Source: Glaciozyma antarctica PI12
Taxonomy: Eukaryota > Basidiomycota > Microbotryomycetes > Kriegeriales > Camptobasidiaceae
DNA length: 64,000 bases
Direction: 5' to 3'
NCBI GenBank assembly: GCA_002917775.1
Contig: KZ627161.1
Location: 2,161,205-2,225,204, forward strand
Below the pieces are notes generated by a model. The model worked only from the letters and a program-made list of their open reading frames with translations. It was not told the DNA's origin and made no database searches. The position numbers were made by a program, and so were the translations under genes. Positions 1 through 64,000 of this stretch are shown in pieces. Position 1 is the stretch's first letter; each line of letters starts with the position of its first letter.

Positions 1-1801
1 CGCTCAAATCCCAACTCCGCGGACTTTGGTTTGCTCTACCCACGCCCAGCGCGTGCTTTTCTTTCCCAGAATTCGGCTCTGAAGACGGCATAATGTCAAA
101 GGGAAGAGCCTCACCACCAGGCGCACATACGCCCGCCCAGGTGTGAGAGGAGGGTCTTCCGCAATAAAAGAAGGGACATTCGAAAGCCCTGGGTAACTGG
201 GAAGGATGTGTTGAGAGCAGGTGGCCCGCAACATCAAGACGGGGGTCAAGAGGGTCTCTCCCCGCCACAAGAGCTCCTCCTGAAGCAGTTACCACAACTG
301 CCTGCTTTGAGTAGGCAACCGTAACTAGACTGTCTTGCAAGATGTTTCAGCCTGCACTTCCTAGGACAAGCTCGGCGCTCTTTGCTCCCACTCAGCAGTT
401 CCACCTTTCTCAGTTGTTGCAGCAAAACGCCTACAGATTACTCTTTCCTATCACCCTGAAGAGGTAGATGTAGGCTTTCGTAAACCTTCGGCCTGGGGGT
501 AGAGGGTCTGCCTCTTCCAAGGATCACAGGAGAAGTCGTAGGGAGATAGCGAGGTGGGCCGAGGCCGAACTTGCAAGGTTATTAGCTCTCTCAGAGTCAT
601 AGTCAAACAGGCGGAAGAACGTGAGAAACACCTCCCCTGTCCTTCCCCAGCGGAGAAAGAAGATGTCAGCGCCACACGGATAATGTTTGCATTAGATGTC
701 AAGCAACGCACGCAGAACTGCCCCAAGAAAAGCGACCGGGTCTACCGTCTTGCTGGCCTCGCTCCTCCCCACCTCACTTAATATTTCGAGGCTATAAACC
801 TGAGCACATACTGCCTCTGAACTGGTTTCTGGAAGCCGAAGCCTTCAAAGTCACCCTCCGTAACCATCGGCAGCATTAATTCGAGACTGAGTGCCTCAAT
901 CTTGCTGTCCCCGTTCCTCACTAATGTTCACAGGTTGCTTTGGAGGGCGTGGTAGCAGGAGTAGGAGATTCGGGAGCGAGCGCAGGAGTAGGAGCTCTGG
1001 GGGAGGGCATACGAGCAGGAACTTTGGGCGAAAGGAGGAGGATCTCTCAACACGAGGGAATGGTCGTCGACGGTGGAGCGAACTGGGTATTGGCCCAGCA
1101 CAATTTGGGAGAAAGTTGCGATTGGGTACTTTGAGCAGCATGCTGAAAAACAGACGAGGAAGCAGCGAGAGCGAGCAGGCAGTCACAGGGACCTTCCAGC
1201 ACACAATGTCGCAGCTCAGCTGAGTAGAGATAATGACGAGAACCCTGCGCTATTTAGCAGTACTTCTCATTCTTCGAAACGCTTCTCACCCGGCTCTGCT
1301 GCTGCAAACGGCGAGCTGCCATCCGCACTCCGCACTCCGCACTCCGCACTCCGGCCAGCAGGAGCAGTTCTCGAGCAGAATCAGCCCAGATTTCAGACCC
1401 TCCATCATTCCCACCCCCGCTCCCAGATCTTCCGTCCTGATCAGCAGCGGAAACAAAGAACTGGAGGCCTGCGGTCCGCCGACGGTGGAGAGAGGACTGA
1501 ACGAGCGGGGAGGTGTTTTTGGACGCCGTCTTCGCGCGTGGATAAGCACGCAGAGTTTCTGAAATGGTAGCGCAAAGGAAAGAGGCCCACAAGCAGACAC
1601 GAGTTGAGGCGGAGTCGGTGGAAGTGGTCAAAGGCACAACTCGCAACTCGCGCTCGAAGCTGTCGAGGTCCCTCCTCCTCCCCCACACCGCCCACCCAAG
1701 CGCTCTCCAGTACCCTCCCCTTCCTCCCTACCTCCGCCTCAGCTCAGCCCTACGCGCGAGCCGTCCCCTCCTCCCGCCTCCTCCCGCCCCGCTCCTCCTC
1801 G
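1..1801. other. Left-flank region without a recognisable gene
   Basis: Open frames exist on both strands, but none gives a coherent protein or a chain of exons joined by typical splice sites. They look like chance frames in GC-rich DNA. The last few hundred bases before LSM1 are C/T-rich on the plus strand, as expected for a promoter and 5' leader. A short GCACTCC tandem array lies near 1325. Nothing else was recognised. Confidence 0.5.
1325..1352. repeat. Four tandem copies of a 7-bp unit
   Basis: The heptamer GCACTCC is repeated four times without interruption. It lies about 450 bp upstream of the LSM1 start codon. No function can be read from it; it is most likely a slippage microsatellite. 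Confidence 0.85.
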
Positions 1802-2393
1802 ATGGATCCCCTCTCCAACCTCGCCTTCACCACCTCTGGCGCTCTCATCGACTGCGTTGACAGTACGCCTCCCCATCCCCCTGCCTGGATCCCACTAACC
1901 CCGCACGACCGCGCAGAGAAAGTCCTCGTGCACCTGCGTGACGGGCGGAAACTCATCGGCGTCCTGAGGTCCTACGACCAGTATGGTGCGTTCCTCTCTA
2001 CGGCACGAGAAGGAGGGAACTGATGCAGGGGGGATGAAGCGAACCTCGTGTTGACGCAGACGATTGAGAGACTGTTCCATACGCCTTCGAAGAGCTATGC
2101 TCAGATGGACCGCGGGGTGTTCCTCATTCGCGGGGAGAACGTCGTGCTACTAGGCGAGATCGTGCGTTCCTTCCATCCATCTAGCACGAACGAAGCTAAC
2201 GACGAAAGACGAACAGGACCTCGACCTCGAAGACGCTCCTCTCGCTTCCCTCTCCCTCCTCCCCTGGTCCTCCGTCGCCGGACTCCTCGCAACAGAAAAG
2301 AAGAACAAGGACAAGGAGGTGAGGCGGAAGGAGCGTGTTTTGCTCGAGCAGCGAGGGTTTGGAGAGGAGGGAGGGGAGGGAGACGCGTATTAG
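1802..2393 (+). CDS. LSM1: U6 snRNA-associated Sm-like protein LSm1
   Basis: LSm1 is the subunit that defines the cytoplasmic Lsm1-7 ring, which binds 3' ends of deadenylated mRNA with Pat1 and promotes decapping. Four exons fit: 1802-1862, 1917-1985, 2040-2161 and 2217-2393. The product begins MDPLSNLAFTTSGALIDCVD. It carries the Sm1 motif (VLVHLRDGRKLIGVLRSYDQ) and the Sm2 motif (FLIRGENVVLLGEI). An LSm1-type extension follows, rich in Lys and Glu and ending GEEGGEGDAY. The second intron ends in AAG rather than CAG. The family assignment is clear, because the MDRGVFLIRGENVVLLGEI stretch is typical of LSm1 and not of other Lsm subunits. Confidence 0.93.
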
Positions 2394-3206
2394 GCGGTCG
2401 ACGGGGCTGGCGTCACCCGTCTCTATTCATTCACGGATGAGGTGCGCAGCAGGGTGGTGGAAAGATGGAATTGCTCTATGAACTGGGTTCAAGAGGGGGA
2501 GAGGGTGGGGAGACTCTGCGCGCGGGTTCTGGCTGGTGCTTCCTGGTCGGAGGATGGGTGCAAGGTGTGGAGAAGCTGAGCTCTCCCCGTGGACTCGTTC
2601 GAGCTGCTGAGTGCTGGCACCTGGGTCTGGCTGTTGGAAGGACAGGTGTGGGGTACGTTCTGCTTCGCAACTGCTCGAAGCTCCTCGTCGTTCTGCCTCG
2701 CGACGCTCTCGCTGCTTCTTTTGTTCTTGCGCTGCCCTGGAATCTATCCGATCCCGCTCCCGCTGCTGTGTATCTCGCTCTCTTAGCTCCCAGCTCGTTC
2801 ACGGAGACTTCGCTCTGAGCACGTTCAGGTCGAATCCAGCTCGGATTCCGGAATCGTGAACGTTCCTCTCTCTGCCATCGCCGCACCTTCGCTTCCTCTC
2901 TCATCCTGCTCTTATCCCCGCCATAACTATCTCTTTTGGCAGTCCCTCGCTCGAACAAAGGACCTTCGCCGCCGAGAAGCCCTCGATCAATTTAAATTGA
3001 TTGGCCCGTGGCCCGCGACGATCACCTCCCTCCTCCTCTCCCCTCTCCTCCTCTCCACCACCACGCCGCCACCTCTCCAGCACAAAACGGCACCTCCATC
3101 ACCCGCCCCTCCGTCGCCGCCCACCCTCGCCGCCCCCGCCGACGACCCTCTCAGCTCTTCTCCAGCCGCTCTCTGCACGGCCCGGGAGCAACAAAACGAG
3201 GCTCGA
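2394..3206. other. Intergenic region between LSM1 and an unknown gene
   Basis: No exon chain is supported here. The region contains the LSM1 3' flank and the probable promoter of the gene starting at 3207, including a 16-bp perfect palindrome at 2986-3001 and a long C/T-rich stretch from about 3020 onward. Confidence 0.5.
2986..3001. repeat. 16-bp perfect AT-rich palindrome
   Basis: ATCAATTTAAATTGAT reads identically on both strands. It is a conspicuous AT island in GC-rich DNA, about 205 bp upstream of the proposed start codon at 3207. A dimeric transcription-factor site is possible, but this is inference. Confidence 0.7.
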
Positions 3207-5097
3207 ATGCCACTCACCACAGCTGCGTTCGTGTTCGTCGTGGGAGTCCGTAAGTCGGTGTTGACTGTATGGAGCAGGGAGGGGAGGCGCGGCGCTGTAG
3301 GGGGGCGGAAAGGATGGAGGTGGGACCGCGGTAGGAGGGAGCGGGGCTGCAGGGCGCGCAACGGGGGAGGACCTTTGATGGCTTATCGGAGGAGCTTCCT
3401 CCATATCGTCGTATTCGCAAGCCCGTGCTGCTTCTCGCCGCATAAGCTGAGCCAGTGGATACTCGCCTCCTGTCGGCGGTGCTTGGGCGAAGCTCGTTCG
3501 CTCGGCGCTGCTGGCTGGGAAGGTATGTGTCCTCCTGGAGCAGGTTCAGCAACCGACTTCGAGAAGCAAGGGGTCGAGCGCGCCTCCAGCCGGGCCTAAG
3601 TCGAGGAGGGAGCGGTCGCAGCCTTCGCAATACCTCGTGCGGAGACCTCTCCAGGCGAGCATGCGATCGAGCACGTGAACGTACCCCTTCGTGCTTGGAC
3701 TTCCCTTGCATCCTGATGCGCTGGTACCAGCCCAACGCCGAGTGTTCGCAGGCGCGAGCTCGAGCTCTCTCTTTCGAGCCGAGCGCCCGTTCTTTCGCAA
3801 GGACGGGTGTTCATTCGATGAGTTTGGCGGTCGCATCTGAGATTAGCAAGGATAGCGGTAAGTAGCAGACCCGCTGGGTACTCAGGGCGCACGACGCTGG
3901 TTGTCCTGAGCTAGGCGCCTTCGCAAGGAGGAGCCTGGCTCTGGTCCCAGCTGTCCTCCACTTGAGTCCCTTGCCGTCAGTAAAGAAGCTACCCACTGCC
4001 CGCCATTCGCGCCTCATCAGCCAGACGCAAACATCCGCTAACTCAAGCCTCCCACAGTCCTCGGCACGCTCTACTACCTTCGCTCCTCCCTCCAACCCTT
4101 CTTCTCTCCGCCCGTCCATCACTGCCTCACGACTCTAAATACAAATCTCAACACACACGAGAACGGTGGAACGGGCACGAGCACGCGGAAGGAACGCAAG
4201 CGTCGCGGCCTGCGACATCGAAACTGGAGCGACGAAGAGGACGACGAGGCGAGCTCAACCCAATGCGTCGACGTCGACACCTTTCGCCTCGTCTCCAAAC
4301 CCGTTCCTTCCTCTGTCAAAGGCTGCCTCAAGCGTCGCGACCCTCTCCCCGCCTCACCTCCCTCCCATTTTCCTCACATTTCCTTCCTCCCCTCTCCCAG
4401 ATCTCGAACCCCGCTCCCCCTCCCTCAATCTAAAACAGGTTCGCCTTGTTGAACCCGAGAAAGAAGCGCTCGAGGCGCTACGAGAGCTGTGGAGCGCGCC
4501 GGGGACGGAGGACGACTGGAATGGGGAATGGGATCGCAGGGTACCGTCGGACGAGGGATATCTACATGCGCGGACAAGGCGGGAACCTACCGACCGTCGA
4601 AGTCGACCCGCCTCCGAAAGCAACGATGATGGACGAACCAAGACGATCACTGAGACTTTCCCTCACCTAATCCTCCTCCCTCCTCTCCCTCACCGAATCG
4701 AACACGCGCCTCTTCACTCCCTCGAATGCCTTCCAACCCTCCTCGGACCCCCTCGCCATCACTCCTCAGCCCAAGGACCTCCACGCCAGCACGCTCGGCG
4801 TCTCCTCGAACCGCTAGTCCTGCAGGAGCTCGACGACGACGCATGACGGGGGAGCGAGTGACGCCGAAATGGATCAAGAGCAAGGCGGAAATGGAGGAGG
4901 AGGAGGAGGGGGATAGCGAGTACGAGGACGTGGCGGAGGGTCCGACACCGGTTGCGGAGGTCGAGGTGACGACGAATTCGCCGGCGGTCTCGCAGAGAGT
5001 GGAGCTGCCACCGCCTGCGATACGGAGGCCGAGTTTGGATAGGACGGTGCGGGGGATGGGAACGTTGGGAGGAGCGTCGGTTGCGATGGTGGTTTAG
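3207..5097 (+). CDS. Unknown protein with N-terminal signal anchor
   Basis: I do not recognise a family. The best model starts with MPLTTAAFVFVVGV at 3207-3249. It skips an 808-nt intron (GTAAGT donor, CACAG acceptor) and continues at 4058 with LLGTLYYLRSSLQPFF. Together these give one uninterrupted hydrophobic segment of about 20 residues, which reads as a signal anchor. A basic patch (RKERKRRGLRHR), an acidic stretch (DEEDDE) and a Ser/Pro-rich region follow. Coding-like segments in shifted frames, VRLVEPEKEALEALRELW near 4440 and TGERVTPKWIKSKAEMEE near 4850, imply two more introns. The tail is Glu-rich and ends at 5097. An alternative first exon at 3818 (MSLAVASEISKDS) would use the same acceptor in the same phase. 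Exon boundaries after 4330 are weakly supported. Confidence 0.45.
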
Positions 5098-5487
5098 GGA
5101 GGAGGAGGGTGGTCTTGGGACTGTTTTAAACACGATATGCACGGTTGTTGTTCAGTGCTCTATGGTAGCCCAACGGAGTACAAAAGCAGAAGCAGAACGG
5201 ACCGGGACTGACTGGACTCTGTCGAGAGCGAGGTGCGGAGGGAGGAGGTCGACTCGAGCGCTCTCGGCTGCGGCCTTTCTCTCTCCTGCCGCACCGAACT
5301 CATCGACACGCTCAGCTACAGCTTAACGAGAAGGCGTTGCGACTACTGAAGCTCACTCAACTCCCACTGCTCTCGCCCCAAACCCCCACTCAGCTGCGTC
5401 CTCGCCTTCGTCCTCCTCTTTCTCCACCTCTCCGCCTCGAAAACCCCTCCCCCAGCCCAAACCCACCTACACATCGCATCCGACTCG
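5098..5487. other. Intergenic, promoter of the histidine phosphatase gene
   Basis: No coding signal is seen. The last roughly 120 bases before the ATG at 5488 are strongly C/T-rich on the plus strand, as before many genes in this window. Confidence 0.5.
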
Positions 5488-6506
5488 ATGGTTCTCGAGA
5501 CCGTCTACCTGGCACGCCACGGCTTCCGCCTCTCCTGGGAGACTTCCATCTGGAACGCACCCACTGGCACTCCTCGCGACCCTCCTCTCTCAGCACACGG
5601 CGTAGACCAGGCTCACGAACTAGCGACCTACTTTGCTTCTCTCCCCGATGCGCCCGAAGCCATCTACTCCTCGTGCGTTCCTTCCACCCGCGCGCTTAGC
5701 CGGAGCTAACTCCTCGTTACGAAGCCCGCTGTATCGCTGTCTCCAGACCGCCACGCCCACCGCCGAGCGCCTAGGGCTCCCCATCCACGTCGAGCACGGT
5801 GTCTCAGAATGGTACCTTCCCGTCAAGCGCGGTCTCCACCCCGTCCGTCCTCTCTCCCCTCCCCAGTCCAGGCACTGACCCGTCTCCTCGCGTCAGCGCT
5901 CCCTCCCCGCCGAACGCCTAACCGAATGGTTCCCCCTCATCTCCCCAACCCACTCCTCCCTCCTCTATCCTACACAACGCGGTGAATCCATCGAGGAGGT
6001 CCATTCGCGCGCCGAGGAGATCCTGCGGCAATTGATACGCAAGCTGGATGCTGAAGGCGTCAAGCACGTCGTCATCTTTACGCACGCTGCGACTAATATC
6101 GCTATGGCCCGGGCGCTGATGGGGAAGAGGGAGAGCGTGAGGAGTGGGACGTGTAGTGTTGGGAAGTATGTGAGGAAGGGAGAGGGACGGGAGGGACTGG
6201 GGGAGTGGGAGAGGTTGATGGATGGGGAGTGCGGGTTCTTGGAGAAGGGGGAGGAGGTGAGTGCCGAGCTGAGAGGGGAGGAGGAGGTGCTGATGGGTTC
6301 GTTCGCAGCGGCATTGGGAGTTCGAGTATGTGGTGCGTTTGGCGTTTGTGCTTGACGATTTATGACAGCTGATTAGGGTACGTCTGCAGGAGGAGTACGA
6401 GGAGGACGGCATCTTGGACGATGCGACGGAGGAGGTCCCTCTCGCTTCCGAGCACTACACCGCACCGTCCACCACTTTGCCAACTTCACCGCCTGGCAAG
6501 CTATAA
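5488..6506 (+). CDS. Histidine phosphatase (phosphoglycerate mutase family) protein
   Basis: Five exons (5488-5672, 5725-5842, 5897-6256, 6309-6332, 6390-6506) give 267 residues. The histidine-phosphatase signature is near the N-terminus (YLARHGFRLSWE), with the catalytic His in RHG. The second catalytic His is in FTHAATNIAMARAL. Between them lie the conserved PLSAHGVDQAHELA and the CLQTATPTAERL core. This is the UBASH3/Tfc7-like branch of the superfamily rather than glycolytic phosphoglycerate mutase, because spacing and length fit the small fungal phosphatase-like proteins. The substrate is unknown. The fourth exon is only 24 nt. The C-terminal exon is acidic, then Ser/Thr/Pro-rich. Confidence 0.8.
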
Positions 6507-7555
6507 GAACGCTGGATGTACATAGACGGTGGGAGACTAGAGGCAGGCTCAGCATCGCACGGGCCGTCGATAGAGCTCGCTGGAGCGAGGTAATTGGAAG
6601 ACAGCTCCGAGCTTCGCTTATCGGTGGTGGGATTTGGCTTGCGGCGAGGAGGTGCCTGAGCACAGGTCTACGGCCTTTTCAGAAGGCTACATAGCTTGCA
6701 CCATTGACTGCGAAATCTTGAGGAGCTCGCTCGGCCGTCTCCTCAGGTGAGAAATCGCGAACTTCGCCGTTCGCTGGGGTTGACTCCCTGCGCCCTTCAC
6801 CTCCACGCGCCCACCTCCTCTTCAGCCGCCAAGAGAGCCGAGGAACGCCTTCAGTCAGCAGTGCAACAGGCCCTCTTTCCCTCCTTCACGACCGGCCCTT
6901 TGTGTTATCGCCCCCGAAGCCAGCTCGACCATCCCTCCTCCTCTCCGGCTTTTCCGCCAACTTGCGACACGCCAGCAACCATCCACGAGTACGACCAAGC
7001 GCTACACGCACCACTGCACGCCAGACCTTGCTCTACAGCAGTCCCCGCTCTCTCCGAGCAGAGACAGCTTCTCGACCTCCTCTTCGCCTCCGCCTCTCCC
7101 TATCGACTCTTCGACAGCAACCGCCCTCGATCCATAGATCCACCCAGCTCCGACAGCTTCTCAAGACAGCAGGCGCAGGCCCGATAAGCCGCCGAAGCGG
7201 AGACGCCTTTTCCGACCTCGAAGGACGAACGTGATTCGAGCCGGGCGCCATCTGCAGGGACGACGTACGCTGGATCAAGGCTCCAACCTGTGAGTTCTGG
7301 AGCTAGCTTTGGAGGGTGTTTAGAGGGGTGGGCAGGCGATCGATGATGGCGATGGGCAGGGCTTCCTCCGAGAAGAGGAGTGGTCTCACCGCCGCTGCTG
7401 TTGGGGACGGCTGGAGCAGAGCTCAGCAGGTCCAGGCAGCGGGAATGAAGCTCTTTTGCGTTTAGCCGAGCTAATGGAGGAGAGTTCCTCTGCACCAGAC
7501 GAACGACAGCCGCCTCGAACGACCCCACTGACTGCTCCATCTCCCCTCCTCAGCA
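6507..7555. other. Intergenic region upstream of the PSK-type kinase
   Basis: About 1 kb without a convincing gene. The longest frames are low-complexity Ser/Pro/Arg translations of C/T-rich DNA. It probably holds the 3' end of the phosphatase transcript and the promoter and 5' leader of the kinase. Confidence 0.45.
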
Positions 7556-10206
7556 ATGACCACCGCCGAACGACCTCCCTTCTCTTCCCTAACCCGCCAG
7601 CACTCGCGCTCCTCATCCCAAATTGCCACCCTCGCCTCACTCTCCCTCACCTCCACCCCCTCCTCCCCCACCCGTCGCCCTTCCTACCCCGGTAACTCCT
7701 CTCCTCGCTTCTCCTTCGCCGGCCTATCAGCCTACGACGGCCCCGCCACCGCGAGCAGAAGTACGAGTCCCGATAGATCGGGCAAGAGCTCGCCTGCAGC
7801 ACGATGGAGTCGACGAAGCTCGATCCATCTCGAGGAGGAGCAGGAGTTCAAGGTCCCTGCCCCGCGGACGACGAATGAAGCCCTCCCGGCCGAGGACGCA
7901 GTTGCAGGGGACGCAGAGGGATCGGGATTCGCACAGCTGATTCAGCAGAGGAGACGACAGGCGTCGGCGCCGTACCTCGCCAGCGCGCGCTCGTCGTCCC
8001 TCTTTAGTCCTGGAGCGGGGTTCGGGATCACGGCGCTTGATTCGCAGGGTGGAGGTGGCGAGTGGGGTGGGGCACCGACGGGGGAGGAGGTGAGAAGAAC
8101 GAGGAGTAGGCAGGCGACGAGGGCTTCGACGGTGGGGAGTTTGCAGCTGGGAGTACCGTGGACGGAGGAGGATGGAGCGGGGATGGTGATGACGCCTACG
8201 ACGGAGGTGAGTAGCATGATCTTGCCGTGGAGTGGGAGCTGATGGTTTGTGCGGGATTATAGGAATGGAGACAACTAGGCGGGCAGCTCTCGGAACTCGC
8301 AGATATCCGAGCGAGGGACGAGGCGAAGCTCGCCACGACGCCCGCAGAAGGAGCGCCGACGCGCAACTCGAGCGGCGCCAACTCCTTCTCCACCTCGTCG
8401 TCGTCTTCATCGATCGACCTCACCGCCATGAACCGCTCTCACTCCGAACCCCTCTCCCGCCACCCCTCCATCCCCTCCATCCCCGTCTCCCGCACCTCGT
8501 CCTCCTCCTCCCTCCTCTCCGGCATTTTCGAACCCTCCGCCCCGCCCGTCGAGTTCCGACCTATGAAGTCAAGCTTCTCGTACCAATCCTCCTCGGACGG
8601 CTTCTCCCACTCGACGACCCACGCGTTCGACGCTCGACCTCTCATGGTAGCTCCTTCGACCGACCCAATCCCCTCCTCCTCGACCTTCAAGCCCTCGCAT
8701 CGTCCTCAGAAGTCCGAGTCCTCGGCCCGACCAAACCTCTCGCGCGGATCACTCTCGTCAACAACGGGCGAACCCGTCGTTCAGGGCTCGCCCAGCGTCG
8801 AGCAGGTTCCCGAGGAGATGCAGGTGCTTGAGCAGCCTACGAGCGCGGTGCTGCTGGACTGGGTGCATAACCTCGGTCCGGTGGATCCGAGGAAGTACAG
8901 CGCTGTGACGGGGTTGCGGGGGATCGCCGATTTCGTGATTGAGGGAGAGGCGGGGAAGGGAGCGTATGGGACTGTGAGGAAGGCGAGGGAGAAGGGACCG
9001 GATGGGAAGGCTGTGGGGGTGAGCTCGTTTCGTTGTTGATGCGGGAGAGCAGGACTGATGCGAGTGTGATTCAGCCCGAGCTCATCATCAAGTACGTTAT
9101 CAAGCAACGGATCCTCGCTGACTGCTGGAAGAAGCACAAGATCCTCGGCCCAATCCCCATCGAGGTGCACGTCCTCGACCATCTTCGTCGAGTACCGTAC
9201 GCTCCTCGTGCGAAGGGTCGGAGAAGGGACGGGCAGTTCGTCCGGCCGCTAGGAGCGGGACAGCGGAGGGATAGCGCGCCGAGCTTGTTGGAGGGAACGT
9301 TGACGGGCCATCCGAATATCTGCGGCATGCTCGATTTCTTCGAGGATGGCGAGTTCTACTACCTCGTTCGTTCATCCTTCTCCCTCCTCCCGTTTGAGCT
9401 CTAACACCGTACGCAGGTAATGCCACAAGCTGGCGCCGACCCCGATACCCCCAACGCGCCAGGCGGCCAAGACCTCTTCGACTACGTCGACCTCCACCCC
9501 GACGGCCTCCCCATCTCCGCCATCCGTCGCATTTTCGCTCAGATCGCCGACGCGCTCTACTTCCTCCACGACCACGGGATCGTCCATCGCGATATCAAGG
9601 ACGAGAACGTCGTGCTCGATCATCAGGGCAACGTCCAGGTCATTGATTTTGGGAGCGCGGCGTACGTCAAGGAGGGGAAGAAGTTTGATACATTCTCTGG
9701 GACTCTCGAGTGCGTCCTGTTCTCTCTCGGTGTCGGGGCGAAGAGCTGATGCGTTCTGAGCAGCTTTGCGGCGCCAGAAGTCTTGCGAGGAGCGAGGTAC
9801 GGCGGCAAGGAGACGGATATTTGGGCGCTCGGAGTCCTGGGCTACGTGATCATCTGCGGTACGCTTCCTCTTCCATCCTCATCGCGCACTGCTGAACGAA
9901 TCCACAACAGGTGAATGTCCGTTCTGGTCCCCCGAAGAAGCGATGCGAGGTCTCTTTCCCTCCTATCGAGCTGAACAAGCTCTCCGCACGAAAGCCTCCT
10001 CCTCCCCCGCTTCCTCACTATCCTTCTCAGACGAGCTAGGCGGGGAAGGGACGGGGTTGATGGAGGACGCGGTGGATCTGGTGATGAGGTGCTTGGAGGT
10101 CGATCCGGGGGAGAGGCCGACGGCGGATCAGGTGTTGGATCATAGGTTTGTTCTCGGGGTAGAAGGGTGGAGAGGGAGTAGAGGATGGTTGAGTGTAGAT
10201 GCATGA
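7556..10206 (+). CDS. PAS-kinase-type Ser/Thr protein kinase without a visible PAS domain
   Basis: Six exons fit (7556-8206, 8263-9018, 9075-9365, 9417-9709, 9764-about 9860, 9911-10206), for about 790 residues. The first roughly 440 residues are Ser/Thr/Pro-rich and disordered, with no recognisable PAS fold. The kinase domain has a glycine loop (GEAGKGAYGTV) and a PAS-kinase hallmark segment (IIKYVIKQRILADCW, then GPIPIEVHVLDHLRRVPY). It also has the catalytic loop HRDIKDEN, the DFG motif (IDFGSA) and APE (FAAPEVLRG). An insertion rich in Arg and Gly follows the VLDHLRRVPY helix. PAS kinases in yeast (Psk1/Psk2) link sugar status to metabolism and translation. The PAS-less architecture resembles fission-yeast Ppk6-type relatives. 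Confidence 0.82.
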
Positions 10207-10305
10207 TTTGTTATGGTACTAGCAGGATCGGAACGGGGCTGAGCGACGAGAGCAGAGAGCGAGAGCAGAGAGGCCGCGAGGAAGTGTGCGAGGGAAGGGA
10301 GGCTT

Positions 10306-11289
10306 TCAAGTAAAGGTTGTCTTGGAGAAGTCCATCTCGGGATGTTGATCCTGCGCGAGGAAGTGAGCTTGAAGCTCGGGAGGCGTGCGAAGGACGGACC
10401 TGGAACTTCTTGAGCATCTGCGAGCACGTAGAATTAGCAGGGAGTGGGCGAGGGAGAGGAGGGGGCGTACCTCGGCCTTCTTCTGCTCGTCTGATGTTGG
10501 CTTGCCCATTTGCTGCGAAAGAGAGAGTGAGAGGGAGCGGGAGGAGCGAGAAGGAGCGCGACTGACCTTCTGCTGGTTGTCGAACTGCGAGGGAGGGAGA
10601 AGCAAGAGCAGAAGTCAGTAACGCATCTCAATCGACTCGAGCACCTGCAACCGGCAGCCCTAAAACAGCAGTTCCGCCTTCCCTTGAGCAGCAGCTCCCC
10701 CACACCGACTCACCATCATCTTCTCCACCATCGCGCGCGTCTCGCCGTCCAAATCGCTCAGCTTCGAGTTCTCGGGGTTGATCTTGGTCGTGTCAATCTT
10801 GGGCGCGGTCGTCACGACGTTCTCCCACCACGTCTGCTGGTTGACCTTCTCAAGATGGAGCGAGATCTCCTTGCCGTCCTCTGCTCTCCCAGTCAGCTCT
10901 CCTCCCTCCGCACGCACTGGAAGAGGACTTACCAAGAGTCCACGTAGAATCATCCACCTTGACCTCCTTGCACAGCTCTCCCTCGAGGATCAACTCCTTC
11001 CCCTTGACGCCAACCTTGAGCCCCTTCTTCTTGATGTCCACCACCAAATCCCTTCCCTTGCTCCCCGACGGCACAGGAATCGTAACCGTCACGTCCTGGA
11101 GCGTCTGGCGCCACTTGTACGGCAGAGCTGCGTGAGGCGTCAGCGGGCGCGTAGGGAGGAGGGGGAGGACGCACCGTCTTGCTCGGCCTTGATGCGAGCG
11201 GCGTTGGTGAGATCGAGCACCTTTTGCTCGGCTTCTGAGAGCTCGGGGAGGGTCTCTTCGGGCGCAGGAGGAGTGAAGGAGGTCGACAT
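10306..11289 (-). CDS. nudC: Nuclear movement protein NudC
   Basis: NudC proteins are CS-domain Hsp90 co-chaperones needed for dynein/LIS1-dependent nuclear migration. The product starts [20 protein letters not shown]. The CS (p23-like) domain runs from [17 protein letters not shown] through [14 protein letters not shown] to [18 protein letters not shown]. The C-terminal NudC signature follows ([33 protein letters not shown]). Two exons are only 18 nt: FDNQQK at 10567-10584 and MLKKFQ at 10400-10417. The length of about 200 residues is normal for fungal NudC. The start codon is shared out from a divergent promoter with BCP1. Confidence 0.9.
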
Positions 11290-11667
11290 GTTGGTGGTGG
11301 AAGGGAGAGAGCGGAGTTCGTGCGGAGGGAGTAGTCGTCTCTTCAGATGCTGCGCTCGTTCTTGTTTTGGTGAATTCGTCCGTATACACCAATCTTAGCC
11401 CGCAAGCAAGGCTTCCAGAGCTGGTCGAGAGGTAGCCCAAGCAGCGACGAGCTCGCTGGCACCATCCGTTCGAAGAGCTCTTTTTCCACTTCTGTTTCCC
11501 CTCGATCGGCGCCGTAGCTACTCTCAGCCCAATTACAAAGTTTGAGCTGTAACGAGACGCAGACGAAGGAACGAGAGCTCGACGAAGCAATCTCCTTTGG
11601 CAGGGCACGATTTCTCCAGAACCTCTGTCGCGGAGCTCTCCCTCCTACCACAACACCGACAGCTCAA
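11290..11667. other. Divergent promoter between NudC and BCP1
   Basis: A 378-bp spacer separates the two start codons, so both genes must draw their core promoters from it. No coding signal or recognisable operator was seen. Confidence 0.6.
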
Positions 11668-12938
11668 ATGGCTCCTCCCAAGATGGACGTCGATGGACCT
11701 TCACCGCCCAAGACCAAGCGCAAGGCCACCAAGGGCGGTTCCGACTCGGAAGACGAGGCAGACTCAGACGTCGAGGTGAGCTCCCTCCCTTCCCTGCTCA
11801 CCTGAGGCTCTACTAACACGCCTGAACGCGCGCACAGATGCTCGACGTCGACTTCACCTTCTTTGATCCTCAACCGCACGACTACCATTCGATCAAGCTC
11901 CTCCTCTCCCAGCTCCTCTCTCACGACGCGAAGCTCCTCGACCTCGGAGGAGTTGCGAACCTCGTTTTGGAGCAGAAGCTGGTTGGGAGTACGGTTAAGA
12001 CGGACGGAGCTGAAGGGGATCCCTACGCCGTGTTGACGGTGCTGAACCTCAACGTCCACAAGGTGCGTCTCTGCCTGCGAGGGGAGCTGGAGCTGAACAG
12101 GGAGCTAACGCACGGCGCAGGACAACCCTTGCATTGCCTCCCTCATCACCTACATCCTTTCCAAGACCGCTACAAACTCCGACCTACACGAAACCCTCAC
12201 CGCCCTCTTTGCCCTCCCCGTTTCGGCTCCCAAACATGTCGGCCTCGTCCTCTCTGAACGCTTGGTCAACATGCCTGCTCAAGTCGTTCCGCCCATGTTC
12301 CGCATGCTGGAGGAGGAGCTACAATGGGCTCGCGACGAGGTGCGTTGTTTCTCCCTCTCCCTTCTCCGTCTCCCACCTCTCTCCCCCTCCCTCCCGCGTC
12401 CTCTTACTCCCTCCACAACGAGATACATCGCTGATCCCTACCGCAGCGAGAACCCTACGAATTCTCCTCCCTCCTCTTCCTCTCGCGCGTCTTCCTCTCC
12501 AGCACGGACGAGATGGAGGAAGACCCTAACGCAGCTCTCAACGCCACTGCCGCCGCCTCAGCAGGCGGGAAGAAGAACAAGAAGAAGAAGGCCAAGGCGG
12601 TGCACGAGCAGGCGAAGAGCGACGAGCAGGTGTGGATGTACCACGCAGAGGACGAGTTTATTGCGAGGGTACGTTCCTCCTTCGCTTCCCCCGTTCTCCC
12701 CCTCTCCCCCTTTCCCTCCGCTCCTCCGAACACCACTCGAGCCCGCACTAACCCCCTCAAGCAGTCAGCAACCCACACGCACGTCTTTAAGTTCACCTCC
12801 TCCCCCACCGCCGACGCCGAGGGCCGACAAGCCGATTCGTTTGGCGTCGAGACGAGGGGTCAGGTCATGCTCGTGCCGTGGAGCAAGTTTGGAGAGGTGG
12901 TGACGGGCTTGGAGGGGTTCTTAGGAGGGATGGAATGA
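11668..12938 (+). CDS. BCP1: BCP1/BCCIP family protein
   Basis: Five exons (11668-11775, 11838-12062, 12121-12339, 12447-12668, 12765-12938) encode about 315 residues. The N-terminus is a basic and acidic tail (KTKRKATKGGSDSEDEADSD). The BCP1 core follows (VDFTFFDPQPHDYHSIKLLL, then LVGSTVKTDGAEGDPYAVLT). The family ending (FTSSPTADAEG and GQVMLVPWSKF) is present. In yeast Bcp1 is a nuclear chaperone for ribosomal protein uL14 (Rpl23) and is needed for Mss4 export; animal BCCIP binds BRCA2 and p21. A Lys-rich insert (GGKKNKKKKAKAV) in exon 4 may serve as a nuclear localisation signal. Length and motif order are normal. Confidence 0.92.
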
Positions 12939-14578
12939 GTGTGTTTAGAACGGGGTGTGAGGGAGGGGTGGACAAAGTTGGTGGCGTACTGCTTGGGACT
13001 GCGTGCTTCTGCTTTGATTCGTTGCTTTCCCTGGCTAGACCGTGTACCTGCGCTGCTTTTGCCGCGCGATTCGGAATCGTCGCGGAGGTGGAATCGACCA
13101 ACGCCGCGGAGTTGGGTGCTTCTCTCTGCTTTCCCGCGACGGCTGGAGAGCCAGCGAAGAAAGCGGAGGTGGATGAGATCATGAGGGATATTGAGCAGGA
13201 GGGGTTGGTGCGGGGGGCCGAGGCGCCGCGCGAGGGAAGACGTTCATCTTGACGGCGTTGATGGTGCCGGAGGGGGAGAGGGGAGGGAGGCCGGTGATGA
13301 CTAGCCTGAGCTTTGCGATAAACGCTCGATTCGCCGATGTTTGTTGGAGGTCCGGTCGCGCTGAATGAGCGCTGGTTGGAGCGGTTGAGGGAAGGACTCG
13401 AAGAAGTGAGGGCTCCGAAGGGAGGTGGGCGTGCTTGAGGTGAAGAGGGTTGGCAGCTTTAGTAAATGTGAATGCTTGAGCTTGAAGAGATGTGCTTGCA
13501 AGCTTCGGGAAGAGCGAAAAAAGTGAGGGATCGCAAGGAGGTCAACGAGCTGGTGCGAGATCTGCAGAGGAGCGTTCGAGGAAAGACGAGAAGTGCTTCG
13601 TACGTCTCGAAGGTGCTGCTTGCGGAGATGAAAATGCGACAAGTGTTTGGTATGAGATGTGTAGAGGGGACAACGCAAGGAGTCGCGTGGTGGAAGAGCT
13701 TGAAGGAGCGGTGGAGAACGGCGTCGACTGGAATCTCGCTGGGAGGAAGGGGTGGAGTTGCGACGTGAGCGAGTATTGAAATGCTTTTGAGCAGCAGCAG
13801 AGAGCAGAGACGCCGCGAAAGACCACCGTAGAGGGTCAAAGACCGAGCGAGAGCTACGGAGGTTGACCGAGGTGGAGAGCTAGCAAGCTCGTCCTCTATG
13901 AGCTGCAATGGCGTAAGACTGTAAGAGGGCTGCTGCCAGTCGAGAGCAGGGAGTTGACGAGCAGGGATTTGACGAACAAAATTGACGTTCCTAGTTTCTT
14001 TCCTAGGACCATCGCTGAAGCGCTGAAGTCCCGCACAACGTCGCAACGAACCTCGCTCGACCAAGTCCAAACAGATTTGCCGTTGACCGAGCAGCGAGTA
14101 GAACTGAGTAGGTTGGAGTAGGAGGCCCTGGCGCCGATCTGGACCGCTTCGGTGACCCATTTGGTGGGGTTGAGGAGGAAAGGAGACCGCGGGAGGTGTC
14201 TACCAGACGCTCTGCTGAACGATTCAGCTCGCTCTTTTGCGTGTGCCTGGTCGTACTCACCTGGCGCCCAGTACCGCTGTCACGAAGCTTCGGAGCGAGA
14301 GGAACGAGTACAAGGGTGTTCCCCGTTCGGTGCGAAGTTCGAATTTGAGCGTTCGGAACCACGCGGATCGCTTCCGGCCAACGCCGCCCGCCCAATTCTG
14401 AGTTTTTTCGCCGGTCTGCTCTTGATCTTCCCCCATTCCCCCCCTTTTAGGTCTTCTCCCAACCTGTGAGTACCTGCTCCACCGACACACTTGGAGTGCC
14501 GACGAGCTTGTGTCGAACGAACTAGCGCTGACCTTGCTCTCGTCGTCCTCCCCGCCTCTGCAGAAACCAATCTCTAAA
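12939..14578. other. Long intergenic region with possible coding debris
   Basis: About 1.6 kb lies between BCP1 and the ADP/ATP carrier. Between about 13070 and 13440 the plus strand has stretches that read like protein in changing frames: EVDEIMRDIEQEGLVRGAEA, then TFILTALMVPEG, then GGPVALNERWLERLREGLEE. No splice chain joins them cleanly and I recognise no family. They may be a decayed gene or chance. The right end holds the carrier promoter, with a C-rich tract near 14440 and a probable 5' leader intron. Confidence 0.4.
14466..14563 (+). other. Probable 5'-UTR intron of the ADP/ATP carrier gene
   Basis: The donor is GTGAGT, a GCTGAC branch-like motif lies at 14527-14532, and the acceptor CTGCAG ends 16 nt before the start codon. 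No ATG-initiated frame of the carrier lies upstream, so this intron would sit in the leader. Confidence 0.6.
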
Positions 14579-16155
14579 ATGGCCGCCGCAGCTCCCGCCA
14601 AGAAGGCAGGAAAGACCCCCAAGGAGTTCATGGGTAAGCACAACACTGGCAGCGTCTACTGGCGAAGCGGTGGAGTAGGGAGGCTCGACGACGAGGAGGG
14701 AGCACCACGTCGGCTCGAGTTTTGCTCCTCCTATCGCTCGGTCGAGCTCTACTCCCCCGCTTCCTGGCAGCCTGCGTTCTCCTCGGAAGAGTTTTGCTAA
14801 CCAGTCGCCCTTTTTTCCTCCCTCGCAGCTGACTTCCTCATGGGTGGTGTCTCCGCCGCCGTCGCCAAGACGGCCGCCGCCCCCATCGAGCGCATCAAGC
14901 TCCTTGTCCAGAACCAGGGCGAGATGCTCAAGACTGGCCGCCTGTCCCACCCCTACAAGGGTATCATGGACTGCGGAGCCCGTACCTACGCCGACGAGGG
15001 AATGGTTTCCTGCAAGTCCCTTTCTTCCGCGTGCGGGGCGCTACCTCCATCCTAACGCCCTCCCTCCCCAGTCTGGCGTGGAAACACCGCGAACGTCATC
15101 CGTTACTTCCCTACCCAGGCCCTTAACTTGTACGCCGTCGTCGCTGCCGCTCGATCCCGCTTGATCCGACTCTGACGCCCTTTTTTTCTCCCCTCCTACA
15201 GTGCGTTCAAGGACTACTACAAGTCGCTCTTCTCCTACACCCAGGCCAAGGACGGTTACGCCATGTGGATGGCTGGCAACCTCGCCTCCGGAGGAGCCGC
15301 CGGAGCCACCTCCCTCCTCTTCGTCTACTCCCTCGACTACGCCCGCACCCGTCTCGCCAACGACAACAAGTCTTCCAAGAAGGGCTCCACTGGAGAGCGC
15401 CAGTTCAACGGCTTGCTGGATGTGTGCGTCGCTTCCGTTCGTGCGATTTTGACGACATCGCTGATGTTCCTCCCCCTCTCAACAGCTACAAGAAGACCCT
15501 CGCTTCCGATGGAATCGCCGGTCTCTACCGTGGTTTCCTCCCCTCCGTCGTCGGTATCATCGTGTACCGCGGTCTTTGTGCGTCCCTCGTCTCCGCGCCG
15601 CCTCCCTCGCCGCTGACGCCTTTTATGCGCAGACTTCGGAATGTACGACTCGCTCAAGCCCGTCGTCCTCACTGGCAACCTCAAGGGCAACTTCCTCGCC
15701 TCCTGTGCGTCTCGTCTCCCACTCGTCGTCGTCGACTCATTCTGACCCCCGCTCCTCGCAGTCGCCCTCGGATGGGGAGTCACCACCGGTGCCGGAATCG
15801 CTTCCTACCCTCTCGACACTATCCGTCGTCGCATGATGATGACCTCGGGAGAGAAGGTCCACTACAACGGCATGGTCGACTGCGGAAAGCAGATCATCAA
15901 GGCCGAGGGTGTCGCCTCGCTCTTCAAGGGTGCCGGAGCCAACATCCTCCGTGGTGTTGCCGGAGCTGGAGTCCTCTCCATGTACGACAAGCTCCAGGAG
16001 CTCCTCTTCGGAAAGGTCGTAAGTACTCGTTCCTCTTGCTCGTCGTGGACGATTCTGGATCCTCCGACCTTGGTCGTCGATTGACCTTTCTCGACGCCTC
16101 GAACGCTAGCTGACCCTCTTCTTCCCTTCTCTAGTACTCCGGAGGTTCCGGGTAA
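14579..16155 (+). CDS. AAC: Mitochondrial ADP/ATP carrier
   Basis: The carrier exchanges cytosolic ADP for matrix ATP across the inner mitochondrial membrane. Three mitochondrial-carrier repeats of about 100 residues are visible, each with its PX[DE]XX[KR] element: [15 protein letters not shown] and PLDTIRRR. The last belongs to the nucleotide-carrier signature RRRMMM. The N-terminus is [18 protein letters not shown] and the C-terminus is LLFGKVYSGGSG. The gene is cut by about nine short introns. Exon 1 is 14579-14633. Intron 2 (15012-15071) has a GC donor (GCAAGT), needed to give the conserved [18 protein letters not shown]. The length of about 310 residues is normal. There is no sign of damage. 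Confidence 0.95.
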
Positions 16156-16707
16156 GCTTGTCGCCCACCATAGCGGCTTTGTTCTTCCCATCCTTCGTTC
16201 CATCGTTCTTCCTTGTTCCCCCTCCCTCCCCCCAGAATCCTTTACTTCAGTATTGCTACGTCGAGGACTCTGCTATACAAAGCTCTAGATTCCGCATCCA
16301 TTCGTGTGTGGCGTCGGGAGAGAGCGATATGTTCGAGAAGCGAGAGACGAGCGCGACTTTGAGAGGAAGAGGTTCGCTCCGGACTTCTGAGACGACTTTG
16401 ACCTTGTTCCCTCTCGCGTTCTTCGTACGTCTCGTCAATTCAAGGGCCAGATATCCACGCTCAGTCTGTTCCGCCGCTCAATCTGCTCAAGCTTCGTCCT
16501 CGAAGAGCTCAGGAGCAAGCCGCACGAAAGTCGCGACGGGCTCACAGCGCACGCACTCGCTCCTCCAGCTTTCCGACCGCGCAGGAACAGCTCGCCACCG
16601 CGCCATTCTTCAATAAGAGGTGTTGGATGCCAACAATAAAACACAACAAGCTCTACCGCCCTCCTGCCCCTCCCTTCGGCGGCACCCTCCCCCTCTCCAT
16701 CAGCTTC
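16156..16707. other. Convergent 3' intergenic region
   Basis: The region lies between the stop codons of the carrier (plus strand) and the Gfd2-like gene (minus strand). No coding signal is seen. It should contain both 3' ends. An AATAAA-like motif occurs near 16612-16639 on the plus strand. Confidence 0.5.
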
Positions 16708-17991
16708 TCAAACACGTCCAATCTGCGCCCCTATCAGCCTGGGCATCCAGCCATAGAAGAAGACGAGAGGGACTCACGTATACCTCGCATCGTTCCCCGC
16801 ATTGTGAAGCCTCCTCGTCCTCACCTCCAGCACCTCGCAGCACGTTCCCAACTTCATCTGCTTCTTCTCCCTCACCCACCCCGCATACAACTTCTGCGTA
16901 TCGAGCACGAAGATTCCTTTCGTCGGCGGGGGACCACGTCGGAGGGGAAGGAGGTCGCGGATGAAGGAGGACGTGTCGACGCCGAGGAGTTCGAGGGCGG
17001 TTAGGTCGGAGCGAGGGTCGTGCATTATCAAGAAGAGAGGAGAGTGGGTCGAGAGAGAGGTGAAGAGGGTTTGGAGAATTTTGAGGAGCGTCGAGGAGGG
17101 GACGGTGGTGGTGGTGCCAAAGTCGAAGTGCTGCGATGGGAGTTAGAGAGCGCACGAACGAGCGGAGGAAGTGACGAACGTCGCGGGCGTCGGGGCAGTA
17201 GCGGCCGTTGCGACGGTGGGCGTTCTCTTGGACCACTGTGCGAGAGTTAGCTAGGCCCAGCGTCGCAGTGAGGCTGGACGAACCGACGTGACGATCTTCG
17301 CGCTCAGCGGTCCCCTCGCTCCCAAACACGACCTGGCTCCATCCAAACTCGGTCAAGAGAAAGTGGTCATGCTCCCATGTCTCCTGCAAGGTGCGTTCCA
17401 TCAGCTTATGCCCTCCTCCGCAACCACAGCGAGAAACGCACCACATCCAGCGCCAGGAACGCCGCCTGCGATCCTCCCATCGCGTTCTCATACACCCTCT
17501 TCATCGCCTCCAAATCCTTGGCCGTATCCACCGTCGCCATCGAGTTATCCACCCGCTGCATCTCCAGCAACTTGCTCTCGACCTGCGCCGTGCTCTCGAA
17601 ATGCCACTTCTTGATCCCACCCTGCAACTTGGCGCGCGGAACGTTCGCATCCGCCTTCCACGATGCCGCCGCGCGCGTCGGGCCCATCGTGATGGCGAGG
17701 TGGGAGGTGAGAAGCTCGCCTTGCTTGTCGGAGAGGTACAGCTCGGGAGCTTTGACGGGAGAGGTCGATGACTCGTAGAGCGTTATCGGCGCGCCAAGCA
17801 GCGAGAGGAGGCCGTGGGGAGTCGAGAGGGATTGGAAGAAGGTGCGGGCGAGAGGATCCTTCTTGAGCGTCGGGGAGTTCTTCCAAGAGTACATGACTGG
17901 GGCGAGGGGGTCAGCAACGGGCGCGGGGACGGAGGGAGACCGGCGGACCATATTTGTAGGGAACAAAGTAGGTGGGGAGAAGGTCGTCCAT
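16708..17991 (-). CDS. Gfd2/YDR514C-like protein with a DEDDh nuclease-type fold
   Basis: The model starts MDDLLPTYFVPYKY and is joined by short introns into a protein of about 330 residues. The second half carries a ribonuclease-H-like fold. Motif I is ALDVETW, with the Asp and Glu of a DEDD exonuclease split by an intron. Then come LLTEFGWSQVVFG, ENAHRRNGRYCPDARD, MHDPRSDLTALELLGV (motif II region) and HNAGNDARYTL (motif III with His and Asp). This matches the conserved C-terminal domain of fungal Gfd2, YDR514C and QDE-2-interacting-type proteins. The acidic residues appear intact, so nuclease activity is possible but unproven. The C-terminal exon (TLIGAQIGRV) and the start are less certain than the core. 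Confidence 0.72.
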
Positions 17992-18562
17992 TGGTGCCGT
18001 GGGTCGTAACCAGTGTAGGTAGCGCGGCGCCCAAGCCTGGGGAGCGTGAGCGGGAGGGCGTATTGTTGTCGAAGGAGAGCGAGTTCCTGCGCACGCCAGG
18101 GTCAGCTCCTGGGCCTGAATATGTGCTACGAGGTGTTCTGGTGCTTCCTGACTCGGTTGGGGGACACCAGTCAAGGCTCCGGCAGCGGGGGGAGGAGAGC
18201 AGCTCGCTCGGCAGCTCCCCTTGGATTCGCCCGACGCCGTGAGAACGGCCGCTCACTCACCGGTAGATGCGCAGTCTGTGGTGCTCCCCAATGGCGTGTC
18301 TGCCTCGACCTTGAAGTCGGCGAGCGCTGTGGTTGAAGGCGAAGCGCCAACAGCTCGAAGTCGGCTTCGATTTCAATGGCTCTCTTCCTCCGACCACGAC
18401 CCGCCATTGCTCTGGACGACAGACTCTCTGCGGTCCTTCAAGACGTTACTCCTAGTTACGCACGACCGCTTGACCTGGTCCAGCTCCCCAGCTAATCCGT
18501 CCGCAACAGCTCCCTCCACAACCAGCTGCGCTCGGCCTCCCCTCCCTGTCCCCTTCGACCTC
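17992..18562. other. Divergent intergenic region
   Basis: The region holds the promoters of the Gfd2-like gene (minus strand) and an F-box gene (plus strand). The part near 18460-18562, including the motif CAGCTCCCCAGCTAATCC, is clearly similar to DNA just upstream of the F-box gene at 48921. The promoter was therefore duplicated together with the gene. Confidence 0.6.
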
Positions 18563-19639
18563 ATGCCCGCCTCCATCCAATCCTTCCCTCCCGAGGTCAT
18601 CAGCCGTATTTTGGAGCTCGGTTCCGACGACTCTCTGGGCTTTGGGACTCGACCAAGGTCCGACAAAGGAGGCGCGCACGTTCCTCCGCACTTCGGCGCT
18701 CGTCTGTCAAGCCTGGACGGGACCGGCGCAGGCTGCGCTATGGAGGCACGTCAAGTTGAGGCATCACAAGCAGGCGGCGTCTTTCTGCTGGAGCCAGCGC
18801 ACTTTGGATTTAGTTACGCGGACGCTCGTGCTGGAGGTCGGTCACGAAAAAGGAGACGCAGAGTCGGCAGGGTTAGCTCTTCGGCTCTCGCGGGGGGTAA
18901 CGACCTTGTCTCTTAGCGGTGACTGGCTTCATCCAACAAAGTTGTGCACACCCAATCTTGCCGGTGAGTGGCGCGATCGCAAGGTCAGGCGGGTCAGGGA
19001 CTGACGCTGACCTCGTCGCAATCAGGAATCATTGCCCTTCACCTTTCCATCACGCCGCTTCGAGCACCCAAACTCCCAAACGCCGTCCACTTTCCTTTCC
19101 GCCTTTCGTACCTGCACCTCGAATTATTCGACAAGGGGCCGCTCCCTCCCCACTTCGTCTTGGCCATCTTTCAGCCCTCCATCTCCTCCCTCCACCTGAG
19201 TTCGAGGAATGCCGGGCCCGGTACGCTTGCGACGGAGCGCTTCATTCGAGGCGTGCTCGTTCCTTCCCTCATTCGCATTGGCCCGAACCTCGTTCGCCTC
19301 ACCCTCTCCATCGCTCGCCGCGTCAAGGTCCTCTTCAACCCCTTTTTCCAATCCTGCACTCATCTCCAACACATCACTACACGACTTGGCGAAGGCGGTG
19401 AAATCCTCTTCATTCCCTCATCTCTCCACTCGTGGACCCCCAGCTTTTGGAACCAGTTCTCCATCAGCGGCCTCCTCGAAGTTCTCCGCGTGGCGCCCGC
19501 GCTGACAGAGCTCGAGACTCTCACGCTGGCACGCCAAAAGAACGTCTCGCGCCCGAAAAGTTTTGAGACGCTTGAGGGGGCGGTGGAGCTGTTGGATGAG
19601 TGCGAGAAGCGCGGCATCATGCTGGTCAAGGATTTTTGA
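18563..19639 (+). pseudogene. F-box/LRR-type gene with an apparent frameshift
   Basis: The N-terminal F-box reads SIQSFPPEVISRILELG, followed in a shifted frame by TFLRTSALVCQAWTGPAQAA. Compared with the related gene at 48921, the segment between the two is one base longer (94 versus 93 nt). A single-base insertion near 18620-18675 is the simplest reading; a very short 37-nt intron is less likely. A normal intron (about 18962-19025, GTGAGT donor) joins CTPNLA to GIIALHLSITPL. Leucine-rich segments follow (FRLSYLHLELF, SISSLHLSS, NLVRLTLSIAR). The end is the family tail GAVELLDECEKRGIMLVKDF. F-box proteins recruit substrates to SCF ubiquitin ligases. This may be a damaged gene or a sequencing error. 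Confidence 0.6.
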
Positions 19640-19860
19640 GGGTGCGTTTCTCTCTCGCTTCCGCCTTAGGGACCTGCGAGCTGACTTCTCGCGTCGTCAA
19701 GATTACTTCGGCGGTGGAGGATGGGCTTGGGGAACTCGGGCGTAGCGATTAGCTTGGAACACGATCTTGACGGCTTTCTCGCTAGATCCTTGCAACCGAG
19801 GGACAACTCTGCTCGATTCACGATTCTCTCTCATGCTCGCTGGCAAACGTATCGCGCCTT

Positions 19861-21880
19861 TCATTGCTTTCGAACGGGGTACGCCGCCTCCAGCCACGCC
19901 GACGGTACCAACCTCTCCCCCTCCCGCGCACAAAAGTACTTGCCCGTCTCGACGCCCAGCTCGATCTCGCGTACCTGCTCCGGCGTGCACACCGGGACTC
20001 CTCCCAGGAGGTCTTCCTCGATTTCGACCGTCTCGCCAGCGGCGTTGAGCTGCGTCGCAGAGCGAATTCAGCATTGAGAGAGGGCGAGAGAGGGAAGGAC
20101 GAACGAGGAGGTACCAAATCTGAATCTTGACGTATTCTCCCTCCGATTCGTCGTCCGAAACGTCTGCGCAACGCGCTCATCAGCTCAGCTCGGAACGGTC
20201 GAGAGAGCGACTCACAATTCTCCTCCTCCTGCTGCCAACAACGGCAGACGAGCGACGTGCTCGCTATCCCTCCTGGCGAGACCCGAGCCAGCATCGCTCC
20301 GACCTGATACTTCGGCTCCTCCTCCCAAACGTCGAGATCTGGCATCCCCAGCGGCGCCGACTCCTCGACATCGAGAATCGCATCGCAAATGGCGCGCCCT
20401 TCAGCCTTGGCGTCATCGTTACAGCGTGGGAGCATGTACTGCTGAATGACGCCGACGTCGAAGGGGAAGGATCGCTGCGTCCTGTCGTAGACGAGGGCAT
20501 GAACGGGCCCGGGCGTGTAGCTGGGATTTGCGAGGAGGTACATCTGTAGGGCGGCGAAATGGAGTGCGGCGCGGTGGGGGCCGGGGGGAGTAGCGAGGAC
20601 GTGGAGGGTGATGTCTCGCGCGGCGTGGCGAGCGATCTGTCCGGGGAGAGTTAGCGATAGAGTCGGTGAAATCGAATGAAGCGGGCAGACGATGGCGACG
20701 GTGGATTCGAAAAAAAGGAGATCGGTATCTACGGGTACGCCCGAAAGAAGATGCGAGTCCGTCAAGATCTTGACGACGGCAGAGCGACTGAGGAGGCTCA
20801 GTGGAGGCGGACCAGCCAGGTAGAACCAGTCTGATTCCCCTTTCGAGCTCGATCGCCGTGCGAGGCGGACAAGGCGATTGCTGTTGACGACCTGCGCCTC
20901 GATGTCCCATTCGGCGGGAAGGCTGTTGACGAGGGCGCAGAAGGTGGCGACGATGGGAAGACTGGCCCAGCCTTTCGACTGAGTAGGGTCGATAGCTTCG
21001 GCTAAAAGGTCTCCAGGAACGAACGGAAGGGAGTCGTCGAAGGCCTCGTGGAGAAACGGCTGTATCCGAGACGGAGGAGGTCAGGCAGATTCGGGAGCGA
21101 GCGCCTCGGCGAGAGGAGGAGACTCACGTCGGATCCCTGCTGCTTGGCAAATCGCATGAGACCCGTCCACACGTGAACACAGACGTGAGAGAGATGAGTG
21201 AACGAGTCCGTATGGTCCAGTTCATGAGAACCGTTGACCACGTCCCGTCGCATCAAAGTGAGCAGTCCTTTGAGCTGCGCTCCGAAATGAGCTTCCGCAC
21301 TCTCGCTCGGAACTAGAGAACGTAGACATACCTTGGCTGGGCTGGCACCCTTGTGCACAGATAAAGCTGCCAACGAATCGAACAACGTCGGCCCGTCCTC
21401 ATCGTCGCCGATCCGGCTCCACGTCTCCAGCGCTGCTGCCCGCAGAATGATTCCCAGCGCCGTCTTCGACCAGTATCGTAACGCGATCCACTCCTTCGGC
21501 GATTCCTCGTCCGCCAGCTCCGCCATTTTCCTAAGTCGGTCGACGACGTTGAGACCAAGCGAAACAAGTTTTGCGATAGTGTCCGTACGCCCGTGCGTCG
21601 CCAGCGCCAAAGCCCTGATGAGGGTGGCCGCCTTCTGGTCGTACTGGAATCGTAGGCGGTAGTACGCGGCGCCGCCCTGCTCGCTCGCAGAGGGCAGAGA
21701 GCGGTTCGCGTCGGTCCAGGAGTCGAGGTGGTGCGCCCAGACGACGCTGGACTTTGAGATGGCGGAGAGGCGCTTGGAGACTAGAGTGCAGGTGATAAGA
21801 GTAGCTACGGAGCTGCGGTCGTCCTTTGGGAGGAAGGATAGTATGTGTTCGAGGACTTCGTTTGGCAGAGAGGATGCCAT
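19861..21880 (-). CDS. F-box protein with C-terminal YccV-like (FBXO21-type) domain, copy A
   Basis: The start MASSLPNEVLEHILSFLP was chosen by alignment with the paralogue at 38542. The F-box continues TCTLVSKRLSAISKSSVVW. A helical middle region follows (LALATHGRTDTIAKLVSLGL, then WIALRYWSKTALGIILRAAA). The C-terminus has the YccV/hemimethylated-DNA-binding-like fold: PKYQVGAMLARVSPGG, VCRCWQQEEE, GEYVKIQIW and LNAAGETVEIEEDLL. It ends GKYFCAREGERLVPSAWLEA. This arrangement is that of FBXO21-like SCF adaptors. It probably acts in protein turnover. Several short introns separate the parts, and it shares a 313-bp divergent promoter with the helicase gene. Some central exon borders are approximate. 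Confidence 0.78.
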
Positions 21881-22193
21881 GGGAGCTGGACGAAGAACGC
21901 GAGTTAGCTCACGCCGGCTGGGGAACATCTGCCCACGTACTTGAGCTCTAACTGACAACAACCTGAAGCAGTGAGGAAGGCTGGGGGATTGGAGAAGCGA
22001 AGGACGAGAGAGTGAAGTCGCGTCTCCCTTTCTCCTCCTTCCACCTCCCCGACAAGTCGTCTGCTTCCTCCCACCGCCCCTGGAGCACCAGCGGCACCTT
22101 CAGAGGACTCCAGTCTTTCATCCACTCAGCCCAGTCGACTCCAACCGCTCCGAACTCGCCTGGCCTCTGCACCACTATCGACGCGCTCAGCTC
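21881..22193. other. Divergent promoter between F-box/YccV copy A and the helicase
   Basis: The spacer between the two start codons is 313 bp. No coding signal is supported, although an open frame continues upstream of the F-box start on the minus strand. Confidence 0.5.
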
Positions 22194-25100
22194 ATGCGCA
22201 AAACCCTGCGGCAGCTCGCCCGCCCTCACCTCACCCCTGAAGCCCGCACGCGCCATCTCCACACCTCTCTCTCCTCTCGCGCCGCCGTTGCTTTCGCGCG
22301 CCAACCCGCCCCAGTCGCCGACCGATACGCCGACCCGCACTTTCAGGAGCAGGACGACGTTGCGGCAGAGCTCTTTCCTACGTGGGATGAGTTGGGATCG
22401 GATACCATGATTGGGAAGGAGGAGGAGCAGCATTGGGAGCGGGAGGGGAAGCACGAGGAGGTCATCGAGGGAGGCGAGGAGGAGTGGGAGGCGCCAGCTC
22501 TGAAGCCCGGCGAGGTAGAGAAGGTGCGGCCGAAGCGGACAGCACGAGAGCCAAGAACGTCCTCGCGGCCTGCGCCGGTCGAGTACTTTCACCAGGACGA
22601 CATGCAGCCGCGACTGGGTCGAGCACCTCCTGCCGACTCGCCCATCAAGCCCTACCGACCTTTAACTCCTCGCGCCTCTCCTCAGCCTCACGATTCCCCC
22701 CTCCTCTCCCGCTACGATTGGCGATTATCCTCCCCTCTTCCCCCAGGACGTAATCGGACGTCCTTCGACCCTCCGAACCTCTATCGCGCTCTGACGCTCG
22801 CGAAGCAGGGGCACAACCGACTGCTTGGAGTCGGGCTGGAGGCGACGATGGAAGCGCGGAGATGGGCAGGAGTATCCGAAGAGCAGTGGGGGTGGAAGAC
22901 GACGGTGCCGTTAGGGGAGAAGGGGAAGTGGGAGAGCTGCGATGCGTATCGAGTCGGGTGCGTCTTTTTGCTGCTCGACCTGGAGCTGATAACTAACCAA
23001 TTTGCGTGCCAACAGGCAAGATCGGCTGATAGCCCTTACGCGGGATGCGGACGAGAAGAGCTACTTGGAACGACTCGAGCGAAGCGGGACGCCCGAGCAG
23101 CGAGAGCATTGGGGCCGAACAGTGAACGGTGCCGTCGGCGTTTGGCTTCTGGACGCGGCGACGAAGATTGCTGCAAAGGCGGAAGGATCACCGGAAGGCT
23201 CGAAAGCGAAGGCGAAGGCGAATAACGCGCCGAACGTCGTGGGGTCTTGGAGCAAGCGGGACGGCGCACCAATCGGCGAGGAGCACGGCTACATCTTCAA
23301 GTGCGTTCACCCTTTTCGCTGGCCAGACGAGAAGCTAACGTCGTTTCGCAGGCCCGGAACGATCCTTCGATTTACGCCCACAACGCCCGACGACTCATCC
23401 TCGAAGCCGAAACCTCCACCGAATTCAATCATGAAGCATCCTCAAGGAACCCTCCTCGAGATCAAGGACGGCAAACTTATTGTCTCCTTCGAGGCGGTCG
23501 ACACCTGGCCTCTTGGCGAAGAGGAATACCGGTGCGTCTCTCGACTCCCTCACCGAGTTACTCCCGCTGAACGCCTTCGCACGCAGAATCGACATCGGTC
23601 TCGACGACTCTTCCCTGCGATTACAGTCCCAGGCTATCGACAACCTCTACCACGATCCCGCTCGCCAACGGCAACGCAACGCGAACTACATCGACGCCGC
23701 ACAGATCGCGTTCGGTCAAGGCGCCTCATCGAGACTGGACGAATGGACGCTCCAAGGGACCGAAATTCGCGAGCTGCTCGTACCGGACCTCGACGACGGC
23801 TTCGCTCCTCAGACCTGGACCGCCGAATTCGACCCTGACGACGATTCGCCGACCGCAGAGATCGCTCACCTCCCGAAGCCGGTCCTCCCTCTCGTCGGCG
23901 GAACGATCTCAACCAAATCTCTTCATCCTTCGGCGCTCTTATCCGAGAACCAGCTCATCCACTCGTGGATTCGGCGGCATCAGCGCGACCCGCCAATGCC
24001 GATGCTGGGAGATCCCGACCTTGGGCTCAACAAGAGTCAGACGCAGGCGGTCGCGATGTCGCTGGGGGAGAAGCTGAGTCTGATTCAAGGAGTGCGTCGC
24101 TCCTCCCCCTTCTCCTGCTCAGTACTGACTTCCTCTCGCTCTCTCCAGCCTCCCGGAACCGGCAAATCCCAAACGATCGTCTCCATCATCCACCTCCTCA
24201 AATCCCACTTCCGCATCCCTCAGCAAATCCTTCTCGCCGCACCGACACACGTCTCAGTCGACCACCTCCTCTCTCTCCTCATCAATGCCGGCCTCAACCC
24301 CCTCCGGTGCGGCAAGGCGGAGAAGGTCCGCCCAGAGCTCGAGAAGTGGACGATCGAGAAGCAGCGCGAGCGACATCCGTTATGGCCAAAGGTCGAAGAA
24401 GCGAGGGAGGCGGCGGAGGAGAATCGGAAGGACTGGCTCGAGTGGAAGGAAGCTGCGGCTGTGGTGGGGAGGAAGGGGGAGCGGGCGAGGGAGCAGCAAC
24501 GTGAGTCGGTTTTCGCTGAGCGAGAGTTTAGCGGGGCTGATGGCTGTACGCAGTGATTGCGAGGGACAAGTACCGCAAGTCGTGGGCTAGGTACATGGTC
24601 TTTGAGCATCGGATGTACGCGAGCTTGCTCGCTACCGCCGACGTCTTCTGCTCGACTGCCGTCGGAGCGGGCTCGAATCGCGTGATGAAGGTGAGCTGCT
24701 CTCGCTTCCTTCACCGCTGTGGATGGCGCTGATTCAGGTTCTTCGCTAGCTGCACGACTTTCCGATCGTCTTTCTCGACGAGGCTGCCATGTGCACCGAG
24801 GTGCGCGTTCTCTGACTCTCGTCGGGAGCGGAACTGACTTTTCTACTGCAGCCCGTCTCTCTCATTCCCTTGATGAAGGGCGCTGCGCACGTTACGTTTA
24901 TTGGTGACCACATGCAGCTTCCTGCTGTCGTTACCGTGCGTTCTCCCTTCACTGTTCAACGCCGAGCTGATCTTTCGTCGCTCGCAGAGCCAGCAAGCTC
25001 GGAAGGAACGTCTTCACGTCAGTCTTTTCGAGCGCCTCATGTCTCAACAATGTAGGCCTGCTCCCCTCCGCTCACGGAATCGCCACTGACCACGATCCCT

Positions 25101-25836
25101 CGCAGCCGTCAAAAGCGTCCTTCTCGACACTCAGTACCGCATGCGTCCCGCAATCTCGTCGTTCCCCAACTCCGCATTCTACCTCTCAGCACTCCAAGAT
25201 TCCCTCTCCGTCGCCTCTCGCCCCTCCCCACCCCGTTCGCGGTTCCTCAACCATACCCCCTCCGCGGACAGCAGCACCCTCCTCACCGAACCCCTCGTCT
25301 TCATCTCGCACGACCACACCGAAGAGTTCTGCCGTCAATCCACTCTCAACCGTGGCGAAGTCGATATCATCGTCGAGGTCGTCGGCGACCTCCTCGCACA
25401 GAACACGACGCTCGAAGCGAGCGACATTGGCATCATCTCGCCTTACGCTTCGCAGACGCGGCTCCTCGTCAATACGTTCGCCGAGCGAGCGGGGGAGCAG
25501 CTTACCCCGCTTCTAGGCCCCCAACGCGCGTCGGAGGTCTGCCGCGTCGAGATCAACACGGTCGACGGGTTCCAAGGGCGCGAAAAGACGATCATCATCC
25601 TCTCGACCGTGCGATCGAACAAGACGGGCCACATTGGGTTCCTCACCGATAAGCGGAGGCTCAACGTCGCTCTTACGCGGGCGAAGGACGCGCTGTTCGT
25701 CGTGGGGAACCCGAGGACGCTCAAGATGGCGACGACGTCGGAATGGTTTTCGGCGGACGTTGATGCCGATGCGGGGGTTTGGAGGAGGTACCTCGCGTGG
25801 ATGGAGGAGAGGGGACTGGTGCGCAAGTGGGAGTAG
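22194..25836 (+). CDS. UPF1/SMUBP2-like superfamily 1B helicase with presequence-like N-terminus
   Basis: About ten exons encode roughly 1,000 residues. The N-terminus MRKTLRQLARPHLTPEARTR, followed by HLHTSLSSRAAVAFARQ, is basic, Ser/Ala-rich and lacks acidic residues apart from one Glu, as in mitochondrial presequences. Helicase motifs are in order: Walker A PPGTGKSQTIVS, motif II VFLDEAAMCTEP, motif III GDHMQLPAVV, motif IV TQYRMRPAISSFPN, motif V TVDGFQGREKTIIILSTVRS and motif VI NVALTRAKDALFVVGN. These define UPF1-like SF1B helicases such as IGHMBP2, Sen1 and Dna2. The linker after Walker A is long and Glu/Lys-rich (ELEKWTIEKQRERHPLWPK). A role in RNA or DNA unwinding in mitochondria is inferred from the N-terminus only. 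Confidence 0.85.
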
Positions 25837-26008
25837 AATATCACAACTCTTTAGAAGGAAGCTGGTCGTCGCGAGAGTTGGTCTATGAACGCGCGATCTA
25901 TTGCTGCCTTCTCGGTCCCTAATGCCCATGTGATGCCACTTGCTGCCTTCGCCCATCTCTGCTCCTCTTTCGCATCCCAAACCAAACTCCCAGCTTGCCT
26001 AGGACGAG

Positions 26009-27508
26009 TCAAGCCGCGAGGATCGGGAGGTTGTAGTAAAGCGTGTTGACGCCTCCTCGCGAGTAGATCGTGATCATGACCTCCCACGCTGCAAGCGAAG
26101 GGAAAACATAATGGATGCGGAAAAAACTGGTTCTGAAGAGGGATTGGCGTGCTCGTCGAGGCGACTGCGGAGAAGCGAGATCAGGTTTCGTCGCAGACTT
26201 TTGGAATGGAGCGACGTACCTCCGAGAACGGCGTACGTGACGACGATGCTCGCTAGGAATTGGGGAGGGACGAAGCACATGATAGTATCGTCCAGGTCCA
26301 TAGATACCATGGAGCTTACCATTGAGAACGAATCAGCCTCGATCAAGAACGGCGGAGGAAGAGGACGCACCAGCTGATCGCCCACAGCGCGAAGAAGTTC
26401 TTCGCAGGTAGGGAGTAGGATTCGTCGTACATGAGAGACCAGCCGACGACGGAGAGGCTGGTGATGAGCGTCCAGATCAGGGCGATGGGGATTCGGAGAG
26501 CCATGAGTCTGCCGACGCTGGCGTTGCGGTAGATCCCAGACATGGTGAAGATGTTGTTGAGTCCCATGACGAACTGTACGACGAGTTTAGCCAAATTTAG
26601 AGGGGAGAGAAGGAAGAGCGAGCTCACGAAGAAGACGAACAGCACGGGCATGACCGTCCCGAAAGCGTTCAGCAGGATTCGAGAGCCAAAGTTGAACGGA
26701 GTGAGATTGAGGAACGTCGCCAAAACCGGGGCGGTGATGATGCTGGCTTGAGCGGTGGAGAGAGGTGTGCTGGAGAGGGAAAGGAGGCGGGGGATGGCGG
26801 TTCGCTGAGCGAAGATTTGGGTGGCGACGGCTTGGAGTTGAAGGAAGGTGGGGAGAAGGTAAGCGGACCAGGTCTGCGTTCAAAAGTTAGTGATTTGGTA
26901 AGCAGAGTGGAAGATAGAGAGACGCACAGTGGTATAGCGAACCTCGAGGCCGCTGTAGACCCACGCGTCGGCAGCGACGTACGCTCCAGCGAGAGCTTCG
27001 TTCAGGAGCGCAGCTTCAAAACGACTCGACGCATCTGCGGTAGCGTACATTGCTCCCCATGCCTTGCCTTGGAAGACGCTGTCCTGAATGAGCTTCGGCG
27101 AAGTAGAGTTGGCAGGGAGAGTTGTCAATGGTGGTGAAGATGGCTCGCCGTCCAACGTCGCTACAGCTTCCAGAAGCGCAGCTCCTACATGCAAACAGTC
27201 AGCAGACGCCTGGATAAAACTGAGGAAAGACGCACCGACGGGACCTCCATCAAAATCGACGACAAGCACTTTGAGATGCGAGACGTGCTGGGACTGGTTG
27301 TACTGAGGAATCTGCGTGTCAGCTATTTCTCCCACGTCCGATAGCCGCTTGCACGCACAAATGTGCCATACAGCCAGGAAGATACGAGCCAGAACGTGAT
27401 GAGAAGGAGCACCCCGCTCTTCACCACCGTCGTGAGAGCCAGCTTGGTCCTGGGGCCTTCAAGCGGTGCCGGAGGCGCAGATCCAGCTTCGCTCTTCGAT
27501 TCGGACAT
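26009..27508 (-). CDS. SNG1-family (DUF3533) multi-pass membrane protein
   Basis: The protein starts MSESKSEAGSAPPAPLEG. A first transmembrane segment follows (VVKSGVLLLITFWLVSSWLY), then an extracytoplasmic region with HLKVLVVDFDGG and GKAWGAMYATADASSRFEAA. After WVYSGLEVRYTT, five or so hydrophobic segments follow, such as FGTVMPVLFVFF, LMALRIPIALIWTLITSLSV, NFFALWAISW and FLASIVVTYAVLGG. This architecture matches yeast Sng1, a plasma-membrane protein linked to resistance to nitrosoguanidine and other toxicants and to lipid asymmetry. The end is GVNTLYYNLPILAA. Several short introns are required. The family call is good, while the biochemical role is not known from sequence. Confidence 0.8.
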
Positions 27509-28604
27509 GGCGTGTTCAGTGAGAGCAGTGGCAGGAGCAGGGTCGAAAGTTCAAAGAGCGCAGAATCTTGCTGCCGGCCGGCTGACGAGGAGTTTCCTCG
27601 GCCGCGGCGTGGGGCGGTGGGGCCAGTTAATAGCTGAGAGGTGCAGGATAGAGCCTGCGGGAGGACGCCTGTAGATTGGTTGAGACGAGGAGAGCGAAGA
27701 CGAGCTCGTTTGCAAAAGTCAAAAGCAGACTGGCCTCGTCGAATCGCGCCGGGAAGAGAGAGATCGCTCCCGACTCGCTGACCTTGGAGCCGACCTTGTG
27801 CGCTGGAGGCTAGGCGACCACTCCCCAGTAGTAACGTAGCTTGGGACGACGAAGAACAGGAAGACGGGGGCAGCAGAAGCAGCTTTGAGAAAGTTGAATA
27901 AGTAACCTGCGACGTCGGCGCGCCCGGACTCCGGACTCTTTTCTCTTTCTGAGTCCAGGAGGTAGCTGCGGGGGCTTGCAGCCCAGGTGAGCGCGTGAGG
28001 ATCAGCCTGGAGCAGGTCTTGATCAAGCAGCTTGAGTTGTTGGAGCGAAAGGCAGAACCCAGGAGACTCCGCGAGAATTTGAGTCGACCTCTCTTGCACC
28101 GCTACCGTCTCCTCGTCGCCACCGTCGACCACACCAGTTGCCAGCGTGCCCTTCTCAGGTCGCTCACGAGTTTAGGCTTGCGCGCCTGATCCTCGCTCTC
28201 GAACCAGCCGCTCTCGCCACCCCCGGAATCGCGCCCGTTGACCCGCAAGCACCAACTCCTCATCTCGCCGTGACTTGCCACAGCCGCTGTTGGGACAGGA
28301 CGATCATCAGGTGCCTTTTTGAAGGGATTGGGTCGAGGAACGCGTAGGGGGGTTGAGTCGGGCGAGCGGCGTGAGCCGGAGCCACTCAGGAAGACGCGAA
28401 GGAGCGCGTGAGGAGTGCTCGGAGGGCGAGGGGAGACTGCCTTGACTGCGATAGGGAAGGCTCAGACCTGCGTGGACGCCGTCGCTCCTTCTTCAAGTGG
28501 ACTCTGGCACCGTTCCTCCCCCAAGTCGTCGCCTTTACTCGAGATCGTGCTGACCTGTCCTCCTCTCCCCCACAGCCTTCCTCGACGTCTCTCCCCATCC
28601 CTTT
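27509..28604. other. Divergent promoter region between SNG1-like and SUMO ligase genes
   Basis: About 1.1 kb separates two divergent start codons. Frames here are short and unconvincing. The stretch ending at 28604 is C/T-rich on the plus strand and probably forms the SUMO-ligase leader. Confidence 0.5.
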
Positions 28605-31561
28605 ATGAACCCCGACCCTTCCGGCCTTCCACCTAGATCATACTTTGCAGAACCGCTCGCATCCACCTCCTCCTCGGGTCTTCCCCCTCGACCTCTCCCT
28701 CCTCAACAGCCCTACGTCCAACAGCCCTACCCACAGCCGACTTACTTCCAGCCACAAGGCTACTTCGCCCCTCAATACCCTTCCTACCCTTCCTACCCCT
28801 CCTACGCTCCGCCAAACGCGTACCAGCCCGCGCCCTCCTACTACCCGCCTCAACACTCCTACGACAGCTGGCAAGCCGCTCAACTTGCTGAGGCCCGCTA
28901 TCGCCAGCAGTACATCGTCCACTACCAGCAGAACGAACAGGAGCAGGCCGCGCGACTCGCACAGCAGCAGCATCAGCAGCAACAGCAAGCTGTAGCGCAC
29001 CTTTACGCCTCGCCCGCCCCACCTACCCACAGTCCTCCCCCTCCTCCTCCTCGCGTTCCCACTCCACCGCCACCTCCTCCTGCCGCCGAGCCGTTACCCG
29101 TAGTACGCCCTCGCGACCCTCTCCCGTCTCAACACCTCGTCGTACCTAAATCGGCTGCCTCAATCCACCTCGCCTCTCCCGCCCTCACCCCTTCCCCCGA
29201 CCTAGGTCCTCTTCCCGCTCCAAAGCACACTCGATTTACCGAGGACCATATCAGCACTATCGAAGAACGCGCCAGCTTCAAGTCACTTCTAGATCGCCTC
29301 GACATGTCCAGCGAGACCAACGTGAGTCGCTCCTTCGTGCGGTGCGAGGGAGAATGCGAGAGCTGAACCGGCACATCTTGCAGACCCTTTTGGCGGATCT
29401 GTCGAGCATGACGGTCGACCGGCTCAAGCTTACGATCAGGCGGATGAACGACACGGCTGGAACGCACCTCAAGCTCAGCGGACTCAAGCAAGAACTCGTG
29501 CGCCTTCTCCCATTATCACTGATGCGTGCGATGCTGATCCTTACTTCTCGCAGTACGTCCGGATCCGTGACGAGCTGACGCTTCAAGCGGGTGCGCACGA
29601 CAAGTCCAAGTACATTCGCATCAAGGCTGTCATCAACGAGTGCAAGGATGGGTGTGTCTTTGCATCGTCCCTCGTTTCCAGAGCCGAGCTAATACTGTCG
29701 CAGCGTCACCTCCCCTTCGTCGACCTCCTCCTACCAAAACTCGAACGCGAGCTGGCGCGCTCAAGCCGCTGCCGCATCTCTCCCCCCATACAACCGTCTT
29801 CCCGCCGCCTCTTCCTCCAACCACAACCCGTACGCCAGCCTTCCTCAAAAGTCGGCTGCCCTCCCCCCGCCCCGATTCGCCCAGGCATCCAACGCCGGTA
29901 CCGCCGCGGGAGGGAGCTGGCAGAACACGACGACCGAGGAGATCCCGATTCGGTTCAAGTCGAGCCCGTTCTATCGCGTCGAGAAGAGCTTGAGCATGGT
30001 TCAGCCGCTTCCGAAGGCGGCGCAGGGGGATCGGAAGAGCGCGTACTGCTCGTTCGCTCTCACGGAGGCGCAGAGGGCCATGCTTGCCGCTTCCAAGTTG
30101 GTCCCCTCCTCCTAGCTTCGTACGGCACTCCTGCTGACCTTTTCGCCCGCGCGCAGAGCCTCCCTGGTGAACCCGCAGTACCAAGTCCGACTCTTCTGCA
30201 CGAACGAGGAGTACTTCAACCCCTCTCGCACGGCGTCGGCTCAGCAACCCGCTCCGATGGACTTTCCCGGGACGTGCGAGATCAAGCTCAACGCTCAGAA
30301 CGTCGTCGCCAATACGAAGGGGATCAAGAAGCAGGCGGGAACGGCACCGCCTGTTAACCTCAGTCAGGCGGGGGACGCGTTGATGCTTGCGCCGTCGACG
30401 GTCAACAAGGTCGAGGTCGTTTATGTCAATACGGAGAAGGTGCGTTGCGTGCGATGGGAGTGTGAGGGAGGGAGCTGATGAGGTGTTGGGTCGAGCAGAA
30501 GTACTTTTTGGTCGTCTACCTCGTTCAGGTTACGAGCGTCACTCAGGTCGTCGAGAGGATCAAGAAGGTCAAGTACCGGGCCAAGGAGGATGTCGTCAAG
30601 AGCAGTGAGTCTTCACGTTCGGCGCGAAGGAGTGGAGCTGACGAGTGGGTGCAGTCATTACGCTCAACTCGGATCCGGACGTCGTCGCGACTTCTTATGG
30701 ACTCTCGCTCAGGGATCCTGTGAGTGGCGTTTCGTGCGTCGCGAGGAGAAGTTTCGCTGACGATGGAACAGCTTACGATGGCGAGAATCAAGACGCCTAT
30801 TCGCTCGATTCATTGCAGTCATATCGGCTGCTTCGACGCGCAGACCTTCTTCATGATGATGGAGCAAACGCCGACCTGGGGTTGCCCGATCTGCAGCAAG
30901 ATCCTCAAGACTGAGGACATCACCGTCGACGGGTCCGTCCCTCCTCCCGCTCGTCGTTCGAGCGCCGCTGACCCTCGCCCCAAAAGGTACTTTGACGACA
31001 TCCTCAAAACCTGCTCCTCCTCCATCGACGCCGTCACCATCGAACCCGACGGCACCTGGCGTTCCTCGGACGACAAGCATGGCACGGGTCAACCCAAGTC
31101 CTCCGTCCCCTCCCGCGCCGGCACCGCCGACCTCGACAACAAGGGCAAAGGACGCGCTCCGAACCAAAACGTTTCCCTCGTCCTCGATTCCGACGACGAC
31201 GAACCCGTCCCGAAACGAACGGCGATATCGATCGGATCTTCTCCGGAACCTGCGCCTCGCAAGACGGACGTTATTGATCTCACGCTCGATAGCGATGATG
31301 AGGAGGAACCGGTGGCGATTAGGCCGAAGGTGCTGGGAACGCCGTTGTCGGGGGAGGGATCGAGGAGTGGGTCAGTGGGGTGGGGAGCGGCGCAGGCGCA
31401 GGCGGTGCAGGCGGCCTTTAATGCGAAGAAGAGGATGGACGAGATGAAGAGGAAGAGGGAGGATGGTGAGTTCAGTTTTTCTCTTTGTGAGGGTCGGAGG
31501 GGAGCTGACTGGGGTTTGGGAGACAGATGAGGAGGAGGAGTTGAGGCAGAGGGGGTGGTAG
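28605..31561 (+). CDS. PIAS/Siz-type SUMO E3 ligase
   Basis: The N-terminal 200 residues are Pro/Gln/Tyr-rich with YPSYPSYPSY repeats and a Gln run. A SAP-like DNA-binding segment follows (LLADLSSMTVDRLKLTIRRM, then LSGLKQELVR). A PINIT domain comes next (IPIRFKSSPFYRVEKSLSMV, QVRLFCTNEEYFNPS, FPGTCEIKLNAQNV). The SP-RING has its zinc ligands in IHCSHIGCFDAQTF and TWGCPICSK. Two SUMO-interacting motifs flanked by acid runs lie near the C-terminus (SLVLDSDDDE and VIDLTLDSDDEEE). The protein ends ELRQRGW. This is the complete Siz/PIAS order, acting in the nucleus to transfer SUMO from Ubc9 to substrates. About eight short introns are present; the last (GTGAGT...GACAG) restores EDDEEEELRQ. Confidence 0.92.
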
Positions 31562-33479
31562 GACGAGATAGGATGTGTATTTTACGTATGCTTTTCTCTG
31601 CGACGATGGGTTGGAGGGAGGAGAGCGAGAGAGCGAGCTGAGACGCCTGGAAGTTGGTGAGGAATCTTCGTAGAATGGGGAGCGTGCGGAGAGACAGCTT
31701 CTTCCTACCCGTCCTGAGGAAGGCTGCGACTGGGGGTGCGCGAATCAAGGGCGCCGACGACAGAGCAGCGAGCGGGATCGGAAGGCTGGGAGGAGAGCGT
31801 TTGCTCGGTAGTCTCCCTCGCTCTCGTCTCCTCCAAGTTCCGGACGGGAAATAACACCGATAGTTCTTGGACTTCGTTCTGTCGTCCATGTAGTGCGTGC
31901 TAAAGGGGAAAGAAGCGAGAAACGAGGGAGGGGGTGACATGCTGGAGCGCGTTGAGCTGTGCGGAGGGGACGTTTGTCGGAGGAAGGAGGAAGAGGGGGA
32001 GAAGCTTGAGGGTGGTACTCTGGTGTTGGATGGAGGCGCGATGAACAGGTGCTCGTCTCGCGTGGAGCTGAACATCGAGGTGCGTCGCCGTCGGATTCCG
32101 GTCGTTCTTGCATTCCGCTCGACTCTCGCTTTTGCAAGTGTCCGCTCGACCCTCCTAGGCGCAACAGCTCAACTCTGAAAGGATCCGTATAGTATACTCG
32201 ACATGTAACCACTGCTGGGCTGGAATTTGCCAAAAAGCAACGCCACCGACCGCGCTTCCGTCGCTCCCATCTCGCGGCTCCTCCCTTCCTCACCTCTACC
32301 GGGTACTCCTTTTCTACGTCCTTATTTTCGACCGTCAGCTTTTCTTGCGTTCTCCAGAGCGAGCTGAACTGCTGACCTCGCTCGTCGTCCATCGCAAGCG
32401 AACGACACGCGGGTCCTGAGGCGGTCGCAGAGCTTGTTCAGGTCACATTCACTTACATTGCCTACATTCTGTCACTGCTGTTCTCGCTGTCGGGGTATAT
32501 TTCGAAACAGCTGGCTTCGGACCAGGTCTTCAAAGCGAGAAGCGAAGGAGGGTTCCGCAACGACGAGACGGCTTCGCAAGGATTTGACGGGGCCAATTTT
32601 CGAGCTTTGATGCTGCGGGGCATTCACGCCCCGGTCAATCAGTTACGCTTATAGGTGTTTCACGATCGTGTAGAGCTGGAACGGTTCGAATGGCGGATAG
32701 AACGTTCGAGCGAGTGCTGGGATATGCGAGAGGAGTTTTGCAGAAGAGGTGATAAGGCTGCGGTTTTGAGGGTCCAGGTACAGCATCTACCGTAAGCTGA
32801 GACGTTGGCTGAGCAGGATAGAGGTGTTCAAGTTTTTGAGTCGAGAGCCTTGCGAAGGGGTGAGCGCGCGACTCGAGCTTTTGAACCAGTTCGAAGCTGT
32901 GTGCCCAGCTCGCCCTACGCTCAGTAACGAGGTTCGAGTTCAATGGTGTGCGCCTGTTCCCCCTCGTTGTGTCCTCATGTAAAGGAGAGAGATGAAGCTC
33001 GGTAACGAGGGCTGCTACTTAGTTTATAGCAGCCCTGGGCCAGCGAGGCTGAGGCAAGCTTTTCTCTGCTCGGCTGGTTCTTCTCCTCCACCTACCTACA
33101 AAGTACTTCGTGAGTCTCTCTCCTCGCCAATTCCTCCCTCAGCACGCCCTGGGCCATCGTACGGACAGCGTTATCGACCAGGGCGTTGTCCTCATCTCGT
33201 TGGCGCCGCTCTTCGTCGAGCGTCGTCACCCAGTTGGGCCGGCGCGACCTTCTTTCGCGAGTGATGTGCACCTGGCGCCTCAGTCTGGCGGACTACCAGC
33301 GCCCGAGCATCAGGACGCCCTGTCGCCACTTCCTCCCCCTCCCCTACTCGTCGTCGTTATCGCCACTCCGCTTGGGAAGAACTGCCAGCTGACGATTCAA
33401 ATCCTTCCTTCACCTCTTTTTTCCTCCTCGTCTTCCTCCCTCCCTCCTCTCCCTTCGTCTCTTCCTCCATCTACAGACA
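31562..33479. other. Long intergenic region upstream of EF-1alpha
   Basis: About 1.9 kb without a supported gene. A long minus-strand frame crosses into the SUMO ligase gene antisense, but it is low-complexity Ser/Pro and has no domain. The right part is the EF-1alpha promoter plus a 5' leader intron (33110-33476). Confidence 0.5.
33110..33476 (+). other. Probable 5'-UTR intron of EF-1alpha
   Basis: A GTGAGT donor and a CTACAG acceptor enclose 367 nt. The acceptor is 3 nt before the start codon at 33480. A long leader intron is common in fungal TEF1 genes. The sequence is C/T-rich toward its 3' end. Confidence 0.6.
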
Positions 33480-35390
<1,911 letters not shown>

Positions 35391-36349
35391 ATTCTCCTTT
35401 CTCTCCTTTGCATCCCCTCGGTACCGATACTTCCCACATCCCTTTCGTATACCACCCTCCCACCTTGTGAACTTTGTGAGAGGTTGTTGTGCTTGAATTG
35501 GATCCTTTCCCCCCCTACTTTCGTTCGTGCTGCGATACCTGAGTGTGGAGAGATACTTCGAGAGCTTCGAGACTTGAGAGAGAGACGAGATCTCGACGGC
35601 AGCTCCTCTGCGATCCTCTGCGAGCCAGCTCCCCTGCTTCCAAACGCAGCTGCTGCCTTGAGCAGCTCGCCAGAAGAAGAAGTCGGAGAGGAACAACTCG
35701 AGCAGGGCAAGTCGCGAACGTCGTCGCCTTCGCCGCGAGCTCCAAGTCGCGTTCCTCTCACCGCAAGAGCTGCTCGAGACGTCGTGGGCTACTAGAATCG
35801 TCGTGAGTTCCAGCTCATCCCGCTAGCGAGGAGGTAGACGCCGCTGGGTCGAAGTGGGGCGAAGAAGTTGGGGCGAAGGGAGAAGGTCCTCAAGCGCGGG
35901 AAAGGAGCTCGAGACGGGTGTACCGCAGAACGAGAAGGTTTGCATAGCTATTCGTAAATCTAAGCTGGGAGAAGGGACATACGGATCTAGAGGGAGCAGG
36001 GAAGCCCCAGCTCGCGCCTCAGCGCGTTCGGCGTCCATGCAGACGATCCTGCCGCAAACTCCCTCCTTCTTGACGTTAGCATCGTCGCAGCGTGGGCAGC
36101 TGCGAACAAGGGCAGTCAGAATGTGCGTAGGTTGCGGAACGGAACGGCCGGCTTACACCTTCTTCGGGTGCAAGATGAGGCTGCAGGGACTGCATCGGCC
36201 ACGCTGCCATCGCTGAACGAAGTGATCAGCGCGCGGTACGTAGCAGCTGCGAAAGACATAATCCGACGTTATCGCACGCCGAGCCATCGACGCCGATTCA
36301 CCTGCGGTGATGGATGAGTACGTCGCTCGCCGAGGAGGAGAGCGCGCAC
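35391..36349. other. Convergent intergenic region after EF-1alpha
   Basis: About 960 bp lies between the EF-1alpha stop and the stop of the minus-strand Cys-rich gene. No coherent coding segment is seen. It should hold both 3' ends. Confidence 0.5.
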
Positions 36350-37370
36350 TCACTTTTTGGGAACGATCTCCTTCCTAGGCTTCTTCTCGTAGCACGATAT
36401 GCACAGCTCCTCCTTGTTGACTTCGATGCGGTATTTCTTGCATACGGCGCAGCTTGGAAAGAGGTAGGGCGTCAGCGGCGAGCTCGCTCGAGCGAGAGGA
36501 TACGAAGACGCACAAGTCCTTCTTGCTAGAGCGAGCCTCGCTGCCGTGCTTTGAGCAGTAGCCACCATTCCCATATAGGCGCTGGGCAGAAACCTCTTCA
36601 GAGATTAACGAGAGCGGCAGGCGAAACGTCAGACGTACCGGCTTGAGGCAGTCCTCGTCGATGCAGGTCTCGACGCCTTCGCCTCCCTTCGACGAGCTGG
36701 CGCCACGCGACGTCCCGGAAGCAGCAGTGCTCGACGAGGATGCCTTCGCCCTGGATGAGGACCCCTTGGGAGCCGACGAGGACGTGGTGAAGGGCTTGCC
36801 GACGCCCGACGAGTTGACGTCCTTGATCTTGCGGAAGTCCGGAAGGACGATCTTGCCAGGCGTAGGCTGGGGGAAGACGACAGGCTTGGGCTTGGGTCGA
36901 ATGAGATTGGCGGGCCTGTGCTTGGACGAAGCGACCTTTGCAGGCTTGGGCTTGGGTGCAGGCTTGAGCTTCGTCGCGCAAGACGATGGGAACGTGAGGC
37001 GCGGAACGTCTGTTTTAGAGAGATCAACGTCGCAAGATTGAGTACCCTGGGACGAGGACGCGCCAGAACGACGGGGAGAGAAGCTCTCGCAGCAGCAAAG
37101 TCGGGAGTGACTAGCGAGGTTCGCCTTGTGCGCGCGAATCTTGACGCCCAGGACGTCGTCTTTTTCAGCTTCGTTCCTTTGACGAGGACTCTGAATCCAG
37201 TTCTTCTCGAAATCGAGTCCCTCTCCAGTGAACGAACGAGCGAACGAGCGAACGAGGCGCCAAAGTTGCCTGCTCAGTTCCGCTAGCTGCGTCTCTTTCG
37301 ATGGAGAGATCGAGTTCAACGCCGTAGCTCTACTCGAGTTGGCACGCTCGATTCTCATTGTTGGGTCCAT
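36350..37370 (-). CDS. Small Cys-rich, probably zinc-binding protein of unknown function
   Basis: I do not recognise the family. From the 3' end the exons are well supported. CIDEDCLKP joins RLYGNGGYCSKHGSEARSSK over a GTACGT...CCCAG intron. A second intron then leads to CAVCKKYRIEVNKEELCISC and YEKKPRKEIVPKK. Four cysteine pairs or Cys-His sets (C-x4-C, C-x2-H, C-x2-C, C-x2-C) suggest a two-zinc fold. The central part is Lys/Pro-rich (KLKPAPKPKPAKVASSK) and then Ser-rich, so nuclear and disordered. The start is uncertain: MDPTMRIERANSS at 37370 is used here, but an in-frame opening extends upstream to 37559, and a short additional intron is possible near 37000-37050. Confidence 0.55.
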
Positions 37371-38541
37371 TCTCGTGCGGATTGCGACAGGGAGGCGAGA
37401 ACGGTGAGGGCGAGGTTCGCATCTCCACCCCATCTCCTCGAGGCCTTCGACGCGGCGTTCTTTCGCTTTCTCGGCTGATGCTTCACGACAGAATAGGAAG
37501 CAGGAACAGAAATACGATTCGCAACAGATCTGCAGGCACTGCGATATTTTAGCTCGCACTGTTCCTCTCGGAGGAGGAGAAGCGACTCGAACGCGAATCC
37601 CCTCGCGATCCCTCCTTCTCCCCTCAACCTGCTTCTCTGCCGCTCGTTACCAACTCCTCTGCTCAGTCTTGTCAGCTTAAACTAGACGCTCCTTTCTTTG
37701 AACGAGCGAGCGATGATTCTGGTCGCGGACGAGGACTTCGGCAGCGAAGCGTGTGAAGCTGAGCAGCTCGTCTCTCCCAGGCGTCGCTCTCCTCCTCGCC
37801 TCAGCGTCCTTCTTAAGGCGTTGCCACTGCTACCACGGCGAGTCTGCTTCTGCTTTTGTCTGCTCCCGCGCAGGCACCTCCTCTCAGCTTCGCAGATCGA
37901 CTTTCATCGTCAAGACACCCCCACTCCTCGTGCACGTCGAGAAAGCCCACTCCATAATCGCTCTCCGCCGACCCCTCCAACCAGCTTCCGGCGACCCCAC
38001 CCCTCCAAGCCTGCGGCATCAGCTCCTCCCGCCCCAGCTCCCGCTCCATCTCCCTACCGATAGCCCGAACGGCTCAAACCTCCCCACCACGCTCCTCTCC
38101 CTCTCTGGCGCCCTTCGCTGCAAATCACTGAGGTGAGGAACTGCGGACGGCCTGAAAATGCGGGGGAGGGAAAGGAGGGGGAAGAAGGGGGAGGGAGGGA
38201 GGAGAGGGAGGGAGGAGAGCGGTCCTGGCAGTGCTCCTAGTGCTGTTCAGCTACGGCAGAGTCGCTGGGGAGGGCGTCGTCGGCGTCGAGGTCGGGAAGG
38301 AGAAAGGCCCTATCGTCCGCCGTCGGGCGAAATCGAGAAACTCTCGACTCTTCGACTCTTCACTTCCTGCCCTCTGCTTCCTCTGCCTCCGTGCTCAGGC
38401 CTTCCGTTCGGATACACACCCATATCACCAGCTGCTCAAGGTGACAGGACCACAGCGGCGACAGGTACGCTCCTTCTCCGTCTGCCTACCCGGTTCAAGC
38501 TCACTCGTCCCCGCACCAACAGAGTCGACCCTCTACAACCG
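37371..38541. other. Divergent intergenic region before F-box/YccV copy B
   Basis: About 1.2 kb. A frame from 37753 begins like a signal peptide (MKLSSSSLPGVALLLASASF) but continues as low-complexity sequence without splice support, so it is not called. An open frame continues upstream of the F-box ATG, but its translation is simple Gly/Arg/Glu repeats. Confidence 0.45.
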
Positions 38542-40564
38542 ATGCCACACCACCTCCCCACCGAAGTCATCGAGCATATCCTCTCCTTTCTACCCCCTCT
38601 CGACCCTCTCTCCGTCCCCACCCTCCTCGCCTGCACCCTCGTCTCGAAACGCCTCTCCTCCATCTCGCACTCCTCTCTCGCCTGGACCCCCCATCTCGCC
38701 CGCTGGACCGACGTCAAGCGGGGTCTTCCCTCGGCGAACGATATCGGTGCACAGCCGTACTACAAGCTACGACATGGGCTCGACAGGGAAGCGGTCAGCC
38801 TCGTCAAGAACCTCGCGCAGGCGACTCATGGCCGCACGGGAACGATCGAGAAGCTCGTCGACTTGTCACTCAACGTCGTCGATAGGCTGAGGGAGGCGAC
38901 GAGGATGGAGGACCGGGAGCAGCCCGAGGAGTGGATGGCGATGCGGTACTGGGCGACCAAGGCTTTGGGAGTCATCATGCGCGCGGCGGCGGTCGAGACG
39001 TGGGAGCGGATAAGGGAGGAAGAGGACGACGAGAGTCTGTTTGATGCTGTCGCTGGGTTCTCTGTGCACCGTGGTGCCAGTCCTGCCCAGGTGCGTTCCA
39101 CTTCACCGCCATCGGGACCATTCGCTGATCTTTTTTTCGTCGATTGCTGACAGATGAAGCGCGACGTCGACGAGCTCAAGGTTGTCGCTCGTATCGTTGG
39201 CAAGCAGCTCGTCGACCCTACCCTCTCGAAGAACTCGTTCGACCACCTCAGCACCATCACCTTCCACCTCTGGGGCGTCATGCGGGACTTTGCCGTCGCT
39301 CAAGGCGCGAACGTGCGTTTCTTCCTCAATCTCCCTCCTTCTCCGCTGACATGTCACACCACAGCCCTTTATGCACACGGTTCCCGACAAGCGAAAGCGC
39401 TGGGATCAACCACGAGAAGCGAACGCGCCTCCCTCGATCTTCTGGATCGGCATCCTCCCCGTCGCCGTCTTCATCTCTCTCGTCAACTCTCTCCCCGTCG
39501 AATGCGACATCAAAGCACGCGTCATCAGTACCCGCTCTCCTATCATTGCCGTCGCTCGGAGGTCGGACAAGGAGGGCGAGGAAGATTGGCACTACATGGT
39601 CGGCCCACCTCCGCAGGCGATTCGAAGTCGAGCGACGTTCGAGTCTATCGCCCGCGGTGCCAGCGCTTCCTTCTCGAGCGAAGGGTTCGCCCAGATGCTC
39701 TCTCCTGGTTCCGCCGCTCAGATGGTACGTCCGTCCCTCTCTCGCCGTCGAACCTCGCTAACCCCCGCTGACGCAGGCCATCACTCTCGCGCGCAACATT
39801 TCCCGACCCTTCCTCGACGCACCCCCCGGCAAAGCTCTCGGCCCAACGATGTACGCCGTCCTCTCCTCGACCCTCCTCGCTCCCTCCTCCGAAGTCTCTC
39901 CCGACGCCTACACCTCCATCTTCCGCGAAACGGAGCGTTCGTTCCCTTACGACGTCTCGACGGTCCAGCGGTACTTCTTCCCGCGGTGCGACGAGGCGGT
40001 GAGGAGTAACCTCTTCGCCATCTGCGAGAACATCCTCCTTATTGAGGCGGAGGCGCCGGCGACCGAGTTGGAGAATTGGGTCTGTAAACCCCGCTTCAAG
40101 GTCGGGCAGATCGTGACGCGCGAAGGGAGTGGAGTTTGTGTCGTTTGCCAGAGCATGCAGATTGGTGGAGAGTGGGCCAGTGCGTTTCTCGGTTCCTCTC
40201 TTCCTCGTCGTCGTCGGAGCTGATGCGAACGAACAGACGATTACGGTATGGACGACGGCTACGTCCTAACTCCCGAACAACGCATGTCCATCTCCTACTT
40301 TGTCGTACGTCCCTCCTCCCCTCCTCTCTTCCTCGCTGACCCCCACGCACGCAGCTCGACGTGAATGGCGAATTAATGGAAGTAGCCGAAGACGTCCTCA
40401 ACGCCGAAGTTTCCGACCGACCAGTAGGGAGCGTCCTCCTTGCTCGGGGTGTCCATGCGTTGGAGAGGGCGCCGGATACGGGGAGGTACTTTAGGGCGAG
40501 GGAGGGGATGAAGATGCTGCCGTCGGCGTGGTGGAAGAGTGAGGATCCGGGACCGTGCGTATAG
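38542..40564 (+). CDS. F-box protein with C-terminal YccV-like (FBXO21-type) domain, copy B
   Basis: The N-terminal F-box reads MPHHLPTEVIEHILSFLPPL and continues LACTLVSKRLSSISHSSLAW. The helical middle region (NLAQATHGRTGTIEKLVDLS and MRYWATKALGVIMRAAAVET) aligns closely with copy A at 19861-21880 on the opposite strand. The C-terminal YccV-like domain reads PRFKVGQIVTREGSGVCVVC, then GEWANDYGMDDGYVLTPEQR, MSISYFVLDVNGELMEVAED and GRYFRAREGMKMLPSAWW. In bacteria the YccV fold binds hemimethylated DNA and modulates Clp proteolysis; in FBXO21-like proteins it is joined to an F-box and serves SCF ubiquitination. Introns are short and canonical. The frame stays open throughout, and the copy looks intact. 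Confidence 0.82.
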
Positions 40565-41588
40565 ATTGAAGGTGTTGCTTCTAGAGGAGTGGGAATAGAT
40601 CTTGTCGTTCTAGTGAGAGCGTGCTTTTAGAAAAGTGGGAGAGATGCGAGGAGAGAGGAGATTGCGGGGACGAAGTTCGTTCGAGGACCGAATCATGCTC
40701 GCTCAATAGCGAAGGTCAAAGGATCGGAACGAAGACCTGGAGAAAGGATTCGATTGGGCTTCGGAGCCTGCGAACTCGAGACAGCGAGGAAGCAGCTCCG
40801 CCCGCGAGGAGGCGTCGCAAGCGAGAGTTCTGAGCTGGTTGTTGACTGGAGACGCTTGAAAGTCTTGCTTCGCTGTGGATAGCTTCTTATATCGCCTTCA
40901 GCAGTGAATGAACGCGCAGGAGGCAGCGGGACGAAATCGGGAGAGCTAGCGAGGAAAGCAAGGAAGAAGGTCGGGCGAAGCACGGCACTACGCTCCTCGA
41001 CGCGATGAAATGAGGTCAGGCGCTGTCCAGAGCCTTTAATGACCTGCCAGCACACTCTCCCACACGCGACGCCTTCCCAAACCTCGCCACTGTACCGGCG
41101 TCGCCTGAGGGTTCCTCGGAAGGAGCTGTTCCGTGCTCGCTGCCCGACCCTCTTCCGCCTGGATCATTTGCCTTCTCAGCTTTGCTCTATGATTCTCGAA
41201 AGTCTTTTCCAAGGCTGGACAGCAAGAGGTTCGAGGGATGCCGATTTAATTTAGAGTAATGTCTAAGGGGGGTAAATCAATTAAAGAGTGCGTCTGAAAT
41301 CGACTTCGGGTTGAATTTGCTCGCCTTGGGCTTCTTCCCTTCGTACCCAAGTCTCGACTCGTCCTACCCGTAAGTTTGAGGCCGCCGCACTACCAGTCAG
41401 CACAGGAGGAACTGCCGCTCGAGGGATTGGCGTGGAGGAGGGACCAGCGGGTGGAGGAGGAGGGAGGGGAAGAAAGAGGAGGGACGGGGGAACCTCTGCT
41501 CGGACAGAGGGAGGAGCAGGGAACGACGACCACGACGACGAGGAACAGCGCGCTAACCAACTTGTGTCCACGTACAGGTCCCTTCGAA
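40565..41588. other. Intergenic region with the eL32 promoter and leader intron
   Basis: No gene is supported. An AT-rich island at about 41247-41287 stands out from the GC-rich surroundings and may be part of the ribosomal-protein promoter. A probable leader intron occupies 41370-41577. Confidence 0.5.
41370..41577 (+). other. Probable 5'-UTR intron of the eL32 gene
   Basis: A strong GTAAGT donor, a GCTAACC branch-like motif about 25 nt before the end and a CGTACAG acceptor define 208 nt. The acceptor is 11 nt before the start codon. Confidence 0.65.
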
Positions 41589-42132
41589 ATGGCCGCCACT
41601 AGTATCCCCATCGTGAAGAAGCGCACGAAGCCTTTCAAGTGCGTTCGAGTCTTCCCTGCAGAGGGGGTGACCACAGCTAATCACTCTGCCCGCCTCTTCT
41701 GCCTACCTATTCCCCTACCTATCCCCCTCCTCGCCATCTCTCACCCCTCCCTCCTCTCTCGCCCCGCCCTCTCCTCCCTCTCTCAGGCGCCACCAGTCTG
41801 ATCGCTATGCCGGACTCAAGGATTCCACCTGGCGCAAGCCCAAGGGAATCGACAACCGCGTTCGCCGCAGGTTCAAGGGCCAGCTCCCCATGCCCAACAT
41901 CGGATACGGTTCCAACAAGAAGACGCGTCACGTCATGCCCAACGGCTTCAAGCGCTTCCTCGTCAACAACGAGCGCGAGGTCGAGCTCCTCCTCATGCAC
42001 AACGGCACTTTCGCCGCTGAGATCGCCCATGGCGTCAGCAGCCGCAAGCGCGTTGCGATCGTGGAGAAGGCACGCGTGCTCGGTGTCAAGGTCACCAACT
42101 CGAACGCGAGGGTCCGCACCGAGGAGGAATAA
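41589..42132 (+). CDS. RPL32: 60S ribosomal protein eL32
   Basis: Two coding exons (41589-41638 and 41787-42132) encode 131 residues. The product reads [20 protein letters not shown], then [40 protein letters not shown] and [20 protein letters not shown]. This is the full eL32 of the large ribosomal subunit. The coding intron is 148 nt, long for this genome, with a GTGCGT donor and a CTCAG acceptor. Codon choice is strongly C-ending, as in EF-1alpha. Length and ending (EEE) are normal. Confidence 0.96.
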
Positions 42133-43032
42133 GGAGGGTCGAGATGGAGAGGGAGGGAATGAGGGAGGGGGGAGCATCACCATGCGTTGAAAGCAACACC
42201 AGCTTCTGTGCCATGGGTTTGTTTGGGCGGAGACGTGGGAGGGTTGATCGATTTTTTCAAGCGTCGGGGATTCTGCTCGTCTTGGGGCTTGCATGGGAGC
42301 CTTGGGGGCTCTCATTCTCTCAGCAGACTCTGCTTGTGTGGGCGGATTTCGAGCGGGAGGAAGGCAGTTGGGAGGTGTTGAGCGGGGAGAAGCTGAAGGT
42401 GTCCCGCATGAGCAACCGTTGCTCTCTCTGCTTCTTACATCGGCTCTCTCCTTCTGTTCGCTACTGCTTCCCATTCTCTGCTAGACCTCCAACGATACTG
42501 CGACCTTCCGTTCCAACGTCGACTCTTCGACGACTCCGAGTCTACTCATCCCGCCGAATCTCTGGCCACGCTTCGCTCCTTGGTTTGTCTCCACCGTGTG
42601 TAGCTTTGTGAAGAGTATCTGCACGCTGTGAGCTAGCCGCGAACGATGTATAGAGAGGAGGATCTCGGAGAGGGTCCTGGCTAACGAGAGCAAGTCGACC
42701 GTACCTTGCTGGCTCCGTTCTCGCTCTCGCAAATCGCAAATCGACGATGCTACTCTACAGCAATGCACCCTCCAGTCCTGCCCTCGATCCAAGCTCAGAG
42801 AGCAAGAGAGGGTGCCCACCCGCCGACTAGCAACTCGGCTGGCAGAGCGAACGCCTCTCTTGCTCCTCCCACAACGTTACGCTCGACGTCCTCTGCTCCA
42901 TCGCCCTCCGACGACTAGCCACAACAACCTGCTCTCGCTCCCTCCTCTGCTCCAGCTCCAGCTCCAATCCCTCCGGTGAGTCCCCAACCAAGTTCCGCGC
43001 CGACCGCGCTCACCCGCGCTCGTCCAGGCCTC
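42133..43032. other. Intergenic region between eL32 and an F-box gene
   Basis: About 900 bp with no convincing coding segment. The final 200 bases are C/T-rich. An in-frame ATG at 42976 lies upstream of the proposed F-box start, but the extension adds only low-complexity residues. Confidence 0.5.
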
Positions 43033-44687
43033 ATGTCCCCCTCCCCACCCCTCACCCTCCTCTCCCTGCCCCCCGAGCTCCTCACCCCCATCCTCGCCTT
43101 GACCTCACCGACCTCCTCCGACCCAGTCCGCGGCACCCGTCACTCTCTCTCCCAACTCCGCCTCACCTGTCGCGCGCTGCACGAACTCGCTACACCGCTC
43201 TTCTGGGAAGCTGTTGAAGTTCCTGGGGAGTATGAGAGACGAAGATGGAAGTTGGGGCATGCTGAGGCTTTGGGAAAGTTGTTGAGGATTCGGGAGGCGA
43301 GGGAGGGAGTGAGGAGGATGGTGTTTAGAGTCCCGGATGGGAGTTACTTACTCTCTGCGGCGCTGCTGGGGTCGTTTAGGAACCTCTCGACGCTATCGAT
43401 CGTGCGGCACTTTCTCTCTTTCCAGTCGGGGACAGAACTGACGACGACCGAAGCAGATCTTCATTAGACCCGAGACGAGGGAGGTGGCCATCTCGCGCAG
43501 TATCACGCACGGACTCGTCGACCTACCACACCTTACATCCCTCACCCTCTCCGGATTCACAGGGATCGAGGACCCCTCCTTCGCGCTCTCCTCCCTCCAC
43601 CTCTCCTCCCTCGCTCTCATCAACTGCCAGCACCTCCACTCTCTCCTCGGTTATCTACCCTTCGCCAAGTCATTGGAGCTCGTAGCAGACGCTCCGGATC
43701 GTCCTATTGATGTCATGCTCAGTCCGGAGCAGTGGGAGAATCTCGAAAGACTTGAGATCGAGGGAAGCATCTTCACCGATTTCTTCAACACCCCCGGCCT
43801 ACTTCCTACATCCCTCATCAACTCCCTCCGCGTACGTCCTCTCTCCTCCTCCCCCATGTCGAGCGAGACCTGACGACGAAGCGCAGGACCTCCCGCAACC
43901 ACGACACATCTCCTCGCTCGAACTGCGGTACTTCTCCGCCGCAGCTTCAGACGGAATGGAAGTGCTCGCTCGTTTGTGTCCCGAGAAGTTCAGTTTGAGG
44001 ACGCTGAAGGATACGCTCCTCTCCGAGCTCGAGGGCTGGCCTGACGCGCTCTGGGCGCGAACAAGGTCGGCGAAGCTTGACCCCGTCCCTTGGAACGAAC
44101 CCGTGCGTCCTCCCTCTCACTGACTCTTATTTTGCTGAGATCGATTCGTGCAGGCTCTCGTAGCAGCGCAAGTCGTTCGCTGTTTCCCGCTCCTCGAGCG
44201 ACTCGACCTCGCTGCCGAGACGAAATGGCTTGCGGAGGACGTTGCGGAACTGGCGAATCAGCTTACGGTCGTCTTGAGAGGATCGAGGGTACGGAGGCTC
44301 AAGTTGGTCGACATTTACCGCGCGAGTGGGTACGAACTGTCTCGGAGTCCGAGGGAGGACGCGTTCGTCGTCGTCGTGGGTGAGTTCGCTTTCGAGACTT
44401 TGCTGGGACGCGACGCGCTGACTTGGATGGGTGTGATGGAGATTAAAGTACCGAGATCGTCTGAGGTCGAATCTCTGCTCAGAGTTAGGGGCGACTGGGG
44501 CGGTCCCGGAGGTCGCGTGACTGTTTGGACGCGATTCTGCTCTTTACTGGGGATTCTGCGCGCGTTTGGCTGCTTGGACTGGTGCGCTAGGGGTATTGAC
44601 GGTAGCTACACGCTTCTTCGACGCGGTGGAGGAGCGCAGGAGGACGGAGAGGCGCCAGCGAGGGGAACGACGCGAACGAGACTCTAA
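43033..44687 (+). CDS. F-box/LRR-like protein
   Basis: The F-box is N-terminal (LTLLSLPPELLTPILALTSP, then LSQLRLTCRALHELATPLFW). Exon 1 (43033-43401) is joined to 43457 by an intron with a GTGCGG donor, giving STLSI-IFIRPETREVAIS. Leucine-rich repeat-like segments follow: LPHLTSLTLSGFTGI, LHLSSLALINCQHLHSLLGY, WENLERLEIEGSIF, HISSLELRYFSAAA and FPLLERLDLAAETKWLAED. Further introns lie near 43830 and 44105. It probably serves as an SCF substrate receptor. The C-terminal end is uncertain. The frame used here stops at 44687, but a neighbouring frame there (TRFFDAVEERRRTERRQRGE) also looks protein-like. Confidence 0.7.
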
Positions 44688-44907
44688 ATTGCTGATCGTG
44701 TGTGCGAAGATCAATTCTCGCCATTCCTTCATTTCTGCGCCTTTCACATGCAGTCTAGCACTGTTCTGTGAGCTTCTCTCCATCACTCTCTCCTGCTCTC
44801 TTTCCGTTATCTCTCTCACTCCACCTTCCGCCCGCGACACAACCCATCTCCATTCCTCGAGCAGCGACCCGCCCTCCTCCCTCCCGCTGGCTCATTCTCC
44901 CTCAACA

Positions 44908-46597
44908 ATGTAAGCCTCCTCACCTCCTTTCCGTCCATCACACTAACCAACCTCCTCTCCAGGTACTCCGAGTCACTCCCCACTTCTCCCCGCCTCGCTC
45001 CAGCCCCTCTCCCCGTCAAACCTCCCACCGCTCGTCGCTCTCACACTCGCCGACACTCCATCTCCGGCAGTACAGGCTTAGGCGTCGTCCTCCAGCGGGA
45101 ACTCAGCAACCTTCACCGCTGCGCCGCCCGCGTCGCCGCCATTGTCGTCCAAGCCGACGCCGCCGCGAGCAAAGTCAACACGCGCGCGCCGTCGCTCGAG
45201 GTGAAGCGCGAGAATGTCGTCGTCAAGATGCCGCCGTCCAAGCCTTGGACCAAGGCTGTTCCTCGCCTCAAGACTTCGACGGGGACCCAGGTCGACCTTT
45301 CGAGCGAGACGGCCGCACCGCTCAAGGTCAGCCAGCCGCCTGCGAGCTACCAAGCGCACCAGCCTCCGCCGTCGCACCTCCAACTCCCGAGTAACCTCGT
45401 CTACCACCCCTACCCTTCTCCTCCCTACGCGCACGACATGCACCACTACTCCCCTCCTTTCGGGACTATCGACTTGCCCTTCCACTCGCACTCGCCGCCT
45501 TACGCGCCTCACGACCACCCCTTCCACCCTTGCTACGACCCTCAACAGATGTACTACGACCCTCTACTACTCACCCCTCCTTATCACACGCGTCACCCCT
45601 CTTTCGCCACCGACTTTCCCGCCCTCTCGCACCCCTACTCTCCCTCCGAACCGACTATCGACCCAGCATGCTGGAACCTCCCGCCTCAGCACCCTCCGCA
45701 CTTCGTCGACCCTTACTCTCCGTACGCAGCTTCTCCGTACTCGTACGCTCACTGGGGTACTGGGGTACTACCCCGTCTCGGAGCCTGCGTTCGGTCGGAC
45801 GAGCGAGATGGAGGAGGAGGAGGGGATGAAGAATTTAAGGGTTCTGCCGAGGACGCAGACGATGAGGGATTTGGAGAATGGGGCGGTGTTGAGGAGGACG
45901 GGGACGACCAAGTTTTTCGATAAGCAGAAGGTGCGTCGGTCGTTCTTTCGTTCGCTCTCCTCTGCACCTTGCTGACGGTGGCGATCAGGGATTCGGCTTC
46001 ATTCTCCAGGACGACATTGACGAAATTGGCGGTCGAGACAGTACGTTCCTCTCCCCCATCCTCTCGCTCCCTCCCTCGCTGACCCCACACCCCCTCGCAG
46101 TCTTCGTCCACTACACCGCCATCCTCATGAAGAACGGTTTCCGCTGCCTAAACCAAAACGAGCCCGTACGTTCCTCCCTCTCCCCCTCCGCGCTTCCATC
46201 ACTAACCCCTTGGCAGGTCGAATACGACGTCGTCTGTACCGCCGGAGGAGGGTACCAAGCTCTCAACGTCTGTGGTGCTCGCGGAGCTAAGCTGAAGGGG
46301 CTTGTGGAGACGCCGGTGGTGGAGAAGGGGTGGAAGAGGAAGGCCAAGGTGGAGCGTGATGGCGAGTGGGGAGTCGGGGGCGTTTTTTTGGGTCTATTTA
46401 TGCAGGACTTGTTTGTGAGATTTGTGGGGATTTGCAAAAGAATTTTTGAGCTGCGAGGATTGGGGTTGAGGACGAGAGAGAGAGAGATGAGGTGGGAGCG
46501 TGGGAGCGAGATTGAGGCCGAGGGGTCGATATTGGTGAGAGATGGGACGGAGGAGAGGGTTTGCAAGTCGAGAGCCAGCAGGTTTGACGAGAGGTAG
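44908..46597 (+). CDS. Cold-shock-domain protein with Tyr/Pro/His-rich N-terminus
   Basis: The first two bases of the start codon (44908-44909) are separated from the G by an intron (44910-44962), giving MYSESLPTSPRLAPAPLPVK. A basic Ser-rich segment (RRSHTRRHSISGSTGLGVVL) is followed by about 150 residues rich in Tyr, Pro and His (HDMHHYSPPFGTI). The cold-shock domain comes last: TTKFFDKQKGFGFILQDDID, DIFVHYTAILMKNGFRCLNQ and VEYDVVCTAGGGYQALNVCG, with RNP1-like and RNP2-like motifs, split by three introns. Such domains bind single-stranded nucleic acid. Near 45762-45765 the reading frame changes without a good intron; one base fewer in a GGGG run would keep it open (HWGTGYYPVSEPAF). The C-terminal 100 residues are less convincing. 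Confidence 0.65.
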
Positions 46598-47190
46598 GCT
46601 GTCGAAGAGGTCGAGAGGATGCTGGAGCGAGCAGTGGGCTTTCGACTGGGAGCTGGGAGCGATGGAGAAGCGAGGAGGTCGTAGAGCCCGCGACGAACGA
46701 TGCTCACACTACCGTCTGCGATTCCGTACGAAGAAGCACGACTAAGCAGTACCTCCAGCAACGCATGAACCCAGGAACCCATGGCGGCAAAGCAGAGCAG
46801 TGCAGCAACGAGCAACGAAGCAGTACCTCCCTTCAACCACGTCCCTCCCACTTGATGATTCTACTTCATTCTGCCCTGTCAGCCCGGACGATCCCTCTAC
46901 TCCCTCTGTAATTCCTCCGCCCGCCTGCGGTTCAGTCGACTCGAGCCTTCTTCGTCGAGCCGTTTTCGACGGGGGAGGTCTCGCGCCTGGGGAGAAGGCG
47001 TCAGTATGGTGTATCTTTCTGCGCGTCGGAGGGTGCTGAGGAGGTTCACTGATGAACGAAGTGTTGTCATTGCCGACAGCGGGAAGAGGGAACGAAATCT
47101 ATGAGAAACTCTGTACGCCGCTGCGAAACATCTGTCCGACCGACTCCCTCCCTCCTTCCCTCACCGCTCAAGCTAGAAGTGAGGAGCCAC
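46598..47190. other. Convergent intergenic region before TSA1
   Basis: About 590 bp between the stops of the cold-shock gene and the minus-strand peroxiredoxin gene. A minus-strand frame beginning at 46851 starts like a secreted protein but runs antisense into the cold-shock gene without domains; it is not called. Confidence 0.45.
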
Positions 47191-48098
47191 TCACTTCGTC
47201 CCGTTCGTCTCGTTCGCCTTGGAGAAGTACTCGCGAGCGCCCTTGGGATCCGCCTTGATCGTCGCGCTCTTGCTGGCGTCCTCGGGGTCCCAGTTGGCAG
47301 GGCACACCTCTCCGTGCTCGTCCGTCTGCGTCCAATCAGTTAGTACGCGAAAGAGAGGGGAGAGGCGCGAGGGAGAGAGGGAGGCGGAAGGGGCCGCGGG
47401 AAGGAGGAGGACGTACGAACTGGAACGCCTTGATGAGGCGGAGAGTCTCGTCGACCGAGCGGCCAACAGAGAGGTCGTTGATCGTAATCTGGCGGAGAGT
47501 TCCCTTGGGGTCGATAATGAACAGTCCCCTGAGCGCGACTCCCTCATCCTGCACAACCAGCACACCCATCAGCTCCCCCTCCCGCCGACTCCCGCACGCA
47601 CCAACGCACCTCGAGAAGCACGCCGTAATCGCGTGCAATCTTCATACTCTTGTCCGCCACGAGCTTGATCTTGAGGTCGGGTCCAAGCCCCCCCTCGTCG
47701 CGCTTCGTGTTGGCCCAGGCGAGATGCGAGTACTCGGAGTCGGTAGAGATGGCGAAGAGCTCAGTGTTGAGAGCGGCAAAGGCGGGGAGCTGAGCGTTGA
47801 AGGCGAGGATCTCGGTCTGCGCGTTGGGGGGTGGGAGGTGAGCTAAATACATCCGAGTGGCAAGAAGCAAGGCAGAACGACGTACGGGGCAGACGAAGGT
47901 GAAGTCGGCTGGGTAGAAGAAGAGGACAACCCACTTGCCCTTGTACTGCTCCAGCGTGATCGTCTCGAAGAAGCCGTCGACGACGACGGTTGCCTGCGCG
48001 AGGGAGAGGTTGAGTTCCAACGGCTTCCTCAGAAGTGGCTGGCGCGAATGGCGTACCTGGAAGCCTGGTGCAGGGCGCTGAACGAGGGCCTTGGACAT
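47191..48098 (-). CDS. TSA1: 2-Cys peroxiredoxin (thioredoxin peroxidase)
   Basis: TSA1-type peroxiredoxins reduce peroxides in the cytosol using thioredoxin and act as chaperones on over-oxidation. The product begins [14 protein letters not shown]. The peroxidatic Cys is in [14 protein letters not shown]. The family block [19 protein letters not shown] follows, then [20 protein letters not shown]. The resolving Cys is in [20 protein letters not shown]. The C-terminus [15 protein letters not shown] covers the resolving arm typical of the sensitive, over-oxidisable type, with GGLG present. Four short introns interrupt it. The length of about 200 residues is normal. Confidence 0.95.
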
Positions 48099-48920
48099 GC
48101 TTGCTGAGGTCGACGTGCTGAGAGTGACTTGGAGGAGTCAGAGAGACGAAGCCCGAGCCGCGACGGAAGAGGCCTGCAGTGCTGCTGCGGGCTTCGCTCG
48201 CTCCCTCGCGCTTGACTCGAGCGAGGTTGCCAGCTTTACTGATCCCTGGATATACCAGTACTACTCAAAAATCTACTAGAGGCCTGCACGCCTGGGATTC
48301 ATCGCGACGACAACGGCAGCCAGCTCTTCTGCTGCATCAGGCTTGAGAGCGAGCCTTCGCTCCTACGGCGCGTTCTTTGTGCAATAGTCCCTGATCGCCG
48401 AAAGCAGTGATCCAAGGCTTCACATTCAGGCAAGAGGAAGAACAGGAAGAAAGAGACGTGTGTACGCGATCTCAGCGAGGATCCCACCACCGTCCTGCTC
48501 GGCTCCTCGAGTAGCAGTACTCTCCGTGCCGAGTGTACCAGCAGCAGCATCTCACGCTCGGTAGACAAGCAGAATATTTTGGAGGTACTCGCACAACGGA
48601 GCAGGAGCAGGAGCAGGAGAGGACATTGAGTCTGCTTCGCAAAGTCGAGCGAGCTCGCCGGTGAGGGAGTTCGAGAACGACGAACGTTTGCTGCCGTAGA
48701 AGCCTTAAGAAGTCACAGTGATGGCGCGAAGAAGACTGTAGACGACTTTTGAGAGGCTTTGGACACCAGCACGAAAGCAGGAGTCGCCGAAGAATTGCTC
48801 GAGGTACGTACGCTGGCTTGGCCTGGTTCAGCTCCCCAGCTAATCCGCCCGCAACAGGTCCCTCCACGAACCGCTCCACTAGCCTACATCTCTTGCCTCT
48901 GCACCTCTCCTCTCGACCTC
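48099..48920. other. Divergent region between TSA1 and the mini F-box gene
   Basis: About 820 bp. Near 48240-48280 an AT-rich patch upstream of TSA1 may be its core promoter. The last 100 bases match the upstream DNA of the F-box gene at 18563. No other gene is supported. Confidence 0.55.
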
Positions 48921-49289
48921 ATGACCGCCATCCTCTCGCTCCCCAACGAGATCATCACCTACATTCTCGAGCTGGGATTCGAATCGCTTTTCTATTCCCC
49001 TATGGATCCGAACTCAAGGCGACGCTCGTACTTGTTCGGACGCAACTCGGCACTCGTCTGTCGCGCGTTCAAAGGACTTGCTCAGGCTACGCTGTGGAGC
49101 TACTTCGAGCTGGTGGATAAGAGGAAGGCGTTCTCTTTCGTTCGCGCCCAGAGCTCGCTGGGGTTAGCATCGAGGACGCTCGTGCTGCATCTCCAGAGAA
49201 AGTGGCGAATTTTTATGGAGCTTCGAGGGGCACTGGAGCTTGTCGCTGAGTGCGATAAGCGAGGGATTACGCTGGTCAGGGATCTTTGA
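48921..49289 (+). CDS. Mini F-box protein, internally deleted relative of the gene at 18563
   Basis: The frame encodes 122 residues without introns. The N-terminal F-box (MTAILSLPNEIITYILELGF, then GRNSALVCRAFKGLAQATLW) and following segment (FVRAQSSLGLASRTLVLHL) align with the gene at 18563. The sequence then jumps straight to the family tail (ELRGALELVAECDKRGITLV, RDL). The leucine-rich middle of roughly 230 residues is missing, but the frame stays open. Upstream and downstream flanks are also similar to those of the 18563 gene. It could be a relic, or a small expressed protein with F-box and tail only. No RNA evidence is available here. Confidence 0.6.
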   Translation: MTAILSLPNEIITYILELGFESLFYSPMDPNSRRRSYLFGRNSALVCRAFKGLAQATLWSYFELVDKRKAFSFVRAQSSLGLASRTLVLHLQRKWRIFMELRGALELVAECDKRGITLVRDL

Positions 49290-49956
49290 GGGTGCGCGCT
49301 CTCTCGCTTTTCGCGTGCGAGGTGGATGCTGACTAGGCACATTCTGAAGGATAGAGAAGGGCATCGGATGGACTTGACGGAGCTTGGGACGAGGGTAGCT
49401 TTGCGAATGGGAATGTAGCGACGACTTTGATTGGGAACGAAACTCTGCTGGTTCGCTGTCCTCGCTCTCGCTCCTGCACTTCAGATCGCTCGCTCAGCTG
49501 CAGCTAGTGGACGACTGTTGCCACTGGATACGAGACGCTTTCTTCGAACAAGCCAACGGCCTCTGCGCTCGAGATTACACTCGCCCATCTCGCTCGTGAG
49601 CTATCCTGCGGCTCCAAAACAGTGCCCTGCTCAGCGGCATCTTACACCGTTGAAAGAAGACTTCAGATTGGCGATTCAGCTGAGAGAGCAAGGAGAAGGC
49701 CGAACGGGAGAGCGAGACGAAGTTGGCCGCCTCAGAAGCGACGATGCGGAGAGGGGATGAGAGATGAGGCCGTTCTCGTCAATAGCACAGCAAACCGCAA
49801 GCAGAGCCCCCCGAGGACGCCTGGAGAGCGAACAGAGAAGCTCAAGCACAAGCTCATCAATTCCCGGAGTCCGGATCCAGCTTCGGCAACCTATCTGTAA
49901 CCTCAGATTCTCGTCAGCCTCCCGCTCCCTTCGCACAGCACCCGCCATAACTCACC
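49290..49956. other. Convergent intergenic region between two F-box genes
   Basis: About 670 bp. The first 40 bases resemble the 3' flank of the F-box gene at 18563-19639, including GAGGGTGCG directly after the stop. No further feature is recognised. Confidence 0.5.
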
Positions 49957-51186
49957 TCACTCCACAAATCGTACGACCAACTCGACGTCCCCCTCCTCGC
50001 AGATCCTCCACAGCTTCACCGCTCGCTGCCTCCGAAGACTCCCTCGCACTCGACCCATCTTCCCCCTCCCTCGCGGCTCAACAACCAGCACCTTCAGCGC
50101 CTCAAACGGCATGGATTTCCGATAATCTCCACCTCCAGCTTTCGCAGCCTCAAGCTCCCGGCCCAGATCTGGTTGCCGAGCTCGTGGAGTTCTTCTTCTG
50201 TACGTCGAAATGTCTCCTTGCACGCGGTGATTTGTACGATGCAGATTGGAGGAATGATGGGGAGGGCTTTGAGGTTGGATGAGAGTGAGGAGAGAGGGCT
50301 TCCGAATTGGGGGAGGTGGTGGCAGTGCTCGAGGAAGGGGTGGAAGAGGCGTGATTGCTCGGCGTCGCTTGTGATTGTGAGAGAGTGGAGATTTAATGCG
50401 AGGAGAAGGAGGTGAGGGGCGAGGTTGTTGGAGATGGAGATCTCGTACTGGGGCGTGAGAGGTGAGACGACGAAGAGATGGAGCGAGGTGAGAGTCGGCT
50501 GGAGGACGGCGGAGAGGAAAGTGGTGGGGAGAGAGAAGCTGTAGTGGAGGGTAAGGTGGTGTAGTTGAAAGGTGGGTCGGTGGCGAGGTCGGAGAGGAAG
50601 TTCGGGAGCGAATTTTATAGAGGTGGAGGAGACGAGGAGGAGCGAGGTGAGACCTGTGTTCCGTGTCGCCAGTCAGCATCGTCCGAGACTCATGAGAGAG
50701 TAACCTCCCACCAGATAGATTCGAAGCAAACAGCTCTGAAGCTTCGATAACCGTGTGTTCGAGCAGGAGCTCGTGGAGCCCCCTGCTCGCCTTGAGGACC
50801 GCAGCTGCTGTAAGACCCCTCACACTCCGCAAAAGCGCCAGCTTTCTCGTCACCAATTTCTTCCTTTTTATCCAGGCCAGAAATCCTTCCGCAGCTCTCT
50901 TCGAGGATAGCTCCACCTCTCGCGCCAGCAGGGACTGCGAAGGGAAGCGCCAAGCTCGACAGACGAGCGCCGTCGATCTCAGAAAGCCGTAGCGCTCACG
51001 GACCGCCGCGGATTGCATTCGAGTCGTTTTTGACAGCTCAGAGAGGCTGAGAGGTGCGGCGCCGAGATCGAGGATGTGGGCGATAAGCTCGGGCGGTAGC
51101 GATGAGATTGAGGTCGGCGAGGGGCGTTTCCCGCGTAAGAAGGGCGAGAGTGGGAAACGAATTGGCAGCCTCGTTACTACGAGCAA
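49957..51186 (-). CDS. F-box/LRR-like protein, third member of a local family
   Basis: The F-box reads SISSLPPELIAHILDLGAAP, then YGFLRSTALVCRAWRFPSQS. The next part (LVTRKLALLRSVRGLTAAAV) ends at an intron (about 50653-50705 on the plus strand). The leucine-rich part then reads FQLHHLTLHYSFSLPTTFLS and LQPTLTSLHLFVV, ending near HPFLEHCHHL. The terminal exon reads FEALKVLVVEPRG and RAVKLWRICEEGDVELVVRF, which aligns with the tails of the genes at 18563 and 48921. At least one more intron must lie between about 50100 and 50250 but was not resolved. No ATG precedes the F-box in this frame, so a short first exon lies upstream of 51186 or the 5' end is damaged. Confidence 0.6.
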   Translation of the reverse strand: MLVVTRLPIRFPLSPFLRGKRPSPTSISSLPPELIAHILDLGAAPLSLSELSKTTRMQSAAVRERYGFLRSTALVCRAWRFPSQSLLAREVELSSKRAAEGFLAWIKRKKLVTRKLALLRSVRGLTAAAVLKASRGLHELLLEHTVIEASELFASNLSGGRLLSHESRTMLTGDTEHRSHLAPPRLLHLYKIRSRTSSPTSPPTHLSTTPPYPPLQLLSPHHFPLRRPPADSHLAPSLRRLTSHAPVRDLHLQQPRPSPPSPRIKSPLSHNHKRRRAITPLPPLPRALPPPPPIRKPSLLTLIQPQSPPHHSSNLHRTNHRVQGDISTYRRRTPRARQPDLGRELEAAKAGGGDYRKSMPFEALKVLVVEPRGRGKMGRVRGSLRRQRAVKLWRICEEGDVELVVRFVE

Positions 51187-52215
51187 GTAATCAGCGTGGC
51201 TCTTGTGTCCTTAGGCCGTTTGATTGCTGCGAAACGTCCTCCTCGCACTCGACGCTCAGACTCCGAGATGCCACGTCCATCGAGCTGGGGACTTGAAACT
51301 TGCTGAGGACTTGAATAGACGTACCAGATATTCTAAGGCAACCGGGCATCGCACGTAGAACGCGTGCGAGGACGAGGTCGAGGGGATCTGGAGGATCTCG
51401 CCGAGCGAGGTTTCGCGTGGGGCTTCGTGAGAGCTGCGGGATCGGTGGTCGCGAAGAAGGCGCTCACGGAAAGGATCTGCACGTATTCACGGGGTCAGTA
51501 GAGCTTCCTGTACGCCTGCTTGAGCTCCTCCCACAGTCGGCGCGCGGGACACTGGCAGGCCCGGACGAGAAGGGAACGACGAAGGAGTGACTCACCTGAG
51601 CTGTGGGTGTACCTCGCAAAGCTGAGCAGCTTCTGGCTATATCGCACGGCTGATCTGTGCCAAAAGCAGCGGGAGCAGTGAATCGTCGGAGGGAGAGAGC
51701 GAACTGGGCGACCTCGGATTGACTTGGGCCTCCCCTGACCTCCTCAGGCTCAGCCTCACTCTCTCCGCCCGCACCTCGACGTTCTCAAGGTACCGTAGGA
51801 GGCTCTTCAGCTTCTGAGGCCTACCAGCAGACCTTTCGGACGACCGGCGACAACCCCGCTTCCCCGCCACCTATCTCCAACCGCGCCGCCAGATCCGACC
51901 TCGTCCGCCCTTCTCATCGCAGCTTGAACTGGCTCTTGGATAGCACCAGAGAAGGTACGCAGAGGTACTGCGCCAGTTTTTGCTCCTGGCGGGAGCTGGG
52001 ATGAGGCGGGAGGTGCGGGGCAGCTGATGCGCCGTCAGTGAGCTGGGGGAACCGAGTCCTCTGCTCTTCCTCGCGCCGAGGCCTCCATCCTTATCGGGGA
52101 GGATAACTGGGCTCGGGGCTATGGAAAGACGAAGCACCACAGCAACGCCCATCACCCCCCACAGCAAGACGCATTCCGCTGACTCTCAGCTCCTGCAGCT
52201 CCAACGTCGCCCGCC
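51187..52215. other. Divergent intergenic region between two F-box genes
   Basis: About 1 kb. It should hold the missing first exon of the minus-strand F-box gene, if one exists, and the promoter of the gene at 52216. No other coding signal was recognised. Confidence 0.45.
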
Positions 52216-54148
52216 ATGTCAACGTCGACGTCCAAAGCAGCCCCTACGACGCCCGTGCAAGTCTCAACTTCCTCTCGCCGTCGAACGCCGCCCTTGGGAC
52301 GCAACCTCTCCAAGCGCACGCCGCCTCGTCATCCAAAGAGCATCCTCGCCTCCTCTCCGCCATCCTACTCTTTCCCATCCTCGTCTCCTTCTTCGACGCC
52401 CACCAGCAACTCTTTAATCGTCAAGCTCGATTTTGGACCGCCGAGAGTCAAGGATGCGTTCGAAATGGGGGACATGGCGCGAGCGATTGAGGAGGTGTTG
52501 CTGGGGAGTTCGAAGGCGCAGCAGGCGAGCAAGGGACACGGCGAAGTCAAGATGCGCGCGAAGGGGAAGCGTAAGGCGGGATCTGACGAGGTGATTAGGC
52601 CGCCGAGAGTTAGGACGGAGATTCAGGTGCGTCGCGACGCGAACTTCGAGCGAGGGGGTGGAGCTGACGGCTTGGTGATGTTGCAGGACCTTCCTGATGA
52701 GCTTCTTCTCAAGATCTTTAGCAGCCGTGAGTGTTTCTGTGGGGAGGCGATGGCGGCGCAGCTGACGTGAGGCTCCTCGCCAGTGCACGGTCAACACGGC
52801 TTTCGCGCGACCCAGACTGCAAACGGACCAGAATGGTACAACCCGCCACTCCGAGTGGCTCTCGTATGCCGGCGCTGGCTTCCCGTGAGTGCACTCTGCC
52901 CTCGCGACGAGTTCATCGAAGCTGACGACCGACCCCCCCGCAGCTCACGCGGCAACTCTTCTACCGCACCATCTCGATCCACCACACGGGACGCATTCCG
53001 TCGCTCTACAAGACGCTCTCGAACTCGACCTTCGCCTCTCTCGTGCGCCGAATCTCGATCAAGCTACCGGCGCCCGTCGTCGACTCGCTCGACGAGATCC
53101 GCTCCCCCATTCGGACGCGGGAAGCGGACGACTCGGGGATCAACGCCAGCCTCTCTCTCTCATCAAAAGAGATGCTTCGCGCAATCCTCCAATCCTGCCC
53201 TCACCTCCTCCGAGTCGACATCTCCGGCGTCGCCCCTTCCTCCCTCCTCCCTCCCTCCCACGCCCGCCTCGCAGCCTCCCTCTCCCACCTCCATCAACTC
53301 CGATTCCAAACCGTTTCCTCTCTCTTCCTCTCCTCAAGCGCCGGCGGGAACCCCCTCAGCTCAATCGAGGTTCGCGCGGCGTTATTATGCCTCAACGGGC
53401 TACGCCACCTCGGGATAACGGGATACGTCCATTCATCCACTCCTCTCTCCCTCTCCTTCCCCACCCGTACCCCCGCTGGACTCCTCGCTAGACCCCTCCC
53501 TACCCGCGCCAGGACCCTCCGACTCCTATCCCTCCACATCGTCGATTCCTCTTTCGACGAAACCGATCTCGCAGCTCTCATCTCCCATATCTCACCGGGG
53601 TCATTGGAAGAACTCAGCATCGAAGAAATTCACTCCCCGGCAACGGGGTTCGCACCGACTCTCGCCGCTCTCCCCTCCCTCGCACCGCAGTTGGGGTCAC
53701 TCAAGATCCTCCGAGTGGCGCTGTACAACTACCCTTCCCTCCCCTCCTCCCTCCCCGATACCTCACGAACGATCGACCAGCTCCTCCCGTCGTTGAAGGG
53801 ACTCGAGACGCTCGATATCGGCGGGAACGTCTGTAGCGAGGGAGTGTTGGGAGCGATGCCGGCGGGCGTGAGGGTGTTGAGGCTGCGGGGGACGCCGGCG
53901 TTATCAGCGGGGGTCGTCAAGAAGTTTTTGATCAAGGTGGCGGCGCAGAATTTCAGTTTCGGAGGAGGAGGGGGGATGAGGAAACGAGGAGGGGATGAGG
54001 AAACATTCCGCAAGAGTGGGAAGAGTGTAAGAGGTTGCAGAGGTTGGAAGTGTTTGGAGGGGCGACGAGTGGGTGGGGAGAGAGTAGGATCGTTTGGGAG
54101 GTCCAGAGGTGTTGTTGGGAGGCTGGGGTGGTTTGGAGGGGGTGGTAG
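52216..54148 (+). CDS. F-box/LRR-like protein with long basic N-terminus
   Basis: The N-terminal 140 residues are Ser/Thr/Pro-rich and basic (SSRRRTPPLGRNLSKRTPPR). The F-box follows an intron (DLPDELLLKIFSSLHGQHGF, then PPLRVALVCRRWLPLTRQLF). Leucine-rich segments include CPHLLRVDISGVAPSSLL, LSHLHQLRFQTVSSLFLSSS, LNGLRHLGITGYV, LRLLSLHIVDSSFDE, GSLEELSIEEIHSP, LKGLETLDIGGNVCS and GVRVLRLRGTPALSAG. A final 59-nt intron (53956-54014, AAG acceptor) gives the tail FKWEECKRLQRLEVFGGATS and the stop at 54148. Without it the frame runs through Gly/Arg-rich low-complexity sequence to 54251. It probably acts as an SCF receptor and is the most intact LRR-type F-box gene of the window. Confidence 0.75.
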
Positions 54149-55822
54149 AGGGGGGAGAGGGAGGGGTTGGGATTGGGGGAGAGTCGCGTTATTGTTTTTA
54201 CACCGTTTCTTGCATTGTCATTCTTGGGTTCGTTCAGCTTTGAGGGTGTGAGGTGGGAGGCGAGCTTGCGGGGCGTGGAGGTGAGTTGCGGTGCGAGGGG
54301 AGGAAAGAGTCGCGATGATGATGATGAAGAACCTTCGCAAGGGAATGAAAGGGTGGAGTACGAGCAGGGCATTTGCGATCTACGTAGCCCTTCTGCGTTG
54401 CTGTGTCCCCAGGTCGATCAAACGAGGAGCGAGCGAGCCTGCGAAGCTGGTTTCTGAGGACGGTGGGATCGTGGAGCAAAGAAGATAGTTATTGCACGAA
54501 AAGCCCACTTCTGCTGTCACGGAGAGAGTGCGGGCTTCGAAAGACCTGGAGGAACGAAGTCGGGAGCAGGGGAGGAGATGTGATCGGCGTGCTACCATTG
54601 GTCAGAGAGAAGTATCGTCGTCGACACTCCTCGCTTGTCGATGCCTCCTCTGCCGCTTTATGGAGATGACAGCAGTAGAGATACTCGAGCAGCGAGCGTA
54701 CTTTGATCCTCAGCAGCGCTTACCGCTCGCTGCTCGCTTTAGATTTCGCTCGTCCCCGCTCTTGCGACGCCATTCCTCAAGCGAGTTTCTCCCTGGCGAG
54801 TCTCTCGACTGAAGATCGCATTTCTTTCTTCCTCCACGCAGAGGATGGACCAGCAGAGCATCCCCGACATCGCGAAGAACGACATTCCGAGCACTTTGCG
54901 GGGTAAATAGCCGCGGTATCGCGAATTAGACAGTCTCGCATGTGATCCTCCTCAACAGGGCGAGAGAGGGACGACAGCAGAGAATGAGAACTCGTTCGGA
55001 TCGTCTGAAGGTAGAAGGTTGGCCGGCCAGCAGGGCGCCCCTTCAAACGCGCTCGTCCCGCTTCGAAGGAAGGAGCAGAGATTGATTGCCGATAGTGCGC
55101 CGTGGGGAACGAGGAGGAGCGAGGAACGAGCTGGGGGAAGGCCTGGCAGCGAGGACTAGTCTGGAAGTTTCTATCGTAGCAGTCTTACGAAGCATAGAGG
55201 CAGGAGCAGTTGTAGATCAGAAGGAGGTAGATCGGAGGAGTCAGAGCCAGTCAGGAATCACTCGAATCAGCGGCCGGGCCAAAGTTAAGAGTCGGTGCGG
55301 TTAGTTCCTTCCACAACGCTCTTGCACATCGAGCGACTTCAGCAGCAGAACACAGCAGCCGTACTCACTTACTCAGCCCAACCAGTCAAGCAAAAGCTCG
55401 CGGCACTCGCGCCCTCAGTCCCCCTCGTCGTCGCCGTCGCCGCCGTCCCCACTCCCTCCCCCGCTCTCAGAAAAACCTTCACGCTCCTCGTCGGGTCAAG
55501 CCTTCAAGCCAACGAAGCGTACAACCAGGTGAGTACCGCCTGGAGAGCAGGCGTGGCGCAGCTGTGGCGAGTAGGAGCTGACTCGACCCACGTTCCCTCC
55601 CCTTATCTCCCCTTGTCCACCCTTCCCCCGCACTCGCCACTTCCCGCTCCCCGCTCTGCGCTCTTCCTTCAGATCATTATCAACCACAAGGTGCGTATCT
55701 CAGCTTGCAGCGCGTGTACCGCTGTTGTTGGAGGGACCAGAGCTAATCCCGGCGACTCCCTTCCTCCCTCCCTCCTCTTCACCCGATCGATCCCTACTCT
55801 CTCCCAGCCTCGCTCCAGTCGA
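54149..55822. other. Intergenic region and leader of the glutamate synthase gene
   Basis: About 1.7 kb. No gene is supported in the first kilobase. Two probable leader introns precede GLT1: 55529-55672 and 55691-55807, leaving an 18-nt leader exon between them. The frame upstream of the GLT1 ATG is open but without a convincing start. Confidence 0.5.
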
Positions 55823-58800
55823 ATGGCCCCATCCCTTACGCCCACTCCCATCAACCACAACAAAGCAGTTTCGTTCGACGATGAATCCCGCCGTCATCAG
55901 CATGGAGGCGTAATCGACCCTCCCCTCGACGGCGACGACCGTCTTCCTCACGCTCCCTCGGTCCTCCGTGATGAGGCGTTCCTTGGACTCGTGAGTCTCT
56001 TTCTCTGAAGGACGAGGGGACGAGTGGGAGCGCTCTCGAGCTAACCGACTCCTCGACAGCCCGCCGCGCAGGGACTTTACGACCCGGAGAACGAGAAGGA
56101 TTCTTGCGGTGTCGGATTCGTATGCCAGTGCGTTCCTCCTTGAGATCCTTTGAAATCATGAAGCTGATCAGGACACCACAGCATCAAGGGTCAGCCCTCT
56201 CACAAGATCGTTTCGGACGCGCGCAACCTCCTTTGCAACGCAAGTTCTGTTCTCCCTGAGTTATGCGCCCCAGCTAACGCTTCGCTCTACAGATGGTAAA
56301 TCCGTTTCGAGTAACGCTGCGATGAGGCGACGAAGCTAACCTTGGCCGATCCGCAGACGCATCGAGGAGCTACCGGAGCCGACTCTCGTGGGTCCCTCCC
56401 ATCCCCGCCTTTTCTAATCGAGATAGCTAATCTCAACCACCCAGGCGACGGAGATGGAGCAGGAGTCATGGTCGGTATCCCCCACGCCTTCTTCGTTCGC
56501 GAGTCGGAGCGCGAGCTGGACGTCAAGCTTCCCAGCGAGGGCGAGTACGCCGTCGGAAACGTCTTCTTCAAAAAGGGCAACGCCGACCTCCTCGTCTCGC
56601 ACAAGGCGACCTTCGAGCAGATCGCCGAGTCGCTCAACCTTCGCGTTCTCGGATGGCGCGAGGTCCCTACGGACGGCTCGATCCTCGGTCCTGCCGCCCT
56701 CTCCCGCGAGCCTCACATCCTCCAGCCCGTCGTCGTTCTCGCCACCTCGTACGGACATGGCAAGGTCCCCGACCCCGACGCCACTTTCGACGAAAAGTAC
56801 TTTGAGCGCCAGCTTTACGTCCTCCGCAAGCACGCCACCCACACCCTCCTCCTCTCGAGCGGATTCTACATCTGTTCGCTCTCCAACAAGAACATCGTCT
56901 ACAAGGGACAGCTCTCGCCCATTCAGGTCTACAACTACTACCACGACCTGTGCGTTCCTCCATTCTGAAGCTTTTCTCTCCCGAGCTGACCTTTGGACTC
57001 ATCGCCCGCAGCAACCACGTCCTCTTCGCCTCCCACTTCTGCCTCGTCCACTCGCGCTTCTCGACCAACACGTTCCCCTCGTGGGATCGCGCTCAGCCGA
57101 TGCGATGGGCCGCGCACAACGGCGAGATCAACACCGTTCGCGGCAACAAGAACTGGATGCGTGCGCGCGAGGGCAACCTCCAGTCGTCTCGCTTCGCCGA
57201 CGAGCTCGACCTCCTCTACCCGATCATCGAGACAGGCGGATCCGACTCGGCCGCGTTCGATAACGTCCTCGAGCTCCTCACCGTCAACTCGGTCGTCACC
57301 CTCCCCGAGGCCGTCATGATGCTCATCCCCGAGGCGTGGCAGAACAACACGGCGATGGAGAAGGAGAAGGTCGCGTTCTACCAATGGGCTGCATGCCTCA
57401 TGGAGCCGTGGGACGGTCCCGCCCTCTTCGCCTTCTCCGACGGAAGGTTCTGCGGAGCCAACCTCGATCGAAACGGTCTTCGCCCCTGCCGCTGGATCAC
57501 CACGACGGACGACATCATGATCTGCGCCTCCGAGGTAGGCACGATCTACGTCGAGCCTGAGAAGGTGACGCGCAAGGGTCGTCTTCAGCCGGGCAAGATG
57601 CTTCTCGTCGATACGCTCGAAGGAAGGATCGTCGACGACAAGGAGCTCAAGATGAAGGCCGCTAGCAAGCAGCCATTCGCCAATTGGCTCGAGAGCCAGA
57701 TGCTTCGCCTTCCCAACATTATCGCCAAGGAGCGCGCGAAGGGAGTTCGTCTCACCGTCGAGCTTGACGATACGACCGTTTCGACCGACCCCAAGCTCCT
57801 CGCGTTCGGGTACACGTTCGAGCAGCTTGATTTGCTCCTTAGGCCTCTCGTCAACGGTGCGTTCTTCGTCTTTCGCTTTCGCGGTCGGAGCGCGAGCTGA
57901 CGAGGTCGTTCGTTCGCAGATGGGAAGGAAGCTCTTGGATCGATGGTGCGCTTGCGAGATTGACCCCCCTCGCGCGTTCGCCAGCTAACTTTGGATTCGC
58001 ACGCAGGGCAACGACGCTCCTCTCGCCTGCATGGCCACCGCCCCTCGCGTCATTTACGACTACTTCCGCCAGCTCTTCGCCCAAGTCACCAACCCTCCCA
58101 TCGACCCCATTCGCGAGTCGATCGTCATGTCGCTCGAGTGCTACGTCGGAGCCGAAGGCAACCTCCTCGAGATGAACGCCACGCAGTGCCACCGACTCCT
58201 CCTCACCTCTCCCGTCCTCTCGATCGAGGAGGTCAACGCCCTCAAGCGCCTTCACGAGGTACATGCCGATTGGCCCGCTAGGATCATCGACATCACGTTC
58301 GACAAGAGCGAGGGCGTCGTCGGGTACCAGAACGCGCTCGACCGCGTTTGCGCCGAGACGAGCCAGGCGATCGCGGAGAACATCAGGGTCATCATTCTCT
58401 CCGATAGGAATGTTGGAGTCGACCGCGTCGCGCTCAGTGCCCTCGTCGCGACGGGAGGAGTTCATCATCATCTTATTCGCAACAAGCAGCGGTCCAAGGT
58501 CGCGCTTATCATCGAGACGGGCGAGGCGAGGGAGGTCCACCACATTTGCGTCCTGCTCGGGTACGGAGCCGACGGTATTTGCCCGTACCTCTGCATCGAG
58601 GCTATGCTCAAGGTGCGTTTCGTTTAGCTCGTCGTCGGAGAGCGAGCGCTGACTTTCGATGCAGCTCCGCCGCGAGGGTCTTCTCAAGGTCGACCTCACC
58701 GAGGACCAGGTCATCGGGAACTACAAGTACGCGACCGACGGAGGTATCCTCAAGGTCATGTCCAAAATGGGCATCTCGACGCTCCAGTCCTACAAGGGAG

Positions 58801-61800
58801 CTCAGATCTTCGAGGCGCTCGGACTCGACAACTCGGTCATCGACCGCTGCTTCGTCGGTGCGTCCTTCCTCTTATTTCGTGAGCGCTGAGCGACCCGCTG
58901 ACGCCGTTTCGCGACGCAGGAACCGCGAGCAGGATCTCTGGAGCGACCTTCGAGCTCCTCGCCATCGACGCCCTCGAGATTCACGAGCGCGGCTACCCCT
59001 CCCGCGACACCGTCATCCCTCCCGGCCTTCCCGAGACGGGCGAGTACCACTGGCGCGACGGCGGAGAAGCTCACATCAACGACCCGACCGGTATCGCCAA
59101 CCTCCAGAACGCCGTGCGAGAGAAGAACCAGGAGTCGTACGATGCCTACTCGGAGAACGCGCGCAAGCAGGTTCGAGCGGTCACCCTGCGAGGATTGCTC
59201 GAGTTCGACTTTGAGAAGGCTCAGCCTATCCCGATCGAGCAGGTCGAGCCGTGGCACCAGATCGTGCACCGATTCGTTACTGGAGCCATGTCGTATGGAT
59301 CTATCTCGATGGAGTCGCACGCTGCGCTCGCTGTCGCCATGAACAGGATCGTGAGTCGTTTTCGTCCCTTGGAGAGGTTGCAGAGCGCTGACTCGTGGTG
59401 GCGATCGCAGGGCGGCAAGTCCAACACGGGAGAAGGAGGAGAGGACGCCGAGCGCTCCGATATTCTTCCCAACGGCGACACGATGCGTTCCGCCATCAAG
59501 CAAATCGCCTCTGGCCGTGAGTTCCTTTCGCCTTACGCCGTTCCGAGAGCAGCTACTGATATCGTCGTCCTCCTCAGGGTTCGGAGTCACGAGCAACTAT
59601 CTCGCCGACGCCGACGAGCTTCAGATCAAGATGGCTCAGGGCGCGAAGCCTGGCGAGGGAGGAGAGCTCCCTGGCCACAAAGTCTCTGCCTCGATCGCTC
59701 GTACTCGCCACTCGACTCCTGGAGTCGGACTCATCTCCCCTCCTCCTCACCACGACATCTACTCGATCGAGGATCTCAAGCAGCTCATCTACGATCTCAA
59801 GGTGCGTACACTTTGACCTTGCGTTTGCGCTTCGCTCATCACGTCTTGCAGTGCGCCAACCCTCGCGCTCGCATCTCCGTCAAGCTCGTCTCTGAAGTCG
59901 GCGTCGGAATCGTCGCGTCCGGAGTCGCCAAGGCCAAGGCCGACCACATCCTCATCTCGGGCCACGATGGAGGAACCGGAGCTTCGCGCTGGACCGGCAT
60001 CAAGTACGCCGGACTCCCCTGGGAGCTTGGACTCGCCGAGACGCACCAGACGCTCGTTCTCAACGACCTTCGAGGTCGAGTGACGCTTCAGACCGATGGA
60101 CAGATCAGGACCGGTCGAGATGTCGCTATTGCTTGCTTGCTTGGAGCTGAGGAGTGGGGATTCGCTACTACCCCTCTCATCGCCATGGGTTGCATCATGG
60201 TGCGTCGTCGCCGTCGTTTCGCTTTCCTTCGCAACCGCTGACTTTCTTCCCCGCTTTCGCAGATGAGGAAGTGCCACGTCCGTGTTCCCCGTTACTTCCC
60301 CTCTGCGCTATTGCTAACCTTCGTATTCGCTGTATAGCTCAACACCTGCCCCGTCGGAATCGCGACCCAGGACCCGTAAGCTCGCTCGCTACCTTCGCTC
60401 CTTCGCGCGGCTCCTGACCTCTCCTCCTCCCTCGCAGGACTCTCCGCGCCAAGTTCACCGGCCAGCCCGAGCACGTCATCAACTTCTTCTACTACGTCGC
60501 CGAGGAGCTCAGGACGTACATGGCCAAGCTCGGATTCCGCACCATCAACGAGATGGTCGGTCGCGCCGACCTCCTTCGCGTCGATGATACGCTTCGCAAC
60601 CCCAAGACGGCCAACCTCGACCTCTCGGCGCTCCTCAAGCCCGCTTGGCAGATGCGCCCCGGAGTCGCCACGTTCAAGAGTCGCGCGCAGGACCACAAGC
60701 TCTACATTCGCCTCGACAACAAGTTTATCGACGAGTCCGAGCCAGGTTCGTTTATTCCCTCTTCGTTCGCACGAGCAGGTTGCTAATGTTACTCTCGAAC
60801 AGCTCTCCTCAATGGTCTTCCCGTTCGAATCGAGTGTGAGGTCGTCAACACCGAGTAAGTTCGACTTCTGCTCTCGCACCTGGAGAGCTTTGCTGACCCG
60901 CCGCTCCCGCACAGTCGCGCTCTCGGAACGACCCTCTCCAACCACGTCTCGAAGCGCTACGGCGAGGAGGGACTTCCCAAGGACACGATCCACATCAGCG
61001 CGACGGGATCGGCTGGTCAGTCTCTTGGCGCCTTCCTCGCTCCTGGAATCACCATCGAACTGTCCGGCGACGCCAACGATTACTGTGGGAAGGTACGTCG
61101 CGAGAGTGGAGAGGAGGAGAAGAGGACGTTGCTGAACTCATCGCGCAGGGACTTTCGGGAGGTCGCCTCATCGTGTACCCTCCCAAGGCGTCCACTTTCA
61201 AGGCCGAAGAGGTGTGTGGCTCTTTCCTATTCCCACGAACGGCGTTAACCATCGTTTCAGAACGTTATCGTCGGCAACGCCTGCCTCTACGGAGCCACGA
61301 GCGGCCAGGCGTACTTCCGAGGCATCGCCGCTGAGCGATTCGCCGTTCGCAACTCTGGAGCCGTCTCAGTCGTCGAGGGATGCGGAGATCACGGCTGCGA
61401 GTACATGACTGGAGGTCGCGTCGTCGTTCTCGGCACAACTGGTCGCAACTTCGCCGCCGGCATGAGTGGAGGAATCGCCTACGTTCTCGACTACGCCAAG
61501 GACTTCAGGTCCAAGGTCAACATCGAGATGGTCGAGCTCGACACCGTCAACGACCCTCACGAGATTGCTGAGCTTCGTTCGATGATCGAGGACCACCACC
61601 ACTGGACCGGTTCCGAGCGCGCTGGCCGCATCCTCAAGAACTTCAACCAGATCCTCCCTCGCATCGTCCGCGTCATGCCCCTCGACTACAAGCTCGTTCT
61701 CGAGGAGCAAGCCGCCAAGGCGATCGCCGACAAGAAGTCGAAGCAGAACGTCGTCGAGTTCGTTTCACCCAAGAACGTCGCTGCTCCCGTCGGCGGCAAG

Positions 61801-63979
61801 TCGGAGCCCGCCGTCGTCGATCTCGAGGACTCGATGGTCGACGAGGCGACTGCGAAGAAGCGCGTCGAGACGCTCGACAAGGTTCGCGGCTTCATGAAGT
61901 ACAAGCGCCTCGCCGAGTCGTACCGCAACCCTCGCAAGCGCGTCAAGGATTGGGCCGAGATCTCGAGTCGTCTCAGCGAGGATGACTGCAAGGTTCAGGC
62001 CGCGAGGTGCATGGATTGCGGAGTTCCCTTCTGCCAGTCCGACACCGGATGCCCTATCGGCAACATCATCGTGCGTCTCTCTCTTTCGCGTCTCTTTTGA
62101 CGGAGCTGACGAAGTGCGCTCGTCTCCAGCCCAAGTGGAACGACCTCGTCTTCAAGGGACAGTGGCAGGATGCTCTCAACAGGCTTCTCATGACGAATAA
62201 CTTCCCCGAATTTACAGGTTCGTCGTTCTCGCTGCCGGCTCGATTCGATTCTAACTCGTCGTTCTCGCGCAGGTCGTGTCTGCCCCGCTCCTTGCGAGGG
62301 AGCTTGCGTTCTCGGCATCAACGAGCAGCCCGTCGGTATCAAGTCGATCGAGTGTGCGTTCCTTGCCTTCCTCCTCACGGATTTAACTGACGCTTTCAAC
62401 TATCGCAGGCGCCATCAGTACGCTTTCGACCCTAGCTCGCTTTCGAATTCTCGCACTAACCCTCTCTTCGCAGTCGACAAGGGCTTCGAGATGGGATGGA
62501 TGAAGCCTCGTCCTCCTCAGCAGCGTACGGGCAAGAAGGTCGCCATCATCGGATCTGGACCTGCGGGTCTCGCCGCCGCCGACCAGCTCAACAAGGCCGG
62601 CCACAGCGTCACTGTTTACGAGCGGAACGACCGATGCGGAGGCCTGCTCACCTACGGTAGGTCACTCTTTCATTATCGCTGTGCACGCACTTACGCCCGC
62701 TTCTGTCGCAGGTATTCCGAACATGAAGCTCGACAAGCGCGTCGTTCAGCGTCGTCTCGATCTCATGAGCGAGGAGGGAGTCGAGCTCGTCACCAAGGCT
62801 CATGGTACGTTCCTTTTCGCGTTCTTCCATTCTGCAGGACGCTGATTCCCTCTCCTTCGCAGTCGGAGTCTCTCACGACGCCGCCGAGATCCGCAAGGAG
62901 AACGACGCCGTCATCGTCGCTACCGGAGCTACCTGGCCTCGCGACCTCAAGCTCCCCAACAGGAACCTCGACGGTATCCACTTTGCCATGGAGTTCCTTC
63001 GTATGTCGTCCTTCTCTTCGTTCTCGCCCTCTCACTGACTTATTTACGCTTTCAGAGCTCAACACGTCCTCGCTCCTCAACTCGAATCTCGAGGACGACA
63101 AGTACCTCTCGGCCAAGGGTCTCAACGTTATCGTCATCGGCGGAGGAGACACCGGAAACGACTGCATCGGTACCTCGATCCGCCACGGCGCAAAGAGCGT
63201 CACCAACTTCGAGCTCCTCCCCGCTCCTCCGGCGACGCGCGCGTCCGACAACCCTTGGCCTCAGTGGCCCAAGGTCTTCCGCGTTGACTGCAAGTCGTTT
63301 TTCTTCGCTCGTGCGAGCCGCTCACTAATTCCTACGTTCGCTCGCAGACGGTCACTCGGAGGTCGCCGCCTTCTTCGGCAAAGATCCCCGCGAGTACTCG
63401 ATCAACACCAAGGAGTTCGTCTCGGACGGCAACGGCAAGATCAAGGGAATCAACACGATCCGCGTCGCTTGGGAAAAGGACGCGCTCGGCAACTGGCGCA
63501 TGGCCGAGGTCCCTGGCAGCTTCTTCTTCTTCCCCGCCGATCTGTGCGTCCTCATTAGCTCGCTTCCCATCCTCAGCAACTGACTCTCCTTTCCGCTCAG
63601 CGTTCTCCTCGCTCTTGGATTCCTCGGTCCCGAAGAAGCGGCGGTCAAGGCCCTCGGCGTCGATCAGGACGGTCGCTCGAACGTCAAGACCCCTCAGGGC
63701 AAATTCACGACCAGCGTCGATGGCATCTTCGCCGCTGGTGACTGCCGCCGAGGCCAGTCCCTCATCGTCTGGGGTATCGCCGAAGGTCGTGGAGCCGCCG
63801 TCGAGGTCGATCGCTATCTCATGCACGACACTCGCCTCCCTTCCGCTGGATCGATCAAAGTCCGCAGGTACGTTCGCTCCCTCCTCTCCTGACGAGCCGA
63901 GCTGATGGCCTTCTTCTCTGCTCGCAGCTTCGTCCCCGCGACTCAGCACCACCACGCCGAGGTCGCCACGACCGCCTAA
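55823..63979 (+). CDS. GLT1: NADH-dependent glutamate synthase (GOGAT), single-chain fungal type
   Basis: The enzyme makes two glutamates from glutamine and 2-oxoglutarate with NADH. The mature N-terminal nucleophile Cys is in [10 protein letters not shown], after a propeptide of about 70 residues. The glutamine amidotransferase domain follows ([20 protein letters not shown]), then the central domain. The FMN domain includes [15 protein letters not shown] and [20 protein letters not shown], with 3Fe-4S ligands in [19 protein letters not shown]. The GXGXG helix comes next ([17 protein letters not shown]). The fused small subunit has 4Fe-4S ligands ([32 protein letters not shown]), an FAD site ([17 protein letters not shown]) and an NADH site ([15 protein letters not shown]). 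About 25 introns are present, with exons of 3, 9 and 15 nt. All domains appear intact; length is about 2,150 residues. Confidence 0.96.
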
Positions 63980-64000
63980 TCGACCTCTCCTCCCTTCCTC

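Follow-up and report, generated by a model that had tools for sequence, protein, structure and literature searches.

A predicted 3-nt microexon after a GC-AG intron in the glutamate synthase gene of Glaciozyma antarctica PI12

Several genes are known to contain exons of only a few bases, and those considered here are given as far as the accessible parts of the reports describe them. In Fusarium, CYP621A has a constitutive exon of 1 nt, documented with RNA reads and 20 orthologs (PMC12940212). Another constitutive 1-nt exon was found in Arabidopsis APC11 and tested in vivo with constructs, and Guo and Liu proposed that it depends on intron definition and stepwise intron removal (PMC4674806). 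Among basidiomycetous yeasts, bglA of Hamamotoa singularis and of Rhodotorula minuta contains microexons, with introns close to 60 bp and a GC-AG intron next to microexons; the shortest exons are 18 and 6 bp in Hamamotoa singularis / Rhodotorula minuta and 5 bp in Sirobasidium magnum (PMC9142197). The P450 genes of Phanerochaete chrysosporium also have microexons between small introns, and the shortest is 6 bp (PMC1184071).

In the GLT1 gene of Glaciozyma antarctica PI12, one exon (exon 4) is predicted to consist of a single ATG codon. Like the exon of CYP621A, it is an ultra-short fungal exon in a conserved motif of a catalytic domain, it is flanked by short introns, and it was deduced from the conservation of the motif, the CYP621A exon having been missed by automatic models; whereas that exon is 1 nt long and comes with reads and 20 orthologs in the accessible text, the GLT1 exon is 3 nt long and predicted from sequence (PMC12940212). 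With APC11 it shares the ultra-short length and the proposed mechanism, although the exon of this plant gene is 1 nt long and construct-tested (PMC4674806). An exon of Drosophila homothorax is also 3 bp, but according to the accessible part of that report it results from donor choice and is alternatively spliced from a longer exon (PMC7392893), and no longer exon form was predicted in GLT1. The combination of a GC-AG intron and a microexon resembles bglA of the basidiomycetous yeasts, with 3 nt against 5-18 bp in the available description (PMC9142197). The basidiomycete microexons and small introns resemble those of the Phanerochaete P450 genes, where the shortest exon in the accessible text is 6 bp rather than 3 nt (PMC1184071). 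Exon 4 is shorter than the basidiomycete examples compared (5, 6 and 18 bp, as given in the accessible portions of those papers). The preliminary description of this locus had placed 3 nt near the lower limit of what spliceosomes were known to define, which is contradicted by the constitutive 1-nt exons that the available texts report for APC11 (PMC4674806) and CYP621A (PMC12940212). Exon 4 is an extreme example of an established kind and not a record. No report of a microexon in GLT1 was found in the open-licence literature on fungal or basidiomycete microexons and GC-AG introns. With this exon, a fungal housekeeping enzyme would join the few genes in which a catalytic motif depends on an exon only some bases long.

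The window, i.e., the whole stretch of 64,000 nucleotides that was analysed, is part of contig 16 (G000:C16:2161205-2225204) of a genome of 19.98 Mb in 18 contigs, and GLT1 occupies its final 8 kb on the forward strand. In our hand model the gene is complete, with 31 exons, 30 introns and 2138 amino acids, and without internal stops. The introns are 49-69 nt long (n = 30), with 28 GT donors and two GC donors, both of which read GCAAGT, and with 29 CAG acceptors and one TAG. The shortest exons are 3, 9, 15 and 26 nt (Table 1). The N-terminal domain matched Pfam GATase_2 (PF00310) with 582.1 bits, and the CGVGF motif places the catalytic cysteine at Cys72. Among the best 120 of 7997 scored homologs, the fungal proteins showed full-length similarity with 71-85% identity, the top one being a protein of Microbotryum saponariae (85%). 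A class-II glutamine amidotransferase domain in which the cysteine is residue 1 of the mature enzyme, together with full-length similarity to fungal GLT1, was taken to define the class; both were found in the translated model, and the gene is predicted to encode glutamate synthase (NADH-GOGAT, GLT1).

Table 1. Features of the GLT1 gene (positions in the window) and short exons predicted in neighboring genes (positions in the respective locus, L).
Feature	Position	Strand	Basis
GLT1 coding region (NADH-GOGAT), ATG to TAA	55823..63979	+	hand model
Exon 3, ends DARNLLCN	56182..56239	+	hand model, splice enumeration
Intron 3, 53 nt, GC-AG, donor AAC+GCAAGT	56240..56292	+	held-out score 11.4 bits
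Branch-point motif GCTAAC of intron 3	56273..56278	+	motif
Exon 4, predicted 3-nt microexon ATG, Met99	56293..56295	+	unique solution; ab initio; residue conserved
Intron 4, 61 nt, GT-AG, donor ATG+GTAAAT	56296..56356	+	held-out score 12.3 bits
Branch-point motif GCTAAC of intron 4	56335..56340	+	motif
Exon 5, with HRGA block	56357..56387	+	hand model, splice enumeration
Exon 8, 26 nt	57920..57945	+	hand model
Exon 15, 15-nt microexon, MRKCH (before NTCP)	60263..60277	+	hand model
Exon 24, 9-nt microexon GCGCCATCA, CAI of SIECAIID	62409..62417	+	hand model
Intron 28, 58 nt, second GC-AG, donor ACT+GCAAGT	63290..63347	+	hand model, intron scoring
6-nt exon GAAAGA, Ca2+-transporting ATPase gene, GK of VEEGKSIF	L004:5477-5482	+	homology
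11-nt exon, NUDT12-like NADH pyrophosphatase gene, GRQ-KAW-P	L006:7653-7663	-	ungapped alignment there
14-nt exon, helicase-like gene, most of Walker A motif PTGSGKT	L020:6956-6969	+	ab initio
Three predicted exons (15, 10 and 18 nt), short-chain dehydrogenase-like gene	L008:95-109, 419-428, 619-636	+	ab initio

The order of the junctions around exon 4 is TTTGCAAC / GCAAGT...CCAGCTAACGCTTCGCTCTACAG / ATG / GTAAAT...GAAGCTAACCTTGGCCGATCCGCAG / ACGCATCGAGGAGC. Introns 3 and 4 are each equipped with a separate set of signals (donor, GCTAAC branch-point motif, CAG acceptor), and the conserved protein reading across exons 3-5 is LLCN-M-THRGA. In intron 3 the donor GCAAGT retains the consensus at +3 to +6 and is accompanied by GCTAAC and CAG, as in a U2-type GC-AG intron. 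Exon 4 as predicted belongs to the class of microexons (3-15 nt), since it is an internal exon of 3 nt with a complete intron on either side, and it is needed for the conserved protein as judged from the enumeration, the Pfam score and the homologs described below. In a stwintron (nested twin intron), a splice signal of one intron is split by a second intron and no sequence remains between the two, whereas here every splice signal is intact in both introns and one codon remains. At a recursive splice site the acceptor directly abuts the donor (AG|GT) and no exon is left; the AG-ATG-GT arrangement, with three bases between the sites, ruled this out as well. A stretch of 401 bases had one match only in the genome, and megablast of 1001 bases against phages gave no match.

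To enumerate the possible splicing patterns, GT or GC donors were combined with AG acceptors, allowing no more than one internal exon and requiring introns of at least 30 nt. Ninety-nine in-frame solutions reached HRGATGADS, 36 of which kept NLLCN, and a single one yielded N-[M/L]-T, namely the two introns and the ATG listed in Table 1. These are exactly the boundaries and donors (GCAAGT and GTAAAT) of the preliminary description, and its claim that the conserved motif can only be read with the ATG as an exon of its own was borne out. The 117 nt between exons 3 and 5 contain one AG-NNN-G[T/C] site, which is identical to the proposed site of exon 4. When scored with the introns held out, introns 3 and 4 fell within the range of the other 28 introns (7.8-24.0 bits); the donor of intron 3, which has GC and follows a C as last exon base, had 3.9 bits and was among the weakest of the gene. 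After dinucleotide shuffling of the inner sequence (20,000 replicates, donor hexamer and last 26 nt fixed), any AG-NNN-G[TC] at a permitted length was found in 5859 replicates, but both introns reached at least 11 bits in none.

A semi-Markov gene finder with terms for codons, donors, branch points, acceptors and lengths was run with introns 3 and 4 held out. It recovered all 30 introns of the hand model without any extra ones at four intron penalties, and forbidding intron 3 or intron 4 cost 10.6-16.6 bits at these penalties. Exon 4 was recovered in 24 of 24 settings, which included GC-donor priors of 2%, 0.5% and 0.1%; in half of the settings, training was only on the gene after 58000 and the second GC intron was held out too. 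As the training data came from the same gene, this is an independent test of introns 3 and 4 and not of the whole model. Together with the held-out scores, the enumeration, the shuffles and the homologs, these results agree with the preliminary description that a 3-nt exon after a GC-AG intron is the best reading.

The residue encoded by exon 4 is conserved. The HRGA.G motif was present in 119 of the 120 listed homologs (the best 120 of 7997 scored), the exception being P0076, and the residue two positions before it was Met in 115 and Leu in four; it was absent from none of the 119. The distance from CG.G to HRGA was 29 in 114 of the 115 listed homologs in which it was measurable, and also in the Glaciozyma protein; the exception, P0115 (22), is a model that lacks seven residues nearby. 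In the P0087 model, part of the stretch from the catalytic Cys to LLC is missing. Three other models, P0088, P0090 and P0094, start at the Met. Such starts would be expected if an old intron lay directly upstream of it, but truncation from some other cause is just as likely. Five distinct PDB sequences of bacterial glutamate synthase have L, V or M at the place of Met99 without a gap. Deleting the Met lowered the Pfam GATase_2 score to 572 bits (by about 10). With the catalytic Cys72 taken as residue 1, Met99 becomes residue 28 and Arg102 residue 31; this Arg and the following Gly presumably line the glutamine site of the Azospirillum enzyme.

These observations point to ATG as a coding exon of GLT1 that is very probably included constitutively. 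The spliceosome would recognise each of the 49-69 nt introns across the intron itself (intron definition), so that the length of an exon would hardly matter, and the tiny exon would be tolerated since recognition works on each short intron as a whole. Only 3 nt separate the acceptor of intron 3 from the donor of intron 4, which faces it; the two sites could presumably not be engaged simultaneously, and introns 3 and 4 would for this reason be removed one after the other. The case lends support to the idea that exon size has no practical minimum where introns are short. When intron 3 or intron 4 was left in the translation, a stop codon followed after no more than about 20 codons; loss of exon 4 would go unnoticed, removing a single residue three positions ahead of the active-site Arg102.

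It is very improbable that the ATG is simply skipped within a single GC-AG intron of 117 nt (56240-56356), giving LLCN-THRGA. Such a transcript would preserve the reading frame and lose nothing but the Met, as the preliminary description had anticipated, and it ranked second among the ab initio parses when the intron penalty was -6 to -10. However, the intron would be 117 nt long among 30 model introns of 49-69 nt, it scored 4.1 bits, and the overall parse was 10.6-16.6 bits worse; no listed homolog with the motif shows the loss of the residue, and a complete acceptor and donor around a needed codon would be left unexplained. A role of the assembly is less probable still, and it seems exceedingly unlikely that a sequencing or assembly error created the structure, e.g., that a true GT donor was read as GC. 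A corrected donor would only turn GC into GT and the 3-nt exon would still be required, a second GCAAGT intron is present in GLT1 (intron 28), and the single match of the 401-base stretch in the genome also argues against an error.

Both forms might instead be made, with the glutaminase site modified by regulated inclusion of the 3-nt exon. With a length divisible by three, the exon could be skipped at the cost of one residue and without a frameshift, and the GC donor of intron 3 is weak. Precedents exist in the accessible parts of two reports, which describe a regulated microexon in a fungus, the 20-nt exon of Trichoderma Xlr2 (PMC11121469), and the alternatively spliced 3-bp exon of Drosophila hth (PMC7392893). 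We nevertheless consider regulation of this kind very unlikely, because failure of a weak donor in a gene with short introns should lead to retention of intron 3, and so to a stop, rather than to skipping of the exon. Only a slight chance is given to its possible product, a full-length glutamate synthase without Met99 in which the glutaminase site would be disturbed and the rest intact; it would use ammonia or be inactive, and would be invisible to nonsense-mediated decay.

In a tree of 24 GLT1 proteins, the Glaciozyma protein was placed in a group of 17 Microbotryomycetes (support 100/100). The preliminary description had pointed to the Sporidiobolales for comparison, an order that the tree does not support: the protein lies outside the 13-member clade of Sporobolomyces, Rhodotorula and Rhodosporidiobolus (support 100/100), and would fall somewhere among Microbotryum, Pseudohyphozyma and strain JL221. 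The automated models of all 16 Microbotryomycetes listed among the best 120 of 7997 are intact at the Met. Four of these 16 proteins (P0001, P0011, P0012 and P0015) lack conserved residues at the equivalent of the 15-nt exon, which is a caution for annotation; the losses around CIMMRKCHLNTCP probably reflect tiny exons that were missed there. These four public models come from Microbotryum saponariae and from three species of Rhodotorula. Since the 16 automated models are intact at the Met, though such models break at tiny exons, the relatives perhaps have no 3-nt exon, which hints, weakly, that one of introns 3 and 4 may be a recent gain. The intact models of the relatives do not count against exon 4 in this gene.

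The association of a GC-AG intron with microexons is not peculiar to exon 4, as GLT1 contains another GCAAGT intron along with microexons of 9 and 15 nt. Intron 28 splits the Tyr codon of DYGH, a motif present in most of the near relatives compared. A strict pattern detected the motif of exon 15 in 102 of the 120 homologs listed, the other 18 having mostly substitutions or damaged models, and that of exon 24 in 113 of 120.

To survey the region, ab initio models, which are unverified, were made without codon cost for 264 kb (200 kb around the locus plus the window; 11,280 N). They comprised 97 genes with 455 introns, of which 15 (3.3%) were GC introns, a count influenced by the GC prior of 2%. 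Thirteen of the 362 internal exons in these unverified models were at most 15 nt long, in nine genes, and only one was of 3 nt. With a codon cost of 0.1, there were 78 models, 411 introns and 14 GC introns, and the short-exon counts were unchanged. A stricter cost left 23 genes with 171 introns (five GC), too narrow a set to be used; a gene finder self-trained on the 264 kb diverged to eight giant "genes" with 968 introns, and its counts were discarded. GC introns in the survey were not enriched next to internal exons of at most 15 nt (1/15 versus 25/440 for GT introns, p = 0.59), and the corresponding values were 2/15 versus 38/440 (p = 0.63) for at most 21 nt and 3/15 versus 51/440 (p = 0.40) for at most 30 nt. 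One oxidoreductase-like model contains a predicted exon of 1 nt (joined index 99448, L011), which is probably a model error; its flanking introns have 13.1 and a weak 6.6 bits. With several microexons, the genome would be a handy test bed for how the spliceosome deals with two introns whose facing sites are mutually exclusive. Among the short exons of other genes (Table 1), the 14-nt exon of the helicase-like gene had a weak PDB match (E = 0.00096), and the joined protein of the Ca2+-ATPase gene aligned without gaps to calcium-transporting ATPase type 2C member 1. The model of the NUDT12-like gene has two GC-AG introns as well.
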